Source of the DNA: Solirubrobacter pauli
Lineage (GTDB): Bacteria > Actinomycetota > Thermoleophilia > Solirubrobacterales > Solirubrobacteraceae
Assembly: GCF_003633755.1 (NCBI RefSeq)
Contig: NZ_RBIL01000001.1
Span: 481,426-545,425, forward strand
DNA length: 64,000 nt
Direction of reading: 5' to 3'
Shown: positions 1 through 64,000 of the stretch, piece after piece
How positions within the stretch are numbered: position 1 is the stretch's first letter
How the letters are laid out: every line of letters begins with the position of its first letter
Program-made: the position numbers and the translations under genes
Notes under the pieces: generated by a model
Databases searched by the model: none
Told to the model about the DNA's origin: nothing
The model's input: only the letters and a program-made list of their open reading frames with translations

Positions 1-2
1 AG

Positions 3-671
3 ACGTTCCTCTACATCTCCGTCTTCGGCGCCGCGCTCGGCTCGCGCATCGACCAGCTGCACGGGGTCGACTACGTCGTCTTCATCATCCCCGGCCTGAT
101 CATGATGGCCTGGGCGACCAACGCCTTCAGCAACAACTCGTCCTCGCTGCTCCAGCAGAAGTTCCAGCGCTCGATCGACGACCAGCTCTCCTCCCCGGCG
201 TCGCCGATGGAGCTGCTGCTCGCGCTCTCGCTGGGCGGCTTCCTGCGCGGGATGATCGTGGCGGTGCTCACCTTCGCCGCCGCGCGGATCCTGATCGACG
301 TCCCGATCGAGCACATCGAGGTCCTGATCCCGGGCCTGTTCCTCGTCGGCTTCTTCTTCGCCCAGCTCGGCGTGCTCGTCGGCCTGCGCGCGGAGCAGTT
401 CGACGACGTGAGCTTCTACCAGACGTTCATCCTGCAGCCGCTGATCTTCCTCGGCGGCGTGTTCTACTCCGCGACGCTCCTCCCGCAGCCGTTCGAGACG
501 CTGACGAGGTTCGACCCCGTCTACTACATGATCGGGCTCGTCCGCTACGGCTTCATCGGCTATAGCGAGACGAACATCGCGCTGTCGCTGGTCCTGCTGG
601 TCATCGCGTGCGCGGCGCTGTTCGCGTTCAACCTGCGGCTGTTCGGCCGCGGGTACCGCCTGCGCGCGTAG
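3..671 (+). CDS. ABC-2 type transporter permease, 5'-truncated
   Basis: The reading frame is open from the left edge, so the N-terminus lies outside the window and 222 codons are visible. They encode the membrane half of an ATP-driven exporter whose ATPase gene would normally sit just upstream. Alternating hydrophobic stretches and the C-terminal ABC-2 hallmark (LGGVFYSATLLPQ followed by YYMIGLVRYGF) fit the ABC-2 membrane family, which exports drugs, polyketides or polysaccharides. The last helix is followed by a short Arg-rich tail. The substrate cannot be told from this part. Confidence 0.85.
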   Translation, partial: TFLYISVFGAALGSRIDQLHGVDYVVFIIPGLIMMAWATNAFSNNSSSLLQQKFQRSIDDQLSSPASPMELLLALSLGGFLRGMIVAVLTFAAARILIDVPIEHIEVLIPGLFLVGFFFAQLGVLVGLRAEQFDDVSFYQTFILQPLIFLGGVFYSATLLPQPFETLTRFDPVYYMIGLVRYGFIGYSETNIALSLVLLVIACAALFAFNLRLFGRGYRLRA

Positions 672-676
672 GCGGT

Positions 677-702
677 CGGCGGCGTGCACGGGTGAGCCGC
701 CG
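677..702 (+). terminator. Hairpin after the ABC permease
   Basis: Seven-base-pair stem CGGCGGC / GCCGCCG with a 12-base loop, starting 5 bases after the permease stop codon. No T-tract follows, as is usual for GC-rich terminators. Plausible but unproven. Confidence 0.4.
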
Positions 703-736
703 TCGCTAGGACGCCAGCGGCTCGAACGCGCTCATC

Positions 737-780
737 TAGGCAGCTCGTAGGTAGCTCGGCGGGCAAAGTTAGGTGGGCGT
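737..780 (+). promoter_or_regulatory. 11-bp-phased TAGG direct repeats before the sigma factor gene
   Basis: TAGGCAGCTCG (737-747) is followed immediately by TAGGTAGCTCG (748-758), identical at 10 of 11 bases. A third TAGGT starts at 770, exactly two 11-bp steps further. One helical turn per repeat is typical of sites bound by tandem protein monomers. The last repeat also resembles a -10 hexamer shortly before the sigma factor start. Confidence 0.4.
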
Positions 781-785
781 TGCCG

Positions 786-1298
786 ATGATCGACCGGGCG
801 ATCGGCGGGACAGTCGACAGCGTGCTGTTGAACCCCGAAATCGCCGCTGAACACCGTCCTCGCCTCGTCGACGTCGCCACCGCGATCTGCGGCTCGCGCC
901 AACTCGCCGAGGACCTCGTGCAGGAGACCTACGCCCGCGTGCTGGCCAAGCCCCGCTCGCTGACCGAAGGCGCCGTCTTCCCCTACCTGGTCCGTGCGCT
1001 GCGCAATGTCGCCAAGGACCACTGGCGCGCCGAGCAGCGCCGCCCGACCGTGATCGGCGACCTCGACCCCGAGGACCCCGCCCTGCGCCACGACCGCGAC
1101 CCCCAGGCCGACGTGATCGCCGCCGAGGTGTACGCCCACGTCGAGCGCCTGCCGCTCGAGTTCCGCCGCGTCGTGAAGGCCGTCGACATGCTCGGACTCA
1201 GCTACGCGCAGGCCGCCTGCACCCTGCGCATCCCGCAGGGCACGGTGATGAGCCGCCTCTCGCGCGGCCGTCGCCAGCTCGTCTGCGCGATGTCCTAG
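786..1298 (+). CDS. ECF-like RNA polymerase sigma-70 family factor
   Basis: A 170-residue sigma factor of the minimal region 2 plus region 4 type that redirects RNA polymerase to a private set of promoters. Region 2 is visible in the first half (RQLAEDLVQETYARVLA, then LVRALRNVAKDHWR). Region 4 is at the C-terminus, with the helix-turn-helix LSYAQAACTLRIPQGTVMSR. I chose the ATG at 786; a TTG at 780 in the same frame is the alternative. No anti-sigma gene adjoins it. Its 3' end overlaps the convergent LuxR-type regulator by 4 bases, sharing the sequence CTAG for both stop codons. Regulation may involve the phased TAGG repeats upstream. Confidence 0.85.
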   Translation: MIDRAIGGTVDSVLLNPEIAAEHRPRLVDVATAICGSRQLAEDLVQETYARVLAKPRSLTEGAVFPYLVRALRNVAKDHWRAEQRRPTVIGDLDPEDPALRHDRDPQADVIAAEVYAHVERLPLEFRRVVKAVDMLGLSYAQAACTLRIPQGTVMSRLSRGRRQLVCAMS

Positions 1299-3916
1299 AG
1301 GTCGGTGGCCGCGGCCTCGTGCCGCGTCTTGACGCCGAGCTTGAGCAGGATCGCCGCCACGTGGTGGTCGACCGTGCGCACGGACAGCACGAGGCGATCC
1401 GCGATCTCCGCGTTGGTGAGGCCTTCGCGCACCAGGTCGAGCACGGCCAGCTGGCGCTTCGTGAGCCCTGCGGGGTTGCCGCGCGTGTCCGCGTTCGGGC
1501 CGCGCGGGACGCGCGCGCCGCGCTCGCGCAGGCCGGCCCGCGCGAGCTCCGCGGCGGGCGGCGCGCCGAGCCGGTCGAGCACGTCGAGCCCGTCCGCGAT
1601 CGCGTCCGGCTCGCCCGACAGCGCGAGCTCGAGCGCGGCCTCGTACGGGTCGCCCGCGCGCCGCCACTGGGCCGCGGCCGAGCGCCACTCGCCCGCCAGG
1701 CCCGCCGCCCACGCGGGGGGAAGACCGCCATCGGCAGGGTCGCCCTCGGCGCCGACCGCTGCGGTCGCGGTGGTCGCCACCCCGCGCTCGCCGCCCGCCC
1801 CCGCGCGGTCGTCGTTCGTCGGCGGCGCGATCTCCGCGCGCGCCAGGTACCGGAGCAGCTCGCCGCGGAACCAGGCACCGCCCGGGTGCGACACGCGCGG
1901 GAGCAGCACCGCGGCGACCTCACGGACGGCGCGGGCGTCGCCCGTCAGCCAGGCCCACTCCACGCGGGCCAGGCCGGCGTAGGCGAGGCCGACCAGCGTA
2001 CGGGCGTGTTGGGCGCGCTCCCAGGCGTCGGCGAGGAGCGGGCCGGCGGACGGGTCGCCGCGGCGGGCGAGCAGGCGGCCGAGCCAGGGCACGGAGTAGG
2101 CCGACAGGAAGCCGGTGTCGCCCGCGGCGGCGTCGACCAGGCCGCGCAGGCCGGACTCCGCGGTGTCCCAGTCGCCGCGGCGGAGCTGGAGGACGCGCTC
2201 GTGGACCTCCAGGTTGAAGGCGTGCGACCAGAAGCCGCGTTCGCGGGCGAAGGCGAGCCCGTCACGCACCCAGCGCTCGAGCTCCTCCAGCTCGCCGACG
2301 CGCGCGAGCAGCTCGACGAGGTTCGTGTAGCCGCGGGCGATCTCCTCGAAGTGGCCGCCGGCCGTGGCCAGCGCGATCGAGTTGCGCATGGTCTCCAGCC
2401 CGCGGTCGACGTCGCCGGCCTCGAAGCGCGCGATCGCGAGGTAGTTCAGACACAGCGCGCCGAGGTCGGGCCGCGAGGCCTCGAGGGCCAGCTGGTCGGC
2501 GCGCTCGAGCACGGCCATCGCGTCCACGTGCCGCGCCGACAACGCCAGGATCGCGCCCAGGTACAAGGTCGCGTACGCGTTGTCGCCCAGCAGGTCGACC
2601 GCACGCAGGGCCGCGGCCTCGGCCTCGTCGGTCTCGCCCGCCATGAACAGCAGCCGCGACAGGCGCACCAGGCAGAGCCCGAGCGCGCGCTCGTCACCGA
2701 GGCCCTCGTACAGGGCCAGCGCCCGGCGGCCGACGCCCGCCGCCTCGACGAACCGCCCCGCGTTGTAGAGCTCCCACCCGTACCCGTGCAGCAGGTCCGC
2801 CTGCCCGCGCACCTCCAGCAGCGTGGCGTGCGGCATCACGGTCTCGTAGTGCGCGAGCGCCTGCCGGTGCGAGCCCGCCCGGGCCGCCTCGCGCGCCGCC
2901 GCCGGCCCTTCCTCCAGCAGCGTCGCCACGTCGCCCGCCGCCAGGGCGTGGTGCAGCAGCCGCGCGCGGTCGGCCACGCCCGCGACCCGCAGCGCCCCGA
3001 CCACCTCCGCGTTCAGCAGCCGCCGTCGCAGCTCGGGCAGCGACTGCTCGACCGCGCGCCGCGCCAGCTCGTGGCGGAACGCGATCCCGCCCGCCCGCGC
3101 CTCGACCAGCCGCGCCTGCTCGGCCTCCGCCAGCACGCCCAGCGACACCCCGAGCAGCCCCGGGGCGATGGCCGACGGCACGACGCTCAGCCGCTCGACC
3201 GCCTCCTGGCAGGCCGGCGAGACACCACGCAGCCGCGCGAGCACCGCGTCCTTCACGCTCGCCGGCACCTCGTCCGCGGACGCCGCCAGCGCCTCCGCCA
3301 CGAAGAACGGGTTCCCGCGCGTGAGCGCGTGCAGCGCGTCCGGATCGCGCCCCGTGCCGTTCACGAGCGCCACGACGGCGTCCCGCGACAGCGGCGACAG
3401 CTCCAGCCGATGCACCGGCTCGCCCGCCAGCACGCCCAGCAGCCGGTGCAGCGGATGCCCCGGCGCCAGCGCCTCGTCGCGCACGGTGAGCACCAGCAGC
3501 GCGCCGAGCGACCGCACCCGTCGTGCCGCGTAGCCGAGCACGTCGATCGTGGCGTCGTCGGCCCAGTGCGCGTCCTCGACGACGAGCACGGTCGGCCGCT
3601 GGAGCGCGAGCTCCGCCAACAGCGCCGCGAACACCTCGCGGTCGGACGCCAGCGCCTCGGCGAGTGGTCCGTCCGCCGGCGCCGCGTCCCACAGCGGGCC
3701 GAGCGTCCGCGGCGTTACAAGGTCGTCGCACGCCGCGGTCAGCAGCCGCCCGCGCCGCGCCGCCACCCCCACGAACGCCTGCACCAGGGACGTCTTGCCG
3801 ATCCCCGCCTCGCCGGAGATGAGCGCGGTGGAGCCGTGCCCGTCCTCGGCCGCCGCCAGCGCCTCGACCAACGCGCCCAGCGGCGCGTCGCGTTCGAGGA
3901 GGGCCGACGGGGTCAT
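1295..3916 (-). CDS. LuxR-family regulator with large ATP-binding domain (LAL type)
   Basis: An 873-residue transcription regulator. The N-terminus holds an AAA-like NTPase with Walker A GEAGIGKT at about residues 35-42 and a Walker B-like VLVVEDAHWAD near residue 110. A long alpha-helical middle looks like tetratricopeptide-type repeats. The C-terminal 60 residues are a LuxR helix-turn-helix (LTKRQLAVLDLVREGLTNAE, then RTVDHHVAAILLKLGV). LAL proteins of this build (MalT-like) usually bind a small ligand plus ATP before activating transcription. The start ATG lies inside a 33-bp perfect inverted repeat, so autoregulation or RNA-level control is possible. No ribosome binding site is evident; CACGAT stands 7 bases before the ATG. 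Confidence 0.9.
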   Translation of the reverse strand: MTPSALLERDAPLGALVEALAAAEDGHGSTALISGEAGIGKTSLVQAFVGVAARRGRLLTAACDDLVTPRTLGPLWDAAPADGPLAEALASDREVFAALLAELALQRPTVLVVEDAHWADDATIDVLGYAARRVRSLGALLVLTVRDEALAPGHPLHRLLGVLAGEPVHRLELSPLSRDAVVALVNGTGRDPDALHALTRGNPFFVAEALAASADEVPASVKDAVLARLRGVSPACQEAVERLSVVPSAIAPGLLGVSLGVLAEAEQARLVEARAGGIAFRHELARRAVEQSLPELRRRLLNAEVVGALRVAGVADRARLLHHALAAGDVATLLEEGPAAAREAARAGSHRQALAHYETVMPHATLLEVRGQADLLHGYGWELYNAGRFVEAAGVGRRALALYEGLGDERALGLCLVRLSRLLFMAGETDEAEAAALRAVDLLGDNAYATLYLGAILALSARHVDAMAVLERADQLALEASRPDLGALCLNYLAIARFEAGDVDRGLETMRNSIALATAGGHFEEIARGYTNLVELLARVGELEELERWVRDGLAFARERGFWSHAFNLEVHERVLQLRRGDWDTAESGLRGLVDAAAGDTGFLSAYSVPWLGRLLARRGDPSAGPLLADAWERAQHARTLVGLAYAGLARVEWAWLTGDARAVREVAAVLLPRVSHPGGAWFRGELLRYLARAEIAPPTNDDRAGAGGERGVATTATAAVGAEGDPADGGLPPAWAAGLAGEWRSAAAQWRRAGDPYEAALELALSGEPDAIADGLDVLDRLGAPPAAELARAGLRERGARVPRGPNADTRGNPAGLTKRQLAVLDLVREGLTNAEIADRLVLSVRTVDHHVAAILLKLGVKTRHEAAATDL

Positions 3917-3940
3917 GACACCAATCGTGTCATGACCCCG
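3908..3940. promoter_or_regulatory. Perfect 14-bp inverted repeat over the LuxR-type start codon
   Basis: Arms CGGGGTCATGACAC (3908-3921) and GTGTCATGACCCCG (3927-3940) are exact reverse complements around the 5-base spacer CAATC. Each arm contains the self-palindromic octamer GTCATGAC, with the two octamers 17 bp apart. The regulator's ATG (3916-3914 on the minus strand) is inside one arm. The stop codon of the upstream minus-strand gene is 10 bases away, so the element could be an operator, a translation-sequestering hairpin or a terminator. Confidence 0.7.
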
Positions 3941-3949
3941 AAGCCGTCT

Positions 3950-6900
3950 TTACGGTCCGACGATCCGGCCGTCCACGACCGGTGCGACCGGCGAGTTCGC
4001 CTTGATGGAGTTGATCACCACGTCCAGCAGCAGGTCACCCGTGCGCTTGACGTCGGTGCCGCCCACCAGGGCCGTGTACCCGTCGCCACCGCCGTACATG
4101 AAGTCGTTGGTGACGATCCGGACCGTGTCGCCCGCGGCCAGCGTCTTGCCGTCGCGCAACCGCACGACCGAGTCCACGACCGGGACCTGGCCGTTGCAGT
4201 GGAACGTGATCTTCAGCCCTGAGACCTGCGGGGAGCGGCCCGTGCCGCCGGCGACGTCGCCGCACGGAGGCTTGAAGCCGTTGCCCAGCGCGGCCACGAG
4301 CTGGTCGTAGGTGAGCGTCTCGATCACCGTCGAGTTGCCGAACGGCAGCACCGCGAACGCCTCGCCCCACGTGATCTGCCCGGCGGCCTCGCCGCCCGCG
4401 GCGCTCGCGAGCCGGATGTCCTGCCGCAGGCCGCCCGAGTTGGTCAACGCCGCGTCGGCCTCCGGGTAGGCGAGCCGCATGGCGTCGGCGACGAGGTTGC
4501 CCATCGAGGACTCCTTCAGCCGCGCCGGGTCGCGCAGGATGTCCACCGTCGCCGAGCCGATCACGACGTTGCGCAGCGGCGCGGTGTCGGTGTTCGCCTT
4601 GTCGACGATCGCCTTCACGTCCGCCCGCGACGCGACGCCGAGGTCCTTCGCCACGCGCGTCGTCGCGCCCGTCCAGCGCACGTCGCCGCGCTCGACGATC
4701 AGCTGCGCCACGGAGTAGCTGACCCCCGCGTTGAAGCCCTCGACCACCGGGATCCGCCCGACCACGGTGTTGGCCGCGCGGTGCGTGTGCCCGGCGACCA
4801 CGAGGTCGACCGTCGTGTCCTGCAGCTGGTTGACGATGTCGATGATCGGGCCGCTCCACGGCGTCGACACCGTGCCGTCGACCGCGTTGTTGCCCTTGTC
4901 GGCGCCCTCATGGATGACGACGACCTGCACCTTGATCCCGCGCGCCCGCAGCCGCTGCGACTCGCGCCGGATGCCCTCCGCCTCGGCGATGAAGCTGAGC
5001 CCGGCGGTGTTGCCCGCCTTCACGAGCTCCGGCGTGTTGCGCACGGTCGCGCCGATCACGCCGACGTCGACGCCGTTGACGCGCACGACCGTCGACGGCT
5101 TCACGTAGGACGGCGGCTGGTTGGTGGCCGTCTCGAGGATGTTGGCGGACAGCCACGGGAACGTCGAGGCCGCCTGCTGCTTGAGGATGCGCTCGACGCC
5201 GTAGTCGAACTCGTGGTTGCCGAACGCGGTCGCGTCCATGCCCCATGCGTTGAGCGTGTCGATCGTCGGCATGTCCTCGAGCAGGGCCGACTCCGGCGGC
5301 GAGGCGCCGACGTTGTCGCCGCCCGAGACCAGCGCGGTCTGGCCGGGCAGCGCCGCGGCCTCCTCGTCGAACATGGTCGCGAGCTGCGCCGCGCCCCCGA
5401 CCGGAACCTGCAGCGTGTCGTACGTGAACGTCGACGGCGCGAGCTGGCCGTGGAAGTCGTTCAGGCCGATCAGGTTCACGGGCGTGTACCGCCAGCCGTC
5501 CTCGAGCAGGTCGCGCCGGACGACACCCTGGCTCTGCTGCGGTGCCGGGACCCCGAGCAGGAACGCGGCCGTCGGCGCGAGGTCGATCGACTGCACGTCC
5601 TCGATCTCGCCGCGCTCGATCTCCGGGCCGCCCGCGAGGAACGTCGCCCGCATGTTCGTGTTCGAGCGCAGGTCCTGCACGTCCGGCACGTAGCCGTGCT
5701 GGCCGAAGAACGCCGACAGCGCGAACGGCGTGCCCGGCGTCGCCGCGTCGAACTGGTACGGCGGAGCCGAGAAGACGACCAGGTCGCCGGTGCGCGTCGG
5801 GTGCGCCATGTCGGCGGTCGAGCCGGCGCCGTTCGGGATGTACCGGGCCTCGGCCTTCGTGTACGTGCGGTCGATGACCGTCCAGTTCTCCGGCCGCCCG
5901 TCGTGCGTCCAGTCGTTGGTGTCCTTGAGCGCGACGAACGCGTCGCGGATCTTCTGCACCGTCGCGGCCTCGTCGGCCGCCGCCACCTGCTGCAGCCCCG
6001 CGCCCGCCGGGTCGCGCCCGGCCAGGTTGAGGTAGACCTGCGCGGCGCCGCCGGCGTAGCAGACCTTGGCCTTGCCGATCGTCTCGCCCGCGGGCAGCCG
6101 GCAGTTGCCCGTCTGCGGCTTCGAGAGCAGCCCGAGGTCCACGAGCACCTTGGACGCGTCGATGGCCAGGAACTGCGGCGCGAAGCCGTGGTCGGAGCTG
6201 ACGAACGTCGTCAGGTCACGATCGCGCATGGCGTCCTGGGCGAGCCGCAACGTCGAGTCGCTGCCGGCGTACGCGTCGCGGATGTAGCCCTCGCGCGCCT
6301 TCGCGCGGCCGTCCTTGTCGCCGTCGACGTTCGTGTCGTCGTAGGCGGGGTTCTTCGCCCCGTTGGGCAGCCGCTTCGTGACGAGCCCGAGGAACTGGTG
6401 CTGCACCTCGTCCGTGCGCGGGTCGCCGATCATCGCCAGATCGGGCTGGTACTTGCCGATCACGTACCGGATCAGCGGGTGGTAGAGCTTCTCCCAGTAG
6501 TCGCTCTGCTCGATGTACGTGTCCTCGCTCACCGTGCCCGCCTCGAGCACGGCGAAGTCACCGGCCTGCGAGGACGGGAACCTCTCGGCGACGAAGTCCT
6601 CGAACGTGCCGGTGAAGCCGCGCTCGGAGAAGCCCGGCCAGCTCGCGAAGGCGCGCGTGACCGACGTGTGGAAGAGCCGCACCTGCTTGAGGTCCGGCGA
6701 GAGCCGCTCGACCTTGACCAGGAAGGACGCCGTCTTGCCCTCGTTGGCGCCCCCGATGATCTTGACCTTCACGTCCGCGAACCGATCGCCCTCGGCGAGG
6801 TCCGCGACCTTGTCCGCGCCGCTCTTGGTGCGGCTGAACAGGACGCGGTCGTACCGGGTGCGATGGTCGTTGCGCGAGTCGTAGAGGTACGCGTTGAGCC

Positions 6901-7654
6901 CGTACTTGTCCGTGCCCGCGTCGAGCACCCGCAGGCGCATCTCCTTCGCGGGCGAGTACGAGCGCGGCACGTTCGTCCAGCCCGTCGCGGGCGCGGGGGC
7001 GGCGCCCGCGAACGGCGCGTTCCCGGCGTAGCCCGCGGGATGGTCGAACTGGACGCCGAACGAGCGCGTGAACGCCTCGTTGTCGGTCGGCGAGATGTAG
7101 TTCGTGGCCACGCCACGGCCCGAGAAGAAGCTGCGGTAGTCGACCGTGGGCCCGTTGATCACGGCGGCGCGCCCGCCGGCCCACTCGATCTGGACGACCT
7201 TCTTGCCGCCGCGCTCCGCCGACTGCGCGAGCGACTCGGCCTGCAGCACGTTCGGGGCGCTGAGCGCCGACGTCGACGAGTCGAACGCCGCGCCGTTGCG
7301 GTGGAACGTGTTGTTGGTCGACCCCGCGACGCCCGGCCACGCACCGGTGGCGAGCGTGAACCAGCCGGCGCCGGTGTTCGGCGGCGCCTGCGTCAGCAAC
7401 CCGTGGTCGGACGCGTGCGCGCCGCGCTTGAGCAGCTCCCGGAAGCCGGGCGTGGCGCCCTGCCGCGAGAACTCCTCGACCGCGTCCTGGCGCAGCCCGT
7501 CCGAGGCGAAGAACAGCAGCTTCTCGCCGCCGCGGTCATGGGTGGGCGGTCCTCCCATCTTGTGGGCGTCCGCGCCCGCCCACGGTGTCGCAAGGCCAAC
7601 GGCCAGTGCCGCCGCGGCCCCTACCGCCGCGACCATCGGCACACGTCGCTCCAT
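3950..7654 (-). CDS. Secreted type I phosphodiesterase fused to 5'-nucleotidase
   Basis: A 1,234-residue exported protein with two hydrolase modules. Residues 1 to about 30 form a signal peptide (VAAVGAAAALAVGLA). Residues about 45-700 are an alkaline-phosphatase-superfamily phosphodiesterase or pyrophosphatase, with an opening metal site FFASDGLRQDAV, the nucleophile region GWFTLATGAWPG, and the late metal ligands GDPRTDEVQHQF and SSDHGF. From about residue 725 a UshA-type 5'-nucleotidase follows: NDFHGQ, GGDN, GNHEFDYG, VAGHTHR and the C-terminal substrate domain with TNSGGLRQDI. The start is fixed by AGGAGG (7664-7659) 4 bases upstream. It probably degrades extracellular nucleotides to nucleoside and phosphate for scavenging. 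Confidence 0.88.
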   Translation of the reverse strand: MERRVPMVAAVGAAAALAVGLATPWAGADAHKMGGPPTHDRGGEKLLFFASDGLRQDAVEEFSRQGATPGFRELLKRGAHASDHGLLTQAPPNTGAGWFTLATGAWPGVAGSTNNTFHRNGAAFDSSTSALSAPNVLQAESLAQSAERGGKKVVQIEWAGGRAAVINGPTVDYRSFFSGRGVATNYISPTDNEAFTRSFGVQFDHPAGYAGNAPFAGAAPAPATGWTNVPRSYSPAKEMRLRVLDAGTDKYGLNAYLYDSRNDHRTRYDRVLFSRTKSGADKVADLAEGDRFADVKVKIIGGANEGKTASFLVKVERLSPDLKQVRLFHTSVTRAFASWPGFSERGFTGTFEDFVAERFPSSQAGDFAVLEAGTVSEDTYIEQSDYWEKLYHPLIRYVIGKYQPDLAMIGDPRTDEVQHQFLGLVTKRLPNGAKNPAYDDTNVDGDKDGRAKAREGYIRDAYAGSDSTLRLAQDAMRDRDLTTFVSSDHGFAPQFLAIDASKVLVDLGLLSKPQTGNCRLPAGETIGKAKVCYAGGAAQVYLNLAGRDPAGAGLQQVAAADEAATVQKIRDAFVALKDTNDWTHDGRPENWTVIDRTYTKAEARYIPNGAGSTADMAHPTRTGDLVVFSAPPYQFDAATPGTPFALSAFFGQHGYVPDVQDLRSNTNMRATFLAGGPEIERGEIEDVQSIDLAPTAAFLLGVPAPQQSQGVVRRDLLEDGWRYTPVNLIGLNDFHGQLAPSTFTYDTLQVPVGGAAQLATMFDEEAAALPGQTALVSGGDNVGASPPESALLEDMPTIDTLNAWGMDATAFGNHEFDYGVERILKQQAASTFPWLSANILETATNQPPSYVKPSTVVRVNGVDVGVIGATVRNTPELVKAGNTAGLSFIAEAEGIRRESQRLRARGIKVQVVVIHEGADKGNNAVDGTVSTPWSGPIIDIVNQLQDTTVDLVVAGHTHRAANTVVGRIPVVEGFNAGVSYSVAQLIVERGDVRWTGATTRVAKDLGVASRADVKAIVDKANTDTAPLRNVVIGSATVDILRDPARLKESSMGNLVADAMRLAYPEADAALTNSGGLRQDIRLASAAGGEAAGQITWGEAFAVLPFGNSTVIETLTYDQLVAALGNGFKPPCGDVAGGTGRSPQVSGLKITFHCNGQVPVVDSVVRLRDGKTLAAGDTVRIVTNDFMYGGGDGYTALVGGTDVKRTGDLLLDVVINSIKANSPVAPVVDGRIVGP

Positions 7655-7713
7655 GAACCCTCCTGATCGTCTGAGAATCAGTCGGAGCGCAACACTACGC
7701 CGGATCGGAGGGA

Positions 7714-8808
7714 TTATGTGAACGATTTGACGTCGAGCGTCATCCCCGCGCGACGCAGCCGGTCGACCAGCGCGGCGCCCATCGCCGACGCCGGCGTGAG
7801 AACGCCGCCTTCGCCTTCGGTGCGCGCCAGGCACAGCGCGCTCTCGCCCATCATCACCGCGGTCGCCGCGTAGCCGGGATCGCCCTGGGCCGCGACCGTC
7901 GCGACGTGCCCGCCCCCGTGCACCTGCACCTTGAAGTGACCGTTGGCGCGTGCCTTCTCGGACGGCCCGTCACCCGGGCTGGGCAGCACGCGGTCGAGCG
8001 CCCAGCGCGTCGGCGGGAACGCCAGCCCGCCGGCCAGCAGGCCGAGCGCCGCGGTGAACCCGTACGCGACGGCCGGGTTGCTGTACGCCGACACCTCGCG
8101 GTACGCGAGGTCCGGCCCGTAGCCCAGCAGCTCCGCGCTGCGGCGGACGATCCGCGTGTTGTACGTGGCCATCACGAACGGGCCGATCCAGCCGTGCTCG
8201 TCGTCGCGCTTGACCGCCCGGAAGTCCCGCGAGCGGTCGCTGCCGCCGAGCGCGGTCGGGTCGAAGATCACGTCGCGCGTGCTCACGTCCGAGCGCATCT
8301 CGTCGACCTGGCCGGTCATCGAGGCGAGCGTGCCGCCGCTGAACCCGCCGCGCATCGACTTGAGCACGAACGTCGTCTTCCCCAGCTCCCCCGCCGCCTC
8401 GTGCAGCAGGAACGTGCCGAGGTCGGACGGGATCGAGTCGAACCCGCACGAGAGCACGATCCGCGCGCCGGACGCGCGCGCCGCCGCGTGCCGCGTGACC
8501 GCCTCGTGGGCGAACAGGATCTCGCCCGTCAGGTCGCAGTAGGCCGTGCCGGCCTCCACGCACGCGTCGACGAGCTTCATGCCGCCCTTGCGGTACGGCC
8601 CGACCGTCGTGCAGACCACCCGCGCGCTGCATGCCAGCTCCGCCGGGTCGTCGGCGTCGGCGACGATCAGCGGCCGGTCGATCCCGAGCGCCTCGAGCTT
8701 CGCGCGCGAGCGCCCCGCCAGCGCGATGTCCGCGTCCGTCTTGTCCAGGTACTCGGCGACGAGCCGGCCGACGAACCCTGTCGCACCGAAGACCACGATG
8801 TCGTGCAC
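7714..8808 (-). CDS. Saccharopine dehydrogenase family / trans-acting enoyl reductase-like oxidoreductase
   Basis: A 364-residue NAD(P)-dependent enzyme with an N-terminal Rossmann fold (IVVFGATGFVGRLVAEYL). The rest matches the saccharopine dehydrogenase-like family that includes mycobacterial trans-acting enoyl reductases acting on polyketide lipids (YCDLTGE, SCGFDSIPSDLG, SGGTLASM). The substrate here is unknown; no polyketide synthase is in the window. I chose the GTG at 8808 because it begins directly before the Rossmann strand and has TAGCGT 7 bases upstream; an in-frame GTG at 8844 is possible but would overlap the divergent promoter. Divergent from the YkgJ-type gene. Confidence 0.82.
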   Translation of the reverse strand: MHDIVVFGATGFVGRLVAEYLDKTDADIALAGRSRAKLEALGIDRPLIVADADDPAELACSARVVCTTVGPYRKGGMKLVDACVEAGTAYCDLTGEILFAHEAVTRHAAARASGARIVLSCGFDSIPSDLGTFLLHEAAGELGKTTFVLKSMRGGFSGGTLASMTGQVDEMRSDVSTRDVIFDPTALGGSDRSRDFRAVKRDDEHGWIGPFVMATYNTRIVRRSAELLGYGPDLAYREVSAYSNPAVAYGFTAALGLLAGGLAFPPTRWALDRVLPSPGDGPSEKARANGHFKVQVHGGGHVATVAAQGDPGYAATAVMMGESALCLARTEGEGGVLTPASAMGAALVDRLRRAGMTLDVKSFT

Positions 8809-8815
8809 GTGGTGG

Positions 8816-8841
8816 ACGCTACCCGGGCGCGCCGGTAGGGT
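8816..8841. promoter_or_regulatory. Back-to-back -10 elements for two leaderless divergent genes
   Basis: TAGCGT on the minus strand (8821-8816) ends 7 bases before the GTG at 8808. TAGGGT on the plus strand (8836-8841) ends 7 bases before the GTG at 8849. Neither gene has a clear ribosome binding site at normal spacing, although the GTAGGG part of the plus-strand element could double as a weak one. The geometry fits transcripts that begin at or within a few bases of the start codon. Confidence 0.5.
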
Positions 8842-8848
8842 CACGCCT

Positions 8849-9499
8849 GTGGACCGGCTGGACGAGCTGGAGCGTCAGGTCGAGGGTGGGAACCTCTTCG
8901 CCCACAGCGCGCTGACCGAGCACGCGGGCCGCCTGAACGAGGCGGCCGCGCTGATGAACGGGCTCGTCGGCCTGCTGATCCAGCGCGGGCTGGTCGACGG
9001 CGAGGAGCTGCTCGGCATCGTCGAGAGCGCCCGCGAGGCCGCCGAGCAGGCCGGCCAGCACGCCACGCTCGGCGTGATGGTCCGCAAGGACCGCCCGGAC
9101 CAGCTCGGCCCGGGCAAGGACGTCGACTGCGCCACCCGCCTCCCCCACTGCCGCGGCGCCTGCTGCTCGTTCCACTTCCCCCTCTCCGTCGAGGAGATCG
9201 AGCGCGGCGGCCCGCTCAAGTGGGACCTCGCCCGCCCGTACTACAACCGCCACAACGCCAACGGCTACTGCCACAAGCTCGACGAGGCGCACGGCTGCAC
9301 GATCTACGACGAGCGCCCCTCCGTCTGCCGCCAGTACTCGTGCGTGAACGACACGCGCATCTGGAAGGACTTCGACGCCATGATCCCCAACACGGAATGG
9401 CTCGACGAGAACTTCTCGCGTGCGGAGCGCGGTCCGGTCGAGATCTTCATGGACGCGGTCAGCCCGCGAGCGCCCGCAGCTGACGCACCGCCAGCGTGA
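8849..9499 (+). CDS. YkgJ family cysteine-cluster protein
   Basis: A 216-residue soluble protein. A helical N-terminal half (residues 1-85) precedes a metal-binding region of clustered cysteines: CATRLPHCRGACCSF, then NGYCHKLDEAHGCTIYDERP and VCRQYSC. This spacing is the YkgJ / CxxCxxCC pattern, thought to hold zinc or an Fe-S cluster; the biochemical role of the family is not settled. GTG start at 8849. The 3' end overlaps the convergent glutamate dehydrogenase gene by 41 bases, and the C-terminal Ala/Pro-rich tail lies in that overlap. Confidence 0.82.
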   Translation: MDRLDELERQVEGGNLFAHSALTEHAGRLNEAAALMNGLVGLLIQRGLVDGEELLGIVESAREAAEQAGQHATLGVMVRKDRPDQLGPGKDVDCATRLPHCRGACCSFHFPLSVEEIERGGPLKWDLARPYYNRHNANGYCHKLDEAHGCTIYDERPSVCRQYSCVNDTRIWKDFDAMIPNTEWLDENFSRAERGPVEIFMDAVSPRAPAADAPPA

Positions 9500-12400
9500 G
9501 CCCGGCCAGGTCGGGGTCGCCCTCGCGGGTGAGTGAGCGCAGGAACGTCGTGAAGCGGTGCAGCGCCGGCCCGCGGTCGGCGAGGTAGCGCTCGACGTCG
9601 CCGTCGGCCTCGGCCAGCACCGCGCCCGCGAGCTCACGGCGCATCTGCGCGGCGTCCTCGCGCACGGCCTGGAGCGCCCAGCGCTGCATGCGGGTGGGCG
9701 CCGGGATGTGCTCGAGCTCGCCTTCGATCCAGTCCAAGCGCAGCTCCGCGCCGACCGCGAAGAAGACCTCCGCGACCGTCTCGATCGGGCGGCCCGTGGC
9801 CCTCGCCACGGACACCATGTCCGGGGCGTAGCGCTGCTCCGGCCGGAGGGCGTGCGCGCGGGCCAGCGGCTCGGGCACGCCCGCGCCGACCAGCCGCTCG
9901 GCGGTCTGCTCGCGCCGGCGCTTGCGGTCCTCGGAGCCGAGGTCGCCCAGCGCGGCGGCCAGCCGCTCGAAGCCGTCGCGGCCGGCGGTGATCGCCTCGT
10001 CGATGGCGCCGGTCGGCGCCCACGTCAGGTACCAGCGCGTGGTCGCCTCGACGAGCCCGTCGATCCCGCCCATCAGCTCCTGCTGGGCTTCACGGGTGCC
10101 GTCCTCCAGCCGCTCGACGACGTCCCAGCGCGCGTCCGCCCCGGTCACCTCGCGCGCGATCCGGAACGCGCGCACGACCTCCGCGGGCTCGGCGCCGCGC
10201 TCGGCCATCAGCTGCGACATGAAGGTCGGGCCGAGCGCGTTGACGATCTCGTTCGCGTTGACCATGCAGATCAGCTGCCGGCGCAGCGGGTGCTCGGCGA
10301 GGAAGTGGCCGAAGCGCTTGACGACGAGCGCCGGGAAGTAGCGGCGCAGGTCCCGCTCCAGCCACGGCTCGTCGACGAACTCCGACGCCTCGAGCGCGCG
10401 GGCGAGCAGCCGCTTGGAGTAGGTCAGCAGGGTCGCCAGCTCGGGTCGCTCCATGCCGCGGCCCGCGCGCCGGCGCTCGCCGACCTCCTCGGTGGTCGGC
10501 AGGTCCTCGGAGGCGCGGTCGAGCAGCTTGAGCTCCTCGAGCTGCACCATCAGGTCCTCGTAGGCGAACAGCCGCGTCGCCGAGCGATCGACCTCCTGGG
10601 CGATGATCTGCGCCTGCTGGAACGAGTCGTAGAGGACGTGGGCGACCACGTCGTCGGTGACCTCCGCCAGCAGCGCGTCGCGCTCCTCGCGCGTCAGCTC
10701 GCCCGCGGTCTCCGCGAGCCCGAGCAGGATCTTGAGGTTGACCTCGTGGTCGGAGCAGTCGACGCCCGCGGAGTTGTCGATGAAGTCGGCGTTGATGCGA
10801 CCGCCGTGGGTCGCGTACTCGATCCGGGCGCGGCGGGTGAAGCCGAGGTTGCCGCCCTCGCCGACCACGCGGGCGCGGAGCTCGTCCGCGTTGACGCGGA
10901 TCGCGTCCGAGGCGCGGTCGTGCGCGTCCGCGTCCGACTCGGTCGAGGCCTTCACGACCGTGCCGATGCCGCCGTTCCACAGCAGGTCGACGGGCGCGCG
11001 CAGGATCGCGCGGATGACGTCGGTCGGCGCCAGCGTCTCCTCGTCGACGCCGAGCGCCTCGCGCGCCTGCGGCGAGAGCTGGATCGCCTTGGCCGTGCGC
11101 GGGTACACGCCGCCGCCCTCGGAGATCAGCTCGCGGGCGTAGTCGTCCCAGGACGACCGGGGCCGCTCGAACAGCCGCCGGCGCTCGGCGAAGCCCTTGG
11201 CCGCGTCCGGTGACGGGTCGATGAAGATGTGCCGGTGGTCGTAGGCGGCGACGAGCCGGATCTGCTCGCTCAGCAGCATGCCGTTGCCGAAGACGTCCCC
11301 GCTCATGTCGCCGATGCCGACCACCGTGAACGGGTCGGCCTGCGTGTCCACGCCGAGCTCGCGGAAGTGGCGCTTGACCGACTCCCACGCGCCCTTGGCC
11401 GTGATGCCGAGCGCCTTGTGGTCGTACCCCGCCGAGCCGCCGCTGGCGAACGCGTCGTCGAGCCAGAACTCGAACTCGCGCGAGACCCGGTTGGCGGTGT
11501 CGCTGAACGTCGCCGTGCCCTTGTCGGCGGCGACCACGAGGTAGGTGTCCTCGCCGTCGCGGACGCGCACGGCGGGCGGCGGCACGACCTTCCCGTCCAC
11601 GAGGTTGTCGGTGACCGACAGCAGCGACCGGATGAACGTGACGTAGTGGCGCTCGACGTCGTCGCCGCGCTTGACGTAGAAGCCGCCCTTCGCGCCCGCG
11701 GGCACGATCACGGCGTTCTTGGTCAGCTGCGCGCGCATGAGGCCGAAGACCTCGGTGCGGTAGTCCTGCCGGTCCGACCAGCGCAGGCCGCCGCGCGCGA
11801 TCGGCCCGCCGCGCAGGTGGATGCCCTCCACGTCGGGCGAGTAGACGTAGATCTCCCGGTACGGCGCGGGCTGCGGCATGGCCGGCACGTCCGCCGACCG
11901 GAGCTTGAACGCGAGCGCCTCGCGGTCGCTGTTGTACGCGTTCGTGCGCAGCGTCGCCTCGATCACGGTCAGCTGGTTGCGCAGGATCCGGTCGTGGTCG
12001 AGCGAGGCGACGTCCTCGAGGTCGGCGAGGATCTCGTCGCGCAGCGCGGCCTCGGCCTCCTCGTCGGTCTCCAGCTCCGGGTCGAAGCGCAGCTCGAAGA
12101 AGCGCACGAGCTTGGCCGTGATCGCGGAGTTCGCGACCAGCACGTCGTTCTGGTAGCTCTCGGTGAAGCGCGAGCCGACGCGCTGGCGGTACTTGCGGTA
12201 CGCGCGCAGGATCGCGACCTGGCGACGGTCCAGCCCCGCCGTGAGCACGAGCCGGTTGAGGTTGTCGGTCTCCGCGTCGCCGCGGTGGACGGCGGCGAGC
12301 AGCTCGGCCACGCGGTCGCCGACCGCTTCGAGCTCCAGCGACCGGCCGTCGGGCCCGAGCACGCGGAACTCCTGCACCCACGTCTCGTCCTCGCCCGTGA

Positions 12401-14162
12401 GCCGCGTCGAGATCTCCTCGATCACCCGCAGCCCGAGGTCCTCGAGCATCGGCAGCGCCTCGCCCAGCTCGACCTTCGGCCCGCGCTTGTAGAGCGCGAT
12501 CCGCGTGTGCTGCGCGAGCGGCTGCAGCGAGACCACCAGCGGCCCCCGCTCGGACAGCTGCTCCAGCAGCGCGATGTCCATCGCGCCCACGTGCGGCGAC
12601 GTGTAGCCCTTGTAGTGCTCCGGGAGGTGCGCGGCCCAGATCGAGCGCAGCAGGCGACCGCGGGCCGCGCCGAAGCGCTCGGTCAGCGCGTCGCGCAGGG
12701 CGTCGTCCCACGTCCGCGCGAGCTGGACGACCTCGCGCTCGAGCTCGGCGTTCTCGATGTCCGGGAGCCCGTCGACCGAGTGCACGAGGAAGTGCACGCG
12801 CACGCGGTTGCCGCCCTCGCCGAGCATGTGCTGCGCCTCGACGTCCTTGGCCTTGAAGCGGCGCTTGAACAGGCGTGTGACGCGCTCGACGAGCACCGCG
12901 CGGTAGCGGTCCCGCGGCAGCGCGAGGATGAACGAGCTGCTGCGGCCGTCCCGGGCGCGCCGCCCCAGCAGGCGCACGCGGTCGGTGCCTTCGAGCGCGA
13001 GCAGCGCGACGACCGCGCGGCGCAAGTCGTCCACCGGCGCGGCGAACAGCTCGTCCTTCGGGAACGTGTCGAAGAGCGCGATCGCGGCCTTGTAGTCGTG
13101 CGAGCCCTCGATCAGGTCCTCGGCCTCGAGCACGCGGCGCAGCTTGCGGTGCAGCACCGGCGTCTCGCTCGCCGGCTCCGTGTAGGCCTTGCTCGTGAAC
13201 AGGCCGAGCAGGCGCGACTCGCCCGCGAGCTCGCCGTCGGGCGTGACGCGGCGCACGCCGACGTAGTCCATCCGCTCGTGCCGGTGGACCGGGGCGACGG
13301 CGTTGGCCTTGTCGACCAGCAGCAGCTCGCCGCTGGTCGCCCGCTCGCGCAGCGCCTCGGGCATGGCTTCGAGCGGGACGGGCTCCGCGTACGCCGAGCG
13401 CTCCTCGTCGGCGAGGATGCCGAGCCCCGAGCCCGGGATGCAGCGGTACGCGCCGCCGGTGATCTCGTACTCGCGTGCGCCCAGCAGGACGAAGTTGCCG
13501 CGCAGCAGCCAGGCGAGGAAGTCGACGGCCTCGCGGATGTCGTCGCTGTCGTAGCGCGTGGCGCTGCGCCGGGCGAGCGAGATCATCGACTCCACGCGCT
13601 GCGTCATCGCGCCGAAGTCGGTGACCGTCGAGCGGACGGCGGCCAGCACGCCCTCGACGTCCGCCGTCAGCTCCTCCAGCTCGCGGTCGGTGAGCCGGCG
13701 CGCGAGGTCGAAGTGCATGACCGACTCGCGGTGAACCGCGTTGCGCGCGTGGCTGACCGCGCTGATGTCGCCGTCCTCGCGCGCGATGCCGATGATCGGG
13801 TGCACGAGCCGCACGACCTGCTCGCCGCGGGCCTCGAGCAGCGCGCTCACCGAGTCCACGAGGAACGGCCAGTCGTCGCTGTTGGTCTCCAGGACGCTGC
13901 CGAGCGGCTCGTAGCCGTCGCGCTCGAGCGTCGGGTTGAACGCGCGTACGGCAACTGACGCACGTCCACGCCCGTTGACGAACGTCAACGCTCCGAGCAC
14001 CTCGGCGGCGAGGTGCTCGGGCGAGATCCCTTCCGTGGACAGCCGGCGGAAATACGCGGCCGCGAACGCCCGTGCGACCTCGCCACCCTTGGACTGGGCG
14101 AGGTCGAGCAGGCGGTCGCGGTAGTCGCTTGAGCCGGCCTCGGTCTCCTCCGCGAGGCTCAT
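9459..14162 (-). CDS. gdh: NAD-specific glutamate dehydrogenase, large type
   Basis: A 1,567-residue cytoplasmic enzyme interconverting glutamate and 2-oxoglutarate plus ammonia with NAD. Length and layout match the 180-kDa-subunit family: a long N-terminal regulatory part with ACT-like segments, then a catalytic core with RGGLRWSDRQDYRTEVFGL, the Lys-containing KNAVIVPAGAKGGF, and the dinucleotide region VGIGDMSGDVFGNGM, then a helical C-terminus. These enzymes usually work in glutamate catabolism and are often allosterically activated. ATG start, 12 bases after the pckG stop, so the two genes are probably co-transcribed. That pairs conversion of glutamate carbon to oxaloacetate with PEP formation. 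Confidence 0.95.
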   Translation of the reverse strand: MSLAEETEAGSSDYRDRLLDLAQSKGGEVARAFAAAYFRRLSTEGISPEHLAAEVLGALTFVNGRGRASVAVRAFNPTLERDGYEPLGSVLETNSDDWPFLVDSVSALLEARGEQVVRLVHPIIGIAREDGDISAVSHARNAVHRESVMHFDLARRLTDRELEELTADVEGVLAAVRSTVTDFGAMTQRVESMISLARRSATRYDSDDIREAVDFLAWLLRGNFVLLGAREYEITGGAYRCIPGSGLGILADEERSAYAEPVPLEAMPEALRERATSGELLLVDKANAVAPVHRHERMDYVGVRRVTPDGELAGESRLLGLFTSKAYTEPASETPVLHRKLRRVLEAEDLIEGSHDYKAAIALFDTFPKDELFAAPVDDLRRAVVALLALEGTDRVRLLGRRARDGRSSSFILALPRDRYRAVLVERVTRLFKRRFKAKDVEAQHMLGEGGNRVRVHFLVHSVDGLPDIENAELEREVVQLARTWDDALRDALTERFGAARGRLLRSIWAAHLPEHYKGYTSPHVGAMDIALLEQLSERGPLVVSLQPLAQHTRIALYKRGPKVELGEALPMLEDLGLRVIEEISTRLTGEDETWVQEFRVLGPDGRSLELEAVGDRVAELLAAVHRGDAETDNLNRLVLTAGLDRRQVAILRAYRKYRQRVGSRFTESYQNDVLVANSAITAKLVRFFELRFDPELETDEEAEAALRDEILADLEDVASLDHDRILRNQLTVIEATLRTNAYNSDREALAFKLRSADVPAMPQPAPYREIYVYSPDVEGIHLRGGPIARGGLRWSDRQDYRTEVFGLMRAQLTKNAVIVPAGAKGGFYVKRGDDVERHYVTFIRSLLSVTDNLVDGKVVPPPAVRVRDGEDTYLVVAADKGTATFSDTANRVSREFEFWLDDAFASGGSAGYDHKALGITAKGAWESVKRHFRELGVDTQADPFTVVGIGDMSGDVFGNGMLLSEQIRLVAAYDHRHIFIDPSPDAAKGFAERRRLFERPRSSWDDYARELISEGGGVYPRTAKAIQLSPQAREALGVDEETLAPTDVIRAILRAPVDLLWNGGIGTVVKASTESDADAHDRASDAIRVNADELRARVVGEGGNLGFTRRARIEYATHGGRINADFIDNSAGVDCSDHEVNLKILLGLAETAGELTREERDALLAEVTDDVVAHVLYDSFQQAQIIAQEVDRSATRLFAYEDLMVQLEELKLLDRASEDLPTTEEVGERRRAGRGMERPELATLLTYSKRLLARALEASEFVDEPWLERDLRRYFPALVVKRFGHFLAEHPLRRQLICMVNANEIVNALGPTFMSQLMAERGAEPAEVVRAFRIAREVTGADARWDVVERLEDGTREAQQELMGGIDGLVEATTRWYLTWAPTGAIDEAITAGRDGFERLAAALGDLGSEDRKRRREQTAERLVGAGVPEPLARAHALRPEQRYAPDMVSVARATGRPIETVAEVFFAVGAELRLDWIEGELEHIPAPTRMQRWALQAVREDAAQMRRELAGAVLAEADGDVERYLADRGPALHRFTTFLRSLTREGDPDLAGLTLAVRQLRALAG

Positions 14163-14174
14163 CGCTCCGAGACG

Positions 14175-15971
14175 CTAGCTCAGGCGCTCCTTGAGCGCCT
14201 CGAACTGCGTCCGGATCTCCCGCGGCAGCTTGTCGCCGAACTGGGCGAGGTGGGCCTGCGTCTGGTCGAGCTCCGAGCGCGCCTCGTCGAGGTCCACGCT
14301 CAGGGCCTCGGCCACCGCGTGGCGGTTGAGGCCGCCGAGCTCCAGGTGCTCCGGCTCCGGGACGTAGCCGAGCGGCGTCTCGAACGCCTCGGCCTCGTCG
14401 TCGCAACGGCGGAAGATCCACGCGAGCACGCGGGAGTTCTCGCCGAAGCCGGGCCACAGGAACTTGCCGTCCTCGCCCTTGCGGAACCAGTTGACGTGGA
14501 AGATCTTCGGCAGCCGCGCCTTCTTGTTGTCGGCCATGTCCAGCCAGTGCTGGAAGTAGTCGGCCATGTGGTAGCCGCAGAACGGCAGCATCGCGAACGG
14601 GTCGAAGCGCAGCTCGCCGACCTTGCCGGCGGCCGCCGCGGTCTTCTCCGACGCCATCGTCGCGCCCAGGAAGACGCCGTGCTCCCAGTCGAAGGCCTCG
14701 CGCACGAGCGGCGCGCCGGAGCTGCGGCGGCCGCCGAACAGGAAGGCGTCGATCGGCACGCCGTTCGGGTCCTCCCACTCGTCGGCGATGCTCGGGCACT
14801 GGGCCGCGGGCGTCGTGAAGCGGGCGTTCGGATGCGCGGCCGGACCCTCGTTGTCGTCGGGCGTCCAGTCGTTGCCCTTCCAGTCGATCAGGTGGTCGGG
14901 CGTCTCGCCGGACATGCCCTCCCACCAGATGTCGCCGTCGTCGGTCTTCGCGCAGTTGGTGAAGATCGTGTTCCGCTCGACGGTGTCCATCGCGTTCGGG
15001 TTGGTCTTGCGCGCCGTGTTCGGCGCGACGCCGAAGAACCCGTACTCGGGGTTGACGGCGTACAGCCGGCCGTCGTCGCCGAACTTCATCCAGGCGATGT
15101 CGTCGCCGATCGTCTCGACCTTCCAGTCCTCGAGCGTCGGGACGAGCATGGCCAGGTTCGTCTTGCCGCACGCGCTCGGGAACGCGCCGCCGACGTACTT
15201 GACCTTGCCCTCGGGGCTCGTGAGCTTGAGGATCAGCATGTGCTCGGCGAGCCAGCCCTCGTCGCGCGCGATCACGCTCGCGATCCGCAGGGCGAAGCAC
15301 TTCTTGCCGAGCAGCGCGTTGCCGCCGTACCCGGAGCCGTAGGACCAGATCTCGCGCGTCTCGGGGAAGTGGACGATGTACTTCTCGGCGTTGCACGGCC
15401 ACGGGCCGGACGTCTCGCCGTCGTCGAGCGGCGCGCCCGTCGTGTGCAGGCACGGCACGAAGTCCCCGCTGTCGCCGAGCACGTCCAGCGCCTTCTTGCC
15501 CATCCGGGTCATGATCCGCATCGAGACCGCGACGTACGCGGAGTCGGTGAGCTGGACCCCGATCTCGGCGATCGGCGAGCCGAGCGGCCCCATGCTGAAC
15601 GGCACCACGTACAGCGTGCGACCGTGCATCGAGCCGGCGAACTTGTCCTTGAGCACGGCGCGCATCTCGCGCGGGTCGCGCCAGTTGATCGTCGGGCCGG
15701 CGTCCTCCTCGGACTCCGAGCAGATGAAGGTCCGGTCCTCGACGCGCGCGACGTCGTTCGGGTCGCTGCGCGCGAGGTAGGAGTTCGGGCGCTTGGCCTC
15801 CGAGAGCTTCTCGAACGTCCCCGCTTCCACGAGCTCGGCGCAGAGGTTGTCGTACTCCTCGGCCGACCCGTCGCACCAGTGGATGGCGGCGGGCTGCGTC
15901 AGCTCCGCGATCTCCTCCACCCAGGCGAGCAGCTTCGCGTGTTTCGTGGGGACAGACGTCTCGATGGCCAC
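14175..15971 (-). CDS. pckG: Phosphoenolpyruvate carboxykinase (GTP)
   Basis: A 598-residue enzyme converting oxaloacetate plus GTP to PEP, CO2 and GDP, the entry step of gluconeogenesis or, in reverse, anaplerosis. The GTP-type signature is clear: the P-loop [13 protein letters not shown], the downstream [12 protein letters not shown], and [18 protein letters not shown]. Length is typical of the family. GTG start at 15971 with GAGAGG about 12 bases upstream, a rather long spacing. The leader region contains a GTTTGT-N9-ACAAAC dyad that may be an operator. First gene of a probable operon with the large glutamate dehydrogenase. Confidence 0.96.
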
Positions 15972-15993
15972 TGGTGAGATCGACCTCTCTCGG

Positions 15994-16014
15994 GTTTGTC
16001 AGATCCTTACAAAC
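15994..16014. promoter_or_regulatory. GTTTGT-N9-ACAAAC dyad upstream of pckG
   Basis: Perfect 6-bp arms GTTTGT (15994-15999) and ACAAAC (16009-16014) stand 23 bases before the pckG start codon. It is an A/T-rich island in otherwise GC-rich DNA, so it may overlap the promoter. The binding protein is unknown. Confidence 0.45.
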
Positions 16015-16111
16015 GTACCGGGAATGGGGCGTTCGCCTCAGCTCGCCAGGGGTGCCGACGCGCCAAAACGATCACTCCGCCTTCTCCAGCTTACGTGAAG
16101 CTACCCAGAAT

Positions 16112-16134
16112 GGCCACCAGACGATCGGGTGGTC
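16112..16134 (-). terminator. Hairpin after the MaoC hydratase gene
   Basis: CCACC (16114-16118) and GGTGG (16128-16132) form a stem with partly pairing flanks and a 9-base loop, about 30 bases beyond the MaoC stop codon on the minus strand. It would separate this gene from pckG. No T-tract is present. Confidence 0.35.
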
Positions 16135-16161
16135 CGCTCTACGAGGTTTTGCCAGTGACGT

Positions 16162-16662
16162 TCAAACTTCGCGCTTGGGCACGAGCACAAGGCGCTTGAA
16201 CTCCGCCACAAGCGTTCCGTCCTGGTTCAGCACGCGCGTGTGGACCCGCACGGTCCCGCGATCCGGCTTGCTTCGGGAAGGTGTGATCTCCAGGACCTCC
16301 GTCTCGGCGAACAGCGTGTCGCCGTGGAACACCGGGGCTGGATGGCTCAGCTCCTCGGTGGCGAGGTTCGCGATCGCCTTGCCGGAGATGTCGGACACCG
16401 ACATGCCGAGCGCGAGGCTGTACACGTACGGGCCGACGACGACGTTCCGGCCCTGCTGGGACTGCGCTGCGTACACGTCGTTGATGTGCAACGGGTGGTG
16501 GTTCATGGTCAGCAGGCAAAAGAGGTGGTCGTCGGCCTCCGTGACGGTCTTCGCCGGCCAGTGCTTGTAGACCGCCCCCACCTCGAACTCCTCCAGGTAG
16601 CGGCCGTACGGGTGCGCGCCGGAGGCCTCGCGCGTCGGTCCATCGGTATCCACGGTGCCCAT
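16162..16662 (-). CDS. MaoC family acyl-CoA hydratase/dehydratase
   Basis: A 166-residue hot-dog-fold protein. The central stretch [20 protein letters not shown] has the Asp and His of the hydratase active site of R-specific enoyl-CoA hydratases, and [13 protein letters not shown] is the usual later strand. The ATG at 16662 is the natural start, since the upstream in-frame extension is low-complexity and lies within the divergent gene. It is divergent from the malyl-CoA lyase with only a few bases between starts, so a role as mesaconyl-CoA or methylmalyl-CoA hydratase is attractive. That substrate is inferred from context only; a general enoyl-CoA hydratase is the alternative. Confidence 0.85.
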
Positions 16663-16670
16663 GGGAGGGC

Positions 16671-17720
16671 ATGATGCCCCTGATGCGCAACGCCCGCTCC
16701 TTCTTCGCGCCGCTCGCGATCGGCGCGCCCGACCCGGTCCGCGCGATCCCCGTGACCCCCTCGCGGATGATCCACTTCTTCGACCCATCGAACGAGAAGC
16801 TGCGCGGCAAGGTCCCGGACATGGCCCGCAGCGCCGACATCCTGCTCGGCAATCTCGAGGACGCCGTCGCGGCCGACAAGAAGGAGGCGGCGCGCGCCGG
16901 GCTGGTCGAGGTCGGTAGGACCGCCGACCTGGGCGGGACTCCGCTCTGGACCCGCATCAACGCGCTCGAATCGCCGTGGGCGCTGGACGACCTCGTGACG
17001 TTGGTCACAGAGATCGGCGACGTGCTCGACGTCGTCATGGTCCCGAAGGTCGAGGGCGCCGAGGACATCCACTACGTCGACCGCCTGCTCGCGCAGTTGG
17101 AGGCGCGCGCGGGGCTGTCGCGCCCCGTGCTCGTCCACGCGATCCTCGAGACCGCGCAGGGCGTCGCCAACGTCGAGGAGATCGCGAACGCCTCCCCGCG
17201 CATGCAGGGCATCTCGCTCGGGCCCGCCGACCTCGCCGCGTCACGCCGGATGAAGACCACGCGCGTGGGCGGCGGCCACCCCGGCTACCGGGTGCTCGCC
17301 GACCCCGGCGACGAGCGCCCGTCCTACCAGCAGGACCTCTGGCACTACACGGTCGGCCGCATGGTCGACGCGTGCGCCGCCGCCGGCATCTTCCCCTACT
17401 ACGGCCCGTTCGGGGACATCAAGGACGAGGCCGGCTGCGAGGCCCAGTTCCGCGCCGCCTACCTGATGGGCTGCGTCGGCGCCTGGTCGCTGCACCCCGT
17501 CCAGATCGGCATCGCCAAGCGCGTCTTCTCCCCCGATGTCGAGGAGGTGCGCTTCGCCCGCCGCGTGCTCGAGGCGATCCCCGACGGCTCCGGCGTGCAC
17601 ATGCTCGACGGCAAGATGCAGGACGACGCCACCTACAAGCAGGCGCGCGTGCTCGTCGACCTGGCGGAGCTGCTGGCGAAGAAGGACCCGGAGCTGGCCA
17701 CCGCCTACGGTTTGTCCTGA
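16671..17720 (+). CDS. mcl: Malyl-CoA / beta-methylmalyl-CoA lyase (HpcH/HpaI-CitE family)
   Basis: A 349-residue TIM-barrel CoA-ester lyase. It cleaves malyl-CoA to glyoxylate and acetyl-CoA, and often methylmalyl-CoA to glyoxylate and propionyl-CoA. Landmarks are [35 protein letters not shown], the metal-site segment LETAQGV, and the strongly family-specific [37 protein letters not shown] and [13 protein letters not shown]. From memory the whole length resembles the Chloroflexus-type Mcl rather than the shorter CitE proteins. A GGGAGGG motif precedes ATGs at 16671 and 16674; an ATG at 16683 would match the usual N-terminus of the family. Confidence 0.85.
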
Positions 17721-18137
17721 GTGCGACGACGCAAGGACAAGGATCAACCCAGCACGGAGCTCGTGCCGACCACGCCGCCCAAGCCCACCGCCGATGACCG
17801 CGCGTGGTCCTCGCGACGCAACATCGGCGAGCGCGACGCGCGCAAGGACCTCGTGCCGTACATGGCGCTGCCGGCCGAGACCGGCCCGACGTGGGCGCCC
17901 GACCAGCTGAGCATCTGGCCGGTCGAGGGTGGGCGCTTCGGCATCGACGCGCACTACCACGGGGACACCGGCCGGGCGCGCGCCGAGCAGCAGGCCGTGC
18001 GGCTCGAGCGCGTGTCGCTGGCGGTCAGCGTGCGCGCGACCGACGACGGCGCGGCGCTGCGACTCGGGCCGCTGGCGCACAAGGCGACCTTCCTCGCGAT
18101 CGAGGCCTTCCTGGGCCGTCCGATCGACGATGCGTGA
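17721..18137 (+). CDS. Hypothetical protein, 138 residues
   Basis: I do not recognise this protein. A charged, disordered N-terminus (RRRKDKDQP) leads to a small globular part rich in beta-type residues (DQLSIWPVEGGRFGID; ALRLGPLAHKATFLAIEAFL). No signal peptide or membrane segment is seen. The GTG start directly abuts the stop codon of the malyl-CoA lyase gene, so it is probably translated from the same transcript. Codon use matches its neighbours, which supports it being a real gene. Confidence 0.65.
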   Translation: MRRRKDKDQPSTELVPTTPPKPTADDRAWSSRRNIGERDARKDLVPYMALPAETGPTWAPDQLSIWPVEGGRFGIDAHYHGDTGRARAEQQAVRLERVSLAVSVRATDDGAALRLGPLAHKATFLAIEAFLGRPIDDA

Positions 18138-18156
18138 GCACGCCGGAGCAAACGCG

Positions 18157-18459
18157 ATGGACGACGCGGACGAGATCGCCGCGTTCCACGCCCGGTGCAG
18201 CGACCTGATGCGCGCGCTGCTGCAGGAGCTCGCGCGCACGCCCGACCAGCCGCGGCCGTTCCCGGCCATCGAGGACGCGCTGGGCTGGCCGCGACGGCGG
18301 ATCGCGTCCGTGCTCGGCGGCGTGTTCACCGTCCGCACGCGGGAGTTCGGCGGACGGCGCCCGTACCACTTCCACGACGAGCGCCAGTCGGCGTCGGGAC
18401 GGTGGGAGCTGTGGGTCGATCCGGAGCAGGCCGAGGCCATCCGCGCGGCCGGTTCCTGA
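18157..18459 (+). CDS. Hypothetical protein, about 100 residues, helix-turn-helix-like
   Basis: Not recognised. The N-terminal half is helical (DEIAAFHARCSDLMRALLQE). It is followed by EDALGWPRRRIASVLGGVF, which has the look of a winged-helix recognition region, and a basic beta hairpin (RTREFGGRRPYHFHDE). It might therefore bind nucleic acid, but this is weak. I chose the ATG at 18157 with GGAG 8 bases upstream. An ATG at 18130 overlapping the previous stop codon would add nine residues with atypical codons. It follows the 138-residue unknown gene in the same direction. Confidence 0.6.
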   Translation: MDDADEIAAFHARCSDLMRALLQELARTPDQPRPFPAIEDALGWPRRRIASVLGGVFTVRTREFGGRRPYHFHDERQSASGRWELWVDPEQAEAIRAAGS

Positions 18460-18524
18460 GCGCTGGCTCATAAGCGAATGTCCCACCTGCACTGAGGGAG
18501 TTCTCATCTAAGCTGCGCCGCGTC

Positions 18525-20207
18525 ATGGACCGACGTCGCCTTTCCCTGCTCCTCTCCGCCCTGCTCCTGGCCGCGCCCGCGAGCGCGCGGGCCGACTTCA
18601 CCGAGACGCCGACGTACGACTTCCTCGGCGAGGCCCGCTGCATCGCGCCGACCGGCCTGCCCGGCGAGGTGGCGATCGGCAGCGCCTCCGGCGCGCGCTT
18701 CCTGCAGGCCACGCGCAGCGGGTTCGCCGTCAGCGCGGAGGTGAAGGCGGGCGAGGACTTCCGGTGCGGCACGATCAGCGGCCGCCCCTCCGGCGCCGGG
18801 CTGATCGCCGGCACGCAGTACGGCGGCGACAGCGTAGTCGCGGTCGTGCGCGACCCGGGCGGGGCGTGGAGCGCGCCGCTGCCGATCGCCGCGCGTGAGG
18901 GCTGGAACCCGGAGACGGTGGTCGGCGCGGTGTCCGACCGCGGCGATGCCGTGATCGCGTGGGTCGAGCAGCGCCAGGGCCCTGGGCCGTCGATCCGCAT
19001 CCGCGTCGCGCAGCGCGCGCCGGGCCAGGGGTTCGCGCCGGCGAAGGTCGTGCACACCTCGGCGCGGGTGTCCTACACGGCGGCGCTGGACGCCGCGGTG
19101 GCGAGCACGGGCGAGGCCGTCGTGACCTGGACGACGCTCGACGAGTCCGGCAAGGGCCCCGTCCGCGCCACGAGCAACGTGGTGGTCATCGGCGCCGACG
19201 GCACCGTCGGCGCGCCCACCCCGATCGACATCGAGGACGGAGCGCCCACGAGCCTGTCGCTCGCCGCCGACGGCCGCGCGCTCCTCGCGTACGTCCGGAA
19301 TCGGGTCGTGACGTTCATGGAGCGTCCCCCGGGCGGCGCGTTCGGCACGCCGATCAAGCTGTCGCGGGTCGCGGATCCGGTCGGCGGCACCGTGATCGCC
19401 CGGTTGCACGAGAGCGGCGCCGCCGCGATCGCCTGGACCGGGTATGTGCGCAGCGAGACGCGCATCGCGACCCGTCCCGGGCTCGGGGGCTTCCGGCCGC
19501 CCGTGACCGTCGCCGAGGCGATCGAGCTGCCCAAGGGCTTCGACACCTTCTGGCTCTCCGACGCGCTGCAGGGCAGCGGGCTGAGCTTCGCCTACGGCGG
19601 CGACGTCACCGGCAACTCGCTCACGCTCACGGCCGACGGCCGCGCGCTGGTCGGGACGATGGCCCTCGGCCGGCCGGGCGGGGTCGAGCGGGCGCTCGCG
19701 CAGCTGGTGACGCTTCCGCTCGCGGGCGGCGCGGCGGTGCGAGCCGCCGCCGGTGGCGTGTTCGACGAGCCGACGCGCGTGCAGCCGCTGACGCTCGCCG
19801 ACGGCACGCCCGGGCTCAGCTGGCTCACGGACGTCAGCGAGAACCGCTTCACGCTCCACCTGGCGACCGAGGGCGGCGCCCGCCCCGCGGCCGGTCCGCC
19901 GCCGCGGTTGCGCATCGGCGCCCCGGTGCGCCGCGTGCTCGACTACGACGACGCGCTCCGGCTGCCGGTCACGTGCAGCGGACCGTGCACGGTCCGCGGC
20001 CAGGTCATCGGCCGCACGTTCACCGACGGCGTCACCACGCTCGCCACGGGCGGCAAGGGCGAGCTGCGGATCCGCGCCGGGTACGAGTCGCTCGTGCCCA
20101 AGGGCGGCCGATCGCTGCGCGTGCGCGTGACCTACGGCACCCCCGGGCACCGTCACCCCAGAGGCCCGCACCGTGACCGTGCGCGTCTCGCGCACCACCA
20201 AGCGTGA
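18525..20207 (+). CDS. Secreted propeller-like protein, frameshifted near its 3' end
   Basis: A signal peptide (LSLLLSALLLAAPASARA) starts a 560-residue reading frame of repeated blocks of about 50 residues with the pattern G-x-A-x-x-AW followed by R-x-PGG-x-F, as in beta-propeller-like secreted proteins. It is a tandem paralogue of the next gene. The frame ends in nonsense after GELRIRAGYESLVPKGGRSL: a C5G3 run at 20140-20147 carries one extra base, and removing it restores reading into the 20173-20484 segment, giving about 653 residues against 658 in the paralogue. It is either a pseudogene or a sequencing error. TAAGCT lies 10 bases before the ATG. Function unknown. Confidence 0.75.
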   Translation: MDRRRLSLLLSALLLAAPASARADFTETPTYDFLGEARCIAPTGLPGEVAIGSASGARFLQATRSGFAVSAEVKAGEDFRCGTISGRPSGAGLIAGTQYGGDSVVAVVRDPGGAWSAPLPIAAREGWNPETVVGAVSDRGDAVIAWVEQRQGPGPSIRIRVAQRAPGQGFAPAKVVHTSARVSYTAALDAAVASTGEAVVTWTTLDESGKGPVRATSNVVVIGADGTVGAPTPIDIEDGAPTSLSLAADGRALLAYVRNRVVTFMERPPGGAFGTPIKLSRVADPVGGTVIARLHESGAAAIAWTGYVRSETRIATRPGLGGFRPPVTVAEAIELPKGFDTFWLSDALQGSGLSFAYGGDVTGNSLTLTADGRALVGTMALGRPGGVERALAQLVTLPLAGGAAVRAAAGGVFDEPTRVQPLTLADGTPGLSWLTDVSENRFTLHLATEGGARPAAGPPPRLRIGAPVRRVLDYDDALRLPVTCSGPCTVRGQVIGRTFTDGVTTLATGGKGELRIRAGYESLVPKGGRSLRVRVTYGTPGHRHPRGPHRDRARLAHHQA

Positions 20208-20484
20208 CCCGCGGGTCGTGCGGCTGCGCGCCGTGCGTCGCGGGTCCACGGTGCGCGTGACCTGGCGCGTGGTCAACCCGCAGCGCTTCTCCTCGTACAT
20301 CGTCGCCGGCACCGCTGCCCGCAACGGCGGCAAGCCGCTCGTCGTGTCCGGCGACGGCGCCGTGCGCCCGCGCACGACGTCCTACAAGGTCACGCTCACG
20401 TCCGCCGACCGCGTCCGCTTCGTCACGTTGCGTGGCCTGGACGAGGTCGGGTTCCTCAAGCCGATCACCGTGGAGGTCCGCTGA
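20173..20484 (+). pseudogene. Detached C-terminal part of the frameshifted secreted protein
   Basis: This frame encodes the missing C-terminus of the preceding gene: VVRLRAVRRGSTVRVTWRV aligns with the paralogue's VEHVRAVRRGGTIRVTWAL, and both end in a hydrophobic strand finishing ITVEVR or TVVPVR. Its stop codon overlaps the ATG of the next gene as TGATG, as expected if it were the true end of one intact gene in an operon. It has no start signal of its own. I read it as part of a single broken, or mis-sequenced, gene spanning 18525-20484. Confidence 0.75.
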
Positions 20485-22460
20485 TGCGCGCGCTGCTCCT
20501 GTCCCTCGCGCTGTTGGCCGGGGCGCCCGCCTCCGCCTCGGCCGCCCTCGGCCAGGTCGAGCCGGTCAAGGTCTCCCAGGACGAGAGCTGCCTCGGCGCG
20601 ACCGGCCGCCCCGGCGAGATCTCCAGCCCGACGACCTCCGGCGTGCGCTTCTTCGTGGCCACGCGCGAGGGCCTGAAGCCCGGCGGCCGGGTACAGCTCG
20701 CCGACGGGCAGTTCCGGTGCGAAGCCGTCGCGGGCAAGCCGACCGGCGCCGGCGTGATCGTGGGCCAGAGCTACACGCCGACGGTCGAGGGCGAGACCGA
20801 CGAGCGCATCGTCGCCTCGCTGCGCGACCCCGGCGGCGCCTGGGGCGCCCCCGTGACGATCCCGGTCGAGCAGGGCTGGAGCCCGGACGTCGTCGACGCG
20901 TCGGTCTCCGAGCGCGGCGACGTGCTGATCAGCTGGCGCGAGCGCAAGTCCACCGGGCGCCGCTCGGAGACGTTCCGCTTCCGCACGGTCCGCCGCGCGC
21001 CCGGAGCGGCGTTCGGCGCGCCCGAGACCATCGGCACGGCGGCCGACCGCAACGAGCACATCACCGGCGAGATCGCGGCGACGGGTGAGGCGTTCGTGCT
21101 CACCACCCGCGTCGACGGCGACAAGGCGCCCTACACCGCGCCGGTCTCGGTCAGCACGGCCACGGCGGACACGGCGTTCTCGGCGCCGACGCCGATCGGC
21201 ACCTCGAGCTGGCTCTTCGCGCCGGTCCTGGCCGTGGGCGCCGACGGCCGCGCGATCGTCGCGATCCGCAGCGCGACCGGCGTCGTCGTGATCGAGCGCC
21301 CGCCGGGCGGCGCGTTCGGCCCGGCCGTCACGGTCGGTGAGACATCGGACCCGGTGGGCATCGGCATGGCGGCGACGGTCGGCGCCGACGGCCGGGCCTC
21401 GATCGGCTGGGGGAACTACTCCACTGGCACGATCCAGTTCGCGTCGCGGCCCACGGCGGGCGCATCGTGGACGCGCACGCAGGTCAATGGCGGTGGAACG
21501 CTGTTCCCGAAGTTCTACGACCCGTTCTTCCTCGTGCTCTTCAGCGACCTGTTCGGGTTCGGGCCCGGCGGGCTGATCTTCAACGAGCCGCTCGGTCGCC
21601 TGCAGCTCACGGGTGACGGTCGCTCCGCGCTCGCGTGGTTCGTCGGCAGCGCGCTCAGCCCCGCGCCCGCGCTGGCGACCACGCCGCTCGCCGGCGGCCC
21701 GGTGACGCTCCAGGACGGCGGCCCGACCCTGGACGGCGCGGGTCTCGTCTTCGCGGCCACGCTCGGCGACGGCACCCCCGCGCTCGCGTGGACCGAAGGC
21801 ACGTCCGCCAAGTCCGGGCCCCGGCTGCACCTGGCCGCCGAGGGCGTGGTCGAGCAGCCGGACCCCGCCGCGCCGCGCGTCTTGATCGGTGCGCCACTCG
21901 AGCGCCGGCTGGGCAGCAAGGAGGCGCTTCGCTTCCCCGTGAGCTGCAGCGGTCCGTGCGAGGTCGAGGTGGCGCTCGGCGATCCCTCGCTCGAGCTCGG
22001 CGCGACGTTCACGCTCAAGCGCGCCGGGCGCCGCGTCGTCAAGCTCGACGAGGCCGCCATCCTCGCCGACCGACGGGCCCGCCCGATCCGGCTCGCGGTC
22101 GCCTACCGAGCGCCCGGCGCCAAGCGCGTCAAGGTCCGCACGACGAGCATCCGCTTCGCGCGCCGCGGCGAGCTGCCGTTCGCGGAGGTCGAGCACGTGC
22201 GGGCGGTCCGGCGTGGCGGCACGATCCGGGTCACGTGGGCGCTCAAGGGCAACGTCCATGAGCCGGACGAGCCGCTCTTCGTCACGGCGACCAGGACGAG
22301 GGCCCGCGCCGAGCAGCCGCTGGCCCTGCGGTCGATCACCCTCGGCAAGCGGCGCACCTTCTCCGTGACGCTGCGCGCGGGCGCCGAGGCGAAGTTCGTG
22401 ACCGTGCGGACCGTCGGGTTCGTCATCGGCAAGGGCCGGACCGTCGTGCCGGTGCGGTAG
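20484..22460 (+). CDS. Secreted propeller-like protein, intact paralogue
   Basis: A 658-residue protein with a signal peptide (LLLSLALLAGAPASASA). Repeated blocks follow the pattern seen in the preceding gene, for example RDPGGAWGAPVTI, RRAPGAAFGAPETI and ERPPGGAFGPAVTV, each followed by a strand containing G-x-A-x-x-AW or ISW. A four-cysteine arrangement (ESCLGATG, FRCEAV, CSGPCEVEV) is shared by both paralogues and may form disulfides. The C-terminal domain is basic and beta-rich. TGATG overlap with the upstream frame implies translational coupling. Probably a cell-surface or exported protein; ligand or activity unknown. Confidence 0.8.
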   Translation: MRALLLSLALLAGAPASASAALGQVEPVKVSQDESCLGATGRPGEISSPTTSGVRFFVATREGLKPGGRVQLADGQFRCEAVAGKPTGAGVIVGQSYTPTVEGETDERIVASLRDPGGAWGAPVTIPVEQGWSPDVVDASVSERGDVLISWRERKSTGRRSETFRFRTVRRAPGAAFGAPETIGTAADRNEHITGEIAATGEAFVLTTRVDGDKAPYTAPVSVSTATADTAFSAPTPIGTSSWLFAPVLAVGADGRAIVAIRSATGVVVIERPPGGAFGPAVTVGETSDPVGIGMAATVGADGRASIGWGNYSTGTIQFASRPTAGASWTRTQVNGGGTLFPKFYDPFFLVLFSDLFGFGPGGLIFNEPLGRLQLTGDGRSALAWFVGSALSPAPALATTPLAGGPVTLQDGGPTLDGAGLVFAATLGDGTPALAWTEGTSAKSGPRLHLAAEGVVEQPDPAAPRVLIGAPLERRLGSKEALRFPVSCSGPCEVEVALGDPSLELGATFTLKRAGRRVVKLDEAAILADRRARPIRLAVAYRAPGAKRVKVRTTSIRFARRGELPFAEVEHVRAVRRGGTIRVTWALKGNVHEPDEPLFVTATRTRARAEQPLALRSITLGKRRTFSVTLRAGAEAKFVTVRTVGFVIGKGRTVVPVR

Positions 22461-23921
22461 TCAGCGCTCCGGCAGCTCGCCGCAGTACGGGCCGAGGCTC
22501 GGCCGCGCGTTGCGGTGCCGGAGCTGCGGGAACGTGCTGAAGGCGTCGAGGGGGTTGAGGAAGTCGAAGACCTCCTCGGCGAACGACTGGCGTGGGTGGT
22601 CGTCGACGACGATCGGCGGCCGCACTCCGGTCAGGTGGTCGAGCCGGGCGCGCAGCACCTCGCGCTGGTACGCCGCCCAGCGGGCGCGGCCGTCCACGTA
22701 GTCGGGGCGGTCGCGATAGGCGAGGATGACCTGCTCGGCGGCGTGGAGCCGCTGGCGTGGCTCACCGTCGGCGCTCGGCAGCTTCGGGCGGTCGAACGTC
22801 TTGCGGAAGCTCGCGATCGACAGGTCGGCGATGTCGCCTTCCGAACCCCGGGTGATCTGCACGCCGTAGCAGTCGGCGCTGTCGACACCCACCACGTCGA
22901 GGTAGGCCACCAGCAGCTCCTGCGGGCTGCTCGGCAGGTGGGGGAGCGGCGAAGGCGTCCGTGGCGGTCCCCAGCGCCACGGAGCGACCCAGGCCGCGAT
23001 CGCCTCCCAGTCGAGGATCTCGAGGTGGAACGGGCTCGGCGCGAGCGTCGCGTGCGGAGCGCCGCGCGCGAACGCGTCGCCGAGGCCGCTGCGCGCGAGC
23101 AGCAGCGCACCTTCGACGTGCGCCGCCCAGCTGCGGTGGTCGTCGAACGTGACGCCGCGCAGCGTGAGCAGGCGGGTGAGGCCGAAGCAGCGCTCCGGCC
23201 CGAGGTCGCCGAGCGCGGCGCCGAGCACGTCCTCGTCGAGCACCGACGGGTCGCCCGGCGCGCGCTGGACGAGGTGCGCGGCGCGGCTGACGACGCTCGT
23301 CGCCACCGGGCCGGCCGCGGCGGCGAGCGCGCCCGGCGCGTGGACGATCTCCCATTCGAGGTAGGCGTCGGCTTCGCTCGAGCGCCGATGGTCCAGGCGG
23401 TCGGGGACGCGATAGACGCCGAACACGCCGGCGGGATCGGCGGTGCCGAGCGCGGCGATGACCGCTTCGCGCTGCGTCCTGCCGGTGGCGGGGATGCGGG
23501 TAAAGGCGACCGGCAGCTCCCGCTGGCCGCGGTACGGCGCACGGGCGGCCTCCCGCCGATCGCGCTCGGCGAGGGCCACGGCCGCGCGCTCCTCGGGGCG
23601 CGCGACCTCCTCCGGCGGGCGGTTGAAGTCGGCGCCGGGCCCCGGGTCGAGCACGTCGCGCCGGTCGTCGAACAGCTCGCCGAACGAGTCCTTGGCCCGT
23701 TCGACGACATCCCGCAGGCTGGTCGGCGGCGCGGCCTGCTGCTCCACCGGCAGGCCTTGGGCGGCGGCGAACACGGCATAGTCCTCTCGCGCCTTGCGAC
23801 CGGCGGCCTCGCCGGCGGCGATCTGCGCGTCGGCGCGCGCTTGCGCCTTCGCCAGCTTCTCCTGCTGCTTGGGCGAGAGCTCGACCGGCTTGCCTCGCAG
23901 GGCGCGGATCAGGTTGCGCAC
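22461..23921 (-). CDS. Hypothetical protein, 486 residues
   Basis: Not recognised. The N-terminus is basic and coiled-coil-like (SPKQQEKLAKAQARADAQIA). A linker with many acidic and Pro residues follows, then a folded region with several Trp and aromatic positions (AYLEWEIVHAPG, FHLEILDWEAIAAWVAPWRW, VDSADCYGVQITRG). No signal peptide or membrane helix is visible, so it is probably cytoplasmic. GTG start at 23921 with TAGCGT 6 bases upstream and no ribosome binding site. Its stop codon directly abuts the stop of the convergent secreted protein, with no spacer. Confidence 0.7.
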   Translation of the reverse strand: MRNLIRALRGKPVELSPKQQEKLAKAQARADAQIAAGEAAGRKAREDYAVFAAAQGLPVEQQAAPPTSLRDVVERAKDSFGELFDDRRDVLDPGPGADFNRPPEEVARPEERAAVALAERDRREAARAPYRGQRELPVAFTRIPATGRTQREAVIAALGTADPAGVFGVYRVPDRLDHRRSSEADAYLEWEIVHAPGALAAAAGPVATSVVSRAAHLVQRAPGDPSVLDEDVLGAALGDLGPERCFGLTRLLTLRGVTFDDHRSWAAHVEGALLLARSGLGDAFARGAPHATLAPSPFHLEILDWEAIAAWVAPWRWGPPRTPSPLPHLPSSPQELLVAYLDVVGVDSADCYGVQITRGSEGDIADLSIASFRKTFDRPKLPSADGEPRQRLHAAEQVILAYRDRPDYVDGRARWAAYQREVLRARLDHLTGVRPPIVVDDHPRQSFAEEVFDFLNPLDAFSTFPQLRHRNARPSLGPYCGELPER

Positions 23922-23957
23922 GGCGCGACGCTATCCGCTCCCGTCACACTGCGTCCA

Positions 23958-24470
23958 GTGCGCGCGCCCGAGATCGTCACGACTGCCCGGATGCGCGGCG
24001 AGGCGGCCGGGCAGCGGCACCTGGACGCGCTCGCGCCGATCTTCGGCGATCCGCGTGTCGGCGCGACCATGGGCGGCGTGATGAGCCGCGACGTCGTCGC
24101 GCAGATGCTGGCCGCCAACGAGCGCGAGTGGGCGCGCGACGGCTTCAGCTCGTGGCTGTTCTTCGAGACCGCCACGGGCACGCCGCTCGCGCGCGGCGGG
24201 CTGCGGCGGACCGAGTTCGACGGGCGACCCGAGGTCGAGGTGGGCTGGACGACCGCGCCGGACCGCTGGGGCGAGGCGTTCGCGACCGAGCTCGGGAAGC
24301 TCTCGATCGAGGTCGGATTCGAACGGTTGGGCTTGACCGAGATCGTCGCGTTCACGCTCCCGGAGAACGGTGCATCGCGCCGTGTGATGGAAAAACTGGG
24401 TTTCGTGTACGAGAAGACCGCGCCCTACCGGCACTTCGGGGATCACGTGCTGTACCGGCTTAACGTGTAA
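23958..24470 (+). CDS. GNAT family N-acetyltransferase (RimJ/RimL-like)
   Basis: A 170-residue acetyl-CoA-dependent acyltransferase. The order of segments fits the RimJ/RimL branch: an N-terminal strand (IVTTARMRGEAAGQRHLDAL), the central VEVGWTTAPDRWGEAFATE with the acetyl-CoA pyrophosphate loop, then ENGASRRVMEKLGFVYEK. Targets of this branch include ribosomal protein N-termini and antibiotics; none can be assigned. The GTG at 23958 gives the full first strand; an ATG at 23991 would truncate it. No ribosome binding site. Divergent from the 486-residue unknown gene. Confidence 0.85.
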   Translation: MRAPEIVTTARMRGEAAGQRHLDALAPIFGDPRVGATMGGVMSRDVVAQMLAANEREWARDGFSSWLFFETATGTPLARGGLRRTEFDGRPEVEVGWTTAPDRWGEAFATELGKLSIEVGFERLGLTEIVAFTLPENGASRRVMEKLGFVYEKTAPYRHFGDHVLYRLNV

Positions 24471-24522
24471 AGCGTCGGACACGCGGGGAGTCCCGCTGCG
24501 GAGAGTCGGGAAGAGGAGACCC

Positions 24523-24930
24523 ATGGCCGCGACCGCAGCACCAACACGCCCTGCCACGGAACTGCAGGACCGTCTCCTACGGCGGGCGGAGGTCGTCGGC
24601 GTGTGGGCGGTGGACTGCATCCGCGCGCAGCGCCGTGACACCGACTGGGCGGCCGAGCTGCTCGGGGACCTCGAGCACCGGCACGCGCACGCCACCCTCG
24701 ACGGCGAGGGCTACCACCTGGACACGTTCGCGGTCGAGCCGGTCGCCCACCAGCGCGGCACGGCCTACGTGCGGCTGGTGTGCTCGGTGACGATCCGGCC
24801 CGCGCGGCTCTCGCCCGCGGTCGCGGCGCGCACGCTGCGCGGCGTGCTGGACGAGCTGATGCTCGCGCCGGCCCGCGCCCGCGCGACCTGCGCGCGGCTG
24901 ATCGACGTCGCGATCGTCCCTGCGATCTAG
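24523..24930 (+). CDS. Hypothetical protein, 135 residues
   Basis: Not recognised. A helical, charged N-terminal half (ATELQDRLLRRAEVVGVWAV; DTDWAAELLGDLEHRHAHA) precedes a beta-alpha part (TAYVRLVCSVTIRPARLS) and a helical C-terminus. No export signal. The start is well supported by GAGGAG a few bases before the ATG, unlike many neighbours that lack such a site. It follows the acetyltransferase by about 50 bases and could share its transcript. Confidence 0.65.
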   Translation: MAATAAPTRPATELQDRLLRRAEVVGVWAVDCIRAQRRDTDWAAELLGDLEHRHAHATLDGEGYHLDTFAVEPVAHQRGTAYVRLVCSVTIRPARLSPAVAARTLRGVLDELMLAPARARATCARLIDVAIVPAI

Positions 24931-24940
24931 CGTCCCGCCA

Positions 24941-25519
24941 CTAGCTCGTCACGAACGCGCGCACGGCGGCCCGCAGGCCGTTCACGTCGCTGCGGAGGCT
25001 GTGGTTGCCCCGCAGCCGCACGATCGTGCGCCCCGGCGCCTCGGGCGGCATCCCGAACGGGTCGCTCTCGCCCTGGATGATCAGCACGGGCACCTCGACG
25101 CCCTCCAGCTCGGGCAGCCGCGTCTTCTCCGGCCTGCCGGGCGGATGCAGCGGGAACGCGAGGCACAGCACCCCGGCCGCCCCGACCGCCCCGGCGGTGC
25201 GGCAGGCGACCCGCGCGCCCGACGAGCGGCCGCCGACGAGCAGGCGCGCGTCGTCGGTCGGCAGGGCGGCGCAAACGGCGGTCCAGGCCGCGTCGAGCTG
25301 CGGGGCGGGCGCCGGCGACTTGCGGCCGGCGACGCGGTACGGCTGCTCGACCAGATAGACCGAGACGCCCGCCTCGTTCGCGGTCGCGGTCGCGGCGACG
25401 AGGTCCGGCGCGCCGACGCCGCCGCCCGCGCCGTGGCCGAGCACGAGCACGCTCGACGCGCCGTCGACGAGGTGCGGGTGGGCGTGGGCGGGGCCGTGGG
25501 GCGTGTCGATCTCCAGCAC
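24941..25519 (-). CDS. Alpha/beta hydrolase, KANL3/Tex30-like
   Basis: A 192-residue compact alpha/beta hydrolase. The oxyanion region VLVLGHGAGGGVGAPDL opens the fold. The nucleophile elbow is GGRSSGARV, where Ser sits in the G-x-S-x-G motif. VPVLIIQGESDPFG provides the acid and GNHSLR the catalytic His, so the triad is complete. The family acts as small esterases or thioesterases; the substrate is unknown. GTG start at 25519 with TAGGCT 5 bases upstream. It is downstream of the membrane-protein gene on the same strand with a 10-base gap, so the two are probably co-transcribed. Confidence 0.8.
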   Translation of the reverse strand: MLEIDTPHGPAHAHPHLVDGASSVLVLGHGAGGGVGAPDLVAATATANEAGVSVYLVEQPYRVAGRKSPAPAPQLDAAWTAVCAALPTDDARLLVGGRSSGARVACRTAGAVGAAGVLCLAFPLHPPGRPEKTRLPELEGVEVPVLIIQGESDPFGMPPEAPGRTIVRLRGNHSLRSDVNGLRAAVRAFVTS

Positions 25520-25529
25520 GCGCGCAAGC

Positions 25530-26141
25530 CTAGTCGGAGGGGCGCTTGACCTTCTTGCGGCGGTCGACCTCGCGCAGCGCGAGCACCAGTCCGATGACGA
25601 TCGGCAGCCAGTACGGCTTGGAGTCGAGCACCGCGCGGACCCAGCCGGGGAGCTCCGGGAGGTCCGGCAGGTCGATCGACGGCAGCGGCACGTCCGGCAG
25701 GTCGATCCGCGGCAGGTCGGGCACGTCGATCGACGGCAGCGGGATCGCGGGCAGCAGCTTCAGCACGAACGCGAAGCCGATGATCGCCAGCGCCACCTGC
25801 GCCGCACCGGTCAGCACGTAGCGCGAGGCGTACAGCTTCGGGTGCTCGCGGCCCCACGCGGCGAGCTTGGCCGCGCGCGTGCCCGGCTCGGGGTCGAGCT
25901 CGTACTCGACGTCCTCGCCCGCGGGCACGAGCGAGGCCCGGGTGACGCTTCCGCCCCACAGCGGCATCACCGCGCGAACCTCGAAGCCGTCGCCCTCCAG
26001 CACCGTCCGCTTGCCGTTGGCCTTGCGCTCGGCGACCGTCTCGCCGTCGACCACGAGCCGCACGCGGTCCCGCTCCCAGAGCGGGTCCGGGATGACCTCG
26101 ACCGTCCGGCCCTCATACTCGACGCTGAAGCTGGCGGGCAT
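25530..26141 (-). CDS. Membrane protein with proline-rich IDLPDLP repeats
   Basis: A 203-residue protein. Residues 1-75 form a soluble beta-rich domain (SVEYEGRTVEVIPDPLWERD; DGETVAERKANGKRTVLEGD). A helix near residues 108-130 (AAQVALAIIGFAFVLKLLPA) is followed by a repeated stretch of the type P-S-I-D-x-P-D-L-P, then a second membrane helix (LPIVIGLVLAL) and a basic tail. The repeat probably forms an extended extracytoplasmic segment between two helices. The ATG at 26141 has TACGGT 7 bases upstream. Divergent from, and sharing promoter DNA with, the TetR gene, so it is a likely target of that regulator. Confidence 0.7.
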   Translation of the reverse strand: MPASFSVEYEGRTVEVIPDPLWERDRVRLVVDGETVAERKANGKRTVLEGDGFEVRAVMPLWGGSVTRASLVPAGEDVEYELDPEPGTRAAKLAAWGREHPKLYASRYVLTGAAQVALAIIGFAFVLKLLPAIPLPSIDVPDLPRIDLPDVPLPSIDLPDLPELPGWVRAVLDSKPYWLPIVIGLVLALREVDRRKKVKRPSD

Positions 26142-26148
26142 GTCCGCC

Positions 26149-26169
26149 ACCGTACCATACATCTGTATG
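26149..26169. promoter_or_regulatory. TetR-type operator over divergent leaderless promoters
   Basis: CATACATCTGTATG (26156-26169) is a perfect 6-bp-arm palindrome with a 2-base centre that runs into the regulator's start codon. The regulator's -10-like TACCAT (26153-26158) and the divergent gene's TACGGT (26154-26149, minus strand) overlap by two bases. Binding here would block both promoters. Confidence 0.55.
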
Positions 26170-26751
26170 ACACCTGCCCCGGTCGACCACGACGAACGCC
26201 GCTCGCGCCTCACCGAGGTGCTGCTCGCCGTGGTCGCCGACGGCGGGCTCGAGGCCGCCACGATCCGCACGGTGGCCGACCGCGCGGGCGTCTCGATCGG
26301 CACCGTCCAGCACTACTTCAAGACCAAGGACGAGATGCTCGCCCACGCGTACCGGACGGTGGGCAAGGAGCTCGGCGACCGCGCCGAGCAGCGCGCGGAG
26401 GGCGCCTCCTCGTGGAAGGAGGCGATCCGCGCGATCCTGCTCGAGCTGCTCCCGCTCGACGACCGCCGCGCCGCCGGCTACCGCGTCAGCGTCGCCTTCG
26501 CGGCGCGCGCGACCTGGAACGCCGAGCTCGGCGCCGAGCTGCGCAAGGACCTCGCCGAGCTGCAGGCGATCTTCGTCGACATGCTCACCCAGGCGGGCGT
26601 GCCGCATCCCGAGCGCGAGGCGACGACGCTGCTGGCCCTCAACGCGGGCCTGGCCGAGCCGCTGATCTACGGCGACGGCTCACCCGAGCCGGTGGTCGAG
26701 GCGCTGGACGCGTACCTCGACCGGCTGTTCTTGAACGTCCAGGACGTTTAA
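26167..26751 (+). CDS. TetR/AcrR family transcription regulator, BetI-like
   Basis: A 194-residue one-component repressor. The N-terminal helix-turn-helix is TIRTVADRAGVSIGTVQHYF, where the GxVQHYF ending is typical of the BetI-like branch. The C-terminal helical ligand domain (residues about 75-190) has no motif that names the ligand. The ATG at 26167 is 8 bases after TACCAT, with no ribosome binding site. It is divergent from the membrane-protein/hydrolase pair with a 25-base gap that holds a palindrome, so it probably represses itself and that pair. Its stop codon shares TTAA with the convergent reductase gene. Confidence 0.88.
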   Translation: MTPAPVDHDERRSRLTEVLLAVVADGGLEAATIRTVADRAGVSIGTVQHYFKTKDEMLAHAYRTVGKELGDRAEQRAEGASSWKEAIRAILLELLPLDDRRAAGYRVSVAFAARATWNAELGAELRKDLAELQAIFVDMLTQAGVPHPEREATTLLALNAGLAEPLIYGDGSPEPVVEALDAYLDRLFLNVQDV

Positions 26752-27578
26752 CCTCCAAGGACCGTGCGGAGCGGCTCCGGGTCGCGGCCGGTGAGGTCGC
26801 GCACGGCGGTGCTGACGACCGCGGAGTAGCCGAGCCGGGCGCCCGTGCCGAACGTCGCGTAGCCCGCCGCGACCGGCTCCGGCATGCCGGTGGCGCGGAC
26901 GAGCCCGTTCGTGTACTCGGCGTCGTCGACGAGCGCCGCCTCGACGGGCTTGCCGCCGACCTCGGAGAAGAGCGCGGCGAGCTCGACGGGGCCGAGCGCC
27001 TCGGGGCCGGTGATGTCGTACTCGCGGCCGTCGTGGTCGCCGCCGGCCAGCACGGCCGCGGCGGCGCGGGCGCAGTCGGCGCGCGTGACGAAGCCCGTCG
27101 GGCCGCCGTTGCTCTCCAGACGGCCGGTCGCGAGCGCGCCCTGGTAGGCGCCGAGCTGCATCTCGGCGTAGATGTTGTTGCGCAGGAAGGCCCAGCGCAC
27201 GCCGCTCGCGCGGATGTGCTCCTCGGTCGCGCGGTGCTCGGCGGCGACGATGATCGGGTTGCTGTCCGACGGGTTCGGGATCGACGTGTAGGTGATGAAC
27301 CCGACGCCCGCCGCGACGGCCGCGTCGACCGCGGCCTTGTGGCCGTCCACGCGTGCGCCGATCTCGCTGCCGCTGATCAGGAGGAGGCGGTCGACGCCCG
27401 CGAACGCGTCCGGCGACGCGGCGTTGAAGTCGAAGGCGCGCACGTCGGCGCCCGGCACGTCGAGCGCGTCCGGGTTGCGCGTGAGCAGCACCAGCTCGGA
27501 CGCGTCGACGGTCTTCAGCAGCTCGGCGGTGACGAGGCGGCCGAGCTGGCCGGACGCACCGGTGATGGCGAGGCTCAT
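26748..27578 (-). CDS. NmrA-like NAD(P)H-binding oxidoreductase, QorB-like
   Basis: A 276-residue atypical short-chain dehydrogenase. The dinucleotide site is ITGASGQLGRLV at the very N-terminus, then LVLLTRNPDAL supplies the cofactor ribose contact. FITYTSIPNPSDSNPI replaces the usual Tyr-x-x-x-Lys, as in the NmrA/QorB branch (quinone reductases and redox sensors). The later segments (WAFLRNNIYAEM; REYDITGPEAL) are characteristic. The ATG at 27578 lies 7 bases after TACAAC and no ribosome binding site is visible. It is convergent with the TetR gene with 4 bases shared; there is no adjacent regulator on its 5' side. Confidence 0.83.
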   Translation of the reverse strand: MSLAITGASGQLGRLVTAELLKTVDASELVLLTRNPDALDVPGADVRAFDFNAASPDAFAGVDRLLLISGSEIGARVDGHKAAVDAAVAAGVGFITYTSIPNPSDSNPIIVAAEHRATEEHIRASGVRWAFLRNNIYAEMQLGAYQGALATGRLESNGGPTGFVTRADCARAAAAVLAGGDHDGREYDITGPEALGPVELAALFSEVGGKPVEAALVDDAEYTNGLVRATGMPEPVAAGYATFGTGARLGYSAVVSTAVRDLTGRDPEPLRTVLGG

Positions 27579-27611
27579 GGTGCAAGTTGTACACGCAACC
27601 GATAAGCCGGC

Positions 27612-27644
27612 TCTCATCTTCGTCACAGGGCGGTCTTAGTGCGC
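27612..27644 (+). promoter_or_regulatory. 11-bp-phased repeats before the PepSY gene
   Basis: TCTCATC (27612), TCACAG (27623) and TCTTAG (27634) start exactly 11 bp apart, the spacing used by OmpR-family response regulators. The first and third units recur, 11 bp apart, before the kinase operon at 30414-30430 on the opposite strand. The last unit lies about 25 bases before the PepSY start, overlapping the likely promoter. Confidence 0.5.
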
Positions 27645-27662
27645 GGCGCGAGGGTGAACGCC

Positions 27663-28121
27663 ATGAAGAAGCGCACCCTCGCCGCACTGACCACCGCCAC
27701 CGCCGTCACGGCGGGCACCGCGTTCGCCGTCACCGGGGCGACCGCCGCCTCCTCGTCCGACGCCGTCCGCGCCGTGCAGACCGCCTCGAAGGGCGTCACC
27801 GCCAAGCCGTACGAGCTCGACCGCGAGCGCAACCGCTGGGAGGTCACGTTCGCCGACGGCACCCAGAAGCACGTGAGCCTCGACGGCCGCAAGGTCACCA
27901 AGACCACGCGCGACGACCGCGACGCCGAGGTCAACCGGGCGCGCGTCAGCCTCGTCACCGCGCTGCGCAACGCCGCGCCGCGCGCCGGCAACACGCAGCT
28001 CACCGACGCCGACATCGACGCCGACGACGGGCAGCTCGTGTGGCAGATCGGCTTCGCGAACGACACCGACGTGGACGTCGACGCGCGCACGGGCAAGGTC
28101 CTGCGGGTCGAGAAGGACTAA
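27663..28121 (+). CDS. Secreted PepSY-domain protein
   Basis: A 152-residue exported protein. A signal peptide (TLAALTTATAVTAGTAFAV) is followed by two PepSY-like units: residues about 45-85 (KPYELDRERNRWEVTFADG) and 105-152 (ADIDADDGQLVWQIGFANDT, then the VDARTGKVLRVEKD ending typical of the family). PepSY domains are thought to inhibit peptidases or modulate sensor proteins outside the membrane. GAGGG about 9 bases before the ATG is a reasonable ribosome binding site. It is convergent with the two-component operon, and phased repeats upstream suggest control by that system. Confidence 0.85.
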   Translation: MKKRTLAALTTATAVTAGTAFAVTGATAASSSDAVRAVQTASKGVTAKPYELDRERNRWEVTFADGTQKHVSLDGRKVTKTTRDDRDAEVNRARVSLVTALRNAAPRAGNTQLTDADIDADDGQLVWQIGFANDTDVDVDARTGKVLRVEKD

Positions 28122-28148
28122 GGCTCGCCCTGGGGGCTCGCCTTAGTT

Positions 28149-28176
28149 GGGAGTTCGCCCAGGGGGCGAACCTCCC
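28149..28176. terminator. Bidirectional hairpin between PepSY and response regulator genes
   Basis: GGGAGTTCGCCC (28149-28160) pairs with GGGCGAACCTCCC (28164-28176) with a 3-base loop and one bulged C, a strong stem in either direction between convergent genes. A weaker hairpin (AAGGC to GCCTT) precedes it. Confidence 0.65.
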
Positions 28177-28192
28177 GCACGCGGTGGGCTCG

Positions 28193-28867
28193 TCAGGGCA
28201 CGAAGCGGTAGCCCATGCCGCGCACGGTCGTGATGTGCGCGGCGCCGACCTTCCGCCGCAGGTAGCCCACGTAGACCTCGACCACGTTCGAGCCGGGGTC
28301 GAAGTCGTAGCCCCAGACCCGGGCCAGCAACTGCTCGCGCGAGAGCACCTGGTCCGGGTGGCGCAGGAACAGCTCGAGCAGCGCGAACTCACGCGCGGAC
28401 AGCTCGATCGGCTCGCCGCCGTCCACGCTCGCGCGGCGCGTGCGCAGGTCCAGCGACACCGCGCCGGCGCGCAGCGTCATCGGCTCGTCGGCGCTCGCCG
28501 CGCCCGCCGCCCGCAGCCGCACCTGCACGCGCGCGAGCAGCTCGTCGAACTCGAACGGCTTGGTGAGGTAGTCGTCGGCGCCGAGCTGCAGCCCGGCGAC
28601 CTTGTCGCGCACGTCGTCACGCGCGGACAGGATCAGCACCGGCAGCCGGCGCCCCGCGGCGCGCAGCGTCCGCAGCACGTCGGTGCCGTCGAGCCCCGGC
28701 AGGCCGAGGTCGAGGATCAGCAGCTCGAAGTCCTCGTCGCGAGCGAGCGCGATGGCGCTCGGGCCGTCGTTGACCGCGGTGGTGACGTAGCCCGCCGCGC
28801 GCAGGCCCTTCTCGAGGAACGCGACGAGGTTGCGCTCGTCGTCGGCGATCAGGATCCGGCTGCTCAT
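28193..28867 (-). CDS. OmpR/PhoB-family response regulator
   Basis: A 224-residue regulator. The receiver domain has the acidic pair ADDERN (Asp 9, 10), the phosphoacceptor in LLILDLGLPGLDG (Asp 53) and the conserved Lys in DYLTKPFEFDELLARV. The winged-helix output domain ends in the family-typical YVGYLRRKVG and TVRGMGYRF. It is activated by phosphotransfer from the kinase encoded immediately upstream, whose stop codon overlaps this ATG as ATGA. Likely targets within the window are the convergent PepSY gene and its own operon, both preceded by 11-bp-phased repeats. Confidence 0.95.
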   Translation of the reverse strand: MSSRILIADDERNLVAFLEKGLRAAGYVTTAVNDGPSAIALARDEDFELLILDLGLPGLDGTDVLRTLRAAGRRLPVLILSARDDVRDKVAGLQLGADDYLTKPFEFDELLARVQVRLRAAGAASADEPMTLRAGAVSLDLRTRRASVDGGEPIELSAREFALLELFLRHPDQVLSREQLLARVWGYDFDPGSNVVEVYVGYLRRKVGAAHITTVRGMGYRFVP

Positions 28868-30189
28868 GACGCCGGGAGCACGATCGTGAACCGCGCGCCC
28901 TCCCCTTCCTCGCTCTCGAGCTCGACCCGCCCGCCGTGCGCGGTCGCGATCGTGCGGACGATCGCGAGGCCGAGGCCGGTGCCGTCGCCCGCGTAGCGCT
29001 CGAAGATCCGCTCACGGTCCTCCGCGGGCACGCCCGGGCCGGAGTCCGCCACCCAGATCCGCGCGGTGTCGCCGTCGTGCGCGGATCCGAGCACGATCGG
29101 GTCACCCGCGGACGTGTGCTGGACCGCGTTGTGCGCGAGGTTCATCACCGCCTGCGTGAGCCGCTGGCGGTCGCCGCGCAGCAGCCCCGCGCCGGTCGCG
29201 GCCAGGGTCCACTCGCGCGGCCCGAGCCGCTCCGCCTTCGCCATCAGGTCCTCCGTCAGCAGGTCCAGGTCCAACTCCGACAGCATGAGGAAGTCCGGCC
29301 GCTCGGACTTCGCGAGCGTCAGCAGGTCCTCGACGAAGCGGCTCATCCGGTCCAGCTCGTCGGCGACGATCCGGGCGGTCTCCGGGTCGCCGTCGAACAG
29401 CTCGAGGTGGCCGCGGATGATCGTGATCGGCGTGCGCAGCTCGTGGCCGGCGTCGGACACGAACTCGCGCTGGAGCGCGAACGCCGCCTCCAGCCGGTCG
29501 AGCATCGCGTTGAACAGGTGCCCGAGCTCGGCGATGTCGTCGTTCCCGCGCACGTCGATCCGGCGTGTGAGGTCGTCGGTCGAGCCGATCGACCGCGCGG
29601 TGGCGCCGAGCGTGCGCAGCGGCGCGAGGATCCGCCCGACCGCGGCGTACGCCAGCACGGACACGAGCACGACCATGCCGAAGCCGATCCCGCCCGCCAC
29701 CCGGACCGCATCGGCCACCTCGGCGCGCTCGTGCTCGAGGTCGGCGGTGACCACGAACGCTCCACGCCGCTCGCCGCGCAGGTTCACCGGCACGGCGACG
29801 TAGCGGTAGGAGCCCTCCAGGTCGCCGCGCTGGACGGCGTCGACGTCCCCGAGCTCGCGCACCGCCTCGATCAGCTGCGCGCTCGCGCCGAGGTCCGCGT
29901 TCGAGCGGTACGGCCGCTCCCCCACGAACGTGAACGACGCCTCGGCCTCGTCCGGCACGTCGCGCGCGAGGAACTGGTCGAACAACGTCCGCACGTCGCT
30001 CGTGCGCACCTCGCCCGCGAACCGCTGCAGCTCCCGCACCTCCTGCGCGAGCGCCGCCTGGATCCGCGCGTCCACGCGGGCGAGGAGCACCTGGCGCAGC
30101 GCGAGCGTCGACACGGCGGTCGCGAACGCGAACAGCGCCGCGATCGAGAGCACGATCCGCGTCCGGCTAGTCATCGAACGGATCGTCAT
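28864..30189 (-). CDS. Sensor histidine kinase
   Basis: A 441-residue membrane kinase. The first helix (IVLSIAALFAFATAVSTLAL) and a second near residue 165-185 (GFGMVVLVSVLAYAAVG) frame an extracytoplasmic sensor domain of about 130 residues. A HAMP linker follows (LAPLRTLGATARSIGS), then the HisKA site SDAGHELRTPITIIRGHLEL. The ATPase domain has N-box LAHNAVQHTS, G1 WVADSGPGVP and G2 DGTGLGLAIV. The ATG at 30189 gives a 23-base overlap with the small upstream gene; an ATG at 30174 would leave 8 bases. No ribosome binding site is seen, so coupling to the upstream gene is likely. Confidence 0.93.
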   Translation of the reverse strand: MTIRSMTSRTRIVLSIAALFAFATAVSTLALRQVLLARVDARIQAALAQEVRELQRFAGEVRTSDVRTLFDQFLARDVPDEAEASFTFVGERPYRSNADLGASAQLIEAVRELGDVDAVQRGDLEGSYRYVAVPVNLRGERRGAFVVTADLEHERAEVADAVRVAGGIGFGMVVLVSVLAYAAVGRILAPLRTLGATARSIGSTDDLTRRIDVRGNDDIAELGHLFNAMLDRLEAAFALQREFVSDAGHELRTPITIIRGHLELFDGDPETARIVADELDRMSRFVEDLLTLAKSERPDFLMLSELDLDLLTEDLMAKAERLGPREWTLAATGAGLLRGDRQRLTQAVMNLAHNAVQHTSAGDPIVLGSAHDGDTARIWVADSGPGVPAEDRERIFERYAGDGTGLGLAIVRTIATAHGGRVELESEEGEGARFTIVLPAS

Positions 30190-30373
30190 CCGCGTCGTCG
30201 TCGTCCTCGGGCGGCGCGAACGTGGTCGGCGTGGGCGTGGCGGTGGCCGCGCCCGGCAGCAGCTCGATCGCCTGCACGGCGGGCGGGGCGGGCGGCCGGA
30301 CGAGCAGCGCGACGACCACGGCGGTGCCGACGGCCAGCGCCACCGCGCAGAGGACGATCGTCAGCGGGCGCAT
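30167..30373 (-). CDS. Small single-pass membrane protein with acidic tail
   Basis: A 68-residue protein (70 if the GTG at 30379 is used). One membrane helix (TIVLCAVALAVGTAVVVALL) is followed by a Pro/Thr-rich linker and a strongly acidic C-terminus with seven consecutive or near-consecutive Asp residues (DDDDADDDPFDD). The tail is predicted outside the membrane because positive charges precede the helix. It is the first gene of the kinase / response regulator operon, overlapping the kinase. I do not know the family; a metal- or cationic-peptide-binding accessory to the sensor is a guess from composition and position. Confidence 0.65.
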   Translation of the reverse strand: MRPLTIVLCAVALAVGTAVVVALLVRPPAPPAVQAIELLPGAATATPTPTTFAPPEDDDDADDDPFDD

Positions 30374-30413
30374 GCGCACCCGCCCGACGATCGCGTGCGC
30401 GGCTGGGCTGGAC

Positions 30414-30430
30414 CTAAGACGGCGATGAGA
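30414..30430 (-). promoter_or_regulatory. Phased repeats before the two-component operon
   Basis: On the minus strand TCTCATC (30430-30424) and TCTTAG (30419-30414) begin 11 bp apart, matching the first and third units found before the PepSY gene. An outer dyad TAAGAC-N13-GTCTTA (30415-30439) overlaps it. Position, about 40-55 bases before the first start codon of the operon, suits an activator site. Confidence 0.48.
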
Positions 30431-30436
30431 ACAGTC

Positions 30437-32878
30437 TTATCGCTTCAGCCGGCGCGCCTTCTCGACGTTGCCCCAGATGTCGACGGAGCCGTAGGTCGCC
30501 GACCTGCGCTGCTTGGCGGTGAGCTTGAGCGGCTTGCGGTACGCCCGCTTCTTGCCTCCGACGACCACGAACGTCGCCGCCACCTTGGACGCGTCCTTGG
30601 CCTTGAGCACGAGCTTGCCGTCGCGCCACGTGGCGGTCGTCTTCGGCGGCTTGCCGTCCTTGGTGGCCGGCTTGAGCGCCTTGCCGCCCTTGCCGGTCAC
30701 CGCGCCGGAGCCGCCGAGCGCGATCGCGGTCGCGCCCACGTAGCGGCGCTCCGCGCCCGCGCCCTTGTCGCCGAGGTCGCGCACGACCGCCGTGCCGCCG
30801 GCGGGCAGCTCGACGCGGACGTCGCTGCCGCCCGTGGCGACGATCTTCACCGCCCCGCCGAGCTCGATCACCTGCACGAGGTCCGCCCGCTCGGCCTCGG
30901 CGAGCGAGTAGGTACGTCCGCGCACGACCACCTTGGGCTCCTTCGTGCCCGCCTGCGCGGCGGTGACCATCGGGATCAACTGGTCCGGGTGGTAGACGGT
31001 CACCTCGCGCGCCGTCCACGGGCAGTCGTCGGCGATGTCGATCATCGGCTCGTTGCGGATCAGGAAGCGATCCATCAGCCGCGTGGTCTGGACGTCAGCG
31101 GTGATCGGCACGTGCTCGACGCCGCAGACGACGTGCAGGCGGTCCCGCGGGGTGTCGTGCGCGGCCGAGAACTGCGGCACGGTCTTGTCGCCGCTCACCC
31201 AGCTCACGCTGAGGTCGTCGATGATGCCGTAGTTGATGGCCACCGAGCCGATGGTCGGCACGCCGCCGCCGACGATCACGTGGTAGTCGACGCCGTTGTC
31301 CTCGAAGTGGTCCAGGACGCGCCCGTGCTGGGCGGCGGCGCGCGTGTACATGCCCGGGTCGACCTGGATCCGGCGTAGGTACTCGCGCACGCCGTCCATG
31401 TCCAGCGGCCGGTTGCCGTTCATGCCGCCGACGCTCAGCCAGGAGCCGTAGCCGAACGCCGGCATCAGCGAGAAGTGGCCGGGGAACGACCGCGCGGAGC
31501 GCTTGAGCCCGGTGCTCGTCATCAGGATGTCCATGGCCGAGAACCACGGCACCTCGATGCCCGCCGCGAGCGGCAGGATCACCTTGGGCGAGCCCCAGTA
31601 CGGCGTGCCGACCGTCACGGCGCGCGAGACCTTCGCGGCGTACGCGGGGTTGTCGATGTAGTGGCGCATCACGAGGCCGCCCATCGAGTGGCCGACGAGC
31701 ACCACGCGCTTGACGCCGTGCTCACGCCGCGCCTTCTCGACCAGGTCGTCGAGCCCGGCGACCGCGGTCGTCGGGTCCTTGCGCCAGTCCCACACGTAGT
31801 CGTAGTGCCGGCCGGGCCAGGTGATCTCCTCGAAGTGACGCGAGGCGCCGCCGTAGATGTCCGCGCCCGCGACGTCCATCACGAGCCCGTCGACCGACGC
31901 GTTCTGCGAGCAGCTGGTGCCGCCGTCGACACCCTCGCGGAGGTTCTCGCCGTCGGCGCCGAGCCGCATGTTCATGAGGTCCGGGCCGCCGGCCGGGTTG
32001 AACCACATCAGCTTGCCGGGGCACACGATCCGCGAGCCGCCGTAGCCGTGCGAGAAGATCACCACCGGCCGTGCGACGCCGAAGTCGACCTCGTGGTGCG
32101 AGCCCGTGCGCGCCGGGATGCCAGTGCTCCGGCACGTCTCCGGCGCGGTGCAGTCGGCGCCCGGGAGGCGCTCGAGGACGACGGGCGGCAGCGTCCCGCC
32201 GCCCCGCATGTAGCGCGTCGGCACCGGCAGGCTCCACGTGCCGAGCCGGTTGGTGCGGTACGCGGCGGTCTCGCCCTCGTCGAGCTGTCCGTTGTCGTTG
32301 TCGTCGAGGAAGACGCGCAGGCCGTCCGCGCCCTCCTCGCCGGCGTCGCGGCGGCCGTCCTCGTCCTGGTCGTCCCAGATCGTGCCGCGCAGGCCCATGG
32401 TGCCGATCACCGGGAACTGCACGTCGGTGCTCTGCAGGCCCGCTTCGACGGTGACCTCGCGCTGGCATCCCGGCGCGGGCTCCAGGCACTGCAGGTCGAA
32501 CTGGCTCGCGCGGGAGCCGAGGTCGGGGCCGTAGCGCACGCGGACGGTGGTCTCCCCCGCGGCCATCCGCCGCGTGTCCACCGGGAGCTCGTAGTGGCCG
32601 TCGCCGTCGACGGCCACCATCGTCTCGCGTTCCTGGCGCGCCCCGTCGCGGTTGTAGTCGGCGAACACCCAGCCACCGATCGGGTAGCGCGCGTCCTCGT
32701 CGCCGGCGTCGAAGCGGCCGTCGGCGTCGTAGTCGAACCACACCTGGCCGGAGACGGGGGCGACCGCCGGGTCGTTGAGGCACGGGTCGTCCGCGGCGGC
32801 GGCGCAGGCCGCGCCGGCCGGGGCGGCGTACGCCACCAGCGCCGCGGCCACGCTCATCATCAGCACGAGCCGCTTCAT
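30437..32878 (-). CDS. Secreted lipase-like alpha/beta hydrolase with SdrD-type B domains
   Basis: An 813-residue exported enzyme. A signal peptide (LMMSVAAALVAYAAPAGA) precedes two Ca-binding-type B repeats (VWFDYDADGRFDAGDEDARY; GTIWDDQDEDGRRDAGEEGA and DDNDNGQLDEGE), rich in Asp as in SdrD B-like adhesin domains. The catalytic domain resembles lecithin:cholesterol acyltransferase-type lipases: FSHGYGG oxyanion loop, DYVWDWRKDP, nucleophile VGHSMGGLV and VGTPYWGSPK. A basic, beta-rich C-terminal domain follows. AGGGAG is 8 bases before the ATG, and the ATG overlaps the upstream stop codon by 4 bases. Probable role: cleavage of lipid esters outside the cell. Confidence 0.85.
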   Translation of the reverse strand: MKRLVLMMSVAAALVAYAAPAGAACAAAADDPCLNDPAVAPVSGQVWFDYDADGRFDAGDEDARYPIGGWVFADYNRDGARQERETMVAVDGDGHYELPVDTRRMAAGETTVRVRYGPDLGSRASQFDLQCLEPAPGCQREVTVEAGLQSTDVQFPVIGTMGLRGTIWDDQDEDGRRDAGEEGADGLRVFLDDNDNGQLDEGETAAYRTNRLGTWSLPVPTRYMRGGGTLPPVVLERLPGADCTAPETCRSTGIPARTGSHHEVDFGVARPVVIFSHGYGGSRIVCPGKLMWFNPAGGPDLMNMRLGADGENLREGVDGGTSCSQNASVDGLVMDVAGADIYGGASRHFEEITWPGRHYDYVWDWRKDPTTAVAGLDDLVEKARREHGVKRVVLVGHSMGGLVMRHYIDNPAYAAKVSRAVTVGTPYWGSPKVILPLAAGIEVPWFSAMDILMTSTGLKRSARSFPGHFSLMPAFGYGSWLSVGGMNGNRPLDMDGVREYLRRIQVDPGMYTRAAAQHGRVLDHFEDNGVDYHVIVGGGVPTIGSVAINYGIIDDLSVSWVSGDKTVPQFSAAHDTPRDRLHVVCGVEHVPITADVQTTRLMDRFLIRNEPMIDIADDCPWTAREVTVYHPDQLIPMVTAAQAGTKEPKVVVRGRTYSLAEAERADLVQVIELGGAVKIVATGGSDVRVELPAGGTAVVRDLGDKGAGAERRYVGATAIALGGSGAVTGKGGKALKPATKDGKPPKTTATWRDGKLVLKAKDASKVAATFVVVGGKKRAYRKPLKLTAKQRRSATYGSVDIWGNVEKARRLKR

Positions 32879-35800
32879 CGCCGGGCTCCCTTCTTCGCCT
32901 TGGGGGTACAGGTGCGGAACCTGCGGCTCTGCTTGACGACCTTGCCGGTCTTCAAGGTCGCCGCGATCTTCACGGTGAAGCGGCCCTTCGGCAGCCCGCG
33001 GAGGTCCACGGCGGCGGTGATGCGCTTGCCGCGCAGCGTCTTGACCGCCTTGCCGTTCACCCACACCGCGACCTGCGTGTAGTCGCCCTTCGCGACCCGG
33101 ATGCGGAAGTGGCGACGGCTCACGCAGCCCTTGGAGGACGGCAGCGTGAACACGTCGGCGGCCTTCGGCGTCGTGTCGGCGGCGGCCCGCGTGATCGCTT
33201 CGACCGTCCGCGGGTCCAGCGGCTTCGTGCCCGTGCGGGACACGCGCGGCGGCTGGGGCACCTCCGGGTCGAGCGGCTTGGGCTCGACGACCGGCTCGTC
33301 GGGGCGGGCCGTCACGTCCACGGTGACGGTCGCGACGCCCGAGCGGCTCGCGCCGTCGCTGACGCGGTAGCTGAACGTGACGGGGCCGATCACGTCCGTC
33401 GCGGTGTAGGTGACGTCGGGCGCGCTGGGCTCGACCGACGACTCGCGCAGCTGCAGCGAGCCGCGTGCGGGCTGGTCGACGATCTCGTAGGCCAGCCGCT
33501 CCTCCTCCGGGTCGGTCGCGGGGAGCGCGATGTCGACGGACTCGCCGGCGACGACCGTGGCGGTCGCGTCGGCGGCCGCGGGTGCGCCGTTGGCGGGCGC
33601 GACCACGCGCCGTGCCTCGGCGGCGTCGGAGCCGCCGTCGCGGTCGACGACCTCGACGCGCGCGGTCGTCGCGCCGCCCGTGCGGCTCGTGGCGAGCGTG
33701 TACCCGTCGCCCGTGGCGATCAGCGGCACGGCCTCACCCGTGATCGACCCGTTCCAGAACACCTTTGCCTCCAGCTCGTCCGCGCTGCCGGAGTCGGCGA
33801 TCCGCGCCGACAGGTTCGCGGGCTCGCCGTCGCCGAGCTCGGCCTGCAGGATCTCCGGCGCGGCGTTGGCCACCTTCACCTCAGCGGACGCCGTCGCGGT
33901 GCGGCCCTTCGCGTCGGTCACGAGCACGCTGACGGGGTAGGTGCCCTCGTCCGGGAACGTGCTCTTGGGCTTCGCGCCCGTGGCGTCGGTGAAGACGCCG
34001 TCGCCGTCGAGGTCCCACGCGTACGCGGTGATCGGGGCGTCGTCGGCGCCGGGCGTGGACGCGCTCGCGTCGAGCACGAGCTCGAGGCCCTCGCTGCCGC
34101 TCACAGCGGCCACGGCGGCGTTCGGGTCGCGCTGCTCGAGCGTCGGCTCGGGGTCCGGCGCGGTGCCGCGCAGGGGCTGGACGTCCGGCTCCTCGAAGGA
34201 CCGGTTGCCCGGCTTGGCGTCCATGATCTTCTCCGCGCCGGTGCCGTCCGGGCGGATCTTCCAGATGTCGGTCGAGCCGAAGCCGGTGGAGCCGCCGCGG
34301 TCGCGGTTGGACGCCCACACGATCCACTCGCCGGTCGGCGACCAGGTCGGATACGCGTTGTAGCCGCCGAACTGACCGTTAGTGAGGTTGCGCTCGGTGC
34401 CCGTCTGCAGGTCGTAGACGATCACGTCGAGGATGCTCGGGCCCTTGGCCGGATAGCGGGTGACGACGCCGTAGCGCCCGTCCGGCGACATCGCCAGGCA
34501 GTCCTTGCCGGTGATGCTCTGCGGGAGGTAGGCGCCCTGGGTGCCGTCGGCGCGGTAGAGCTCGAACGCAGGCGTGCTGTTCCAGCGCACGAGCGCGCGC
34601 GAGCCGTCCCGCGTGAACCCGCACAGCTGTCCGTAGCGAGCGCCGAACCGGCCCTGCTCGGCGCCCGTCTCGGCGTCGATGACGGTGTTGCCGTCGTTGG
34701 TCATGTTCGTGCGCCGCATCGCGACGAGCTTGTCGCCGTCGGGCATCCACACCGGGAGCAGGAAGTCGCCCGTCGCGCCGGCGTTGGTGAGCTGGCGGGC
34801 GCCGCTGCCGTCGGCGTTGGCGACGAACACCTCGTCGTGGCGCCAGGCGAGCTTGCGGCCGTCCGGCGACCAGCGCGGCTCGTTGCCGGAGGTGCTGACG
34901 CGCTTGAGGCTCGAGCCGTCGAGGTTGGCCGTGACGACGCCGCCGAACCAGTCCTCGGCGACGACCAGGCCGTCGGTCAGCTGCCCGCCGATCACGAACG
35001 AGCCGGACTCCGCCGTGGCGGTGTTCCAACCGTCGGTCGTCGTGACCCGCACGCGCACGTCCTGGCCGCCGATGGTCACGATCGCCTTGACCGCCAGCTC
35101 CTCGGCCGTGGTCGCGTCGCCCAGCGAGCGCCAGGACGCGCCGCCGTCGGTCGAGATCGACACCTGCGACGTGAGCGTGTCACCGTCGGCGTCGTCGGCG
35201 TTCCACGTGACCTTGAGGGTCTCGCCGAGCTCGACGCGCGCGGGCGTGGCGACCGTCAGCGTCGGCGCGTTGGCCGAGCGCGTGCGGGTGACGAGCACGT
35301 CGTCGCCCTTGCGCACCCGCAGCGACCGCGCGCTCTCCGGGGCCGGCACCTGCAGCGAGAACGCGGCGGTGGCGGTCTTGATGTGGGTGTCCTTGGTGGC
35401 CGCGGCGTTGCCGATCGGCCCGAGCTCGTCGACCGCGTCGAAGCGGGTGCTGCCGACGACCGCGCCGCCCTGGCCGAGCAGCTCGAACGTGTACTCGCCC
35501 TGGGGCGTGGTCGCGTCGGGCGTGCCCTCGCCGAGCACCGCCGGGCCGAGCTGGACGTCGCCGGCCGGGGACACCGAGCCGGTCAGCGACAGCACGTCAC
35601 CGGCGGCCGCGACGCCGAGGATCTCGCCCGTCGACAGCTCCTCGGTGAGGAAGTCCCAGGTCGCCTTCGAGGTCCAGCGGCCGGTCGGGCTCGCGACGTC
35701 GCCGCCGCTGGTGTTGAAGTGCATGAAGTCACGCGTCGAGGCCGCGACGTCCCGCCGCTCGGCGACCCAGAAGCCGGGCGCCGGCTCGTCGTTGAGGTGG

Positions 35801-37974
35801 TGCTTGGTCGTCTCGTCCTCGGTCCAGCCGTAGGAGTGCGCGAGCTCGTGGGCGACGATCCAGCCACCCGTGTTCTGACGCTCGACGAGGCCCGCGTCGA
35901 ACCCGCCGCCGTTGGGCGCGATGCCGACGGCCTGCTGGAAGCCCTCGATCTGCTGCCGCGAGAACCAGCCCTGCGGGACGACGCCGATCACCTTGTCGAT
36001 CTCGGGGTCATTCCACTTCAGGCGATCCAGCCGGTGCATCAGCTGGCCGGGCCCCATCAGGGTCGGCTCGGTGAGCGGCGGGGCGTGGACCAGCCGCGAC
36101 GCGCAGTCGGTGACGACCGTGAACCTGTCGGGATCGACCGGCCAGCCGGCCTCGATGAAGCGCTCGGCGCCCTCGGCGACGTCCTGCACGTCACGGCAGG
36201 CGGGGAAGGCCTCGTCGTCGGCCGCGACCGGGACGAACAGCACCTTCAGCGCGCGCGGTTGCACGACCGCCTTCGAGCCCTCACCTGTGTTGTTGTCCGG
36301 GTTCGTGTCGGCGCTGCGCGCGTTGAGCGTGACCTTCGCCGTGACGCGGCCCGCGCCGACCTCGATCGGGTCGCGCGCCAGCAGCTGGACCGGGTTCAGG
36401 CCCGGCCGCAGCACGACGTCCTCCTCGAGCGTGCGCTCGACGCGGCGGCCGTCCGCGTCGTCGTAGGCCAGCTCGACCTTCGCTCGGGCGGACGTGCGCT
36501 CGGCGCCCAGCGAGCGGACCATCACGCGCACCGTCGTCGGCCGTCCGGCGGCCAGGCGCGCGGCGTCTTGGGCGGCCTGGTGCGGACGCACCGAGATGAG
36601 CTCGAGGTCCGGCGCGGCCGCGCTCATCGGCGCGAACAGCACGTTGGGGTCGTCGTGGGTCCAGGTCTCGCCCCACTTCCACCACGCGAAGCCGGCGCCC
36701 TGCGGGTCCGGTCCCCACGCCGCGGCGACCGGCTGCAGGTCCTTGCCCGGCGAGGCGTCGACGGTGCGGAGCTGGAAGGTCTGGCCGCGGTCGGACGAGA
36801 ACGCCGCGACCGGGTCCAGGTCGAAGCCGTCGGGGTTCGGAGCGCTGTGCCAGACGGCGACGACCGAGTCGCCGTGCGCGTCCACGTACGGGTGGCTCTG
36901 GGTGTGCCAGGTGTACAGGTACGGGCCGAGCACCTGCGGGCCGCCGAAGCCGGCGCCGCCGTTCGTGCTCCGCGCGATGTACATGTTGCCCTGCGCGCGC
37001 CACGTCACGTAGACGCGGTCGTCGTCGACGTCGAGGCCGTACGGGGCCGAGCAGTAGTCGCCGACGCAACGGGCGCCGCTGAGGACGTGCTCGCCCCACG
37101 ACGCGCCGCCGTCCCCCGACGTCACGACCAGCGGCTCGGCACCGAAGTCCTTGCCGGAGCCGTCCTCGCGGTCCCACGAGGAGCGCTTGCTGATCGCGAC
37201 GGCGACGGTCCCGTCGGCCGCGGCGATCGTCGGGCTCCCCGGGTGGAGCGTCCAGCTGCCGTCGTGGACCTGCTGCATCGGCTCGATCGAGCGGCCGCCG
37301 TCGACCGAGCGGCGCACGTACACGTCGGCGCCGGAGCTCAGCCACGTCCAGTAGACGTGGTCGCCGTCGAGGGCGAGCGAGAAGTCGCTGCCGCGGTCGC
37401 CGGGATCGTTGACCTGGGCGAAGCACGGGAACGTCTTCGCGCCGTCGCGGCTGCCCGCCGTCCAGATCCGGCTCGTGTTGTCGGTGTACGCGACGAACAC
37501 GTTGTCGCCGTCGGCGGCGAGCTTGAGGTCCCACGCGCCGTGACCGGTCGGACGCCCCGCGCGGACGGGCGGCGCGAACGTGCGTCCGCCGTCGTGGCTG
37601 GCGGCGACGACCGCGTGGCGCTCGCTCTGCCAGAACGAGCCCTGGATCCAGCCGACGTAGACGTCGTCGCCGTCGACGGCGATCTTCGGGTCCTCGACCG
37701 ACACCGTGCCCGGCCCTTGCAGGCCGTGCGAGCCGCCGATCTCGGTGCCGGTGGCGGAGATGCGGTTGATGGAGACGCCCTGGCGCTCCTCCGCATAGAC
37801 GACGAAGGTCGTGTTGCCGTCGGTCGCGATCGCCGGCGCCCAGGTGCGGGACGCGGGCGTGTCGGACAGCAGCGACGCCTCGCCCACCGCGGGCGAGCGC
37901 AGGTCGGCGGAGGCCGTGGCGGGGATCAGCGCGAGAGCGAGGAGCGCGAGGAGAAGGGCCCGGAAGCGGTGCAT
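32875..37974 (-). CDS. Giant secreted multidomain protein with metallopeptidase-like and propeller domains
   Basis: A 1,699-residue exported protein. After a signal peptide (ALLLALLALALIPATASA) come, in order: an N-terminal BNR/sialidase-type propeller with repeated SHDGGRTF, SRDGAKTF and SVDGGRSI blades (to about residue 440), a CARDB-like adhesion domain, a segment with HELAHSYGWTED that fits an HExxH zinc peptidase, another Ig-like domain, a TolB-like PD40 propeller (EPRWSPDGRKLAW), a PKD domain (YAWDLDGDGVF), a cadherin-like domain, and a basic C-terminal domain. ATG at 37974; a GTG at 38007 is the alternative. Overlaps the lipase-like gene as ATGA. Likely a surface or exoenzyme factor, activity untested. 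Confidence 0.82.
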   Translation of the reverse strand: MHRFRALLLALLALALIPATASADLRSPAVGEASLLSDTPASRTWAPAIATDGNTTFVVYAEERQGVSINRISATGTEIGGSHGLQGPGTVSVEDPKIAVDGDDVYVGWIQGSFWQSERHAVVAASHDGGRTFAPPVRAGRPTGHGAWDLKLAADGDNVFVAYTDNTSRIWTAGSRDGAKTFPCFAQVNDPGDRGSDFSLALDGDHVYWTWLSSGADVYVRRSVDGGRSIEPMQQVHDGSWTLHPGSPTIAAADGTVAVAISKRSSWDREDGSGKDFGAEPLVVTSGDGGASWGEHVLSGARCVGDYCSAPYGLDVDDDRVYVTWRAQGNMYIARSTNGGAGFGGPQVLGPYLYTWHTQSHPYVDAHGDSVVAVWHSAPNPDGFDLDPVAAFSSDRGQTFQLRTVDASPGKDLQPVAAAWGPDPQGAGFAWWKWGETWTHDDPNVLFAPMSAAAPDLELISVRPHQAAQDAARLAAGRPTTVRVMVRSLGAERTSARAKVELAYDDADGRRVERTLEEDVVLRPGLNPVQLLARDPIEVGAGRVTAKVTLNARSADTNPDNNTGEGSKAVVQPRALKVLFVPVAADDEAFPACRDVQDVAEGAERFIEAGWPVDPDRFTVVTDCASRLVHAPPLTEPTLMGPGQLMHRLDRLKWNDPEIDKVIGVVPQGWFSRQQIEGFQQAVGIAPNGGGFDAGLVERQNTGGWIVAHELAHSYGWTEDETTKHHLNDEPAPGFWVAERRDVAASTRDFMHFNTSGGDVASPTGRWTSKATWDFLTEELSTGEILGVAAAGDVLSLTGSVSPAGDVQLGPAVLGEGTPDATTPQGEYTFELLGQGGAVVGSTRFDAVDELGPIGNAAATKDTHIKTATAAFSLQVPAPESARSLRVRKGDDVLVTRTRSANAPTLTVATPARVELGETLKVTWNADDADGDTLTSQVSISTDGGASWRSLGDATTAEELAVKAIVTIGGQDVRVRVTTTDGWNTATAESGSFVIGGQLTDGLVVAEDWFGGVVTANLDGSSLKRVSTSGNEPRWSPDGRKLAWRHDEVFVANADGSGARQLTNAGATGDFLLPVWMPDGDKLVAMRRTNMTNDGNTVIDAETGAEQGRFGARYGQLCGFTRDGSRALVRWNSTPAFELYRADGTQGAYLPQSITGKDCLAMSPDGRYGVVTRYPAKGPSILDVIVYDLQTGTERNLTNGQFGGYNAYPTWSPTGEWIVWASNRDRGGSTGFGSTDIWKIRPDGTGAEKIMDAKPGNRSFEEPDVQPLRGTAPDPEPTLEQRDPNAAVAAVSGSEGLELVLDASASTPGADDAPITAYAWDLDGDGVFTDATGAKPKSTFPDEGTYPVSVLVTDAKGRTATASAEVKVANAAPEILQAELGDGEPANLSARIADSGSADELEAKVFWNGSITGEAVPLIATGDGYTLATSRTGGATTARVEVVDRDGGSDAAEARRVVAPANGAPAAADATATVVAGESVDIALPATDPEEERLAYEIVDQPARGSLQLRESSVEPSAPDVTYTATDVIGPVTFSYRVSDGASRSGVATVTVDVTARPDEPVVEPKPLDPEVPQPPRVSRTGTKPLDPRTVEAITRAAADTTPKAADVFTLPSSKGCVSRRHFRIRVAKGDYTQVAVWVNGKAVKTLRGKRITAAVDLRGLPKGRFTVKIAATLKTGKVVKQSRRFRTCTPKAKKGARR

Positions 37975-38020
37975 TGGGGCGGCACTCTGCGTACGCGGGA
38001 TTGCCACGAGTTTGCACGGG

Positions 38021-38050
38021 CCTTGCCGCGACCGATGAGTTTCGGCAAGG
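38021..38050. promoter_or_regulatory. CCTTGCCG-N14-CGGCAAGG dyad in the divergent region before the MFS gene
   Basis: Perfect 8-bp arms (38021-38028 and 38043-38050) lie between the giant secreted gene and the MFS exporter, 18 bases before the exporter's ATG. Size and placement suit a dimeric repressor, but no regulator gene adjoins. Confidence 0.45.
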
Positions 38051-38068
38051 TCGGCCGTCTACAGGGAC

Positions 38069-39487
38069 ATGACCTCCCCGGAACGCACACGCTGGGCCGC
38101 CCTGTACGTGCTCTGCGCGGGCACGCTCATGATCGTCCTGGACGCCACGATCGTGAACGTCGCCCTTCCCTCCATCCAGGACGACCTCGGGTTCTCGGCG
38201 AGCTCGCTCGCATGGGTCGTCAACGCCTACCTGATCGCCTTCGGCGGCCTGCTCCTGCTGGCCGGCCGCGCGGGTGACCTGCTCGGGCAGCGGAACGTCT
38301 TCCTCGCCGGGCTCGTCCTGTTCACCGCCGCTTCAGTCGCCTGCGCGGTCGCGCAGACGCAGTCGATGCTGATCGCCGCGCGCTTCGTCCAGGGCGCCGG
38401 CGGCGCGCTCACCTCCGCGGTCGTCCTCGGGATGATCGTGACCATGTTCCCGACGCCCCGCGAGCAGGCGAAGGCGCTCGGCGTCTATGGCTTCGTCGCT
38501 TCCGCCGGCGGGTCGATCGGCCTCCTGGCCGGCGGCGTGCTCACGGACGCGCTCGACTGGCACTGGATCTTCTTCATCAACGCTCCGATCGGCGTGGCGA
38601 CCGGCGTGCTCGCGCTGCGGCTGGTCCCGTCGTCGTCCGGGCTCGGGCTGCGCGGCGGCGCCGACCTGCCGGGCGCGGCGCTGCTGACCGGTGGCGTGAT
38701 GCTCGGCGTCTACACCATCCTCGGCGTGACCGAGCACGGCTGGCTCGCCGGTCGCACGCTGCTGCTCGGCGCGGTCTCCGCGGTCGCGCTCGGCGCCTTC
38801 CTCGTGCGCCAGACGCGCGTGGCGACGCCGCTGATGCCACTGCGGTTGTTCCGCTCGCGGGACGTGAGCGGCGCGAACGTCGTGATGGCGCTGATGGTCG
38901 TCGGCATGTTCAGCCTGTTCTTCCTCGGCGCGCTCTACCTGCAGCTCGTGCTGGGCTACGACCCGCTGGCCGTCGGCCTCGCGTTCCTGCCCTCCACGCT
39001 GGTGATGGGCGCGACGTCGCTGAAGCTCTCGCAGCGGTTCGCCCCGCGGGCCATCCTCGCGCCCAGCATGCTGTTCGTGCTGGCGGGCCTGTTGCTGTTC
39101 TCCCGCACGCCGGTGGACGGCACCTTCGCCGTCGACGTGCTGCCGGCCACGATCCTGATCGGCCTGGGCGCCGGTCTGTCGATGCCCGCGATCATGACGC
39201 TCGCGATGTCCGGCGTCGCGCCCGAGGACACCGGGCTGGCCTCCGGGCTGATCAACACCACCGTGCAGGTCGGCGGCGCGATCGGCCTGGCCGTCCTGGC
39301 GACGCTCGCCGCCGGGCGCACGGGCGCGTCGACCGCACCCGCGGACCTGCTCGCCGGCTACCACCTCGCGTTCCTGATCGGCGCGGGCGTCCTGGCCGCC
39401 GCGACCGTGGTCGCCGTGTGGCTGACGCGTCCCTCAGTCCTGCAGGTACTCCGCGTCCGAGACGTGCTCGCCCCAGATCGCGTCTGA
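38069..39487 (+). CDS. MFS drug:proton antiporter, DHA2 (EmrB/QacA) family
   Basis: A 472-residue inner-membrane transporter with about 14 hydrophobic segments, the DHA2 number. The N-terminal motif D1 region LDATIVNVALPSIQDDLGFS and the loop motif A LLAGRAGDLLGQRNVF are clear. Motif C-like GSIGLLAGGVLTDALDWHW marks it as an antiporter. Substrates of relatives are diverse antimicrobials and metabolites. ATG start at 38069. The 3' end overlaps the convergent cupin gene by 54 bases. The dyad upstream suggests regulation by an unlinked repressor. Confidence 0.92.
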   Translation: MTSPERTRWAALYVLCAGTLMIVLDATIVNVALPSIQDDLGFSASSLAWVVNAYLIAFGGLLLLAGRAGDLLGQRNVFLAGLVLFTAASVACAVAQTQSMLIAARFVQGAGGALTSAVVLGMIVTMFPTPREQAKALGVYGFVASAGGSIGLLAGGVLTDALDWHWIFFINAPIGVATGVLALRLVPSSSGLGLRGGADLPGAALLTGGVMLGVYTILGVTEHGWLAGRTLLLGAVSAVALGAFLVRQTRVATPLMPLRLFRSRDVSGANVVMALMVVGMFSLFFLGALYLQLVLGYDPLAVGLAFLPSTLVMGATSLKLSQRFAPRAILAPSMLFVLAGLLLFSRTPVDGTFAVDVLPATILIGLGAGLSMPAIMTLAMSGVAPEDTGLASGLINTTVQVGGAIGLAVLATLAAGRTGASTAPADLLAGYHLAFLIGAGVLAAATVVAVWLTRPSVLQVLRVRDVLAPDRV

Positions 39488-39826
39488 CCCGTCGTCGGCG
39501 ATCTCCTGCATCGCCAGATGGGTCATGAAGTTCGCTGAATCGGCACCGTGCCAGTGCTCTTCCCCGGGCTCGAAGTGCACGGTATCGCCGGCCCGGATGG
39601 GCTCCACGTTCCCCCCTCGCGACTGAGCGAGGCCGGAGCCCTCGGTCACGTGGATCGTCTGGCCGAACGGATGTTTGTGCCAGGCGGTCCGCGCTCCGGG
39701 CGCGAAGTGGACGCTCAGGAGCTTCACGTGCGGGCCGGTGGAGATCGGGTCGATCCACACCTCCCCCGTGAACCAGTCGGGGTTGCCGCGCTGCGTCGCG
39801 TGCTGACGGGGACGGATGACCTCCAT
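39434..39826 (-). CDS. Small cupin-domain protein
   Basis: A 130-residue single-domain cupin. The metal ligands are visible: WHKHPFGQTIHVTEGSG supplies the two His and the later Glu region of motif 1, and FEPGEEHWHGA forms motif 2. Similar small cupins accompany mandelonitrile lyase-like and carboxymuconolactone decarboxylase-like activities, but function is not settled. The ATG at 39826 is 8 bases after TAGGGT, which overlaps the stop codon of the upstream sigma factor gene; thus it may have its own leaderless transcript. Convergent overlap with the MFS gene at the 3' end. Confidence 0.85.
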   Translation of the reverse strand: MEVIRPRQHATQRGNPDWFTGEVWIDPISTGPHVKLLSVHFAPGARTAWHKHPFGQTIHVTEGSGLAQSRGGNVEPIRAGDTVHFEPGEEHWHGADSANFMTHLAMQEIADDGSDAIWGEHVSDAEYLQD

Positions 39827-39837
39827 GGGCCGGGACC

Positions 39838-41334
39838 CTACCCGTCGTCGTCGGCGCCCTCGCCCTTGTCCTGCTTCTTGGCCTGGCCGGGCGGCTCGCC
39901 CTCCCGCTTGGCCTGACCGGGCGGCTCGGCGTCCTTCTTGGCCTGGCCCGGCGGGTCGGCCTTCGGCGTCACCACCGCCGTGGGTGCCGGCGTCGTCTCG
40001 CTCGTGGGCGCCTTGTCCGGCTTCTGCGGCTTGGCCTTGTCGGGCTTCGACCGCCCCGGGGGCTGCTTCTTGGGCTTCGCCTGCCCGGGTGGGGTGTCCG
40101 GCGGGCCGCGCCGCTCCGACTGCTCCGGCTTGGTCTTCGGCTCCTTCTCGGGCTTGGCCTTCTCCGGCTTGTCGGGCTTGGCCTCCTTGCCGGGCGGAGT
40201 CCCGCGCGGCGCCGGGTCCGAGGCCTGCTCGCGCTCGCCCTGCCGCGTCTCGGCCGGCGGGTCCTGCACGGCCGGGGAGATGACCGGCGTGCGGCGGCGC
40301 TTGGCCGCCGTGCGCTTCGTCGGCTTGTCCTTCTTGGCCGTCGCCGGCGTGTTCTCGGTGCTCGTGCGCACGGCGCCGGGCGTCGCGGTCGGCGTGGCCG
40401 TCGTGGTCGACGTCGGCGTGGGCGTCGTGGTCGCGGCCGCCGGCCGGTCGGGCGCCTGCCGCGGCGTGGTCGGCGGAGCCTCGGCCGCTGCCCGCGGCGG
40501 CGGCTTGTAGAACTCGACCGCCGCGACGGTCGCGCCGCCACCGGCGATCGCCACGCAGGCCAGCAGCTTGGCCGCGCCGCCACCGCCGAGGATCTGGGCG
40601 AGGAGCGCGGCGGCGCCCGCGGTGGGCAGCGGCGGGGCGAGCATCGCGAGCCGCTTGGAGCGCTGGTCGATGTCGGTCTGGAAGCGTCGGCAGCCCGCGC
40701 ACGAGCGCAGGTGGGCGCGCACGCCGCGCCCGCGCAGCACGCGGCCGTCGCCGTCCGAGAGCATCCGGCGGACGTCGTCGCAGGGCATCTCACGCCCCTC
40801 CCGCGCGCTGAACAGCGCGCTGCGGGCTTCGTAGATCGTCTGCTTGACGTTCGCGGCGGACGTCTCGAGCACGACCGCGATCTCCGCGTGCGAGAGCCCG
40901 TTGAGCTCGCGCAGCACGAGCGCCGCGCGCTGGCGGTCCGGCAGGTCGGCGAGGTCCATCTGCAGCAGCCGCAGCTCCTCGCGCTCGCTCACGCGGTCCT
41001 CGAGGTCCGCCGGGATCGGGATGTCGTCCAGCTCGGTGGTCGTCCGCCGCTTGCGCAGGATGGAAATCGCTTCGTTGTGGGCGATGCGGAACAGCCACGG
41101 CCGCAGCTCGAAGTCGCGCTGCTCGTCCTGCAGCGCCGCGAACGCGCGGGTCATCGTGCTCTGCAGCGCGTCCTGCGCGTCCTCCTCGTGGCGCAGGATC
41201 GAGCGGCAGTACCGGTAGAGGTCCTGATGATGGCGCTCGTAGACCGCCGCGAAGGCCGCAGCATCGCCACGCGCGGCGCGCGAGCGCAGGGTGCTCTCGC
41301 GGCGAAGGCGCAGGTTCGCAGGCACGGCGGTCAT
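39838..41334 (-). CDS. ECF sigma factor fused to ZAS anti-sigma domain, membrane helix and Pro/Lys-rich tail
   Basis: A 498-residue protein. Residues 28-96 are sigma region 2 (HHQDLYRYCRSILRHEEDAQ; RPWLFRIAHNEAISILRKRR) and 124-177 sigma region 4 (LSHAEIAVVLETSAANVKQT). Residues 185-215 then carry the zinc-type anti-sigma signature: Cys185 and an exact H-x3-C-x2-C at His208, Cys212, Cys215. One membrane helix (254-276) follows, then about 220 residues of Pro/Lys/Thr-rich sequence predicted outside the cell. The anti-sigma module that usually is a separate partner is therefore in cis, tethering the sigma factor to the membrane. ATG at 41334; a GTG at 41343 is possible. Confidence 0.88.
   Translation of the reverse strand: MTAVPANLRLRRESTLRSRAARGDAAAFAAVYERHHQDLYRYCRSILRHEEDAQDALQSTMTRAFAALQDEQRDFELRPWLFRIAHNEAISILRKRRTTTELDDIPIPADLEDRVSEREELRLLQMDLADLPDRQRAALVLRELNGLSHAEIAVVLETSAANVKQTIYEARSALFSAREGREMPCDDVRRMLSDGDGRVLRGRGVRAHLRSCAGCRRFQTDIDQRSKRLAMLAPPLPTAGAAALLAQILGGGGAAKLLACVAIAGGGATVAAVEFYKPPPRAAAEAPPTTPRQAPDRPAAATTTPTPTSTTTATPTATPGAVRTSTENTPATAKKDKPTKRTAAKRRRTPVISPAVQDPPAETRQGEREQASDPAPRGTPPGKEAKPDKPEKAKPEKEPKTKPEQSERRGPPDTPPGQAKPKKQPPGRSKPDKAKPQKPDKAPTSETTPAPTAVVTPKADPPGQAKKDAEPPGQAKREGEPPGQAKKQDKGEGADDDG
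39871..39960 (-). repeat. Three 30-bp tandem repeats encoding PPGQAK units
   Basis: Three copies of a 30-bp unit (the block CTTGGCCTG at 39877 recurs at 39907 and 39937, the second with one change) encode successive PPGQAK-containing decapeptides at the extracytoplasmic end of the fused sigma factor. Copy number could vary between strains. Confidence 0.75.
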
Positions 41335-41365
41335 CGGCCACACATCCTGAACGTCATCTCTCCAG

Positions 41366-41397
41366 AAAGGTCAGGAACAAATTCCTACCCGACCTTT
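41366..41397. promoter_or_regulatory. Nested inverted repeats between the fused sigma gene and HTH-ClpN gene
   Basis: Outer arms AAAGGTC (41366-41372) and GACCTTT (41391-41397) enclose inner arms AGGAA (41373-41377) and TTCCT (41382-41386). The block fills the middle of the 89-bp divergent region. It also contains GGAAC, a common ECF -35 element, but I could not pair it with a -10 at standard distance. Confidence 0.5.
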
Positions 41398-41423
41398 CCT
41401 GTCTCTGCGCGTTGACTGGACAA

Positions 41424-42059
41424 ATGGCCCCATACAACCCCCAAAAAACGTTGTCTCTGCTCGAGAAGACGCTCACGGCGGACCCCACCGCCAGCCTGCG
41501 CGCCCTGACGGCCCTCCGGGCCGAGCTGGACGTGCTGGAGCGGCATCTCGTCGGGCGGGCGCTGCAGGAGGGACAGACGTACACGCAGATCGCGCGTCCG
41601 CTCGGCATCTCCCGCCAGGCGGCCCACCGCCGATACCGCGACCTCACTTCACCGCCGCGGCTCTCCGAGGTCGCGCGCGCGACGCTCGTGCGGGCACGCG
41701 AGGAAGCCGCCCGGCACGGCTCGCGCAGCATCGACGGCGAGCACCTCGTGCTGGCCCTCGCGCGGGCGGGCGCGCTGTCGATCGACGTCGAGGCCGCGCG
41801 CCGCAGCTTCGCCCCGCCGGCGATGAACGCGCCCGCTCCGGCCGGGCTGCATCCTGCGCTCCACGCGCGGCTCGTGCGCAACTCGGGCGAGCTCGGCCTC
41901 GAGCAGCTCGTGAAGGCCACGCTCGAGGACGCCGGCGCGCGCCGGCTGCTGGAGCAGTTCGGCCGCGGTTCAGTCCACCAGCTTGTTGACCGTCGCCCAG
42001 TTGCGAACGGTCGCGGTGCCGGCGAGCCCCGGTTTGCCGAGGGCCTTCATCAGGCGTGA
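41424..42059 (+). CDS. Helix-turn-helix protein with Clp N-terminal-like domain
   Basis: A 211-residue protein. Residues about 49-72 are a sigma-region-4-like helix-turn-helix (TYTQIARPLGISRQAAHRRY). Residues about 82-180 resemble a Clp N domain: ATLVRAREEAARHGSRSI followed by DGEHLVLALARAG, then a second helical repeat (LGLEQLVKATLEDAGARRLL). In ClpA/ClpC this fold binds adaptor or substrate proteins, so a regulator that senses proteins is conceivable; no ATPase is present. The ATG at 41424 is preferred over an upstream TTG. The last 30 codons overlap the convergent DUF1697 gene and look non-native. Divergent from the fused sigma gene. Confidence 0.75.
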   Translation: MAPYNPQKTLSLLEKTLTADPTASLRALTALRAELDVLERHLVGRALQEGQTYTQIARPLGISRQAAHRRYRDLTSPPRLSEVARATLVRAREEAARHGSRSIDGEHLVLALARAGALSIDVEAARRSFAPPAMNAPAPAGLHPALHARLVRNSGELGLEQLVKATLEDAGARRLLEQFGRGSVHQLVDRRPVANGRGAGEPRFAEGLHQA

Positions 42060-42473
42060 GTTCTGCATCCCCTCGGGGCACCACGCGTAGATCTCGGTGC
42101 CCCGGGCGACGAACCGGTCCGGGGTGAAGTCCTCGGCCTCCAACTGGTCGAGCGTGGGCTCGCGGTCGAGGAAGACGACGAGGTAGCGGGTGGGGTCGTC
42201 GACCTCGCCCTTGAACGGGTCGTTCGCGATCACGGCGCGCAGCTCGTCCATCGTGCGCAGGACGACGTCGATCTGCATGTCGAAGCGCTGCTGCAGCGCC
42301 CGCTCGAGCGTGCTGCGGGAGGTTCGCCCGGTGAAGATGGCGTTTCCACTGGCGAGGACCGTCCGCACGTCCGTGTAGCCGAGCTCTTCGAGAAGTGCCC
42401 GCAAATCGGCCATGGCGACGCGCCGCTTGGAGCCGAGGTTGATACCGCGAAGGAGCGCAAGGTTGCGGGGCAC
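41970..42473 (-). CDS. DUF1697 family protein
   Basis: A 167-residue cytoplasmic protein of the DUF1697 family, recognisable from the N-terminal ALLRGINLGSKRRVAMADLR, the ASGNAIF segment and the C-terminal ending TVRNWATVNKLVD. The biochemical function of the family is unknown; the fold has two ferredoxin-like halves. GTG start at 42473 with TACCTT 7 bases upstream and no ribosome binding site, fitting leaderless translation. Its 3' end overlaps the convergent HTH-ClpN gene by 90 bases. Confidence 0.9.
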   Translation of the reverse strand: MPRNLALLRGINLGSKRRVAMADLRALLEELGYTDVRTVLASGNAIFTGRTSRSTLERALQQRFDMQIDVVLRTMDELRAVIANDPFKGEVDDPTRYLVVFLDREPTLDQLEAEDFTPDRFVARGTEIYAWCPEGMQNSRLMKALGKPGLAGTATVRNWATVNKLVD

Positions 42474-42507
42474 GCCCGCGAAGGTATCCGTTCGTACAGG
42501 CCCGCGC

Positions 42508-42521
42508 GAACCTGAAGGTTC
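42508..42521. promoter_or_regulatory. GAACCT-GA-AGGTTC palindrome
   Basis: Perfect 6-bp arms with a 2-base centre in the 147-bp region between divergent DUF1697 and secreted-protein genes. The rest of this gap shows GGAGGG at 42611-42616 as a ribosome binding site and nothing else I can assign. Confidence 0.35.
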
Positions 42522-42620
42522 CCTTACGAGACTCTTCAGGAGCCGCTTAGAGATCCGGGAGACACTGCCGCTGCGCTTCGATGAGGAGGAGCGCGCGGGT
42601 CAATCTCTGTGGAGGGTCTG

Positions 42621-43373
42621 ATGTTCTCTGTTAAGACGCGGCGTGTTGCCGTGCCGATGGTCGTCGCCTGCGTTGGCGTGCTGGGTTCTGCTACTGCGGC
42701 GCACGCGCAGTCAGGTGGCTTGTCGGTCACGCCGGCGTCTCTCGAGAACCGCGCCAAGCTCGGCTCGGTCGGCTCGCTCACGCTCAACAACACGACGCGC
42801 GAGACGCTGCGCGTGACGGTCACGGTGCGTCCGTGGCGTCAGCAGCTCAACGGCACGGTGGTCGCTGATCCGCGCTCGAACCTCACGCGGTACGTGCGGG
42901 CCACCACGCGCACGTTCAACATCGGCGCCGGCGCGAAGCGGCCGGTCAGCTTCCGCATGGTCCGCCGCCTGAGCTCGCTGTACGCGAGCGTCGACATCCT
43001 CGGCAAGCCGACCAACACCAAGGGCCGCAAGGGCATCATCCCGAACTACCGGCTGATCTCGAAGCTGCGTCTGAATCCGGCCAAGAAGACCTACAAGTTC
43101 CGCACGGGCGCGGCGCAGGTCCGCTCGGGCAGCGTGATCCTGCCGGTGCGCAACCTCGGCAACTCGATCGACCCGATCGGCGGCAGCTACCGCATCAGCG
43201 GCCCGTCGTCCAAGAACGGCAACGCCGCGGCGATCTCCGCGCTGCCCGGCAAGCTCGTCGGCCTCAACCTGGGCTCCACGCGCGGCATGAAGAAGGGTCG
43301 CTACACCGTGACCGCGACGGTCAAGCAGGGCAGCCGCAGCGCCAACGTGCGCACGAGCTTCACGATCCGCTAG
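42621..43373 (+). CDS. Secreted Ig-like domain protein, 250 residues
   Basis: An exported protein with a signal peptide (VPMVVACVGVLGSATAAHAQ). The first mature domain begins LSVTPASLENRAKLGSVGSL, whose form (a statement about baseline terms, then TLNNTTRETLRVTVTVRPW) resembles DUF916-like and pilus-chaperone-like beta sandwiches. A second beta domain follows (GSVILPVRNLGNSIDPIGGS; GRYTVTATVKQGSRSANVRT). The mature part is basic. GGAGGG 4 bases before the ATG supports the start. No partner gene is evident nearby; I infer a cell-surface role only. Confidence 0.7.
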   Translation: MFSVKTRRVAVPMVVACVGVLGSATAAHAQSGGLSVTPASLENRAKLGSVGSLTLNNTTRETLRVTVTVRPWRQQLNGTVVADPRSNLTRYVRATTRTFNIGAGAKRPVSFRMVRRLSSLYASVDILGKPTNTKGRKGIIPNYRLISKLRLNPAKKTYKFRTGAAQVRSGSVILPVRNLGNSIDPIGGSYRISGPSSKNGNAAAISALPGKLVGLNLGSTRGMKKGRYTVTATVKQGSRSANVRTSFTIR

Positions 43374-43391
43374 CCGGGTAGACAGCGACTC

Positions 43392-44618
43392 GTGGGGGCT
43401 GCTGCTCGCGAGTCGATCTTCACGCTGGAAGCGACGCCGATCAAGTTCGGCCCCGGCGCGGTGGACGACGCCGGCTGGGAGCTGAAGCGCCTGGGCGTGA
43501 CCCGGGCGCTGCTCGTCACGGACCCGGGGATCCCGCACGTGGACCGGGTCCGCGCGGCGTTGGGCGACGTGGACGTCGTCGTCTACGACGGCGCGCGCGT
43601 GGAGCCCACGCTGGAGTCCTTGCAGGCCGCGGCCGACTTCGCGCTGGACGCCGAGGTGGGCGGGTTCGTCTCGCTGGGCGGCGGCAGCGCGATCGACACG
43701 GCGAAGGTCGCGAACCTGATCGTGAGCCATCCCGCGCCGGTGATGGACTACGTGAACCCGCCGATCGGGTCGGGGCGTTCCGTCCCGGGTCCGCTGCGCC
43801 CGCACCTGGCGATCCCCACCACGTGCGGCACGGGGTCGGAGGCGACCACGGTCGCCGTGCTGGACATCCCCGAGCGCCGCGTCAAGACCGGCATCTCGCA
43901 CCGCTATCTGCGGCCTTCGCAGGCGATCGTCGACCCGGAGCTGGCGTCGACCCTGCCGTCCGAGGTCGTGGCGTCGGCCGGGCTGGACGTGGTCTGCCAC
44001 GCCGCGGAGTCGTTCCTGTCGAAGCCGTACACCGCGCGGGAGAAGCCCTCCTCGCCGGATGCGCGCCCGCCGTACCAGGGGGCGAACCCGGTCGCGGACG
44101 TCTGGTCGCAGAAGGCGCTCGAGTACGGCGGCCGCTTCCTGCGACGCGCGGTCGCGGACGGCGACGACGTCGAGGCGCGCGGGGCGATGATGCTCGCCGC
44201 CTCGATGGCGGGCGTGGGCTTCGGGTCCGCGGGCGTGCACATCCCGCACGCGTGCGCCTATCCGATCGCGGGGCTCAAGCACGAGTGGACGCCGCCCGGC
44301 TATCCGTCGGGCCACGCGTTCGTCCCGCACGGGATCTCCGTGATCGTCACCGCACCCGCCGCGTTCGCGTTCACCGAGGAGGCGTCGCCCGAGCGCCACG
44401 CGCAGGCGGCGGCGCTGCTCGGCGGCTCCTCCCTGCCGGAGGCGCTGCGCTCCTTGATGGACGACCTGCGCGTCCCGTCCTTGGCCGAGCTCGGCTACGG
44501 ACCGGACGACATCCCGGAGCTCGTCGAAGGCGCTCTGGCGCAGCAACGGCTGCTGGCCGTGGCGCCGCGCGAGGTCGGCGCCGACGACCTCGCGGCGATC
44601 CTGCGCGCCTCGCTCTGA
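43392..44618 (+). CDS. Iron-containing alcohol dehydrogenase, hydroxyacid-oxoacid transhydrogenase-like
   Basis: A 408-residue group III (iron-dependent) alcohol dehydrogenase family enzyme. The N-terminus FTLEATPIKFGPGAVDDAGW is typical of hydroxyacid-oxoacid transhydrogenase (ADHFE1-like), which couples 4-hydroxybutyrate oxidation to 2-oxoglutarate reduction. The cofactor loop is SLGGGSAIDTAKV, and PTTCGTGSEATTVAV precedes the metal site, whose ligands include Asp and His in GLDVVCHAAE, HIPHACAYP and the later GHAFVPHG. The substrate is inferred from family resemblance; a general alcohol dehydrogenase is the alternative. GTG start 7 bases after TAGACA. Confidence 0.83.
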   Translation: MGAAARESIFTLEATPIKFGPGAVDDAGWELKRLGVTRALLVTDPGIPHVDRVRAALGDVDVVVYDGARVEPTLESLQAAADFALDAEVGGFVSLGGGSAIDTAKVANLIVSHPAPVMDYVNPPIGSGRSVPGPLRPHLAIPTTCGTGSEATTVAVLDIPERRVKTGISHRYLRPSQAIVDPELASTLPSEVVASAGLDVVCHAAESFLSKPYTAREKPSSPDARPPYQGANPVADVWSQKALEYGGRFLRRAVADGDDVEARGAMMLAASMAGVGFGSAGVHIPHACAYPIAGLKHEWTPPGYPSGHAFVPHGISVIVTAPAAFAFTEEASPERHAQAAALLGGSSLPEALRSLMDDLRVPSLAELGYGPDDIPELVEGALAQQRLLAVAPREVGADDLAAILRASL

Positions 44619-44621
44619 GGT

Positions 44622-44638
44622 GCGCCCTCGCCGGGCGC
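44622..44638 (+). terminator. Hairpin after the alcohol dehydrogenase gene
   Basis: GCGCCC / GGGCGC stem with a 5-base loop, 3 bases after the stop codon. The 16-bp palindrome of two GC-rich half sites at 44656-44671 lies just beyond it and may assist termination from the convergent peptidase gene. Confidence 0.5.
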
Positions 44639-44655
44639 CGGCGCTCCGCGCTCGC

Positions 44656-44671
44656 GCGCGACCGGTCGCGC
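44656..44671. other. Perfect 16-bp palindrome
   Basis: GCGCGACCGGTCGCGC is exactly self-complementary. It lies between convergent stop codons, 9 bases past the peptidase stop. It could be a terminator stem, a protein site or chance in GC-rich DNA. Confidence 0.4.
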
Positions 44672-44679
44672 CGGTGTGC

Positions 44680-45762
44680 CTAGAGCGTGCGCGGATGGTC
44701 GCTCAGCAGCTCGGCGCCGGTGTCGGTGACCAGCACGATCTCCTCGACCTGGACGCCGCCGAAGCCGGGCCGGCAGAGGAACGGCTCGATCGAGATCACG
44801 TCGCCCGCCTGCAGCGCCTCGCCCGTGCGGCCGAGCCCGGGCGCCTCGTGCACCTCCAGGCCGACGCCGTGCCCGAGCGCCGTCGGGAACCCCTCCATCA
44901 GGTGCTTGCCGGGCTTGCGCTGCGTCGGGAAGCCTTCGGCCTCGAACCGGTCGCAGGCCCGCGCGTGCAGCTGCTTGCCCTCGACCCCCGGCTTCACGTA
45001 CGCCAGCGCGTCCTCGAGCACCTCCAGGACGAGCGCGTGCCAGCGCGTGATCTCAGGGTCCGGCTCGCCCACCACGAACGTCCGCGCGATGTCGGTGAAC
45101 GTGCCGGTCTCCCGGTCCTGCGGCCACAGGTCGACGATCACCGGCTGCCCGGGCACGATCGGCCCCGTGCTCGATCCGTGCCCGGTCGCCGTGTCCGGCC
45201 CGGTCGCCACCGTGAACTCCCCCAACGCGGCGTGCGGCTCGACCGCCGCCCGCACGATCGCCCGCAGCTCGGTGCACGTGAGTCCGGGTGCGAGCGCCTC
45301 CCGCGCCGCCTGCAGCCCGTGCTCGGCCGCCCGCGTCGCCCGCTTGATCCCCTCGAGCTGCGCGGGCGTCTTGATCCGCCGCCGCGCGACGAACAGCGCG
45401 TCGTCGACGTGCAACGTGATCCCGCGCGCTTCCAGGAACCGCGCGGTGGCCAGCGGGAACGTCGCCGGCACCGCGGCCTCCGTCACGCCCATCGCCTCGC
45501 ACGCCCGCGCCCGCACCTCGAGCAGTGCCTCGCCCCGCCCCATCCCGCCGACGATCAGCTCCCTCAACCCGAGCTCGCTCATCGTGTCGAGCTGCCGGAG
45601 GTCGGGCCGCGCCTTCGCGATGTTCGCCGCGTCCAGCGCCGAGGTCGTCGCGAACGCCACTCCGTCCCGCTCCCCGTACAGGAACGGATCGAGGATCGCA
45701 GCCGGCACCTCGTGCCGGAGCTCGGGAGACCGAATCGTGTCCGCGTCAATCAGCACGTTCAT
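44680..45762 (-). CDS. M24 family Xaa-Pro peptidase
   Basis: A 360-residue creatinase/prolidase-type metallopeptidase that removes residues next to proline from short peptides. The five metal ligands of the pita-bread fold are all present: Asp in VIVDLWPQ, Asp in FTDIARTFV, His in TALGHGVGLEVHE, Glu in ISIEPFL and Glu in VQVEEIVLV. An N-terminal creatinase-like domain occupies about residues 1-130. I chose the ATG at 45762; another ATG at 45771 is in frame. Neither has a ribosome binding site. Divergent from the AbiEi/DUF559 gene with a 61-base gap. Confidence 0.88.
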   Translation of the reverse strand: MNVLIDADTIRSPELRHEVPAAILDPFLYGERDGVAFATTSALDAANIAKARPDLRQLDTMSELGLRELIVGGMGRGEALLEVRARACEAMGVTEAAVPATFPLATARFLEARGITLHVDDALFVARRRIKTPAQLEGIKRATRAAEHGLQAAREALAPGLTCTELRAIVRAAVEPHAALGEFTVATGPDTATGHGSSTGPIVPGQPVIVDLWPQDRETGTFTDIARTFVVGEPDPEITRWHALVLEVLEDALAYVKPGVEGKQLHARACDRFEAEGFPTQRKPGKHLMEGFPTALGHGVGLEVHEAPGLGRTGEALQAGDVISIEPFLCRPGFGGVQVEEIVLVTDTGAELLSDHPRTL

Positions 45763-45823
45763 GGCACACATTCGTAACGAACGCGCGTAGATTCGTGCGT
45801 GCCGCCGCCGCGATCATGCGGGG

Positions 45824-46756
45824 GTGAGGAACGAAACTCCCGCATACGGGGAACTTGGTTCCGCGGACGCGGAGATCGCACGGGTTGCGGCGCGGCAATA
45901 CGGCATCGTGACCGTGGCGCAGCTGCGCGCGGCCCGGCTGACCAAGAACGCGATCACCCGCCGGGTCAAGCAACAACGGTTGCACCGCGTCGGCCATGGC
46001 GTGTACGCGGTCGGACACACCGCGCTCTCGCAAGAGGGGCGATGGCTCGCTGAGGTGTACACGGCCGGGGAAGGCGCGGCACTCGGGTACTTCGCGGCCG
46101 CGAAGCTCTACGAGGTCTGGCGCTATCGCGTCTCCCTCATCGATGTCGTCGTCCCGGCACGCCGCCGCCCGAAGACGAGAGCGCGGCTGCACATGTGCCG
46201 CAACCTCGACCCACGCGACGTCACCGTCTTCCGCGGCATCCCCGTCACCACGTTCGCTCGCACGTGCGTCGACCTCACCGAGGAGCTGACCAAGTGGGAG
46301 CTCGCGAACCTGCTCCACGAGGCCTGGTGGCGCAAACGCCTCTCGATCCCCGCGCTGCACGAGACCCTCGCGAGAGCGAACGGACGCCGCCACCTCAACC
46401 GGCTCGAACAGGCGATCGCGCTGCACGAGGACGGAAGTGCGGGCACGCGCTCCAGGGACGAGCTGCGCTTCCTGATCGGCTTCGAGCAGGCCGGCCTGCC
46501 GGAGCCGCTCGTCAACACGGACCTCGCCGGGCACGAGGTCGACTTCCACTGGCCGACGCTGAAGCTCGCGCTCGAGCTGGACGGGATCGGGCACGACCGC
46601 GCGCGCACGCAACGCGAGGACGAACGCAAAGAAGCCGCCTGGCGAGCAGGCGGCTTCGAGGTGCTGCGGTTCAAGGAATCGCAGCGGCGGGCGGCCACGG
46701 ATGCCGTGGCCGCCCGCGTGCTGCGTGCGCCTACGGCTCGGTCGTCGCGAGCGTGA
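45824..46756 (+). CDS. AbiEi-like antitoxin-domain protein with C-terminal DUF559 nuclease-like domain
   Basis: A 310-residue protein. The N-terminal winged helix (IARVAARQYGIVTVAQLRAA; RVKQQRLHRVGHGVYAVG) is the AbiEi-type antitoxin DNA-binding domain. A central domain (LIDVVVPARRRPK; VTVFRGIPVTTFARTCVDL) is usual for the AbiEi_1 region. The C-terminus (HEVDFHWPTLKLALELDGIG, then GGFEVLRFKE) matches DUF559, related to very-short-patch-repair-type nucleases, with the Asp and Glu residues of such sites. No partner toxin gene lies beside it, so it is an orphan here. GTG start; TAGATT at 45788-45793 is a candidate -10. Its end overlaps the convergent gene by 26 bases. Confidence 0.82.
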   Translation: MRNETPAYGELGSADAEIARVAARQYGIVTVAQLRAARLTKNAITRRVKQQRLHRVGHGVYAVGHTALSQEGRWLAEVYTAGEGAALGYFAAAKLYEVWRYRVSLIDVVVPARRRPKTRARLHMCRNLDPRDVTVFRGIPVTTFARTCVDLTEELTKWELANLLHEAWWRKRLSIPALHETLARANGRRHLNRLEQAIALHEDGSAGTRSRDELRFLIGFEQAGLPEPLVNTDLAGHEVDFHWPTLKLALELDGIGHDRARTQREDERKEAAWRAGGFEVLRFKESQRRAATDAVAARVLRAPTARSSRA

Positions 46757-48587
46757 GCGTCAGGGTCTTGCTGTAGGTGCCGGTGCGCAGGGCGTCGTTG
46801 GCGCCGATGCGCTGGCGGTAGGTGACCGGCGTGGTGTCGCCGGACACGGGGCCCGTGTAGGTGCGGACGACGAGCGGGCTCGCGCCGAGGTCGGCGAACG
46901 TGCCGGTCGCGCTACCGCGTGCCTGGAGGGCCTGCGGCAGCGAGAACGCGCCGTTGACGAGATGACCGGGGTTGGCGCCCGGGTCGGCGACGGACAGGGT
47001 CGCGTTGCCGGCCGTGGAGGTGACGGTCACGTCCGCGTTGGCGTCGTAGTTGTTGGCGACGCCGGGCACGAACGCCGGGAACGACGCGGGCGCGCCGAGG
47101 GTCAGCGAGAGCGTCGCCGGGACGTTGCCGCCGACCGGGACGTCCGTGTTGGTCGCCGACAGGATCTCCGGGGCGAGGGCGGTCTTGAAGACCGTGGCGC
47201 CCGCGTTGTCGACGCTCACCTGGCAGTAGACCGACTTGCCGACGTCGGCCGCGGTGGGCGTGTAGGTGTCGCCCTGGCCGACGATCTGCGCGTCCAGCCA
47301 CGTCAGGTCGGCCGTGCCCGTGCCGAGCGTGGCGTCCGGCGGCGTGGTGGTGTTGTTGTAGTCGAGCTGGCTCGGGGCGCGGAAGTGCGGGTGCGTGGAC
47401 GGGACCTTGTTGGCCGCGTACCACGTGACCCAGCGCGTGCTGCCCGCGGCCGCGTTCCACGTGCCGTGGTTGCAGGTCAGCGCCTGCCCCTGGTAGCCGG
47501 TGCCGGTGACGGACGGAGCCGCCGTGTTGACCGGCAGGTCGGCCGGAGCGAACTCCTTGACCTGCATCTCGCGGTAGGAGATGCGGTCGTTGCCGCCGTG
47601 CGTCTGCAGGCCGAGGTAACCGGCGGCGAGCTGACGCGCCATCGTCGGCGGGTCACCCGCGCGCGAGGCGATCTTCGGGATCGAGTTGTCGAACTGGTTG
47701 ATGACCTCGCCGTCGATCAAGACCGTGTACTGCTGGCCGATCGTGCGGATCTCCATCTCGTGCCAGACGCCCTTGACCAGGCGCTTGTACGTGCCCGACT
47801 GCTTGGCGTTGAGGTTGCGGAAGTTGTAGATCGAGCCCGTCTTGATCGGGTCGGTCGAGGGCTGCGGACCGCCGCCGGTGAGCGACTCGTTGATCTGCAC
47901 CTCGTGGCCGCAGGCGACCTGCGTCCAGTGCTGGTGGTTGTTGGCATTGCCGTTGACCGTCAGCGGCTGGTTGTTGAGGCCGTTGACGTTGTAGACGCCC
48001 GCGGCGGTGGAGCGCGCGCAGTAGCCGCCCGTGTACTCGAACGCCGGCGGCAGGTTCGGCGTCGAGCCCGCCCACTTGTAGGTCGTCGACGGCGCCGGTT
48101 CCAGCAGACCGCAGACCGCGATCGCGCCCGGGCAGACGTCGTAGTTGAAGCCGGCCGGCTTCTTCGCCAGCACGGCGTTGGTGTCCGCGCCGTCGTAGCG
48201 GACCTCCGGCGTGCGGATCATCACGCCGCCGTTGCGCGTGGACGTCGGCGTGTCCTGCACCGTGTACTGGATGCGGAACGTCGCGTCGCCGAACGCCTTC
48301 ACCGGGTACCAGTAGGCGCCGAACGGCGAGGCGCCGACGTCGATCGCACCGTTGGTCGTGTTGAGCGTCGCCTGGCCCTGACCACCCTCCGAAGCCGGGC
48401 GCGACTGCGCGAGCGTCCCCGCGGCGAACTTCCACTTGTCGAACGACGCGTCCGAGCCCGTGGCGGTTCCGTCGAAGATGTACCGGAACCCAGGATCAGG
48501 CGCGGGTGCCGTGTACTGCGCATGCGCGGCCGGGGCCGCCGCCAAGGCGGCGAGTCCCGTCACACATGCGAGCAACTTGCGCTGCAT
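46731..48587 (-). CDS. Secreted DUF1080 (3-keto-disaccharide hydrolase-like) protein
   Basis: A 618-residue exported protein. A signal peptide (LLACVTGLAALAAAPAAHAQ) is followed by a DUF1080 / concanavalin-like domain at about residues 30-330 (FDGTATGSDASFDKWKFAAG; GVWHEMEIRTIGQQYTVLID; AGYLGLQTHGGNDRISYREM). An Ig-like domain follows (GYQGQALTCNHGTWNAAAG; VGKSVYCQVSV), then at 483-618 a C-terminal beta module shared with the PIG-L protein at 59566-63060. DUF1080 proteins act on plant or microbial saccharides. GGAGGGGAG just before the ATG fixes the start. It probably acts outside the cell on carbohydrates. Confidence 0.85.
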   Translation of the reverse strand: MQRKLLACVTGLAALAAAPAAHAQYTAPAPDPGFRYIFDGTATGSDASFDKWKFAAGTLAQSRPASEGGQGQATLNTTNGAIDVGASPFGAYWYPVKAFGDATFRIQYTVQDTPTSTRNGGVMIRTPEVRYDGADTNAVLAKKPAGFNYDVCPGAIAVCGLLEPAPSTTYKWAGSTPNLPPAFEYTGGYCARSTAAGVYNVNGLNNQPLTVNGNANNHQHWTQVACGHEVQINESLTGGGPQPSTDPIKTGSIYNFRNLNAKQSGTYKRLVKGVWHEMEIRTIGQQYTVLIDGEVINQFDNSIPKIASRAGDPPTMARQLAAGYLGLQTHGGNDRISYREMQVKEFAPADLPVNTAAPSVTGTGYQGQALTCNHGTWNAAAGSTRWVTWYAANKVPSTHPHFRAPSQLDYNNTTTPPDATLGTGTADLTWLDAQIVGQGDTYTPTAADVGKSVYCQVSVDNAGATVFKTALAPEILSATNTDVPVGGNVPATLSLTLGAPASFPAFVPGVANNYDANADVTVTSTAGNATLSVADPGANPGHLVNGAFSLPQALQARGSATGTFADLGASPLVVRTYTGPVSGDTTPVTYRQRIGANDALRTGTYSKTLTLTLATTEP

Positions 48588-48605
48588 GGTCTCTCCCCTC
48601 CACTT

Positions 48606-48630
48606 CTGTCAAAGGACAGACCGACTTATA
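48606..48630 (-). promoter_or_regulatory. Promoter and dyad upstream of the DUF1080 gene
   Basis: On the minus strand TATAAG (48630-48625) is a good -10 hexamer. The dyad CTGTC-AAAG-GACAG (48606-48619) falls where transcription would begin, fitting an operator or a 5' hairpin. GGAGGGGAG follows as the ribosome binding site. Confidence 0.45.
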
Positions 48631-48636
48631 CCTGAC

Positions 48637-48656
48637 CGGGGAGCAATTCTGCCCCG
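48637..48656 (-). terminator. Hairpin between the LysE-family and DUF1080 genes
   Basis: CGGGG / CCCCG arms with partly pairing interior lie 26-45 bases beyond the LysE-family stop codon, before the promoter of the next minus-strand gene. Confidence 0.4.
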
Positions 48657-48681
48657 CTCCGTCAGTAAGTCAGGTGACCGG

Positions 48682-49281
48682 TCAGGAAGAAATGGCCAAG
48701 TGGGCGGCGATCGCAAGCACCAGGACGCGCCCGCCGATCGACAGCGAGCGGCGGATCGCCGGCGTGATCCAGCGGCCCGCATGGCCCGCCGCGAGCGTCA
48801 GCACGAGGTGCCAGCCGGCGCTCGCCACGCCGACGCCCGCGACGAACGCGGCGGTGTCGGCCGCGCCGTCGAGCGACAGCGCCGCGGCGACCGCCGCGAA
48901 CGACGCGATCGTCAACGGGTTGACGGCGGTGATGGCCAGGAAGCGCGTGTAGTGCGACCGCGCGCTGCCGCCCGTCTCCACCTCGCGCGCCTCCGGGTTG
49001 CGCCACAGCCCGGCGAGCCCGTAGAGCGCGATCACCGCCAGCACCGCCGCGGCGACGAGCTTGATCTCGCCCTCGTGGCCCGCGAGCACCGCGCCCGCCG
49101 CGCTGCCCGCGACGCCGGCGATGACGGCGTAGACGAAGTCGACGGTCGCGACGCCCATGCCCGCGGCGAGCCCCTTGCGCGGCCCGGCGACCACAGAGGC
49201 CTCGATCAGCAGCAGGCTGACCGCGCCGACCTGCATGGCGACGGCGAGTCCCGCGATGAGCCCGGCGAGCAGTGCGTCCAT
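48682..49281 (-). CDS. LysE family amino-acid exporter
   Basis: A 199-residue membrane protein with five to six hydrophobic segments, the size of the LysE/RhtB family that exports amino acids or related metabolites. The opening helix GLIAGLAVAMQVGAVSLLLI and the segment ITAVNPLTIASFAAVAAALS (with the family-typical NP-x-T) are the diagnostic parts. The ATG at 49281 starts directly before the first helix. It is divergent from an Lrp/AsnC regulator, the arrangement in which the regulator usually senses the exported amino acid and activates the exporter. Confidence 0.87.
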   Translation of the reverse strand: MDALLAGLIAGLAVAMQVGAVSLLLIEASVVAGPRKGLAAGMGVATVDFVYAVIAGVAGSAAGAVLAGHEGEIKLVAAAVLAVIALYGLAGLWRNPEAREVETGGSARSHYTRFLAITAVNPLTIASFAAVAAALSLDGAADTAAFVAGVGVASAGWHLVLTLAAGHAGRWITPAIRRSLSIGGRVLVLAIAAHLAISS

Positions 49282-49351
49282 GCCGCACGTTCTGGCGTCG
49301 CCCGCCGCGAAAAGCAAGGTGCCACGGCCGAAGACTGAGACAATCGCGGCC

Positions 49352-49795
49352 ATGGACCCCACGGACAGCGAGATCCTCAGGCTGCTTCGCGAGGACGGGC
49401 GTCTCTCCTGGCGCGAGCTCGGCGCCGCCGTCGGGCTGAGCGCGAACGCGGCCGCCGACCGCGTCCGGCGCCTCCGCCAGGCCGGCGTGATCCTCGGCTT
49501 CACCGCACTGATCGACCCCGCCGCGGGCGGACGCAACCTCGAGGCCCTCGTCGGCATCACGCTCTCCCCCGGCGTGGACTCCGACCAGTTCGCGGTCGAG
49601 GCCTCCCAGCTGCACCCCGTGATCGAGGTGCTGCACCTGACCGGCGCGCCCGACTACCAGTTGCGCGTCGCCTGTCGCGACACCGCCGAGCTGGACATGC
49701 TGCTGCGGACCCTCCGGCTCCGCCACGGCGCCGCCGACACCGAGACGACGATCGTGCTCAGGTCAGGTCCGCCCGCGGGCTCGGAACCCGCCTGA
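49352..49795 (+). CDS. Lrp/AsnC family transcription regulator
   Basis: A 147-residue amino-acid-responsive regulator. The N-terminal helix-turn-helix begins DPTDSEILRLLREDGRLSWR and continues LGAAVGLSANAAADRVRRLR. The C-terminal RAM domain (ALVGITLSPGVDSDQFAVEA; VLHLTGAPDYQLRVACRD) binds the effector and mediates oligomer formation. The ATG at 49352 is 7 bases after GACAAT with no ribosome binding site. The divergent LysE-family gene is the obvious target. Its 3' end overlaps the convergent 221-residue unknown gene by 38 bases. Confidence 0.92.
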   Translation: MDPTDSEILRLLREDGRLSWRELGAAVGLSANAAADRVRRLRQAGVILGFTALIDPAAGGRNLEALVGITLSPGVDSDQFAVEASQLHPVIEVLHLTGAPDYQLRVACRDTAELDMLLRTLRLRHGAADTETTIVLRSGPPAGSEPA

Positions 49796-50423
49796 GCGTG
49801 AGCCCGGCGTCGACTTCCTTGTCGGCCCGGCCGCGCGAGGTGGCGAGGTCGAGCGCGTCCCGCGCGAGCTCCACGAGCCCGAGGCGGTCCGCGTCCAGCA
49901 CCCCGTCCTGCACGCGCAGGTGCCCTTCCTGGTCCACGCGCCGGATGAACCCGTCGAGCGCCCGCCGGATCATCGACAGCTCTTCCAGCGCGCCCGGATG
50001 CTCGGTCAGCGTGTCGCCGCCCATCGCGCCCCGCAGCAGGGTGATGGCGAACGTCGCGGTCTGATCGCCGGGCGTCACCTCCTCCCAGTCGGCGAGCGTC
50101 GCGGGACCGTCGTCCGGACGCTCGATCGCCGCGCGCGCCGCGATGTGGTTCGTCCCGTCCGTCGCGGCGAGCAGCACGTGCTCGGGGTCGAACACCGTCA
50201 GCATCAACCCGGTCACCGCCGCGCGCGAGTCGAGCACGATCCCCTGCACCCGCCGCACCGCCGAGTCGTCGTCGGGCTCGTGGAACTCGTGCGCGCGCAC
50301 GTGCCCCGCGTCGTCGCGCGTGAACAACGTCGGTCCCCACTGCGCACCGGGCACCGCGAACCGCGACGCCTCGTGCTCGGCGTACTCGGCCATGATCTCC
50401 GCCAACTGACGAGGCATCGTCAT
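49758..50423 (-). CDS. Hypothetical protein, 221 residues
   Basis: Not recognised. A helical start (QLAEIMAEYAEHEASRFAV) precedes a beta-rich central domain (GPTLFTRDDAGHVRAHEFHE; RVQGIVLDSRAAVTGLMLTV; HVLLAATDGTNHIAARAAI) and a helical C-terminus. No signal peptide or membrane segment. TAGAGT upstream on the minus strand is 3 bases before the first ATG (50423) and 9 before the second (50417), so the second may be the true leaderless start. Divergent from the AadA-like gene with a 12-base gap. Confidence 0.65.
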   Translation of the reverse strand: MTMPRQLAEIMAEYAEHEASRFAVPGAQWGPTLFTRDDAGHVRAHEFHEPDDDSAVRRVQGIVLDSRAAVTGLMLTVFDPEHVLLAATDGTNHIAARAAIERPDDGPATLADWEEVTPGDQTATFAITLLRGAMGGDTLTEHPGALEELSMIRRALDGFIRRVDQEGHLRVQDGVLDADRLGLVELARDALDLATSRGRADKEVDAGLTLRRVPSPRADLT

Positions 50424-50435
50424 CAGACTCTAGGC

Positions 50436-51113
50436 GTGCACGAGACCGAACCCGTCCTGGAGTTGCTCGCCGACCTCGACCCGCTCGGCGTCTACCTGTT
50501 CGGCTCGGCCGTCCACGGTGGGCTCCGGCCGCGCAGCGACATCGACGTGCTGGCGGTGATCGCGCGCCCGACGACCGACGCCGAGAAGCAGCGGCTCTTC
50601 GACGGGCTACGCGCGCTCACGGGTCGTCCCGTCGAGGTGACGCTCGTCGTGCGGGCGGACGCGCCGACGCACATGGACTTCCAGTGGGGCGCGTGGGCGC
50701 CCGACGCGTGGGAGGGCGGGGAGAACCGCGACCTGGTGATCCTCATCCACAAGGTGCTGCTCGCGAACCGCCCGCTGAGCGGACCGCCGCCCGCGCAGCT
50801 GCTCGAGGCCCCGTCGTGGGACGACGTACGCGCCGCGATGCTCGCGAGCGTCGACCCGATCCTGCTCGACCTGCACGCGGACACGACCAACGTGATCCTC
50901 GCGCTGTGCCGGATCTACTACTCGCTCGTGACCGGCGGGATCGCGGCCAAGGACGAGGCGGGCGCGTGGGCGCACGCGCGCTTCCCGCACGTCGCGCTGC
51001 ACCGGGCGCGGGCGATCTACCTCGGCGGGCTGCCGGACGACTACGCCGGCATCGACCTCGACTACGTGGGCGCGAACCTACGCGCGCTGATAGCGCAGCA
51101 GGACCGGGCCTGA
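50436..51113 (+). CDS. AadA-like aminoglycoside nucleotidyltransferase
   Basis: A 225-residue nucleotidyltransferase. The motif GVYLFGSAVHGGLRPRSDID holds the Gly-Ser and the metal-binding Asp-x-Asp and closely resembles the ANT(3'')/ANT(9) spectinomycin-streptomycin adenylyltransferases. The C-terminal helical DUF4111-like part (VILALCRIYYSLVTGGIAAK, with the conserved K-x-E region) is also present. It is shorter than the clinical AadA enzymes (about 260 residues). Whether it confers resistance or acts on another substrate cannot be told. GTG start. No mobile-element signs; base composition matches the neighbours, so it looks chromosomal and native. Confidence 0.83.
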   Translation: MHETEPVLELLADLDPLGVYLFGSAVHGGLRPRSDIDVLAVIARPTTDAEKQRLFDGLRALTGRPVEVTLVVRADAPTHMDFQWGAWAPDAWEGGENRDLVILIHKVLLANRPLSGPPPAQLLEAPSWDDVRAAMLASVDPILLDLHADTTNVILALCRIYYSLVTGGIAAKDEAGAWAHARFPHVALHRARAIYLGGLPDDYAGIDLDYVGANLRALIAQQDRA

Positions 51114-51589
51114 GTCGAAGCGCTTGCTCTCGACGAGCTTGAGCTTCAGCCGCACGCCCGCGGGGAAGAACGGCGTGCCGCCGCCGACCGCGGCGGGACC
51201 GACGACGGTCCAGAACTCCTGGATGCGATCGATCATCGCCGCCGCGAGCGTCGGGCCGCCGACGTGCACGATCCCGTCCGCGTCCGGCACGTGCGACGGG
51301 TCGCGCACGAGCCGCGCACGCACGGCCGACTCGAGCGTGGTCGAGACGACGATCCGCTGCGTCCGCTGCCACGCGTCGGCGAACTCGAGGTCGCCCTTCG
51401 ACGAGCCCTCCCGCGGCGACTCCCAGTAGCGCATCGCCTCGTACAGGTTGCGCCCGTAGACGTCGAGCGACGTGTTGCGCTGGCGCTCGGTCCAGAAGGC
51501 GAGCACGTCGTCGGCGGGCTCGGCCCAGTCGAAGTTGCCCTCCGCGTCCATGACGTAGCCGTCGGCGGAGACGTTCATGGCGTAGACGA

Positions 51590-51593
<4 letters not shown>
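51078..51593 (-). CDS. Dihydrofolate reductase family protein (RibD C-terminal-like)
   Basis: A 171-residue NADPH-dependent reductase fold of the DHFR/RibD-C superfamily. VYAMNVSADGYVMDAEGNFD, the YGRNLYEAM strand and the cofactor loop IVHVGGPTLAAAMID are typical. These stand-alone proteins are rarely true folate reductases. GTG at 51593 overlaps the stop codon of the sugar ATPase gene as GTGA, implying translational coupling to the sugar operon; an ATG at 51578 is the alternative. Its 3' end overlaps the convergent AadA-like gene by 36 bases. A metabolic link to the sugar genes is not obvious. Confidence 0.8.
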
Positions 51594-52602
<1,009 letters not shown>

Positions 52603-52603
<1 letters not shown>

Positions 52604-53424
52604 CAGCCCTTCACCGCCCCTGAGAGCATCCCGCGGATGAAGTGCCGCTGGAGGAAGACGTACACGATCACGACGGGCAGCGCCACGATCACCGAACCGG
52701 CCGCCATCAGCGTCAGGTCCGACGTGTTGCGCCCCTGGAACACGCTCAGCCCGAGCGGCGCCGTCAGCTTCCCGTCGTCCGTGATCATCACGAGCACGAG
52801 CAGGAACTCGTTCCAGGTCCACATGAACAGCAGCACGGCCATGGTCAGCACGGCCGGCTTGGCCAGCGGCAGCAGCACGCGCCAGAGCGTGAACCACGAG
52901 GACGCCCCGTCCAGCCGCGCCGCCTCGACCAGGGACCGCGGCACCGACCGGAAGTACGTGCGCATCCAGAACGTCCCGAACGCGACCGACGTGGCGATCT
53001 GCGGCAGGATGATCGACCAGTAGGTGTTCTGGAGCTGCCAGCTGTCGCGCATCTCGTAGTAGAGCGGCACGATGATCGCCTCCATCGGGACCATCAGCCC
53101 GAGGAGAAAGACATAGAACAGCAGCGTCGAGCCGCGGAAGCGCATCAGCCCGAACGCGTACCCCGCGAGGATCGACAGCAGCGACGCCACCGACACCACG
53201 ACCACCGCGACGAACACGCTGTTGCGCAGGTACGTGCCGAAGTTCGCCTCGTCCCACGCGGTGGAGAAGTTCGAGAAGTGCAGGCCGTCGATCGACCCGA
53301 AGGACGCGAAGCCGTCCGGATCCTGCAGCGCCGTGAACACGATCCCGGCGACCGGCAGCAGCGCGATCAGCGAGAACACGCCGAGGATCGTGTAGCCGAG
53401 CGTCTGCTCCGCACGCGAGGTCAC
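52603..53424 (-). CDS. Carbohydrate ABC transporter permease, MalG/UgpE type
   Basis: A 273-residue membrane protein with six helices. The cytoplasmic EAA loop that contacts the ATPase is VEAARLDGASSWFTLWRVLL. The first helix (TLGYTILGVFSLIALLPVAG) and the MalG-typical last segments (MWTWNEFLLVLVMITDD; GAVKG ending) identify the second permease of a CUT1 sugar importer. GTG start at 53424 overlaps the stop of the first permease as GTGA. Partner of the adjacent permease, lipoprotein and ATPase. Confidence 0.94.
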
Positions 53425-54359
53425 GACGAGCGCTCCGCGACGCGGTTGATCGTGAACGAGATCAGGAAGATCACGAGGGTGAGGGTGACGCCCACGGCGG
53501 CGGCCGACCCGACCTGGCTGCTCTCGAACGCGCGCGAGAACACCTGGAACGCGGGGACGGTCGTCGAGTCGCCGGGGCCGCCCTGCGTGGTGATGTACAC
53601 GAGGTCGAAGTTGCGCAGCGCGTAGATCGTCGTCAGCGTCAGCGCCACCGCGATCTCCCCGCGCAGGCCGGGCAGCGTCACCGCGAGGAACTCGCGGAAC
53701 GGCCCCGCGCCGTCCACGCGCGCCGCGTCGTACAGCGACGGCGGGATCTTCTGCACGCCCGCGGTGAGCAGCACCATCGCCAGCCCGAAGTACACCCACG
53801 TGCCGATCAGGCCGACCGACGGCAGCGCCAGCGAGAAGTCCCCCAGCCACGACTTGCCCTCGATCCCGAACCAGCCGAGGAAGCGGTTCAGCGCCCCGTT
53901 CTCGGGGTCGTAGATCATCTTCCACATGACCGCGACGACCACCATCGCGATCACCTGCGGCAGGAACAGGATCGTCCGGAAGAACGCCAGCCCGCGCACC
54001 TGCGCGCGCGCCATCACGCCCGCCAGCAGCAGGCCGATGAGGATCGGCAGGACCGCGTAGAAGACGAGCAGGATGAGCGCGTGCAGGAACGCGCTGCGTA
54101 GCTCCTCGTCGGTGAAGACGTCCGTGTAGTTGCCCAGGCCCACCCACGTCGCCGGCGAGCTGGGCAGCCCGTTCCACTCCCACAGCGAGTACCACAGCGC
54201 CTCGGCGAGCGGGTACAGCACGAAGCACGCGAAGACGGCGAACGCCGGCAGCACGTACAGGTAGCCGACGAGGCGGGGCTCGCCGGGCGGACGTTCACCC
54301 GGGGAGCCCTTGCCAGAGGCCGTCTCAGCCGCTTCGAGTGGCGCGGCCGCGACCGTCAC
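53421..54359 (-). CDS. Carbohydrate ABC transporter permease, MalF/UgpA type
   Basis: A 312-residue membrane protein. A Pro/Gly-rich cytoplasmic N-terminus of about 40 residues precedes six helices (YLYVLPAFAVFACFVLYPLA is the first). The ATPase-contacting loop is YDAARVDGAGPFREFLAVTL. ITTQGGPGDSTTVPAF is a conserved sugar-permease motif of the CUT1 family. GTG at 54359 lies one base after the stop of the lipoprotein gene. It forms the heterodimeric channel with the MalG-type permease. Confidence 0.94.
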   Translation of the reverse strand: MTVAAAPLEAAETASGKGSPGERPPGEPRLVGYLYVLPAFAVFACFVLYPLAEALWYSLWEWNGLPSSPATWVGLGNYTDVFTDEELRSAFLHALILLVFYAVLPILIGLLLAGVMARAQVRGLAFFRTILFLPQVIAMVVVAVMWKMIYDPENGALNRFLGWFGIEGKSWLGDFSLALPSVGLIGTWVYFGLAMVLLTAGVQKIPPSLYDAARVDGAGPFREFLAVTLPGLRGEIAVALTLTTIYALRNFDLVYITTQGGPGDSTTVPAFQVFSRAFESSQVGSAAAVGVTLTLVIFLISFTINRVAERSS

Positions 54360-54360
54360 G

Positions 54361-55713
54361 TCAGCGCGACTCCGACCACTTGTCGAACGCCTTCTGCACA
54401 CCGGCCGTGAACTCGGTGGGCGACTGCTTGCCGCCCAGCAGCTCCTGGATGGCGCCGCTGATGTCGTCGTAGAACGTCGGCGTCGTGTAGTCCAGGTACG
54501 GGATCACGCCGTCGGCGTCGTTGAGCTTCTGCCACGCGTCCGCCACCTCGACCGACACGCCGGAGGCCGGCTTGGGCGCGCCCTTCATCGCCGGCAGGTT
54601 GTCCGTGTCCACGAGCACCTTGGCGGCGTTGGCGTCCGTCAGGAAGTCGATGTACGCGGCGGCCACGTCCGGGTTCTTGGCGGAGGTGGTGATCGTCCAC
54701 GGCAGGTCCTCGCCGCCGAGCGAGACCGGGGCGTTCGGGTCCTGGCCGGGCATCAGCATGAAGCCGACCTTGTCACCCATCTGCTTCGCGAGGTCGGCCG
54801 TCACCCACGTGCCCGCGATCAGGTACCAGGACTTGCCCTTCGCGAACGACTGCCAGGCCGGGTCGTAGTCCGTGCCGTTGAAGTTCTTGTTGAAGTAGCC
54901 CTTGTCGACCCACTCCTTGATCTTCGTCGCGCCTGCCTGGAACTCCGGGTTGTCGAAGGAGGCGCCGTCGCGGGCGAAGACGAAGTCGCGGATCGCCTGC
55001 TTGTCGGCGGTCTGCCCCAGCACGCTCTCGAAGTTGTGGATGCCGGGCCACTTCTCGAGGTTGCCGAACATGATCGGCGTGTCGCCGGCGCCCTTGGCCT
55101 GCTCGAGCGAGGCCTCAAACTCGGTCAACGTCGTGGGCGGCGTGGACACCTTGTCCTTGTTGTAGAAGACGCCCACGATCTCGCCCGCCTGGGAGAGGCC
55201 GTACAGGTCGCCGGAGCCGAACTCGGCGCCGTCGGCCGAGAACTTGTTGAGGTCCAGCAGCGTCGAGGAGTAGCGGGACTCCCAGTCGTAGACCTTCGCG
55301 TAGTCGGTCACCGGGCGCAGCAGCTTGGCCTTGATCATCTCGCCCATCACGCCGCGGCCCTGGTTGGCCTGCACGACGTCCGGCGCGTCCGCGCCCGAGG
55401 CCGCCAGCTTGACCGTCTTCTGCAGGTCCTCGAACGACTTCTTCGTGCGGTCGATCGTGACGTTCGGGTACTTGGCTTGGAACTGCTTGTTGAGCTCCTC
55501 GATCTCCGCGTTCTGACCACCGCGGACGTTCTGGTCCCACACCGTCAACGTGACGTCGCCGGCCGCCGCCACGTCGGGCTTGGCCTCGACCGTCGCGGTC
55601 GGCGTCGACTGCGCCGTGTTCTTGTCGTCGTCGCTGGACGCGCCCGGTCCACCACAGCCGGCGACGAGCGCCGACAGAGCGAACGCCGCAGCCAGGAATC
55701 GCTTCGCCTTCAC
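54361..55713 (-). CDS. Sugar-binding lipoprotein of the ABC importer
   Basis: A 450-residue extracellular substrate-binding protein. The signal peptide ends in the lipobox LVAGCGG, so the mature protein is lipid-anchored at Cys 20. The family 1 solute-binding fold is supported by VTLTVWDQNVRGGQNAEIEE and KSWYLIAGTWVTADLAKQMG, and Trp-rich stretches suit sugar stacking. Start GTG at 55713 is fixed by AGGAGG 5 bases upstream, the strongest ribosome binding site of the operon, consistent with the need for excess binding protein. It overlaps the kinase stop as GTGA. Confidence 0.95.
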   Translation of the reverse strand: MKAKRFLAAAFALSALVAGCGGPGASSDDDKNTAQSTPTATVEAKPDVAAAGDVTLTVWDQNVRGGQNAEIEELNKQFQAKYPNVTIDRTKKSFEDLQKTVKLAASGADAPDVVQANQGRGVMGEMIKAKLLRPVTDYAKVYDWESRYSSTLLDLNKFSADGAEFGSGDLYGLSQAGEIVGVFYNKDKVSTPPTTLTEFEASLEQAKGAGDTPIMFGNLEKWPGIHNFESVLGQTADKQAIRDFVFARDGASFDNPEFQAGATKIKEWVDKGYFNKNFNGTDYDPAWQSFAKGKSWYLIAGTWVTADLAKQMGDKVGFMLMPGQDPNAPVSLGGEDLPWTITTSAKNPDVAAAYIDFLTDANAAKVLVDTDNLPAMKGAPKPASGVSVEVADAWQKLNDADGVIPYLDYTTPTFYDDISGAIQELLGGKQSPTEFTAGVQKAFDKWSESR

Positions 55714-56621
55714 TGGTCCTCCTTCATCGCAGCCGGCTGTCGCACTGGCGACGTCAGCCCGTATGAAGCGCCCTCCTCCAAGAGCGCCCTCAACGTCACC
55801 GCCCCCGCAACGGCGGTGGCGACCCTCACTGACAGTGATGCATACAGGACCGCCCAGCGCAGGCGCTGCTCGAGCGCCGCACCCCAGTGGTCGGCCCACA
55901 CGTAGGCGGCGGCGAACAGGTCGCCGGCGCCGGTCGTGTCCACTGCCTCGACGGCCACGCCCTCCACGTGGACCGTCCCCTCCGCCCCGGCGGCCAACGC
56001 GCCGTCCGGGCCCAACGTCACGATCGCGACCGGCGCCGCCTGCGCCAGCTGCGCCGCCGCCGTCTCCGCATCGGGGGCGCCGCTGAGCAGCAGCGCCTCC
56101 CGTTCGTTGACGAGCAGCGCCCGCGCGGAGGCCAGCTCCGCGGGAAGCTCCCGACCGGCGAGCGCACGGGCGTCCAGGTCACCAACCGAGACGTAGGTGC
56201 GTGCGCCCGCCGGCGCGAGGGGCAAACGGGGGATCGACAGCACGACCGCACGGGGCTCGACGGCTGCGAGCTCCGAGGCGGTCACGCTCTCCCCCGGGTC
56301 AAAGGTCGCCATGGCGCGGTCGCCATCGGCCGGCATGATCACCGTCACCGGCGTGCGCTCCACGAGCCGCCCGTCCCAGCGCACGCCCTCATCGGCGAGC
56401 AACGTGCGCAGGAGCATGCCGACGGCGTCGTCGCCGAGCGGCGACGTCAGCGACGACGTCAGCCCGAGCCGCGCCGCGCCGACCGCGGTGATCGCGCCGC
56501 CGCCGGGCGAGCGCAAGAAGTCCTGCGCCAGACGTTCCTCGCCGGGCTTGGGGATCTGGTCGAGCCCGACGAGCGTCAGGTCCAGGAACGCGGGCTCGGC
56601 GCAGGCGAGGTCGACGCTCAT
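55710..56621 (-). CDS. PfkB family carbohydrate kinase
   Basis: A 303-residue ribokinase-like sugar kinase. The N-terminal glycine motif SPGGGAITAVGAARLG and the C-terminal signature DTTGAGDLFAAAY, whose Asp is the catalytic base, are both intact. The family phosphorylates sugars or nucleosides with ATP. In this operon it lies between a GH4 glycosidase and an ABC importer, so it probably phosphorylates either the imported glycoside or the released sugar. Which one is not visible. The C-terminus overlaps the lipoprotein start; its ATG overlaps the GH4 stop as ATGA. Confidence 0.9.
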   Translation of the reverse strand: MSVDLACAEPAFLDLTLVGLDQIPKPGEERLAQDFLRSPGGGAITAVGAARLGLTSSLTSPLGDDAVGMLLRTLLADEGVRWDGRLVERTPVTVIMPADGDRAMATFDPGESVTASELAAVEPRAVVLSIPRLPLAPAGARTYVSVGDLDARALAGRELPAELASARALLVNEREALLLSGAPDAETAAAQLAQAAPVAIVTLGPDGALAAGAEGTVHVEGVAVEAVDTTGAGDLFAAAYVWADHWGAALEQRLRWAVLYASLSVRVATAVAGAVTLRALLEEGASYGLTSPVRQPAAMKEDQ

Positions 56622-57961
56622 GCGGCGAACGCCTCCGCGAGCTCGGGCAGCCGCCGGCGGTAGCCGTCGAAGATCTCGCGCGCCGTGTTCACCGACGGCA
56701 CGAGCGGGTGCAGCGCGAGCGCCTTGATCGCGAGCTGCTCAGAGCCGCTCAGGGCCGCGTCGATGGTCGTGCGCTCCACGTCCTTCATGGTCGAGATGAG
56801 CGACGCGGCGTGCGCCGGCACCTCGCCCACCGCGACCGGGACCGGCCCGGACCGGCCCACGATGCACGGCACCTCGACCACGGCGCGCTCGTCCAGGAAC
56901 GGCAGCGCGCTGCGGTTGGCGGTGTTGAGGATGAGCACCTCGCGCGTGTTGTTGACGATCGCGTCCACGACCGCCATCGCCTCGCTCTCGTAGCCCGAGT
57001 TCTCCTCGATGTCGTGCTCGCCCTCCTGGCCGGCGGCGGCGCGCGCCTCGGCCATGTAGGTGCGCTCGCGGTCGTGACGGGTGGCCCGCCAGTCGGCCAG
57101 CGCGGCCGGGGCGTCGGCGCCGTTGCGGGCGTAGAACTCGCGCTGCTGCTGCAGCAGGAACGACCCGCGGGAGCCGCCGCCGCGGATCGCGTTGACGGTG
57201 TCCGCGGCGTAGTAGAAGTAGTAGAGGTACTCGTTCGGGAGCATCTCCAGGCTGCGCAGCCAGTCGCCGCCGAACAGCCGGCCCTCCTCGAAGCGCTCGA
57301 GCGCCGCGTCGTCGGCGAGCAGCTCCTCCAGCAGCGGCGCCCCCGTGCCGTCGCGCACGTCCTTGAGCCAGCCGAGGTGGTTGAGCCCGAAGTAGTCGAA
57401 CCAGAGGGCCTTGGGGTCGCGGCCCATGATCGCGGCGACGCGCCGGCACATGCCCGAGGGCGAGTCGCAGATCCCGACGACCTTGTCGCCGAGGATGCGC
57501 TGCGTGGCCTCGGTGACCATGCCCGCCGGGTTCGTGAAGTTGATCAGCCAGCCGTTGGGCGCGTGTGCGGCCATCGTCTCGGCGAGCTTGGTCATCACCG
57601 GGATCGTCCGCAGCGCGAAGCAGATGCCGCCCGGCCCCGTCGTCTCCTGGCCGAGGACGCCCATCCCGAGCGGCACGTCCTCGTCGATCACGCGACCCTC
57701 GAGCTGGCCGACGCGGATGGCGCAGAACACGAAGTCCGCGTCCCGCACCGCGTCCACCAGGTCCGTCGTCGTGCGGAACGGCAGCTGCACGCCCTTCTCC
57801 GCCGCGAGCCCGTCCAGCACGTGCCCGATCCGATCCTGACGCGAGTCGTCGACGTCGTAGAGCACGACCTCGTCAAGCCCCAGCCGCTCCTTGCGATCCA
57901 GCAGCGCGCCGTACACCAGCGGGACGCGGAACCCGCCCCCGCCCACGATCGTGAGCTTCAC
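56618..57961 (-). CDS. Family 4 glycosidase, 6-phospho-glucosidase-like
   Basis: A 447-residue NAD- and Mn-dependent glycoside hydrolase. GH4 enzymes work by oxidation at C3 and elimination rather than acid hydrolysis. The NAD site is KLTIVGGGGFRVPLVYGAL, the substrate region INFTNPAGMVTEA, and the metal Cys sits in VGICDSPSGM with its His partner in FGLNHLGWL. The CDSP motif lies between the CDMP of 6-phospho-alpha-glucosidases and CNVP of 6-phospho-beta-glucosidases as I remember them, so anomeric preference is open. Most GH4 relatives need a phosphorylated substrate. Overlaps the regulator gene and the kinase gene by 4 bases each. Confidence 0.88.
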   Translation of the reverse strand: MKLTIVGGGGFRVPLVYGALLDRKERLGLDEVVLYDVDDSRQDRIGHVLDGLAAEKGVQLPFRTTTDLVDAVRDADFVFCAIRVGQLEGRVIDEDVPLGMGVLGQETTGPGGICFALRTIPVMTKLAETMAAHAPNGWLINFTNPAGMVTEATQRILGDKVVGICDSPSGMCRRVAAIMGRDPKALWFDYFGLNHLGWLKDVRDGTGAPLLEELLADDAALERFEEGRLFGGDWLRSLEMLPNEYLYYFYYAADTVNAIRGGGSRGSFLLQQQREFYARNGADAPAALADWRATRHDRERTYMAEARAAAGQEGEHDIEENSGYESEAMAVVDAIVNNTREVLILNTANRSALPFLDERAVVEVPCIVGRSGPVPVAVGEVPAHAASLISTMKDVERTTIDAALSGSEQLAIKALALHPLVPSVNTAREIFDGYRRRLPELAEAFAA

Positions 57962-58716
57962 GCGACCGTCACCTCAATCCCGTTCGCGTCGACGACCGAG
58001 CGCACCGAGGCCGGCAGCGGCGCGTCCGTCACGACATGGTCCAGCGACTCCGGCCCGCACACCCGGACCATCCCGGCCATCGCGAACTTCGCGACGTCCG
58101 CGATCAGCACCACGCAGTCGGCCCCCGCGATCATCAGGCGCTTGATCGGCACCTCGACCATCGTGGTGTCCCACACGCCCATCTCGCCGTCCACCCCGCT
58201 CGTGCCCAAGAAGGCGATGTCCGACTTGAGCTGGCGGAGCGAGTCCTCCGCGAGCACGCCGACGAGCGACCGGTAGTTGCGGCGGACGATCCCGCCCGGC
58301 AGCACGAGCTCGATCCCCTCATCGGGCAGCAGCTCCTCCACCACGGCGAGGTTCGTCGTGACGACCGTGATCTGCTTGCCGTGCAGGTGGCGGGAGATCG
58401 CCGTCGTCGACGTGCCGATGTCGATCATCACCGTCTGGCCGTCCTCCACCAGCGCGGCCGCCGCGGCGCCCAGCCGGTCCTTGACCGCCGAGCGCTCCAC
58501 CGCGATCTGCGAGAAGCCGGGCTCCTGCCCCGCCGTGTGCATCGCCCCGCCGTGGACCCGCTCGAGCTTGCCGTCCCGCGCCAGCCGGTGCAGGTCACGC
58601 CGCACCGTCATCTCGGACACGCCGAACGTCTCGGCCAGGTGGCCGACGTGCACGTGCCCGTCACGGACGGCGCGCAGGATCTCGACCCGGCGCTGTGCCG
58701 GCAGGAGCGTCGTCAT
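57958..58716 (-). CDS. DeoR/GlpR family transcription regulator
   Basis: A 252-residue sugar-phosphate-responsive repressor. The N-terminal helix-turn-helix is LAETFGVSEMTVRRDLHRLA, followed by the GKLERVHGGAM wing typical of the family. The C-terminal sensor domain (MIDIGTSTTAISRHL; NLAVVEELL; DIAFLGTSGVDGEMGVWDTT) binds a phosphorylated sugar. As first gene of the operon it is set up for autoregulation. The likely operator is the ACAAG-N10-CTTGT dyad 20-39 bases upstream. TAGTGT lies 9 bases before the ATG. Confidence 0.93.
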   Translation of the reverse strand: MTTLLPAQRRVEILRAVRDGHVHVGHLAETFGVSEMTVRRDLHRLARDGKLERVHGGAMHTAGQEPGFSQIAVERSAVKDRLGAAAAALVEDGQTVMIDIGTSTTAISRHLHGKQITVVTTNLAVVEELLPDEGIELVLPGGIVRRNYRSLVGVLAEDSLRQLKSDIAFLGTSGVDGEMGVWDTTMVEVPIKRLMIAGADCVVLIADVAKFAMAGMVRVCGPESLDHVVTDAPLPASVRSVVDANGIEVTVA

Positions 58717-58735
58717 CGGCTCGCAACACTAGTGA

Positions 58736-58755
58736 ACAAGACCGGACGGACTTGT
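58736..58755. promoter_or_regulatory. ACAAG-N10-CTTGT dyad before the sugar operon
   Basis: Arms ACAAG (58736-58740) and CTTGT (58751-58755) lie 20 bases upstream of the DeoR-type start codon, just upstream of the candidate -10 TAGTGT. It is the best visible operator for the operon's own repressor. Confidence 0.45.
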
Positions 58756-58759
58756 ATCA

Positions 58760-58777
58760 GCTTCGAACGACGGAAGC
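58760..58777 (-). terminator. Hairpin after the 221-residue secreted protein gene
   Basis: GCTTC / GAAGC stem with an 8-base loop, 7 bases beyond the stop codon at 58785 on the minus strand, separating it from the sugar operon. The stem is short and no T-tract follows. Confidence 0.35.
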
Positions 58778-58784
58778 GAGAACG

Positions 58785-59450
58785 TCAGAACTGCAAGCGG
58801 AGCTTGGGGCAGCTCTGGTTCGGGTCGCCCATGCCGGAGCCCGTGGAGGCGCGGAAGCACGACGCGTAGCGGAACGCGCCGTCCCAGCTCGAGGGCAGCC
58901 GGATCGTCACCTGCGACGTGTAGCGCCCGGCCTTCACGCGCTTGAGCTGCCCCGTCCGCCGCAGCGAGGCACGCGCGGAGCCACGCTTGCCGAGGTAGAA
59001 CAGGGTCGGCGCGCTCAGACGCACCGGCTTGGGCACCGTGTAGCGCTGGTAGAGCCGGACGACGCCGGGCGACAGCGCGCGGAAGGAGAGCTCGAAGCCC
59101 GGCAGCGTATAGGCCTGCAGGCGCTTCGAGGTCAGCTCCTGGGCCGGCGCGATCACGCGCAGGCGGTGGTTGCGGTCCAGCTCGGCGTCCAGCTCGAAGG
59201 CGCCGTCGGCGTCGGTCGTGGCGCGTTCGATCACCCGGTAGGAGCCCTCGTACGGGTAACGCCGCCCCTCGAGGATCACCTCCTGGTTCGACAGCGGCAT
59301 CGTGCCGTCGAGCAGCGTCCCGCGCACCTGATGCGCGGCGCCGTACCGCAGCGACTCGCGCGCCAGCTCGACCGTCAGCAGCGGCGCCGCCTGGGCGGTC
59401 GCGGGCAGTGCGAGGGTCCCCGCGACGAGCAATCCGAGCATCAAACGCAT
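58785..59450 (-). CDS. Secreted protein with carboxypeptidase-regulatory-like fold
   Basis: A 221-residue exported protein. The signal peptide (LMLGLLVAGTLALPATAQA) starts at the ATG at 59450. The mature part has the look of a bacterial CarboxypepD_reg or transthyretin-like sandwich: VRGTLLDGTMPLSNQEVIL, then TTDADGAFELDAELDRNHRL, followed by a second beta domain ending in a two-cysteine loop (RYASCFRAST; NQSCPKLRLQF). No enzyme motif is present. It probably serves as an adhesion or structural protein at the surface. No ribosome binding site is clear. Confidence 0.68.
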   Translation of the reverse strand: MRLMLGLLVAGTLALPATAQAAPLLTVELARESLRYGAAHQVRGTLLDGTMPLSNQEVILEGRRYPYEGSYRVIERATTDADGAFELDAELDRNHRLRVIAPAQELTSKRLQAYTLPGFELSFRALSPGVVRLYQRYTVPKPVRLSAPTLFYLGKRGSARASLRRTGQLKRVKAGRYTSQVTIRLPSSWDGAFRYASCFRASTGSGMGDPNQSCPKLRLQF

Positions 59451-59505
59451 CCGTTTCAAGGCTAGCCAGGACTTGACAACTTCAATAAGGTCCGTCGGCA
59501 GCTCT

Positions 59506-59523
59506 GTTCGATGTCGTTCGAAG
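59506..59523 (+). promoter_or_regulatory. GTTCGA direct repeat before the PIG-L gene
   Basis: GTTCGA occurs at 59506-59511 and 59516-59521, exactly 10 bp apart, about 45 bases upstream of the GTG start. Direct repeats one helical turn apart can bind tandem regulators. Nothing else in the 115-base gap is assignable apart from the ribosome binding site. Confidence 0.35.
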
Positions 59524-59565
59524 GGGTGCGAGTGTGAGGGCACTCCGAGGAGAGAGGGAGACGAC

Positions 59566-62500
59566 GTGAGACGGTTTGGCGTGTTGTTGGCCATGGCGAT
59601 CGGGCTCTGGGCGGCCCCGGCGGCCACCGCCGCGCCCTACACCGCGAGCTCCGCGGTGAAGATCAACGTCATGGGCGAGTGGGCCCACCCCGATGACGAC
59701 ACCAGCATCATCGGCCCGTGCGGCGTATGGCATGAGCGCTACGACACCCGCTGCGGGATCATCATGGTCACGCGCGGCGAGGGCGGCGGCAACGCCACCG
59801 GCACCGAGATCGGGCCGCAGCTTGGCCTCCGGCGCGAGAACGAGGACCGCGTCGCGCACTACCGCAGCGGCACGATCGACATCTTCAACATCGACTCGGT
59901 CGACTTCTTCTACAACACGAGCGCGCCGCTGACCCAGTTCTTCTGGGGCAACGAGACGCTCCGCCGGATCACGCGGATCATCCGCATGACCCAGCCCGAC
60001 GTCTACATCGGGTTCACGCCCTCGCTGAACGCGGGGCACGGCAACCACCAGCAGGCCGGCCGGTACATCTGGGAGGGCGTCAAGGCCGCGGCCGATCCGA
60101 CGATGTTCCCGGAGCAACTGACGGGCCCGAACGCCCTGTCCACCTGGCAGGTCAAGAAGATCTTCTCCGGCGGCTCGACCACCGGCACGGGCGGCACCAC
60201 CACCGAGGCCGACTGCACGACCGGCTTCATCCCCGCCGCCACCAACGTGGACACGGTCGCGGGCGTGTGGACGGGCTACGCGTCGCCCTACAAGTGGCCG
60301 GCGGGCAACGTCCAGGGCCAGCCCGCGGGCTCGGCCAAGACGTGGGCGCAGGTCGCGGCCGAAGGCTCCCGCGCGTACCCGACGCAGAGCCGCGTGATGT
60401 TCAACACGTTGCAGGCGCCGGGCTGCTCGCGGTTCGGCATGACCGACTCCTACGTGCCGTTCGAGCCCAACGTGAGCCCCGACGGCAGCGCCAACCCGCT
60501 CGCCGGCAAGGACGACGCGATCCTCTACGGCGCGACGAAGGCGGCGCCGAACGGCCTGCCGCTCGGGACGCTCGAGTACCTGAGCTTCTCGCGCTTCTTC
60601 AACACGCCGGGCACGCCCTTCCAGGCGACGCTCAACCTGAAGGCGGGCGGTGGCGCGCTCGCGGCCGGCACCGTCGCGCTGACGCTGCCCGCCGGATGGA
60701 CGGCGGACGCGACGTCCAAGCCCGTGGCCGCCATCGCCGACGGCACGAGCAACACCGTCCAGTTCACGATCACCCCGCCCAACGACGCGGCCGTGGACGC
60801 GATGTACAAGATCGCCGCGCGCTACACGGCCGGCGGCAAGACGGGCTACACCGACGACACCGTGCGCCTGGTCTCCCCCGCCGAGGGTCGCTACCAGCGC
60901 TTCGGCAAGTGGCTCGAGTACGACAACTGGCTCCAGAACACGGCGCCCGCGGCGCTGCGCGTCGGCCGGTCGGCCGCGCTCGGCACGATCGTCATGGGCG
61001 AGACGGCGAGCTTCCCGGTCAACGTCCACAACTGGTCGGACACGCCGCAGAGCGGCACCGTCAGCCTGACGCTGCCGGGCAACTTCACGGCGACGCAGAC
61101 CTCGCTGCCGTACGGGCCGATCGCCCCGGGCGGCGACGCGACCGTGACGTTCAGCGTCACCAACACCGACACCACGCTCCCGGCGAACCAGGTGTCCAAC
61201 ATCACGGTCACCACGACCAACTCCACCCGCGGTCCGGGCGCGGAGACGGTCGGCATGTCGATCCTCCCGAAGACGACGATCAACCAGGCGCCGGCCACCC
61301 CGGCCCTGGACGGCGTCGACAGCCCGGGCGAGTACGCCGGCTCGCTGCTGGACATCGGCCGCATCTGGGAAGGCGGCACGAACTGCCCCGCGGCGGGCTT
61401 CGGCACCGACTGCGGCACCTCGGGCGAGGTCGGCGGCCCGACGTCCACGTACGCCCGCGTGGCGTATCGCGACGACGCGCTGTTCTTCTTCATCCGCGTC
61501 CGCGACGAGTTCCAGTCGTACGCGGTCAAGCCCGAGGAGTGCGTCGCGCACTGGCTCGCGGACTCGGTCGAGATCCTGATCGACCCGCGCGGGCGCGCGT
61601 CCGAGAACGCGATGGACACGGCCAACACGTTCAAGCTCGGGATCTTCCCGTTCACGAACGACCCGACCGGGTCCAACGGCAACGGCGTCAACGGGCCGTG
61701 CTGGTCGCGTGACGCCGACAACCACCAGGGCTTCTCCACCGGGCCGCTCGCGGCGACGGTCGACGACGCCCCGAACGCGCCGGGCGTGCAGGTCTACTCG
61801 TCCGCCAAGTGGGTCGGCAACAACGACACGGGCACGAGCCACGCCTACGAGGGCGGCGGCTACACGCTCGAGGTGAAGATCCCGATGAGCGTCCTGCCGG
61901 CGGCGATCGACCCGAACCGCGTGTCGCTGAACATCACGCCGTACGACAACGACAACACGGCGGCCGCGGGCACGACGACGCTGCGCCACATCGACAACAG
62001 CGCCCGCCTCGCGTGGTCGACGTTCGGCAGCGTGCAGTCGGACCCGTACCGCTGGGGCCGCGCGACGCTGCCGGGCTACACGCCGCCGGCGGACCGCCCG
62101 ACCGCCTACCGGACGCCGAACGTCTCGCATCCGAACCTCGACGGCGCGGCCTCGCCGCAGACGATCGCGCAGTCGGCGCGCAACGGCGTGCCGATCTCCG
62201 GCCGTGAGCCCGCACCCGAGGCGCGGGGGCTGAAGATCAACGGGGCGACGGTCAGCGGCACCACGGTGAACCTCAACGTCACCGCGGGCGCGGCGGGCAC
62301 GGCACGGCTGTACCTGTACGACGTCAACCCGATCGACGGCAACAAGAGCTACACGCGCGTGTGGAACACGAGCTGCAACCCGGCCACGAACCCCGCGCCG
62401 GACTACGGGCTCTCCGCGTGCGGTGCCGCCGACGGCACGACGCCGCCGTGGGCGCCGGACATGATGGGCGCGATCAAGGCGTCGCGGACGGTCGCGGTGA

Positions 62501-63060
62501 CCGCCGGCACGCAGACGATCACGCTCACCGGCGCCACCGCCGCGCAGCTCTCCAGCGGCGCCTCGCTGCTCGTCTCGTTCGTGAACGCGTCCAACGAGGT
62601 GCAGGCGTTCGACGTGCCGATCAAGGCCACGTCGGGCGACGGCACCGTCGGCGGCACCGTGCCGGCCACGCTGTCGCTCGCGCTCGACGGGCCGGTGACG
62701 TTCGGCGCGTTCACGCCGGGCCTGCCGAAGACCTACCTCGCCGGCACCAAGGCGACCGTGACCTCCACGGCCGGCGACGCGCTCCTGAGCGTGTCGGACA
62801 CGGGCCCGAACCCGGGCTACCTCGTCAATGGCGCGTTCAAGCTCGCCGAGCCGCTGCAGGCACGGGCGCGCAACGCGTCCAACACCGGCACGGCGTTCAA
62901 CAACGTCGGCTCGTCGCTGAACCTGCTGATGTGGAACGGCCCGGTCTCCAACGACCGCGTCGACCTGGAGTTCTCGCAGCTCATCAAGGCCAACGACCCG
63001 CTCCGCACGGGCACGTACGCCAAGACGCTGACGTTCACCCTGTCGACGACTCAGCCGTAG
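59566..63060 (+). CDS. Secreted PIG-L deacetylase-like protein with NEW3 and CBM9-like domains
   Basis: A 1,164-residue exported protein. After a signal peptide (FGVLLAMAIGLWAAPAATA) the PIG-L / LmbE N-acetylglucosamine deacetylase domain begins with GEWAHPDDDTSIIG; the canonical zinc motif is HPDDE, so the last acid is Asp here. The second metal His pair is in AGHGNHQQAG. A NEW3-type Ig domain (VNVHNWSDTPQSGTVSLTLP) follows, then a family 9 carbohydrate-binding-like domain (ALDGVDSPGEY; YARVAYRDDALFFFIRVRDE; DSVEILIDPRG), and a C-terminal module (1026-1164) shared with the DUF1080 protein. GGGAG precedes the GTG start. Likely deacetylates an extracellular glycan. Confidence 0.85.
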   Translation: MRRFGVLLAMAIGLWAAPAATAAPYTASSAVKINVMGEWAHPDDDTSIIGPCGVWHERYDTRCGIIMVTRGEGGGNATGTEIGPQLGLRRENEDRVAHYRSGTIDIFNIDSVDFFYNTSAPLTQFFWGNETLRRITRIIRMTQPDVYIGFTPSLNAGHGNHQQAGRYIWEGVKAAADPTMFPEQLTGPNALSTWQVKKIFSGGSTTGTGGTTTEADCTTGFIPAATNVDTVAGVWTGYASPYKWPAGNVQGQPAGSAKTWAQVAAEGSRAYPTQSRVMFNTLQAPGCSRFGMTDSYVPFEPNVSPDGSANPLAGKDDAILYGATKAAPNGLPLGTLEYLSFSRFFNTPGTPFQATLNLKAGGGALAAGTVALTLPAGWTADATSKPVAAIADGTSNTVQFTITPPNDAAVDAMYKIAARYTAGGKTGYTDDTVRLVSPAEGRYQRFGKWLEYDNWLQNTAPAALRVGRSAALGTIVMGETASFPVNVHNWSDTPQSGTVSLTLPGNFTATQTSLPYGPIAPGGDATVTFSVTNTDTTLPANQVSNITVTTTNSTRGPGAETVGMSILPKTTINQAPATPALDGVDSPGEYAGSLLDIGRIWEGGTNCPAAGFGTDCGTSGEVGGPTSTYARVAYRDDALFFFIRVRDEFQSYAVKPEECVAHWLADSVEILIDPRGRASENAMDTANTFKLGIFPFTNDPTGSNGNGVNGPCWSRDADNHQGFSTGPLAATVDDAPNAPGVQVYSSAKWVGNNDTGTSHAYEGGGYTLEVKIPMSVLPAAIDPNRVSLNITPYDNDNTAAAGTTTLRHIDNSARLAWSTFGSVQSDPYRWGRATLPGYTPPADRPTAYRTPNVSHPNLDGAASPQTIAQSARNGVPISGREPAPEARGLKINGATVSGTTVNLNVTAGAAGTARLYLYDVNPIDGNKSYTRVWNTSCNPATNPAPDYGLSACGAADGTTPPWAPDMMGAIKASRTVAVTAGTQTITLTGATAAQLSSGASLLVSFVNASNEVQAFDVPIKATSGDGTVGGTVPATLSLALDGPVTFGAFTPGLPKTYLAGTKATVTSTAGDALLSVSDTGPNPGYLVNGAFKLAEPLQARARNASNTGTAFNNVGSSLNLLMWNGPVSNDRVDLEFSQLIKANDPLRTGTYAKTLTFTLSTTQP

Positions 63061-63070
63061 TGATGTCTGG

Positions 63071-63102
63071 CCGGAAGGGCGGTCTCCACGCCGCCCTTCC
63101 GG
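63071..63102 (+). terminator. Strong hairpin terminator after the PIG-L gene
   Basis: Perfect 12-bp stem CCGGAAGGGCGG (63071-63082) / CCGCCCTTCCGG (63091-63102) with an 8-base loop, beginning 10 bases past the stop codon. The strongest terminator in the window. Confidence 0.8.
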
Positions 63103-63207
63103 TCCGGCGGCTGACGCCGAAAACCGCAAGACAGCGCCCAAACCGGGACTTTGTGACGAATGTCCTTAGGGGGACCCCATAGCGGTGGCTAGGATCGCTG
63201 TTCGTTC

Positions 63208-63888
63208 ATGAGCGCCGCAACGCGAATGCGGCCGTCGCTATGGAGCACGGCCGTCGGCAAGAAGTACGCGATGGCCATCAGCGGCCTGGTCCTGATGGGC
63301 TACGTGCTGCTGCACATGGTCGGCAACCTGAAGATCTACTTCGGGGCCTCCGCACTCAACGAGTACGCCGAGTGGCTGCGCGAGATCGGCGAGCCGGCAC
63401 TGCCACGCGAGTGGCTGCTGTGGGGCCTGCGGATCGTGCTGCTCGTGGCCGTCGTGGTCCATATCTACGCGGCGTACGCACTTACTCGTATGAACCAGCG
63501 CGCGCGGCCGGTGAAGTACGCCTCCAAGCGTGACTACGTCGCGGCGGACTTCGCGTCGCGGACGATGCGCTGGACCGGCATCATCGTCGTCCTCTTCGTC
63601 ATCTGGCACCTGCTGGACCTGACGTGGGGCACGACCAACCCCGACTTCGTGAGCGGCGACGTCTACCACAACGTCATCGCCTCGTTCGAGCGCATCCCGG
63701 TCGCGATCGCGTACGTGATCGCCAACCTGGCGCTCGGCGTGCACCTGTACCACGGCGCCTGGAGCCTGTTCCAGAGCATGGGCTGGTACGGCACCTGGCG
63801 CCGGACGTTCTCGATCGCCTTCGCGGCCGTGGTCGTCGCCGGCAACGTCTCCTTCCCGCTCGCCGTCATGTTCGGAGTGGTCAATTGA
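63208..63888 (+). CDS. sdhC: Succinate dehydrogenase cytochrome b subunit
   Basis: A 226-residue membrane anchor that carries electrons from the Fe-S subunit of succinate dehydrogenase to quinone. It belongs to the single-anchor, five-helix type of the Bacillus/actinobacterial enzyme. AISGLVLMGYVLLHMVGNLK and VVLFVIWHLLDLTWG hold heme-ligand His residues, and VHLYHGAWSLFQSMGW is the family signature near the C-terminus. The ATG at 63208 has TAGGAT (63190-63195) 12 bases upstream and no ribosome binding site. The flavoprotein gene follows with a 4-base overlap, and the Fe-S gene would lie beyond the window. Confidence 0.93.
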   Translation: MSAATRMRPSLWSTAVGKKYAMAISGLVLMGYVLLHMVGNLKIYFGASALNEYAEWLREIGEPALPREWLLWGLRIVLLVAVVVHIYAAYALTRMNQRARPVKYASKRDYVAADFASRTMRWTGIIVVLFVIWHLLDLTWGTTNPDFVSGDVYHNVIASFERIPVAIAYVIANLALGVHLYHGAWSLFQSMGWYGTWRRTFSIAFAAVVVAGNVSFPLAVMFGVVN

Positions 63889-64000
63889 GTCTCACGCTCG
63901 AGTCCCTGATCCCGCCCGGCAGCATCGAGCGCGCCTGGGACGATCATCGCTTCAACGTGCGGCTGGTGAACGCGTCCAACAAGCGGCGCTTCAAGATCAT
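63885..64000 (+). CDS. sdhA: Succinate dehydrogenase flavoprotein subunit, 3'-truncated by the window
   Basis: Only the first 38 codons are present. Translation from TTG at 63885, which overlaps the sdhC stop as TTGA, gives SLTLESLIPPGSIERAWDDH followed by FNVRLVNASNKRRFKI, the usual lead-in to the FAD-binding strand of SdhA in this enzyme type. The TTG start with direct overlap implies translation coupled to sdhC. The FAD and catalytic domains are beyond the right edge. Confidence 0.82.
   Translation, partial: MSLTLESLIPPGSIERAWDDHRFNVRLVNASNKRRFKI

What the first reader, a model, noticed from the sequence alone, without database searches (positions are those of the whole stretch)
39838..41334. 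Sigma factor and zinc anti-sigma domain in one membrane-anchored polypeptide
After a complete ECF sigma factor the same chain carries an exact H-x3-C-x2-C zinc motif with an upstream Cys, one membrane helix and 220 residues of Pro/Lys-rich sequence outside. Sigma activity would be held at the membrane in cis and would need proteolysis or a conformational switch to act. Normally these are two proteins. The long tail with PPGQAK repeats may sense or bind the cell wall.
Basis: partly seen in the sequence, partly recalled or inferred. Interest (0 to 1): 0.65.

Follow-up and report, generated by a model that had tools for sequence, protein, structure and literature searches.

The report
Self-inhibited membrane-linked sigma factor fusion
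A soil bacterium (genus Solirubrobacter) joins a gene-switching sigma factor and its own zinc-containing inhibitor into one probably membrane-tethered protein; the arrangement is real and standard in its whole bacterial order, but fusions of this kind, and the proposed release by cutting, are already described in other bacteria.

Summary
On the minus strand, 41334..39838 is one 498-residue frame: complete ECF sigma factor (residues 32-174), zinc anti-sigma domain (C185, H208-x3-C212-x2-C215), weak hydrophobic segment (~254-273), and a 221-residue Pro/Lys-rich tail with four PPGQAK copies. It is not a frameshift: all 7 genomes searched in the genus have a one-frame relative (6 close, one more diverged), and all 41 sampled genomes of the order (28 genera) have at least one homolog whose match covers sigma and zinc domain with no stop inside; the window genome has at least 8. 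The four zinc ligands are invariant in 49 aligned homologs. Outside the order, none of the recovered best matches is fused, and about a third have a separate HxxxCxxC gene overlapping or just downstream, so the fusion looks like a merged sigma/anti-sigma pair. The helix and membrane segment is under purifying selection; the tail is close to neutral. Best mechanism: inhibition in cis at the membrane, released by proteolysis or a conformational switch (inferred). This idea is published for ECF48/52/53 and demonstrated for the different fusion IutY. The membrane segment is weak, and the cell-wall role of the tail is untested. Verdict: new member of a known kind; group assignment not testable here.

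The parts
39838..41334 (-). Whole gene: ECF sigma - zinc anti-sigma domain - hydrophobic segment - Pro/Lys-rich tail, 498 aa, one frame
   Evidence: relatives in all 7 genus genomes
41044..41241 (-). Sigma-70 region 2 (residues 32-97)
   Evidence: Pfam PF04542 E 1.5e-14; fold of sigma-E region 2, rmsd 1.3 A
40813..40953 (-). Sigma-70 region 4 (residues 128-174)
   Evidence: Pfam PF08281 E 7e-14
40639..40782 (-). Zinc anti-sigma domain (residues 185-232); ligands C185, H208, C212, C215
   Evidence: invariant in 49 homologs; Pfam zf-HC2 in 16 of 49 members at E<0.01; best solved sequence match is anti-sigma RsiW, weak E 0.07; helices confidently predicted
40588..40623 (-). Predicted helix 238-249 just before the membrane segment; candidate fourth anti-sigma helix (inference)
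   Evidence: purifying selection over 237-277
40516..40575 (-). Weak, conserved hydrophobic segment (residues 254-273), putative single membrane helix
   Evidence: not modelled with confidence
39841..40503 (-). Pro/Lys-rich, probably disordered tail (residues 278-498)
   Evidence: dN/dS 0.66-1.26 with the frame kept, GC3 0.97
40075..40092 (-). PPGQAK copy 1 (residues 415-420)
39937..39954 (-). PPGQAK copy 2 (residues 461-466)
39907..39924 (-). PPGQAK copy 3 (residues 471-476)
39877..39894 (-). PPGQAK copy 4 (residues 481-486)
41388..41414 (-). Conserved upstream element CAACGC-N12-RRGGTYGGG; candidate ECF-type promoter, perhaps autoregulatory (inference)
   Evidence: alignment of orthologs; in front of this gene in 6 of 7 genus genomes and almost nowhere else
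39434..39826 (-). Small cupin protein about 12 bases downstream, probable same operon
   Evidence: Pfam Cupin_2; same spacing in S. phytolaccae and S. taibaiensis

Best explanation
A self-contained ECF sigma/anti-sigma system made by joining two neighbouring genes. The N-terminal ECF sigma factor is held inactive in cis by the zinc-coordinated class I anti-sigma domain directly behind region 4. A weak single membrane helix places this pair at the membrane and the Pro/Lys-rich tail outside. A signal acting on the tail or membrane segment triggers cutting (a site-1-like cut, then a site-2 intramembrane protease) or a shape change that frees a soluble sigma fragment, which then transcribes its targets, probably including its own gene. 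Shown here by sequence: the fusion, its conservation, the invariant zinc ligands, the selection pattern, and separate two-gene counterparts outside the order. Inferred: inhibition, topology, proteolysis, the signal and autoregulation.
For: All 7 genus genomes have a one-frame relative. All 41 order genomes have a homolog matching across sigma and zinc domain without stops, and all 29 recovered have HxxxCxxC in the same frame. C185/H208/C212/C215 are invariant in 49 homologs. zf-HC2 is found in 16 of 49 members at E<0.01, and the top solved match is anti-sigma RsiW, though weak. Outside the order, none of 28 best matches is fused and 10 have an HxxxCxxC frame overlapping or adjacent. Helix+TM 237-277 is conserved (dN/dS 0.05-0.41). 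Own-genome paralog L007 ends in a bacterial SH3 domain, as expected of an outside sensor. Three site-2-protease-family genes exist, but such genes are found in all 14 control genomes. Published precedents: ECF52 (PMC5826349), ECF48/53 (PMC8999054), IutY (PMC5411451).
Against: The hydrophobic segment is marginal and has low AlphaFold confidence. The tail is net positive in the genus, which the positive-inside rule disfavours outside. The linker between region 4 and C185 is short, so in-cis docking is not guaranteed and inhibition could be in trans; the model does not fix the domain arrangement (pTM 0.55). A fold search with the zinc domain alone was inconclusive. Nothing shows zinc binding, inhibition or cleavage.
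Confidence: 0.68

Rival explanations
1. The hydrophobic segment does not span the membrane: the protein is a soluble, zinc- and redox-regulated sigma factor, and the basic tail works in the cytoplasm (binding nucleic acid, RNA polymerase or a partner). Release is by zinc loss or oxidation of the cluster.
For: Weak Ala/Gly-rich segment; AlphaFold does not build it confidently; Lys-rich tail with net charge +8 to +23 in the close orthologs. Among soluble class I anti-sigma domains about 72% carry the zinc motif (PMC7406223).
Against: The segment is about as conserved as the sigma domain and far more hydrophobic than any sigma-domain stretch. A segment of similar strength recurs after the zinc domain in homologs whose tails have other charges. 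A paralog ends in an SH3 domain.
Confidence: 0.2
2. The fused form is itself active at the membrane, with no fragment released; the zinc domain is a structural leftover and the tail only anchors the protein.
For: In SCO4117 (ECF52), a strain making only the sigma domain was less affected than the full knockout but still delayed in development (PMC5826349), so removing the extension does not simply give an always-on factor.
Against: Strict conservation of all four zinc ligands argues for a kept function. The fused protein IutY is released by Prc and RseP (PMC5411451).
Confidence: 0.07
3. Assembly or frameshift artefact joining two genes.
For: Outside the order, several nearest relatives have an in-frame stop between sigma and zinc domain.
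Against: One frame in relatives from all 7 genus genomes and in homologs across the order; uniform codon use along the gene, GC3 0.94-0.97.
Confidence: 0.01

Closest known systems
ECF52 sigma factors (SCO4117 of Streptomyces coelicolor)
   Same: ECF sigma domain, zinc finger, membrane segment and Pro-rich extension in one protein; actinobacterial; proteolytic release proposed (PMC5826349). A likely ECF52 protein found here (L104, 622 aa) has the same order of parts.
   Different: ECF52 ends in a carbohydrate-binding NPCBM domain; this tail has no recognised domain. No detectable BLASTP similarity between the two proteins, and the ECF52 row falls outside the main Solirubrobacterales fused clade on a long branch, placement unsure.
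ECF48 and ECF53 groups
   Same: Described as actinobacterial ECFs with C-terminal zinc finger and one or two membrane helices, expected to be activated by proteolysis (PMC8999054).
IutY of Pseudomonas putida (ECF243)
   Same: Sigma and membrane anti-sigma factor in one chain; experimentally released by Prc and RseP (PMC5411451, PMC8999054).
   Different: Iron cell-surface-signalling anti-sigma with a periplasmic anti-sigma domain, not a zinc domain; Gram-negative, works with an outer-membrane receptor.
SigW-RsiW of Bacillus subtilis
   Same: Zinc-type anti-sigma factor; best sequence match to the zinc domain among solved structures, weak.
   Different: Two separate proteins.

Membership tests
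ECF sigma factor (sigma-70 family) | Regions 2 and 4 present, no region 3 | tested here: met
   Pfam r2 and r4 over cut-off; TIGR02937 E 1.2e-22, over cut-off
Class I zinc anti-sigma domain | Hx3Cx2C motif spanning helices 2 and 3, with an upstream fourth ligand | tested here: met
   Invariant C185, H208, C212, C215; the motif bridges helices 203-211 and 213-232; definition from PMC7406223
Class I zinc anti-sigma domain | Pfam zf-HC2 over its curated cut-off | tested here: inconclusive
   Window domain 20.4 bits against 22.2; 16 of 49 homologs at E<0.01
Class I zinc anti-sigma domain | Fold match to solved anti-sigma domains | tested here: inconclusive
   Foldseek and VIA-align gave no meaningful match for the small helical domain
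Class I zinc anti-sigma domain | Binds and inhibits the sigma factor | not testable with these tools
   needs experiment
ECF52 | Sigma + zinc finger + membrane segment + Pro-rich extension | tested here: met
   membrane segment marginal
ECF52 | C-terminal carbohydrate-binding (NPCBM) domain | tested here: not met
   No Pfam domain in the tail; the ECF52-like control is detected with E 3e-27
ECF52 | Sequence kinship of the sigma domain with ECF52 | tested here: inconclusive
   No significant BLASTP match; tree placement of ECF52 on a long branch is unsure
ECF48 / ECF53 | Match to the group models | not testable with these tools
   ECF group models are not in the libraries; the reclassification paper is not held
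Fused sigma/anti-sigma released by proteolysis (IutY type) | Regulated cleavage frees the sigma domain | not testable with these tools
   Three M50 protease-family matches in the genome, which is uninformative alone

The most novel reading that the evidence does not exclude
An order-wide, multiply duplicated family of one-protein ECF systems (at least 8 in this genome) that arose by a gene fusion separate from ECF52, with the same inhibited core and freely changing outer tails (Lys/Pro repeats, SH3 domain, others), each serving as a different sensor.
Probability: 0.5. Interest if true: 0.45.

Novelty: new member of a known kind. Interest (0 to 1): 0.27.

Why it matters
If the model holds, Solirubrobacterales run much of their envelope signalling through one-protein systems in which inhibitor and sigma factor cannot be separated by diffusion or cross-talk. 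That offers a natural set of self-inhibited sigma switches with interchangeable outer sensors, and a way to test how anti-sigma domains work in cis. For this single gene the layout and proposed mechanism were already published for proteins of the same kind.

Tried and rejected
Frameshift or assembly join: rejected. ECF52 membership: NPCBM domain absent and no BLASTP similarity; kinship left open. Fold search of the zinc domain alone: no useful match. Whole-model fold search: matches each sigma region well, but not the domain arrangement. Cis docking could not be read off: no contact data, pTM 0.55. Searches at family level and among near relatives failed for technical reasons; genus, order and phylum searches worked. 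PPGQAK as a general secreted linker: rejected, it occurs only in this gene in the genome. A regulon search with the upstream element found essentially only this gene. First tree labels missed some fused rows and were corrected; one origin of the fusion among the fused rows is not rejected (AU p 0.847). The test joining ECF52 with this clade did not finish. No paper on such proteins in Solirubrobacterales was found.

Full report
Observation. The finding lies on the minus strand, 41334 to 39838, as one uninterrupted 498-residue frame. Sigma regions 2 and 4 are complete. They are followed directly by C185 and H208-x3-C212-x2-C215, a hydrophobic stretch around 254-273 and a 221-residue tail rich in Pro (21%) and Lys (13%) with four exact PPGQAK copies.

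Not an artefact. The window belongs to a Solirubrobacter-like genome; the first 275 residues are 94% identical to S. phytolaccae, 91% to S. taibaiensis and 77% to S. soli. All 7 genomes of the genus, the window's own included, carry a relative in one frame; six are close orthologs and the seventh (L029, 64% over the sigma/zinc part) is more diverged and lacks the shared neighbourhood. Codon use is uniform along the gene (GC3 0.94-0.97).

Distribution. All 41 genomes sampled from the order, in 28 genera, have matches reaching from the sigma domain through the zinc domain with no stop inside. All 29 of the order loci fetched have HxxxCxxC in the same frame, with a Cys 23 or 24 residues upstream. 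The window's own genome has at least eight such proteins (L001-L007, L012). Across 49 aligned homologs the invariant columns are five sigma residues and the four zinc ligands. In the 80-residue zinc alignment the only invariant columns are the four ligands.

Origin. In a sample of 60 genomes of the phylum, the best matches outside the order are ordinary sigma genes, several with an in-frame stop just before the zinc domain. Of 28 loci examined, none has the zinc motif in the sigma frame; 10 have an HxxxCxxC frame overlapping or just downstream. That is what a fused sigma/anti-sigma pair would look like before fusion. A single origin of the fusion is not rejected (AU p 0.847).

Zinc domain. Pfam zf-HC2 hits the domain just below cut-off (20.4 against 22.2 bits) and hits 16 of 49 homologs at E<0.01. 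The top sequence match among solved structures is anti-sigma RsiW, weak at E 0.07. AlphaFold gives confident helices at 185-194, 203-211, 213-232 and a less certain one at 238-249. The motif bridges the second and third major helices, as described for class I anti-sigma domains (PMC7406223). A fold search of this small domain was inconclusive.

Membrane segment and tail. The segment scores 1.86 on Kyte-Doolittle over 19 residues and about +1.3 kcal/mol on an insertion scale whose coefficients I supplied from memory, against +4.7 for the best sigma-domain stretch. Similar weak segments recur in the homologs; the ECF52-like control scores -0.3. AlphaFold has low confidence there. Against four orthologs, residues 237-277 have dN/dS 0.05-0.41, similar to the sigma domain at 0.09-0.26, while the tail has 0.66-1.26. 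So the segment is kept and the tail drifts, although every ortholog keeps at least one PPGQAK-like copy. Paralog tails differ: L007 ends in a bacterial SH3 domain over the Pfam cut-off.

Upstream element. CAACGC-N12-RRGGTYGGG precedes the gene in six of seven genus genomes, and only one other exact match occurs in those genomes. It could be an autoregulated ECF promoter or an operator for the divergent HTH gene; this is inference.

Mechanism. The best-supported reading is inhibition of the sigma factor in cis by the zinc domain at the membrane, with release by proteolysis or a conformational switch. The arrangement and conservation are shown; inhibition, topology, cleavage and signal are inferred. 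Cis docking is not demonstrated: the linker is short and the model's domain arrangement is uncertain.

Known background. The same layout is described for ECF48, ECF52 and ECF53, and proteolytic release is the published expectation (PMC8999054). SCO4117 is the characterised ECF52 member (PMC5826349). IutY, a fusion with a different anti-sigma type, is released by Prc and RseP (PMC5411451). A likely ECF52 protein recovered here (L104) has the same order of parts plus the NPCBM domain, but no BLASTP similarity to this protein. The protein is therefore a member of the known kind 'ECF fused to a zinc anti-sigma and membrane segment', with ECF group undetermined.

Noticed in passing
41412-42059 (+): Divergent gene with a helix-turn-helix and a Clp_N-like part (both below Pfam cut-offs), conserved opposite the sigma fusion in the close orthologs; may share the intergenic regulatory element.
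   Followed up: partly
41366-41397: Inverted repeat AAAGGTC...AGGAATTTGTTCCT...GACCTTT in the shared intergenic region; its centre is present only in this genome and S. phytolaccae among the aligned orthologs.
   Followed up: partly
39434-39826 (-): Small cupin gene about 12 bases downstream; same spacing in two species, but in S. soli two other frames lie between. Weak similarity to the ChrR cupin model, below cut-off.
   Followed up: partly
L007:1042-2463 (-): Own-genome paralog: sigma + zinc motif + hydrophobic segment ending in a bacterial SH3 domain.
   Followed up: partly
L006:1423-3685 (+): A fused sigma/zinc paralog followed about 28 bases later by a second ECF sigma gene with its own long C-terminal extension and no HxxxCxxC.
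   Followed up: no
L041:1411-3411 (+), L012:1381-3234 (+): Other fused homologs with long tails scoring as a GA module (L041) and an apolipoprotein-like helical repeat (L012, below cut-off).
   Followed up: no
32875-38007 (-): Very large (1710 aa) probable secreted protein, with a 1722-aa open frame on the opposite strand that is probably a high-GC artefact.
   Followed up: no
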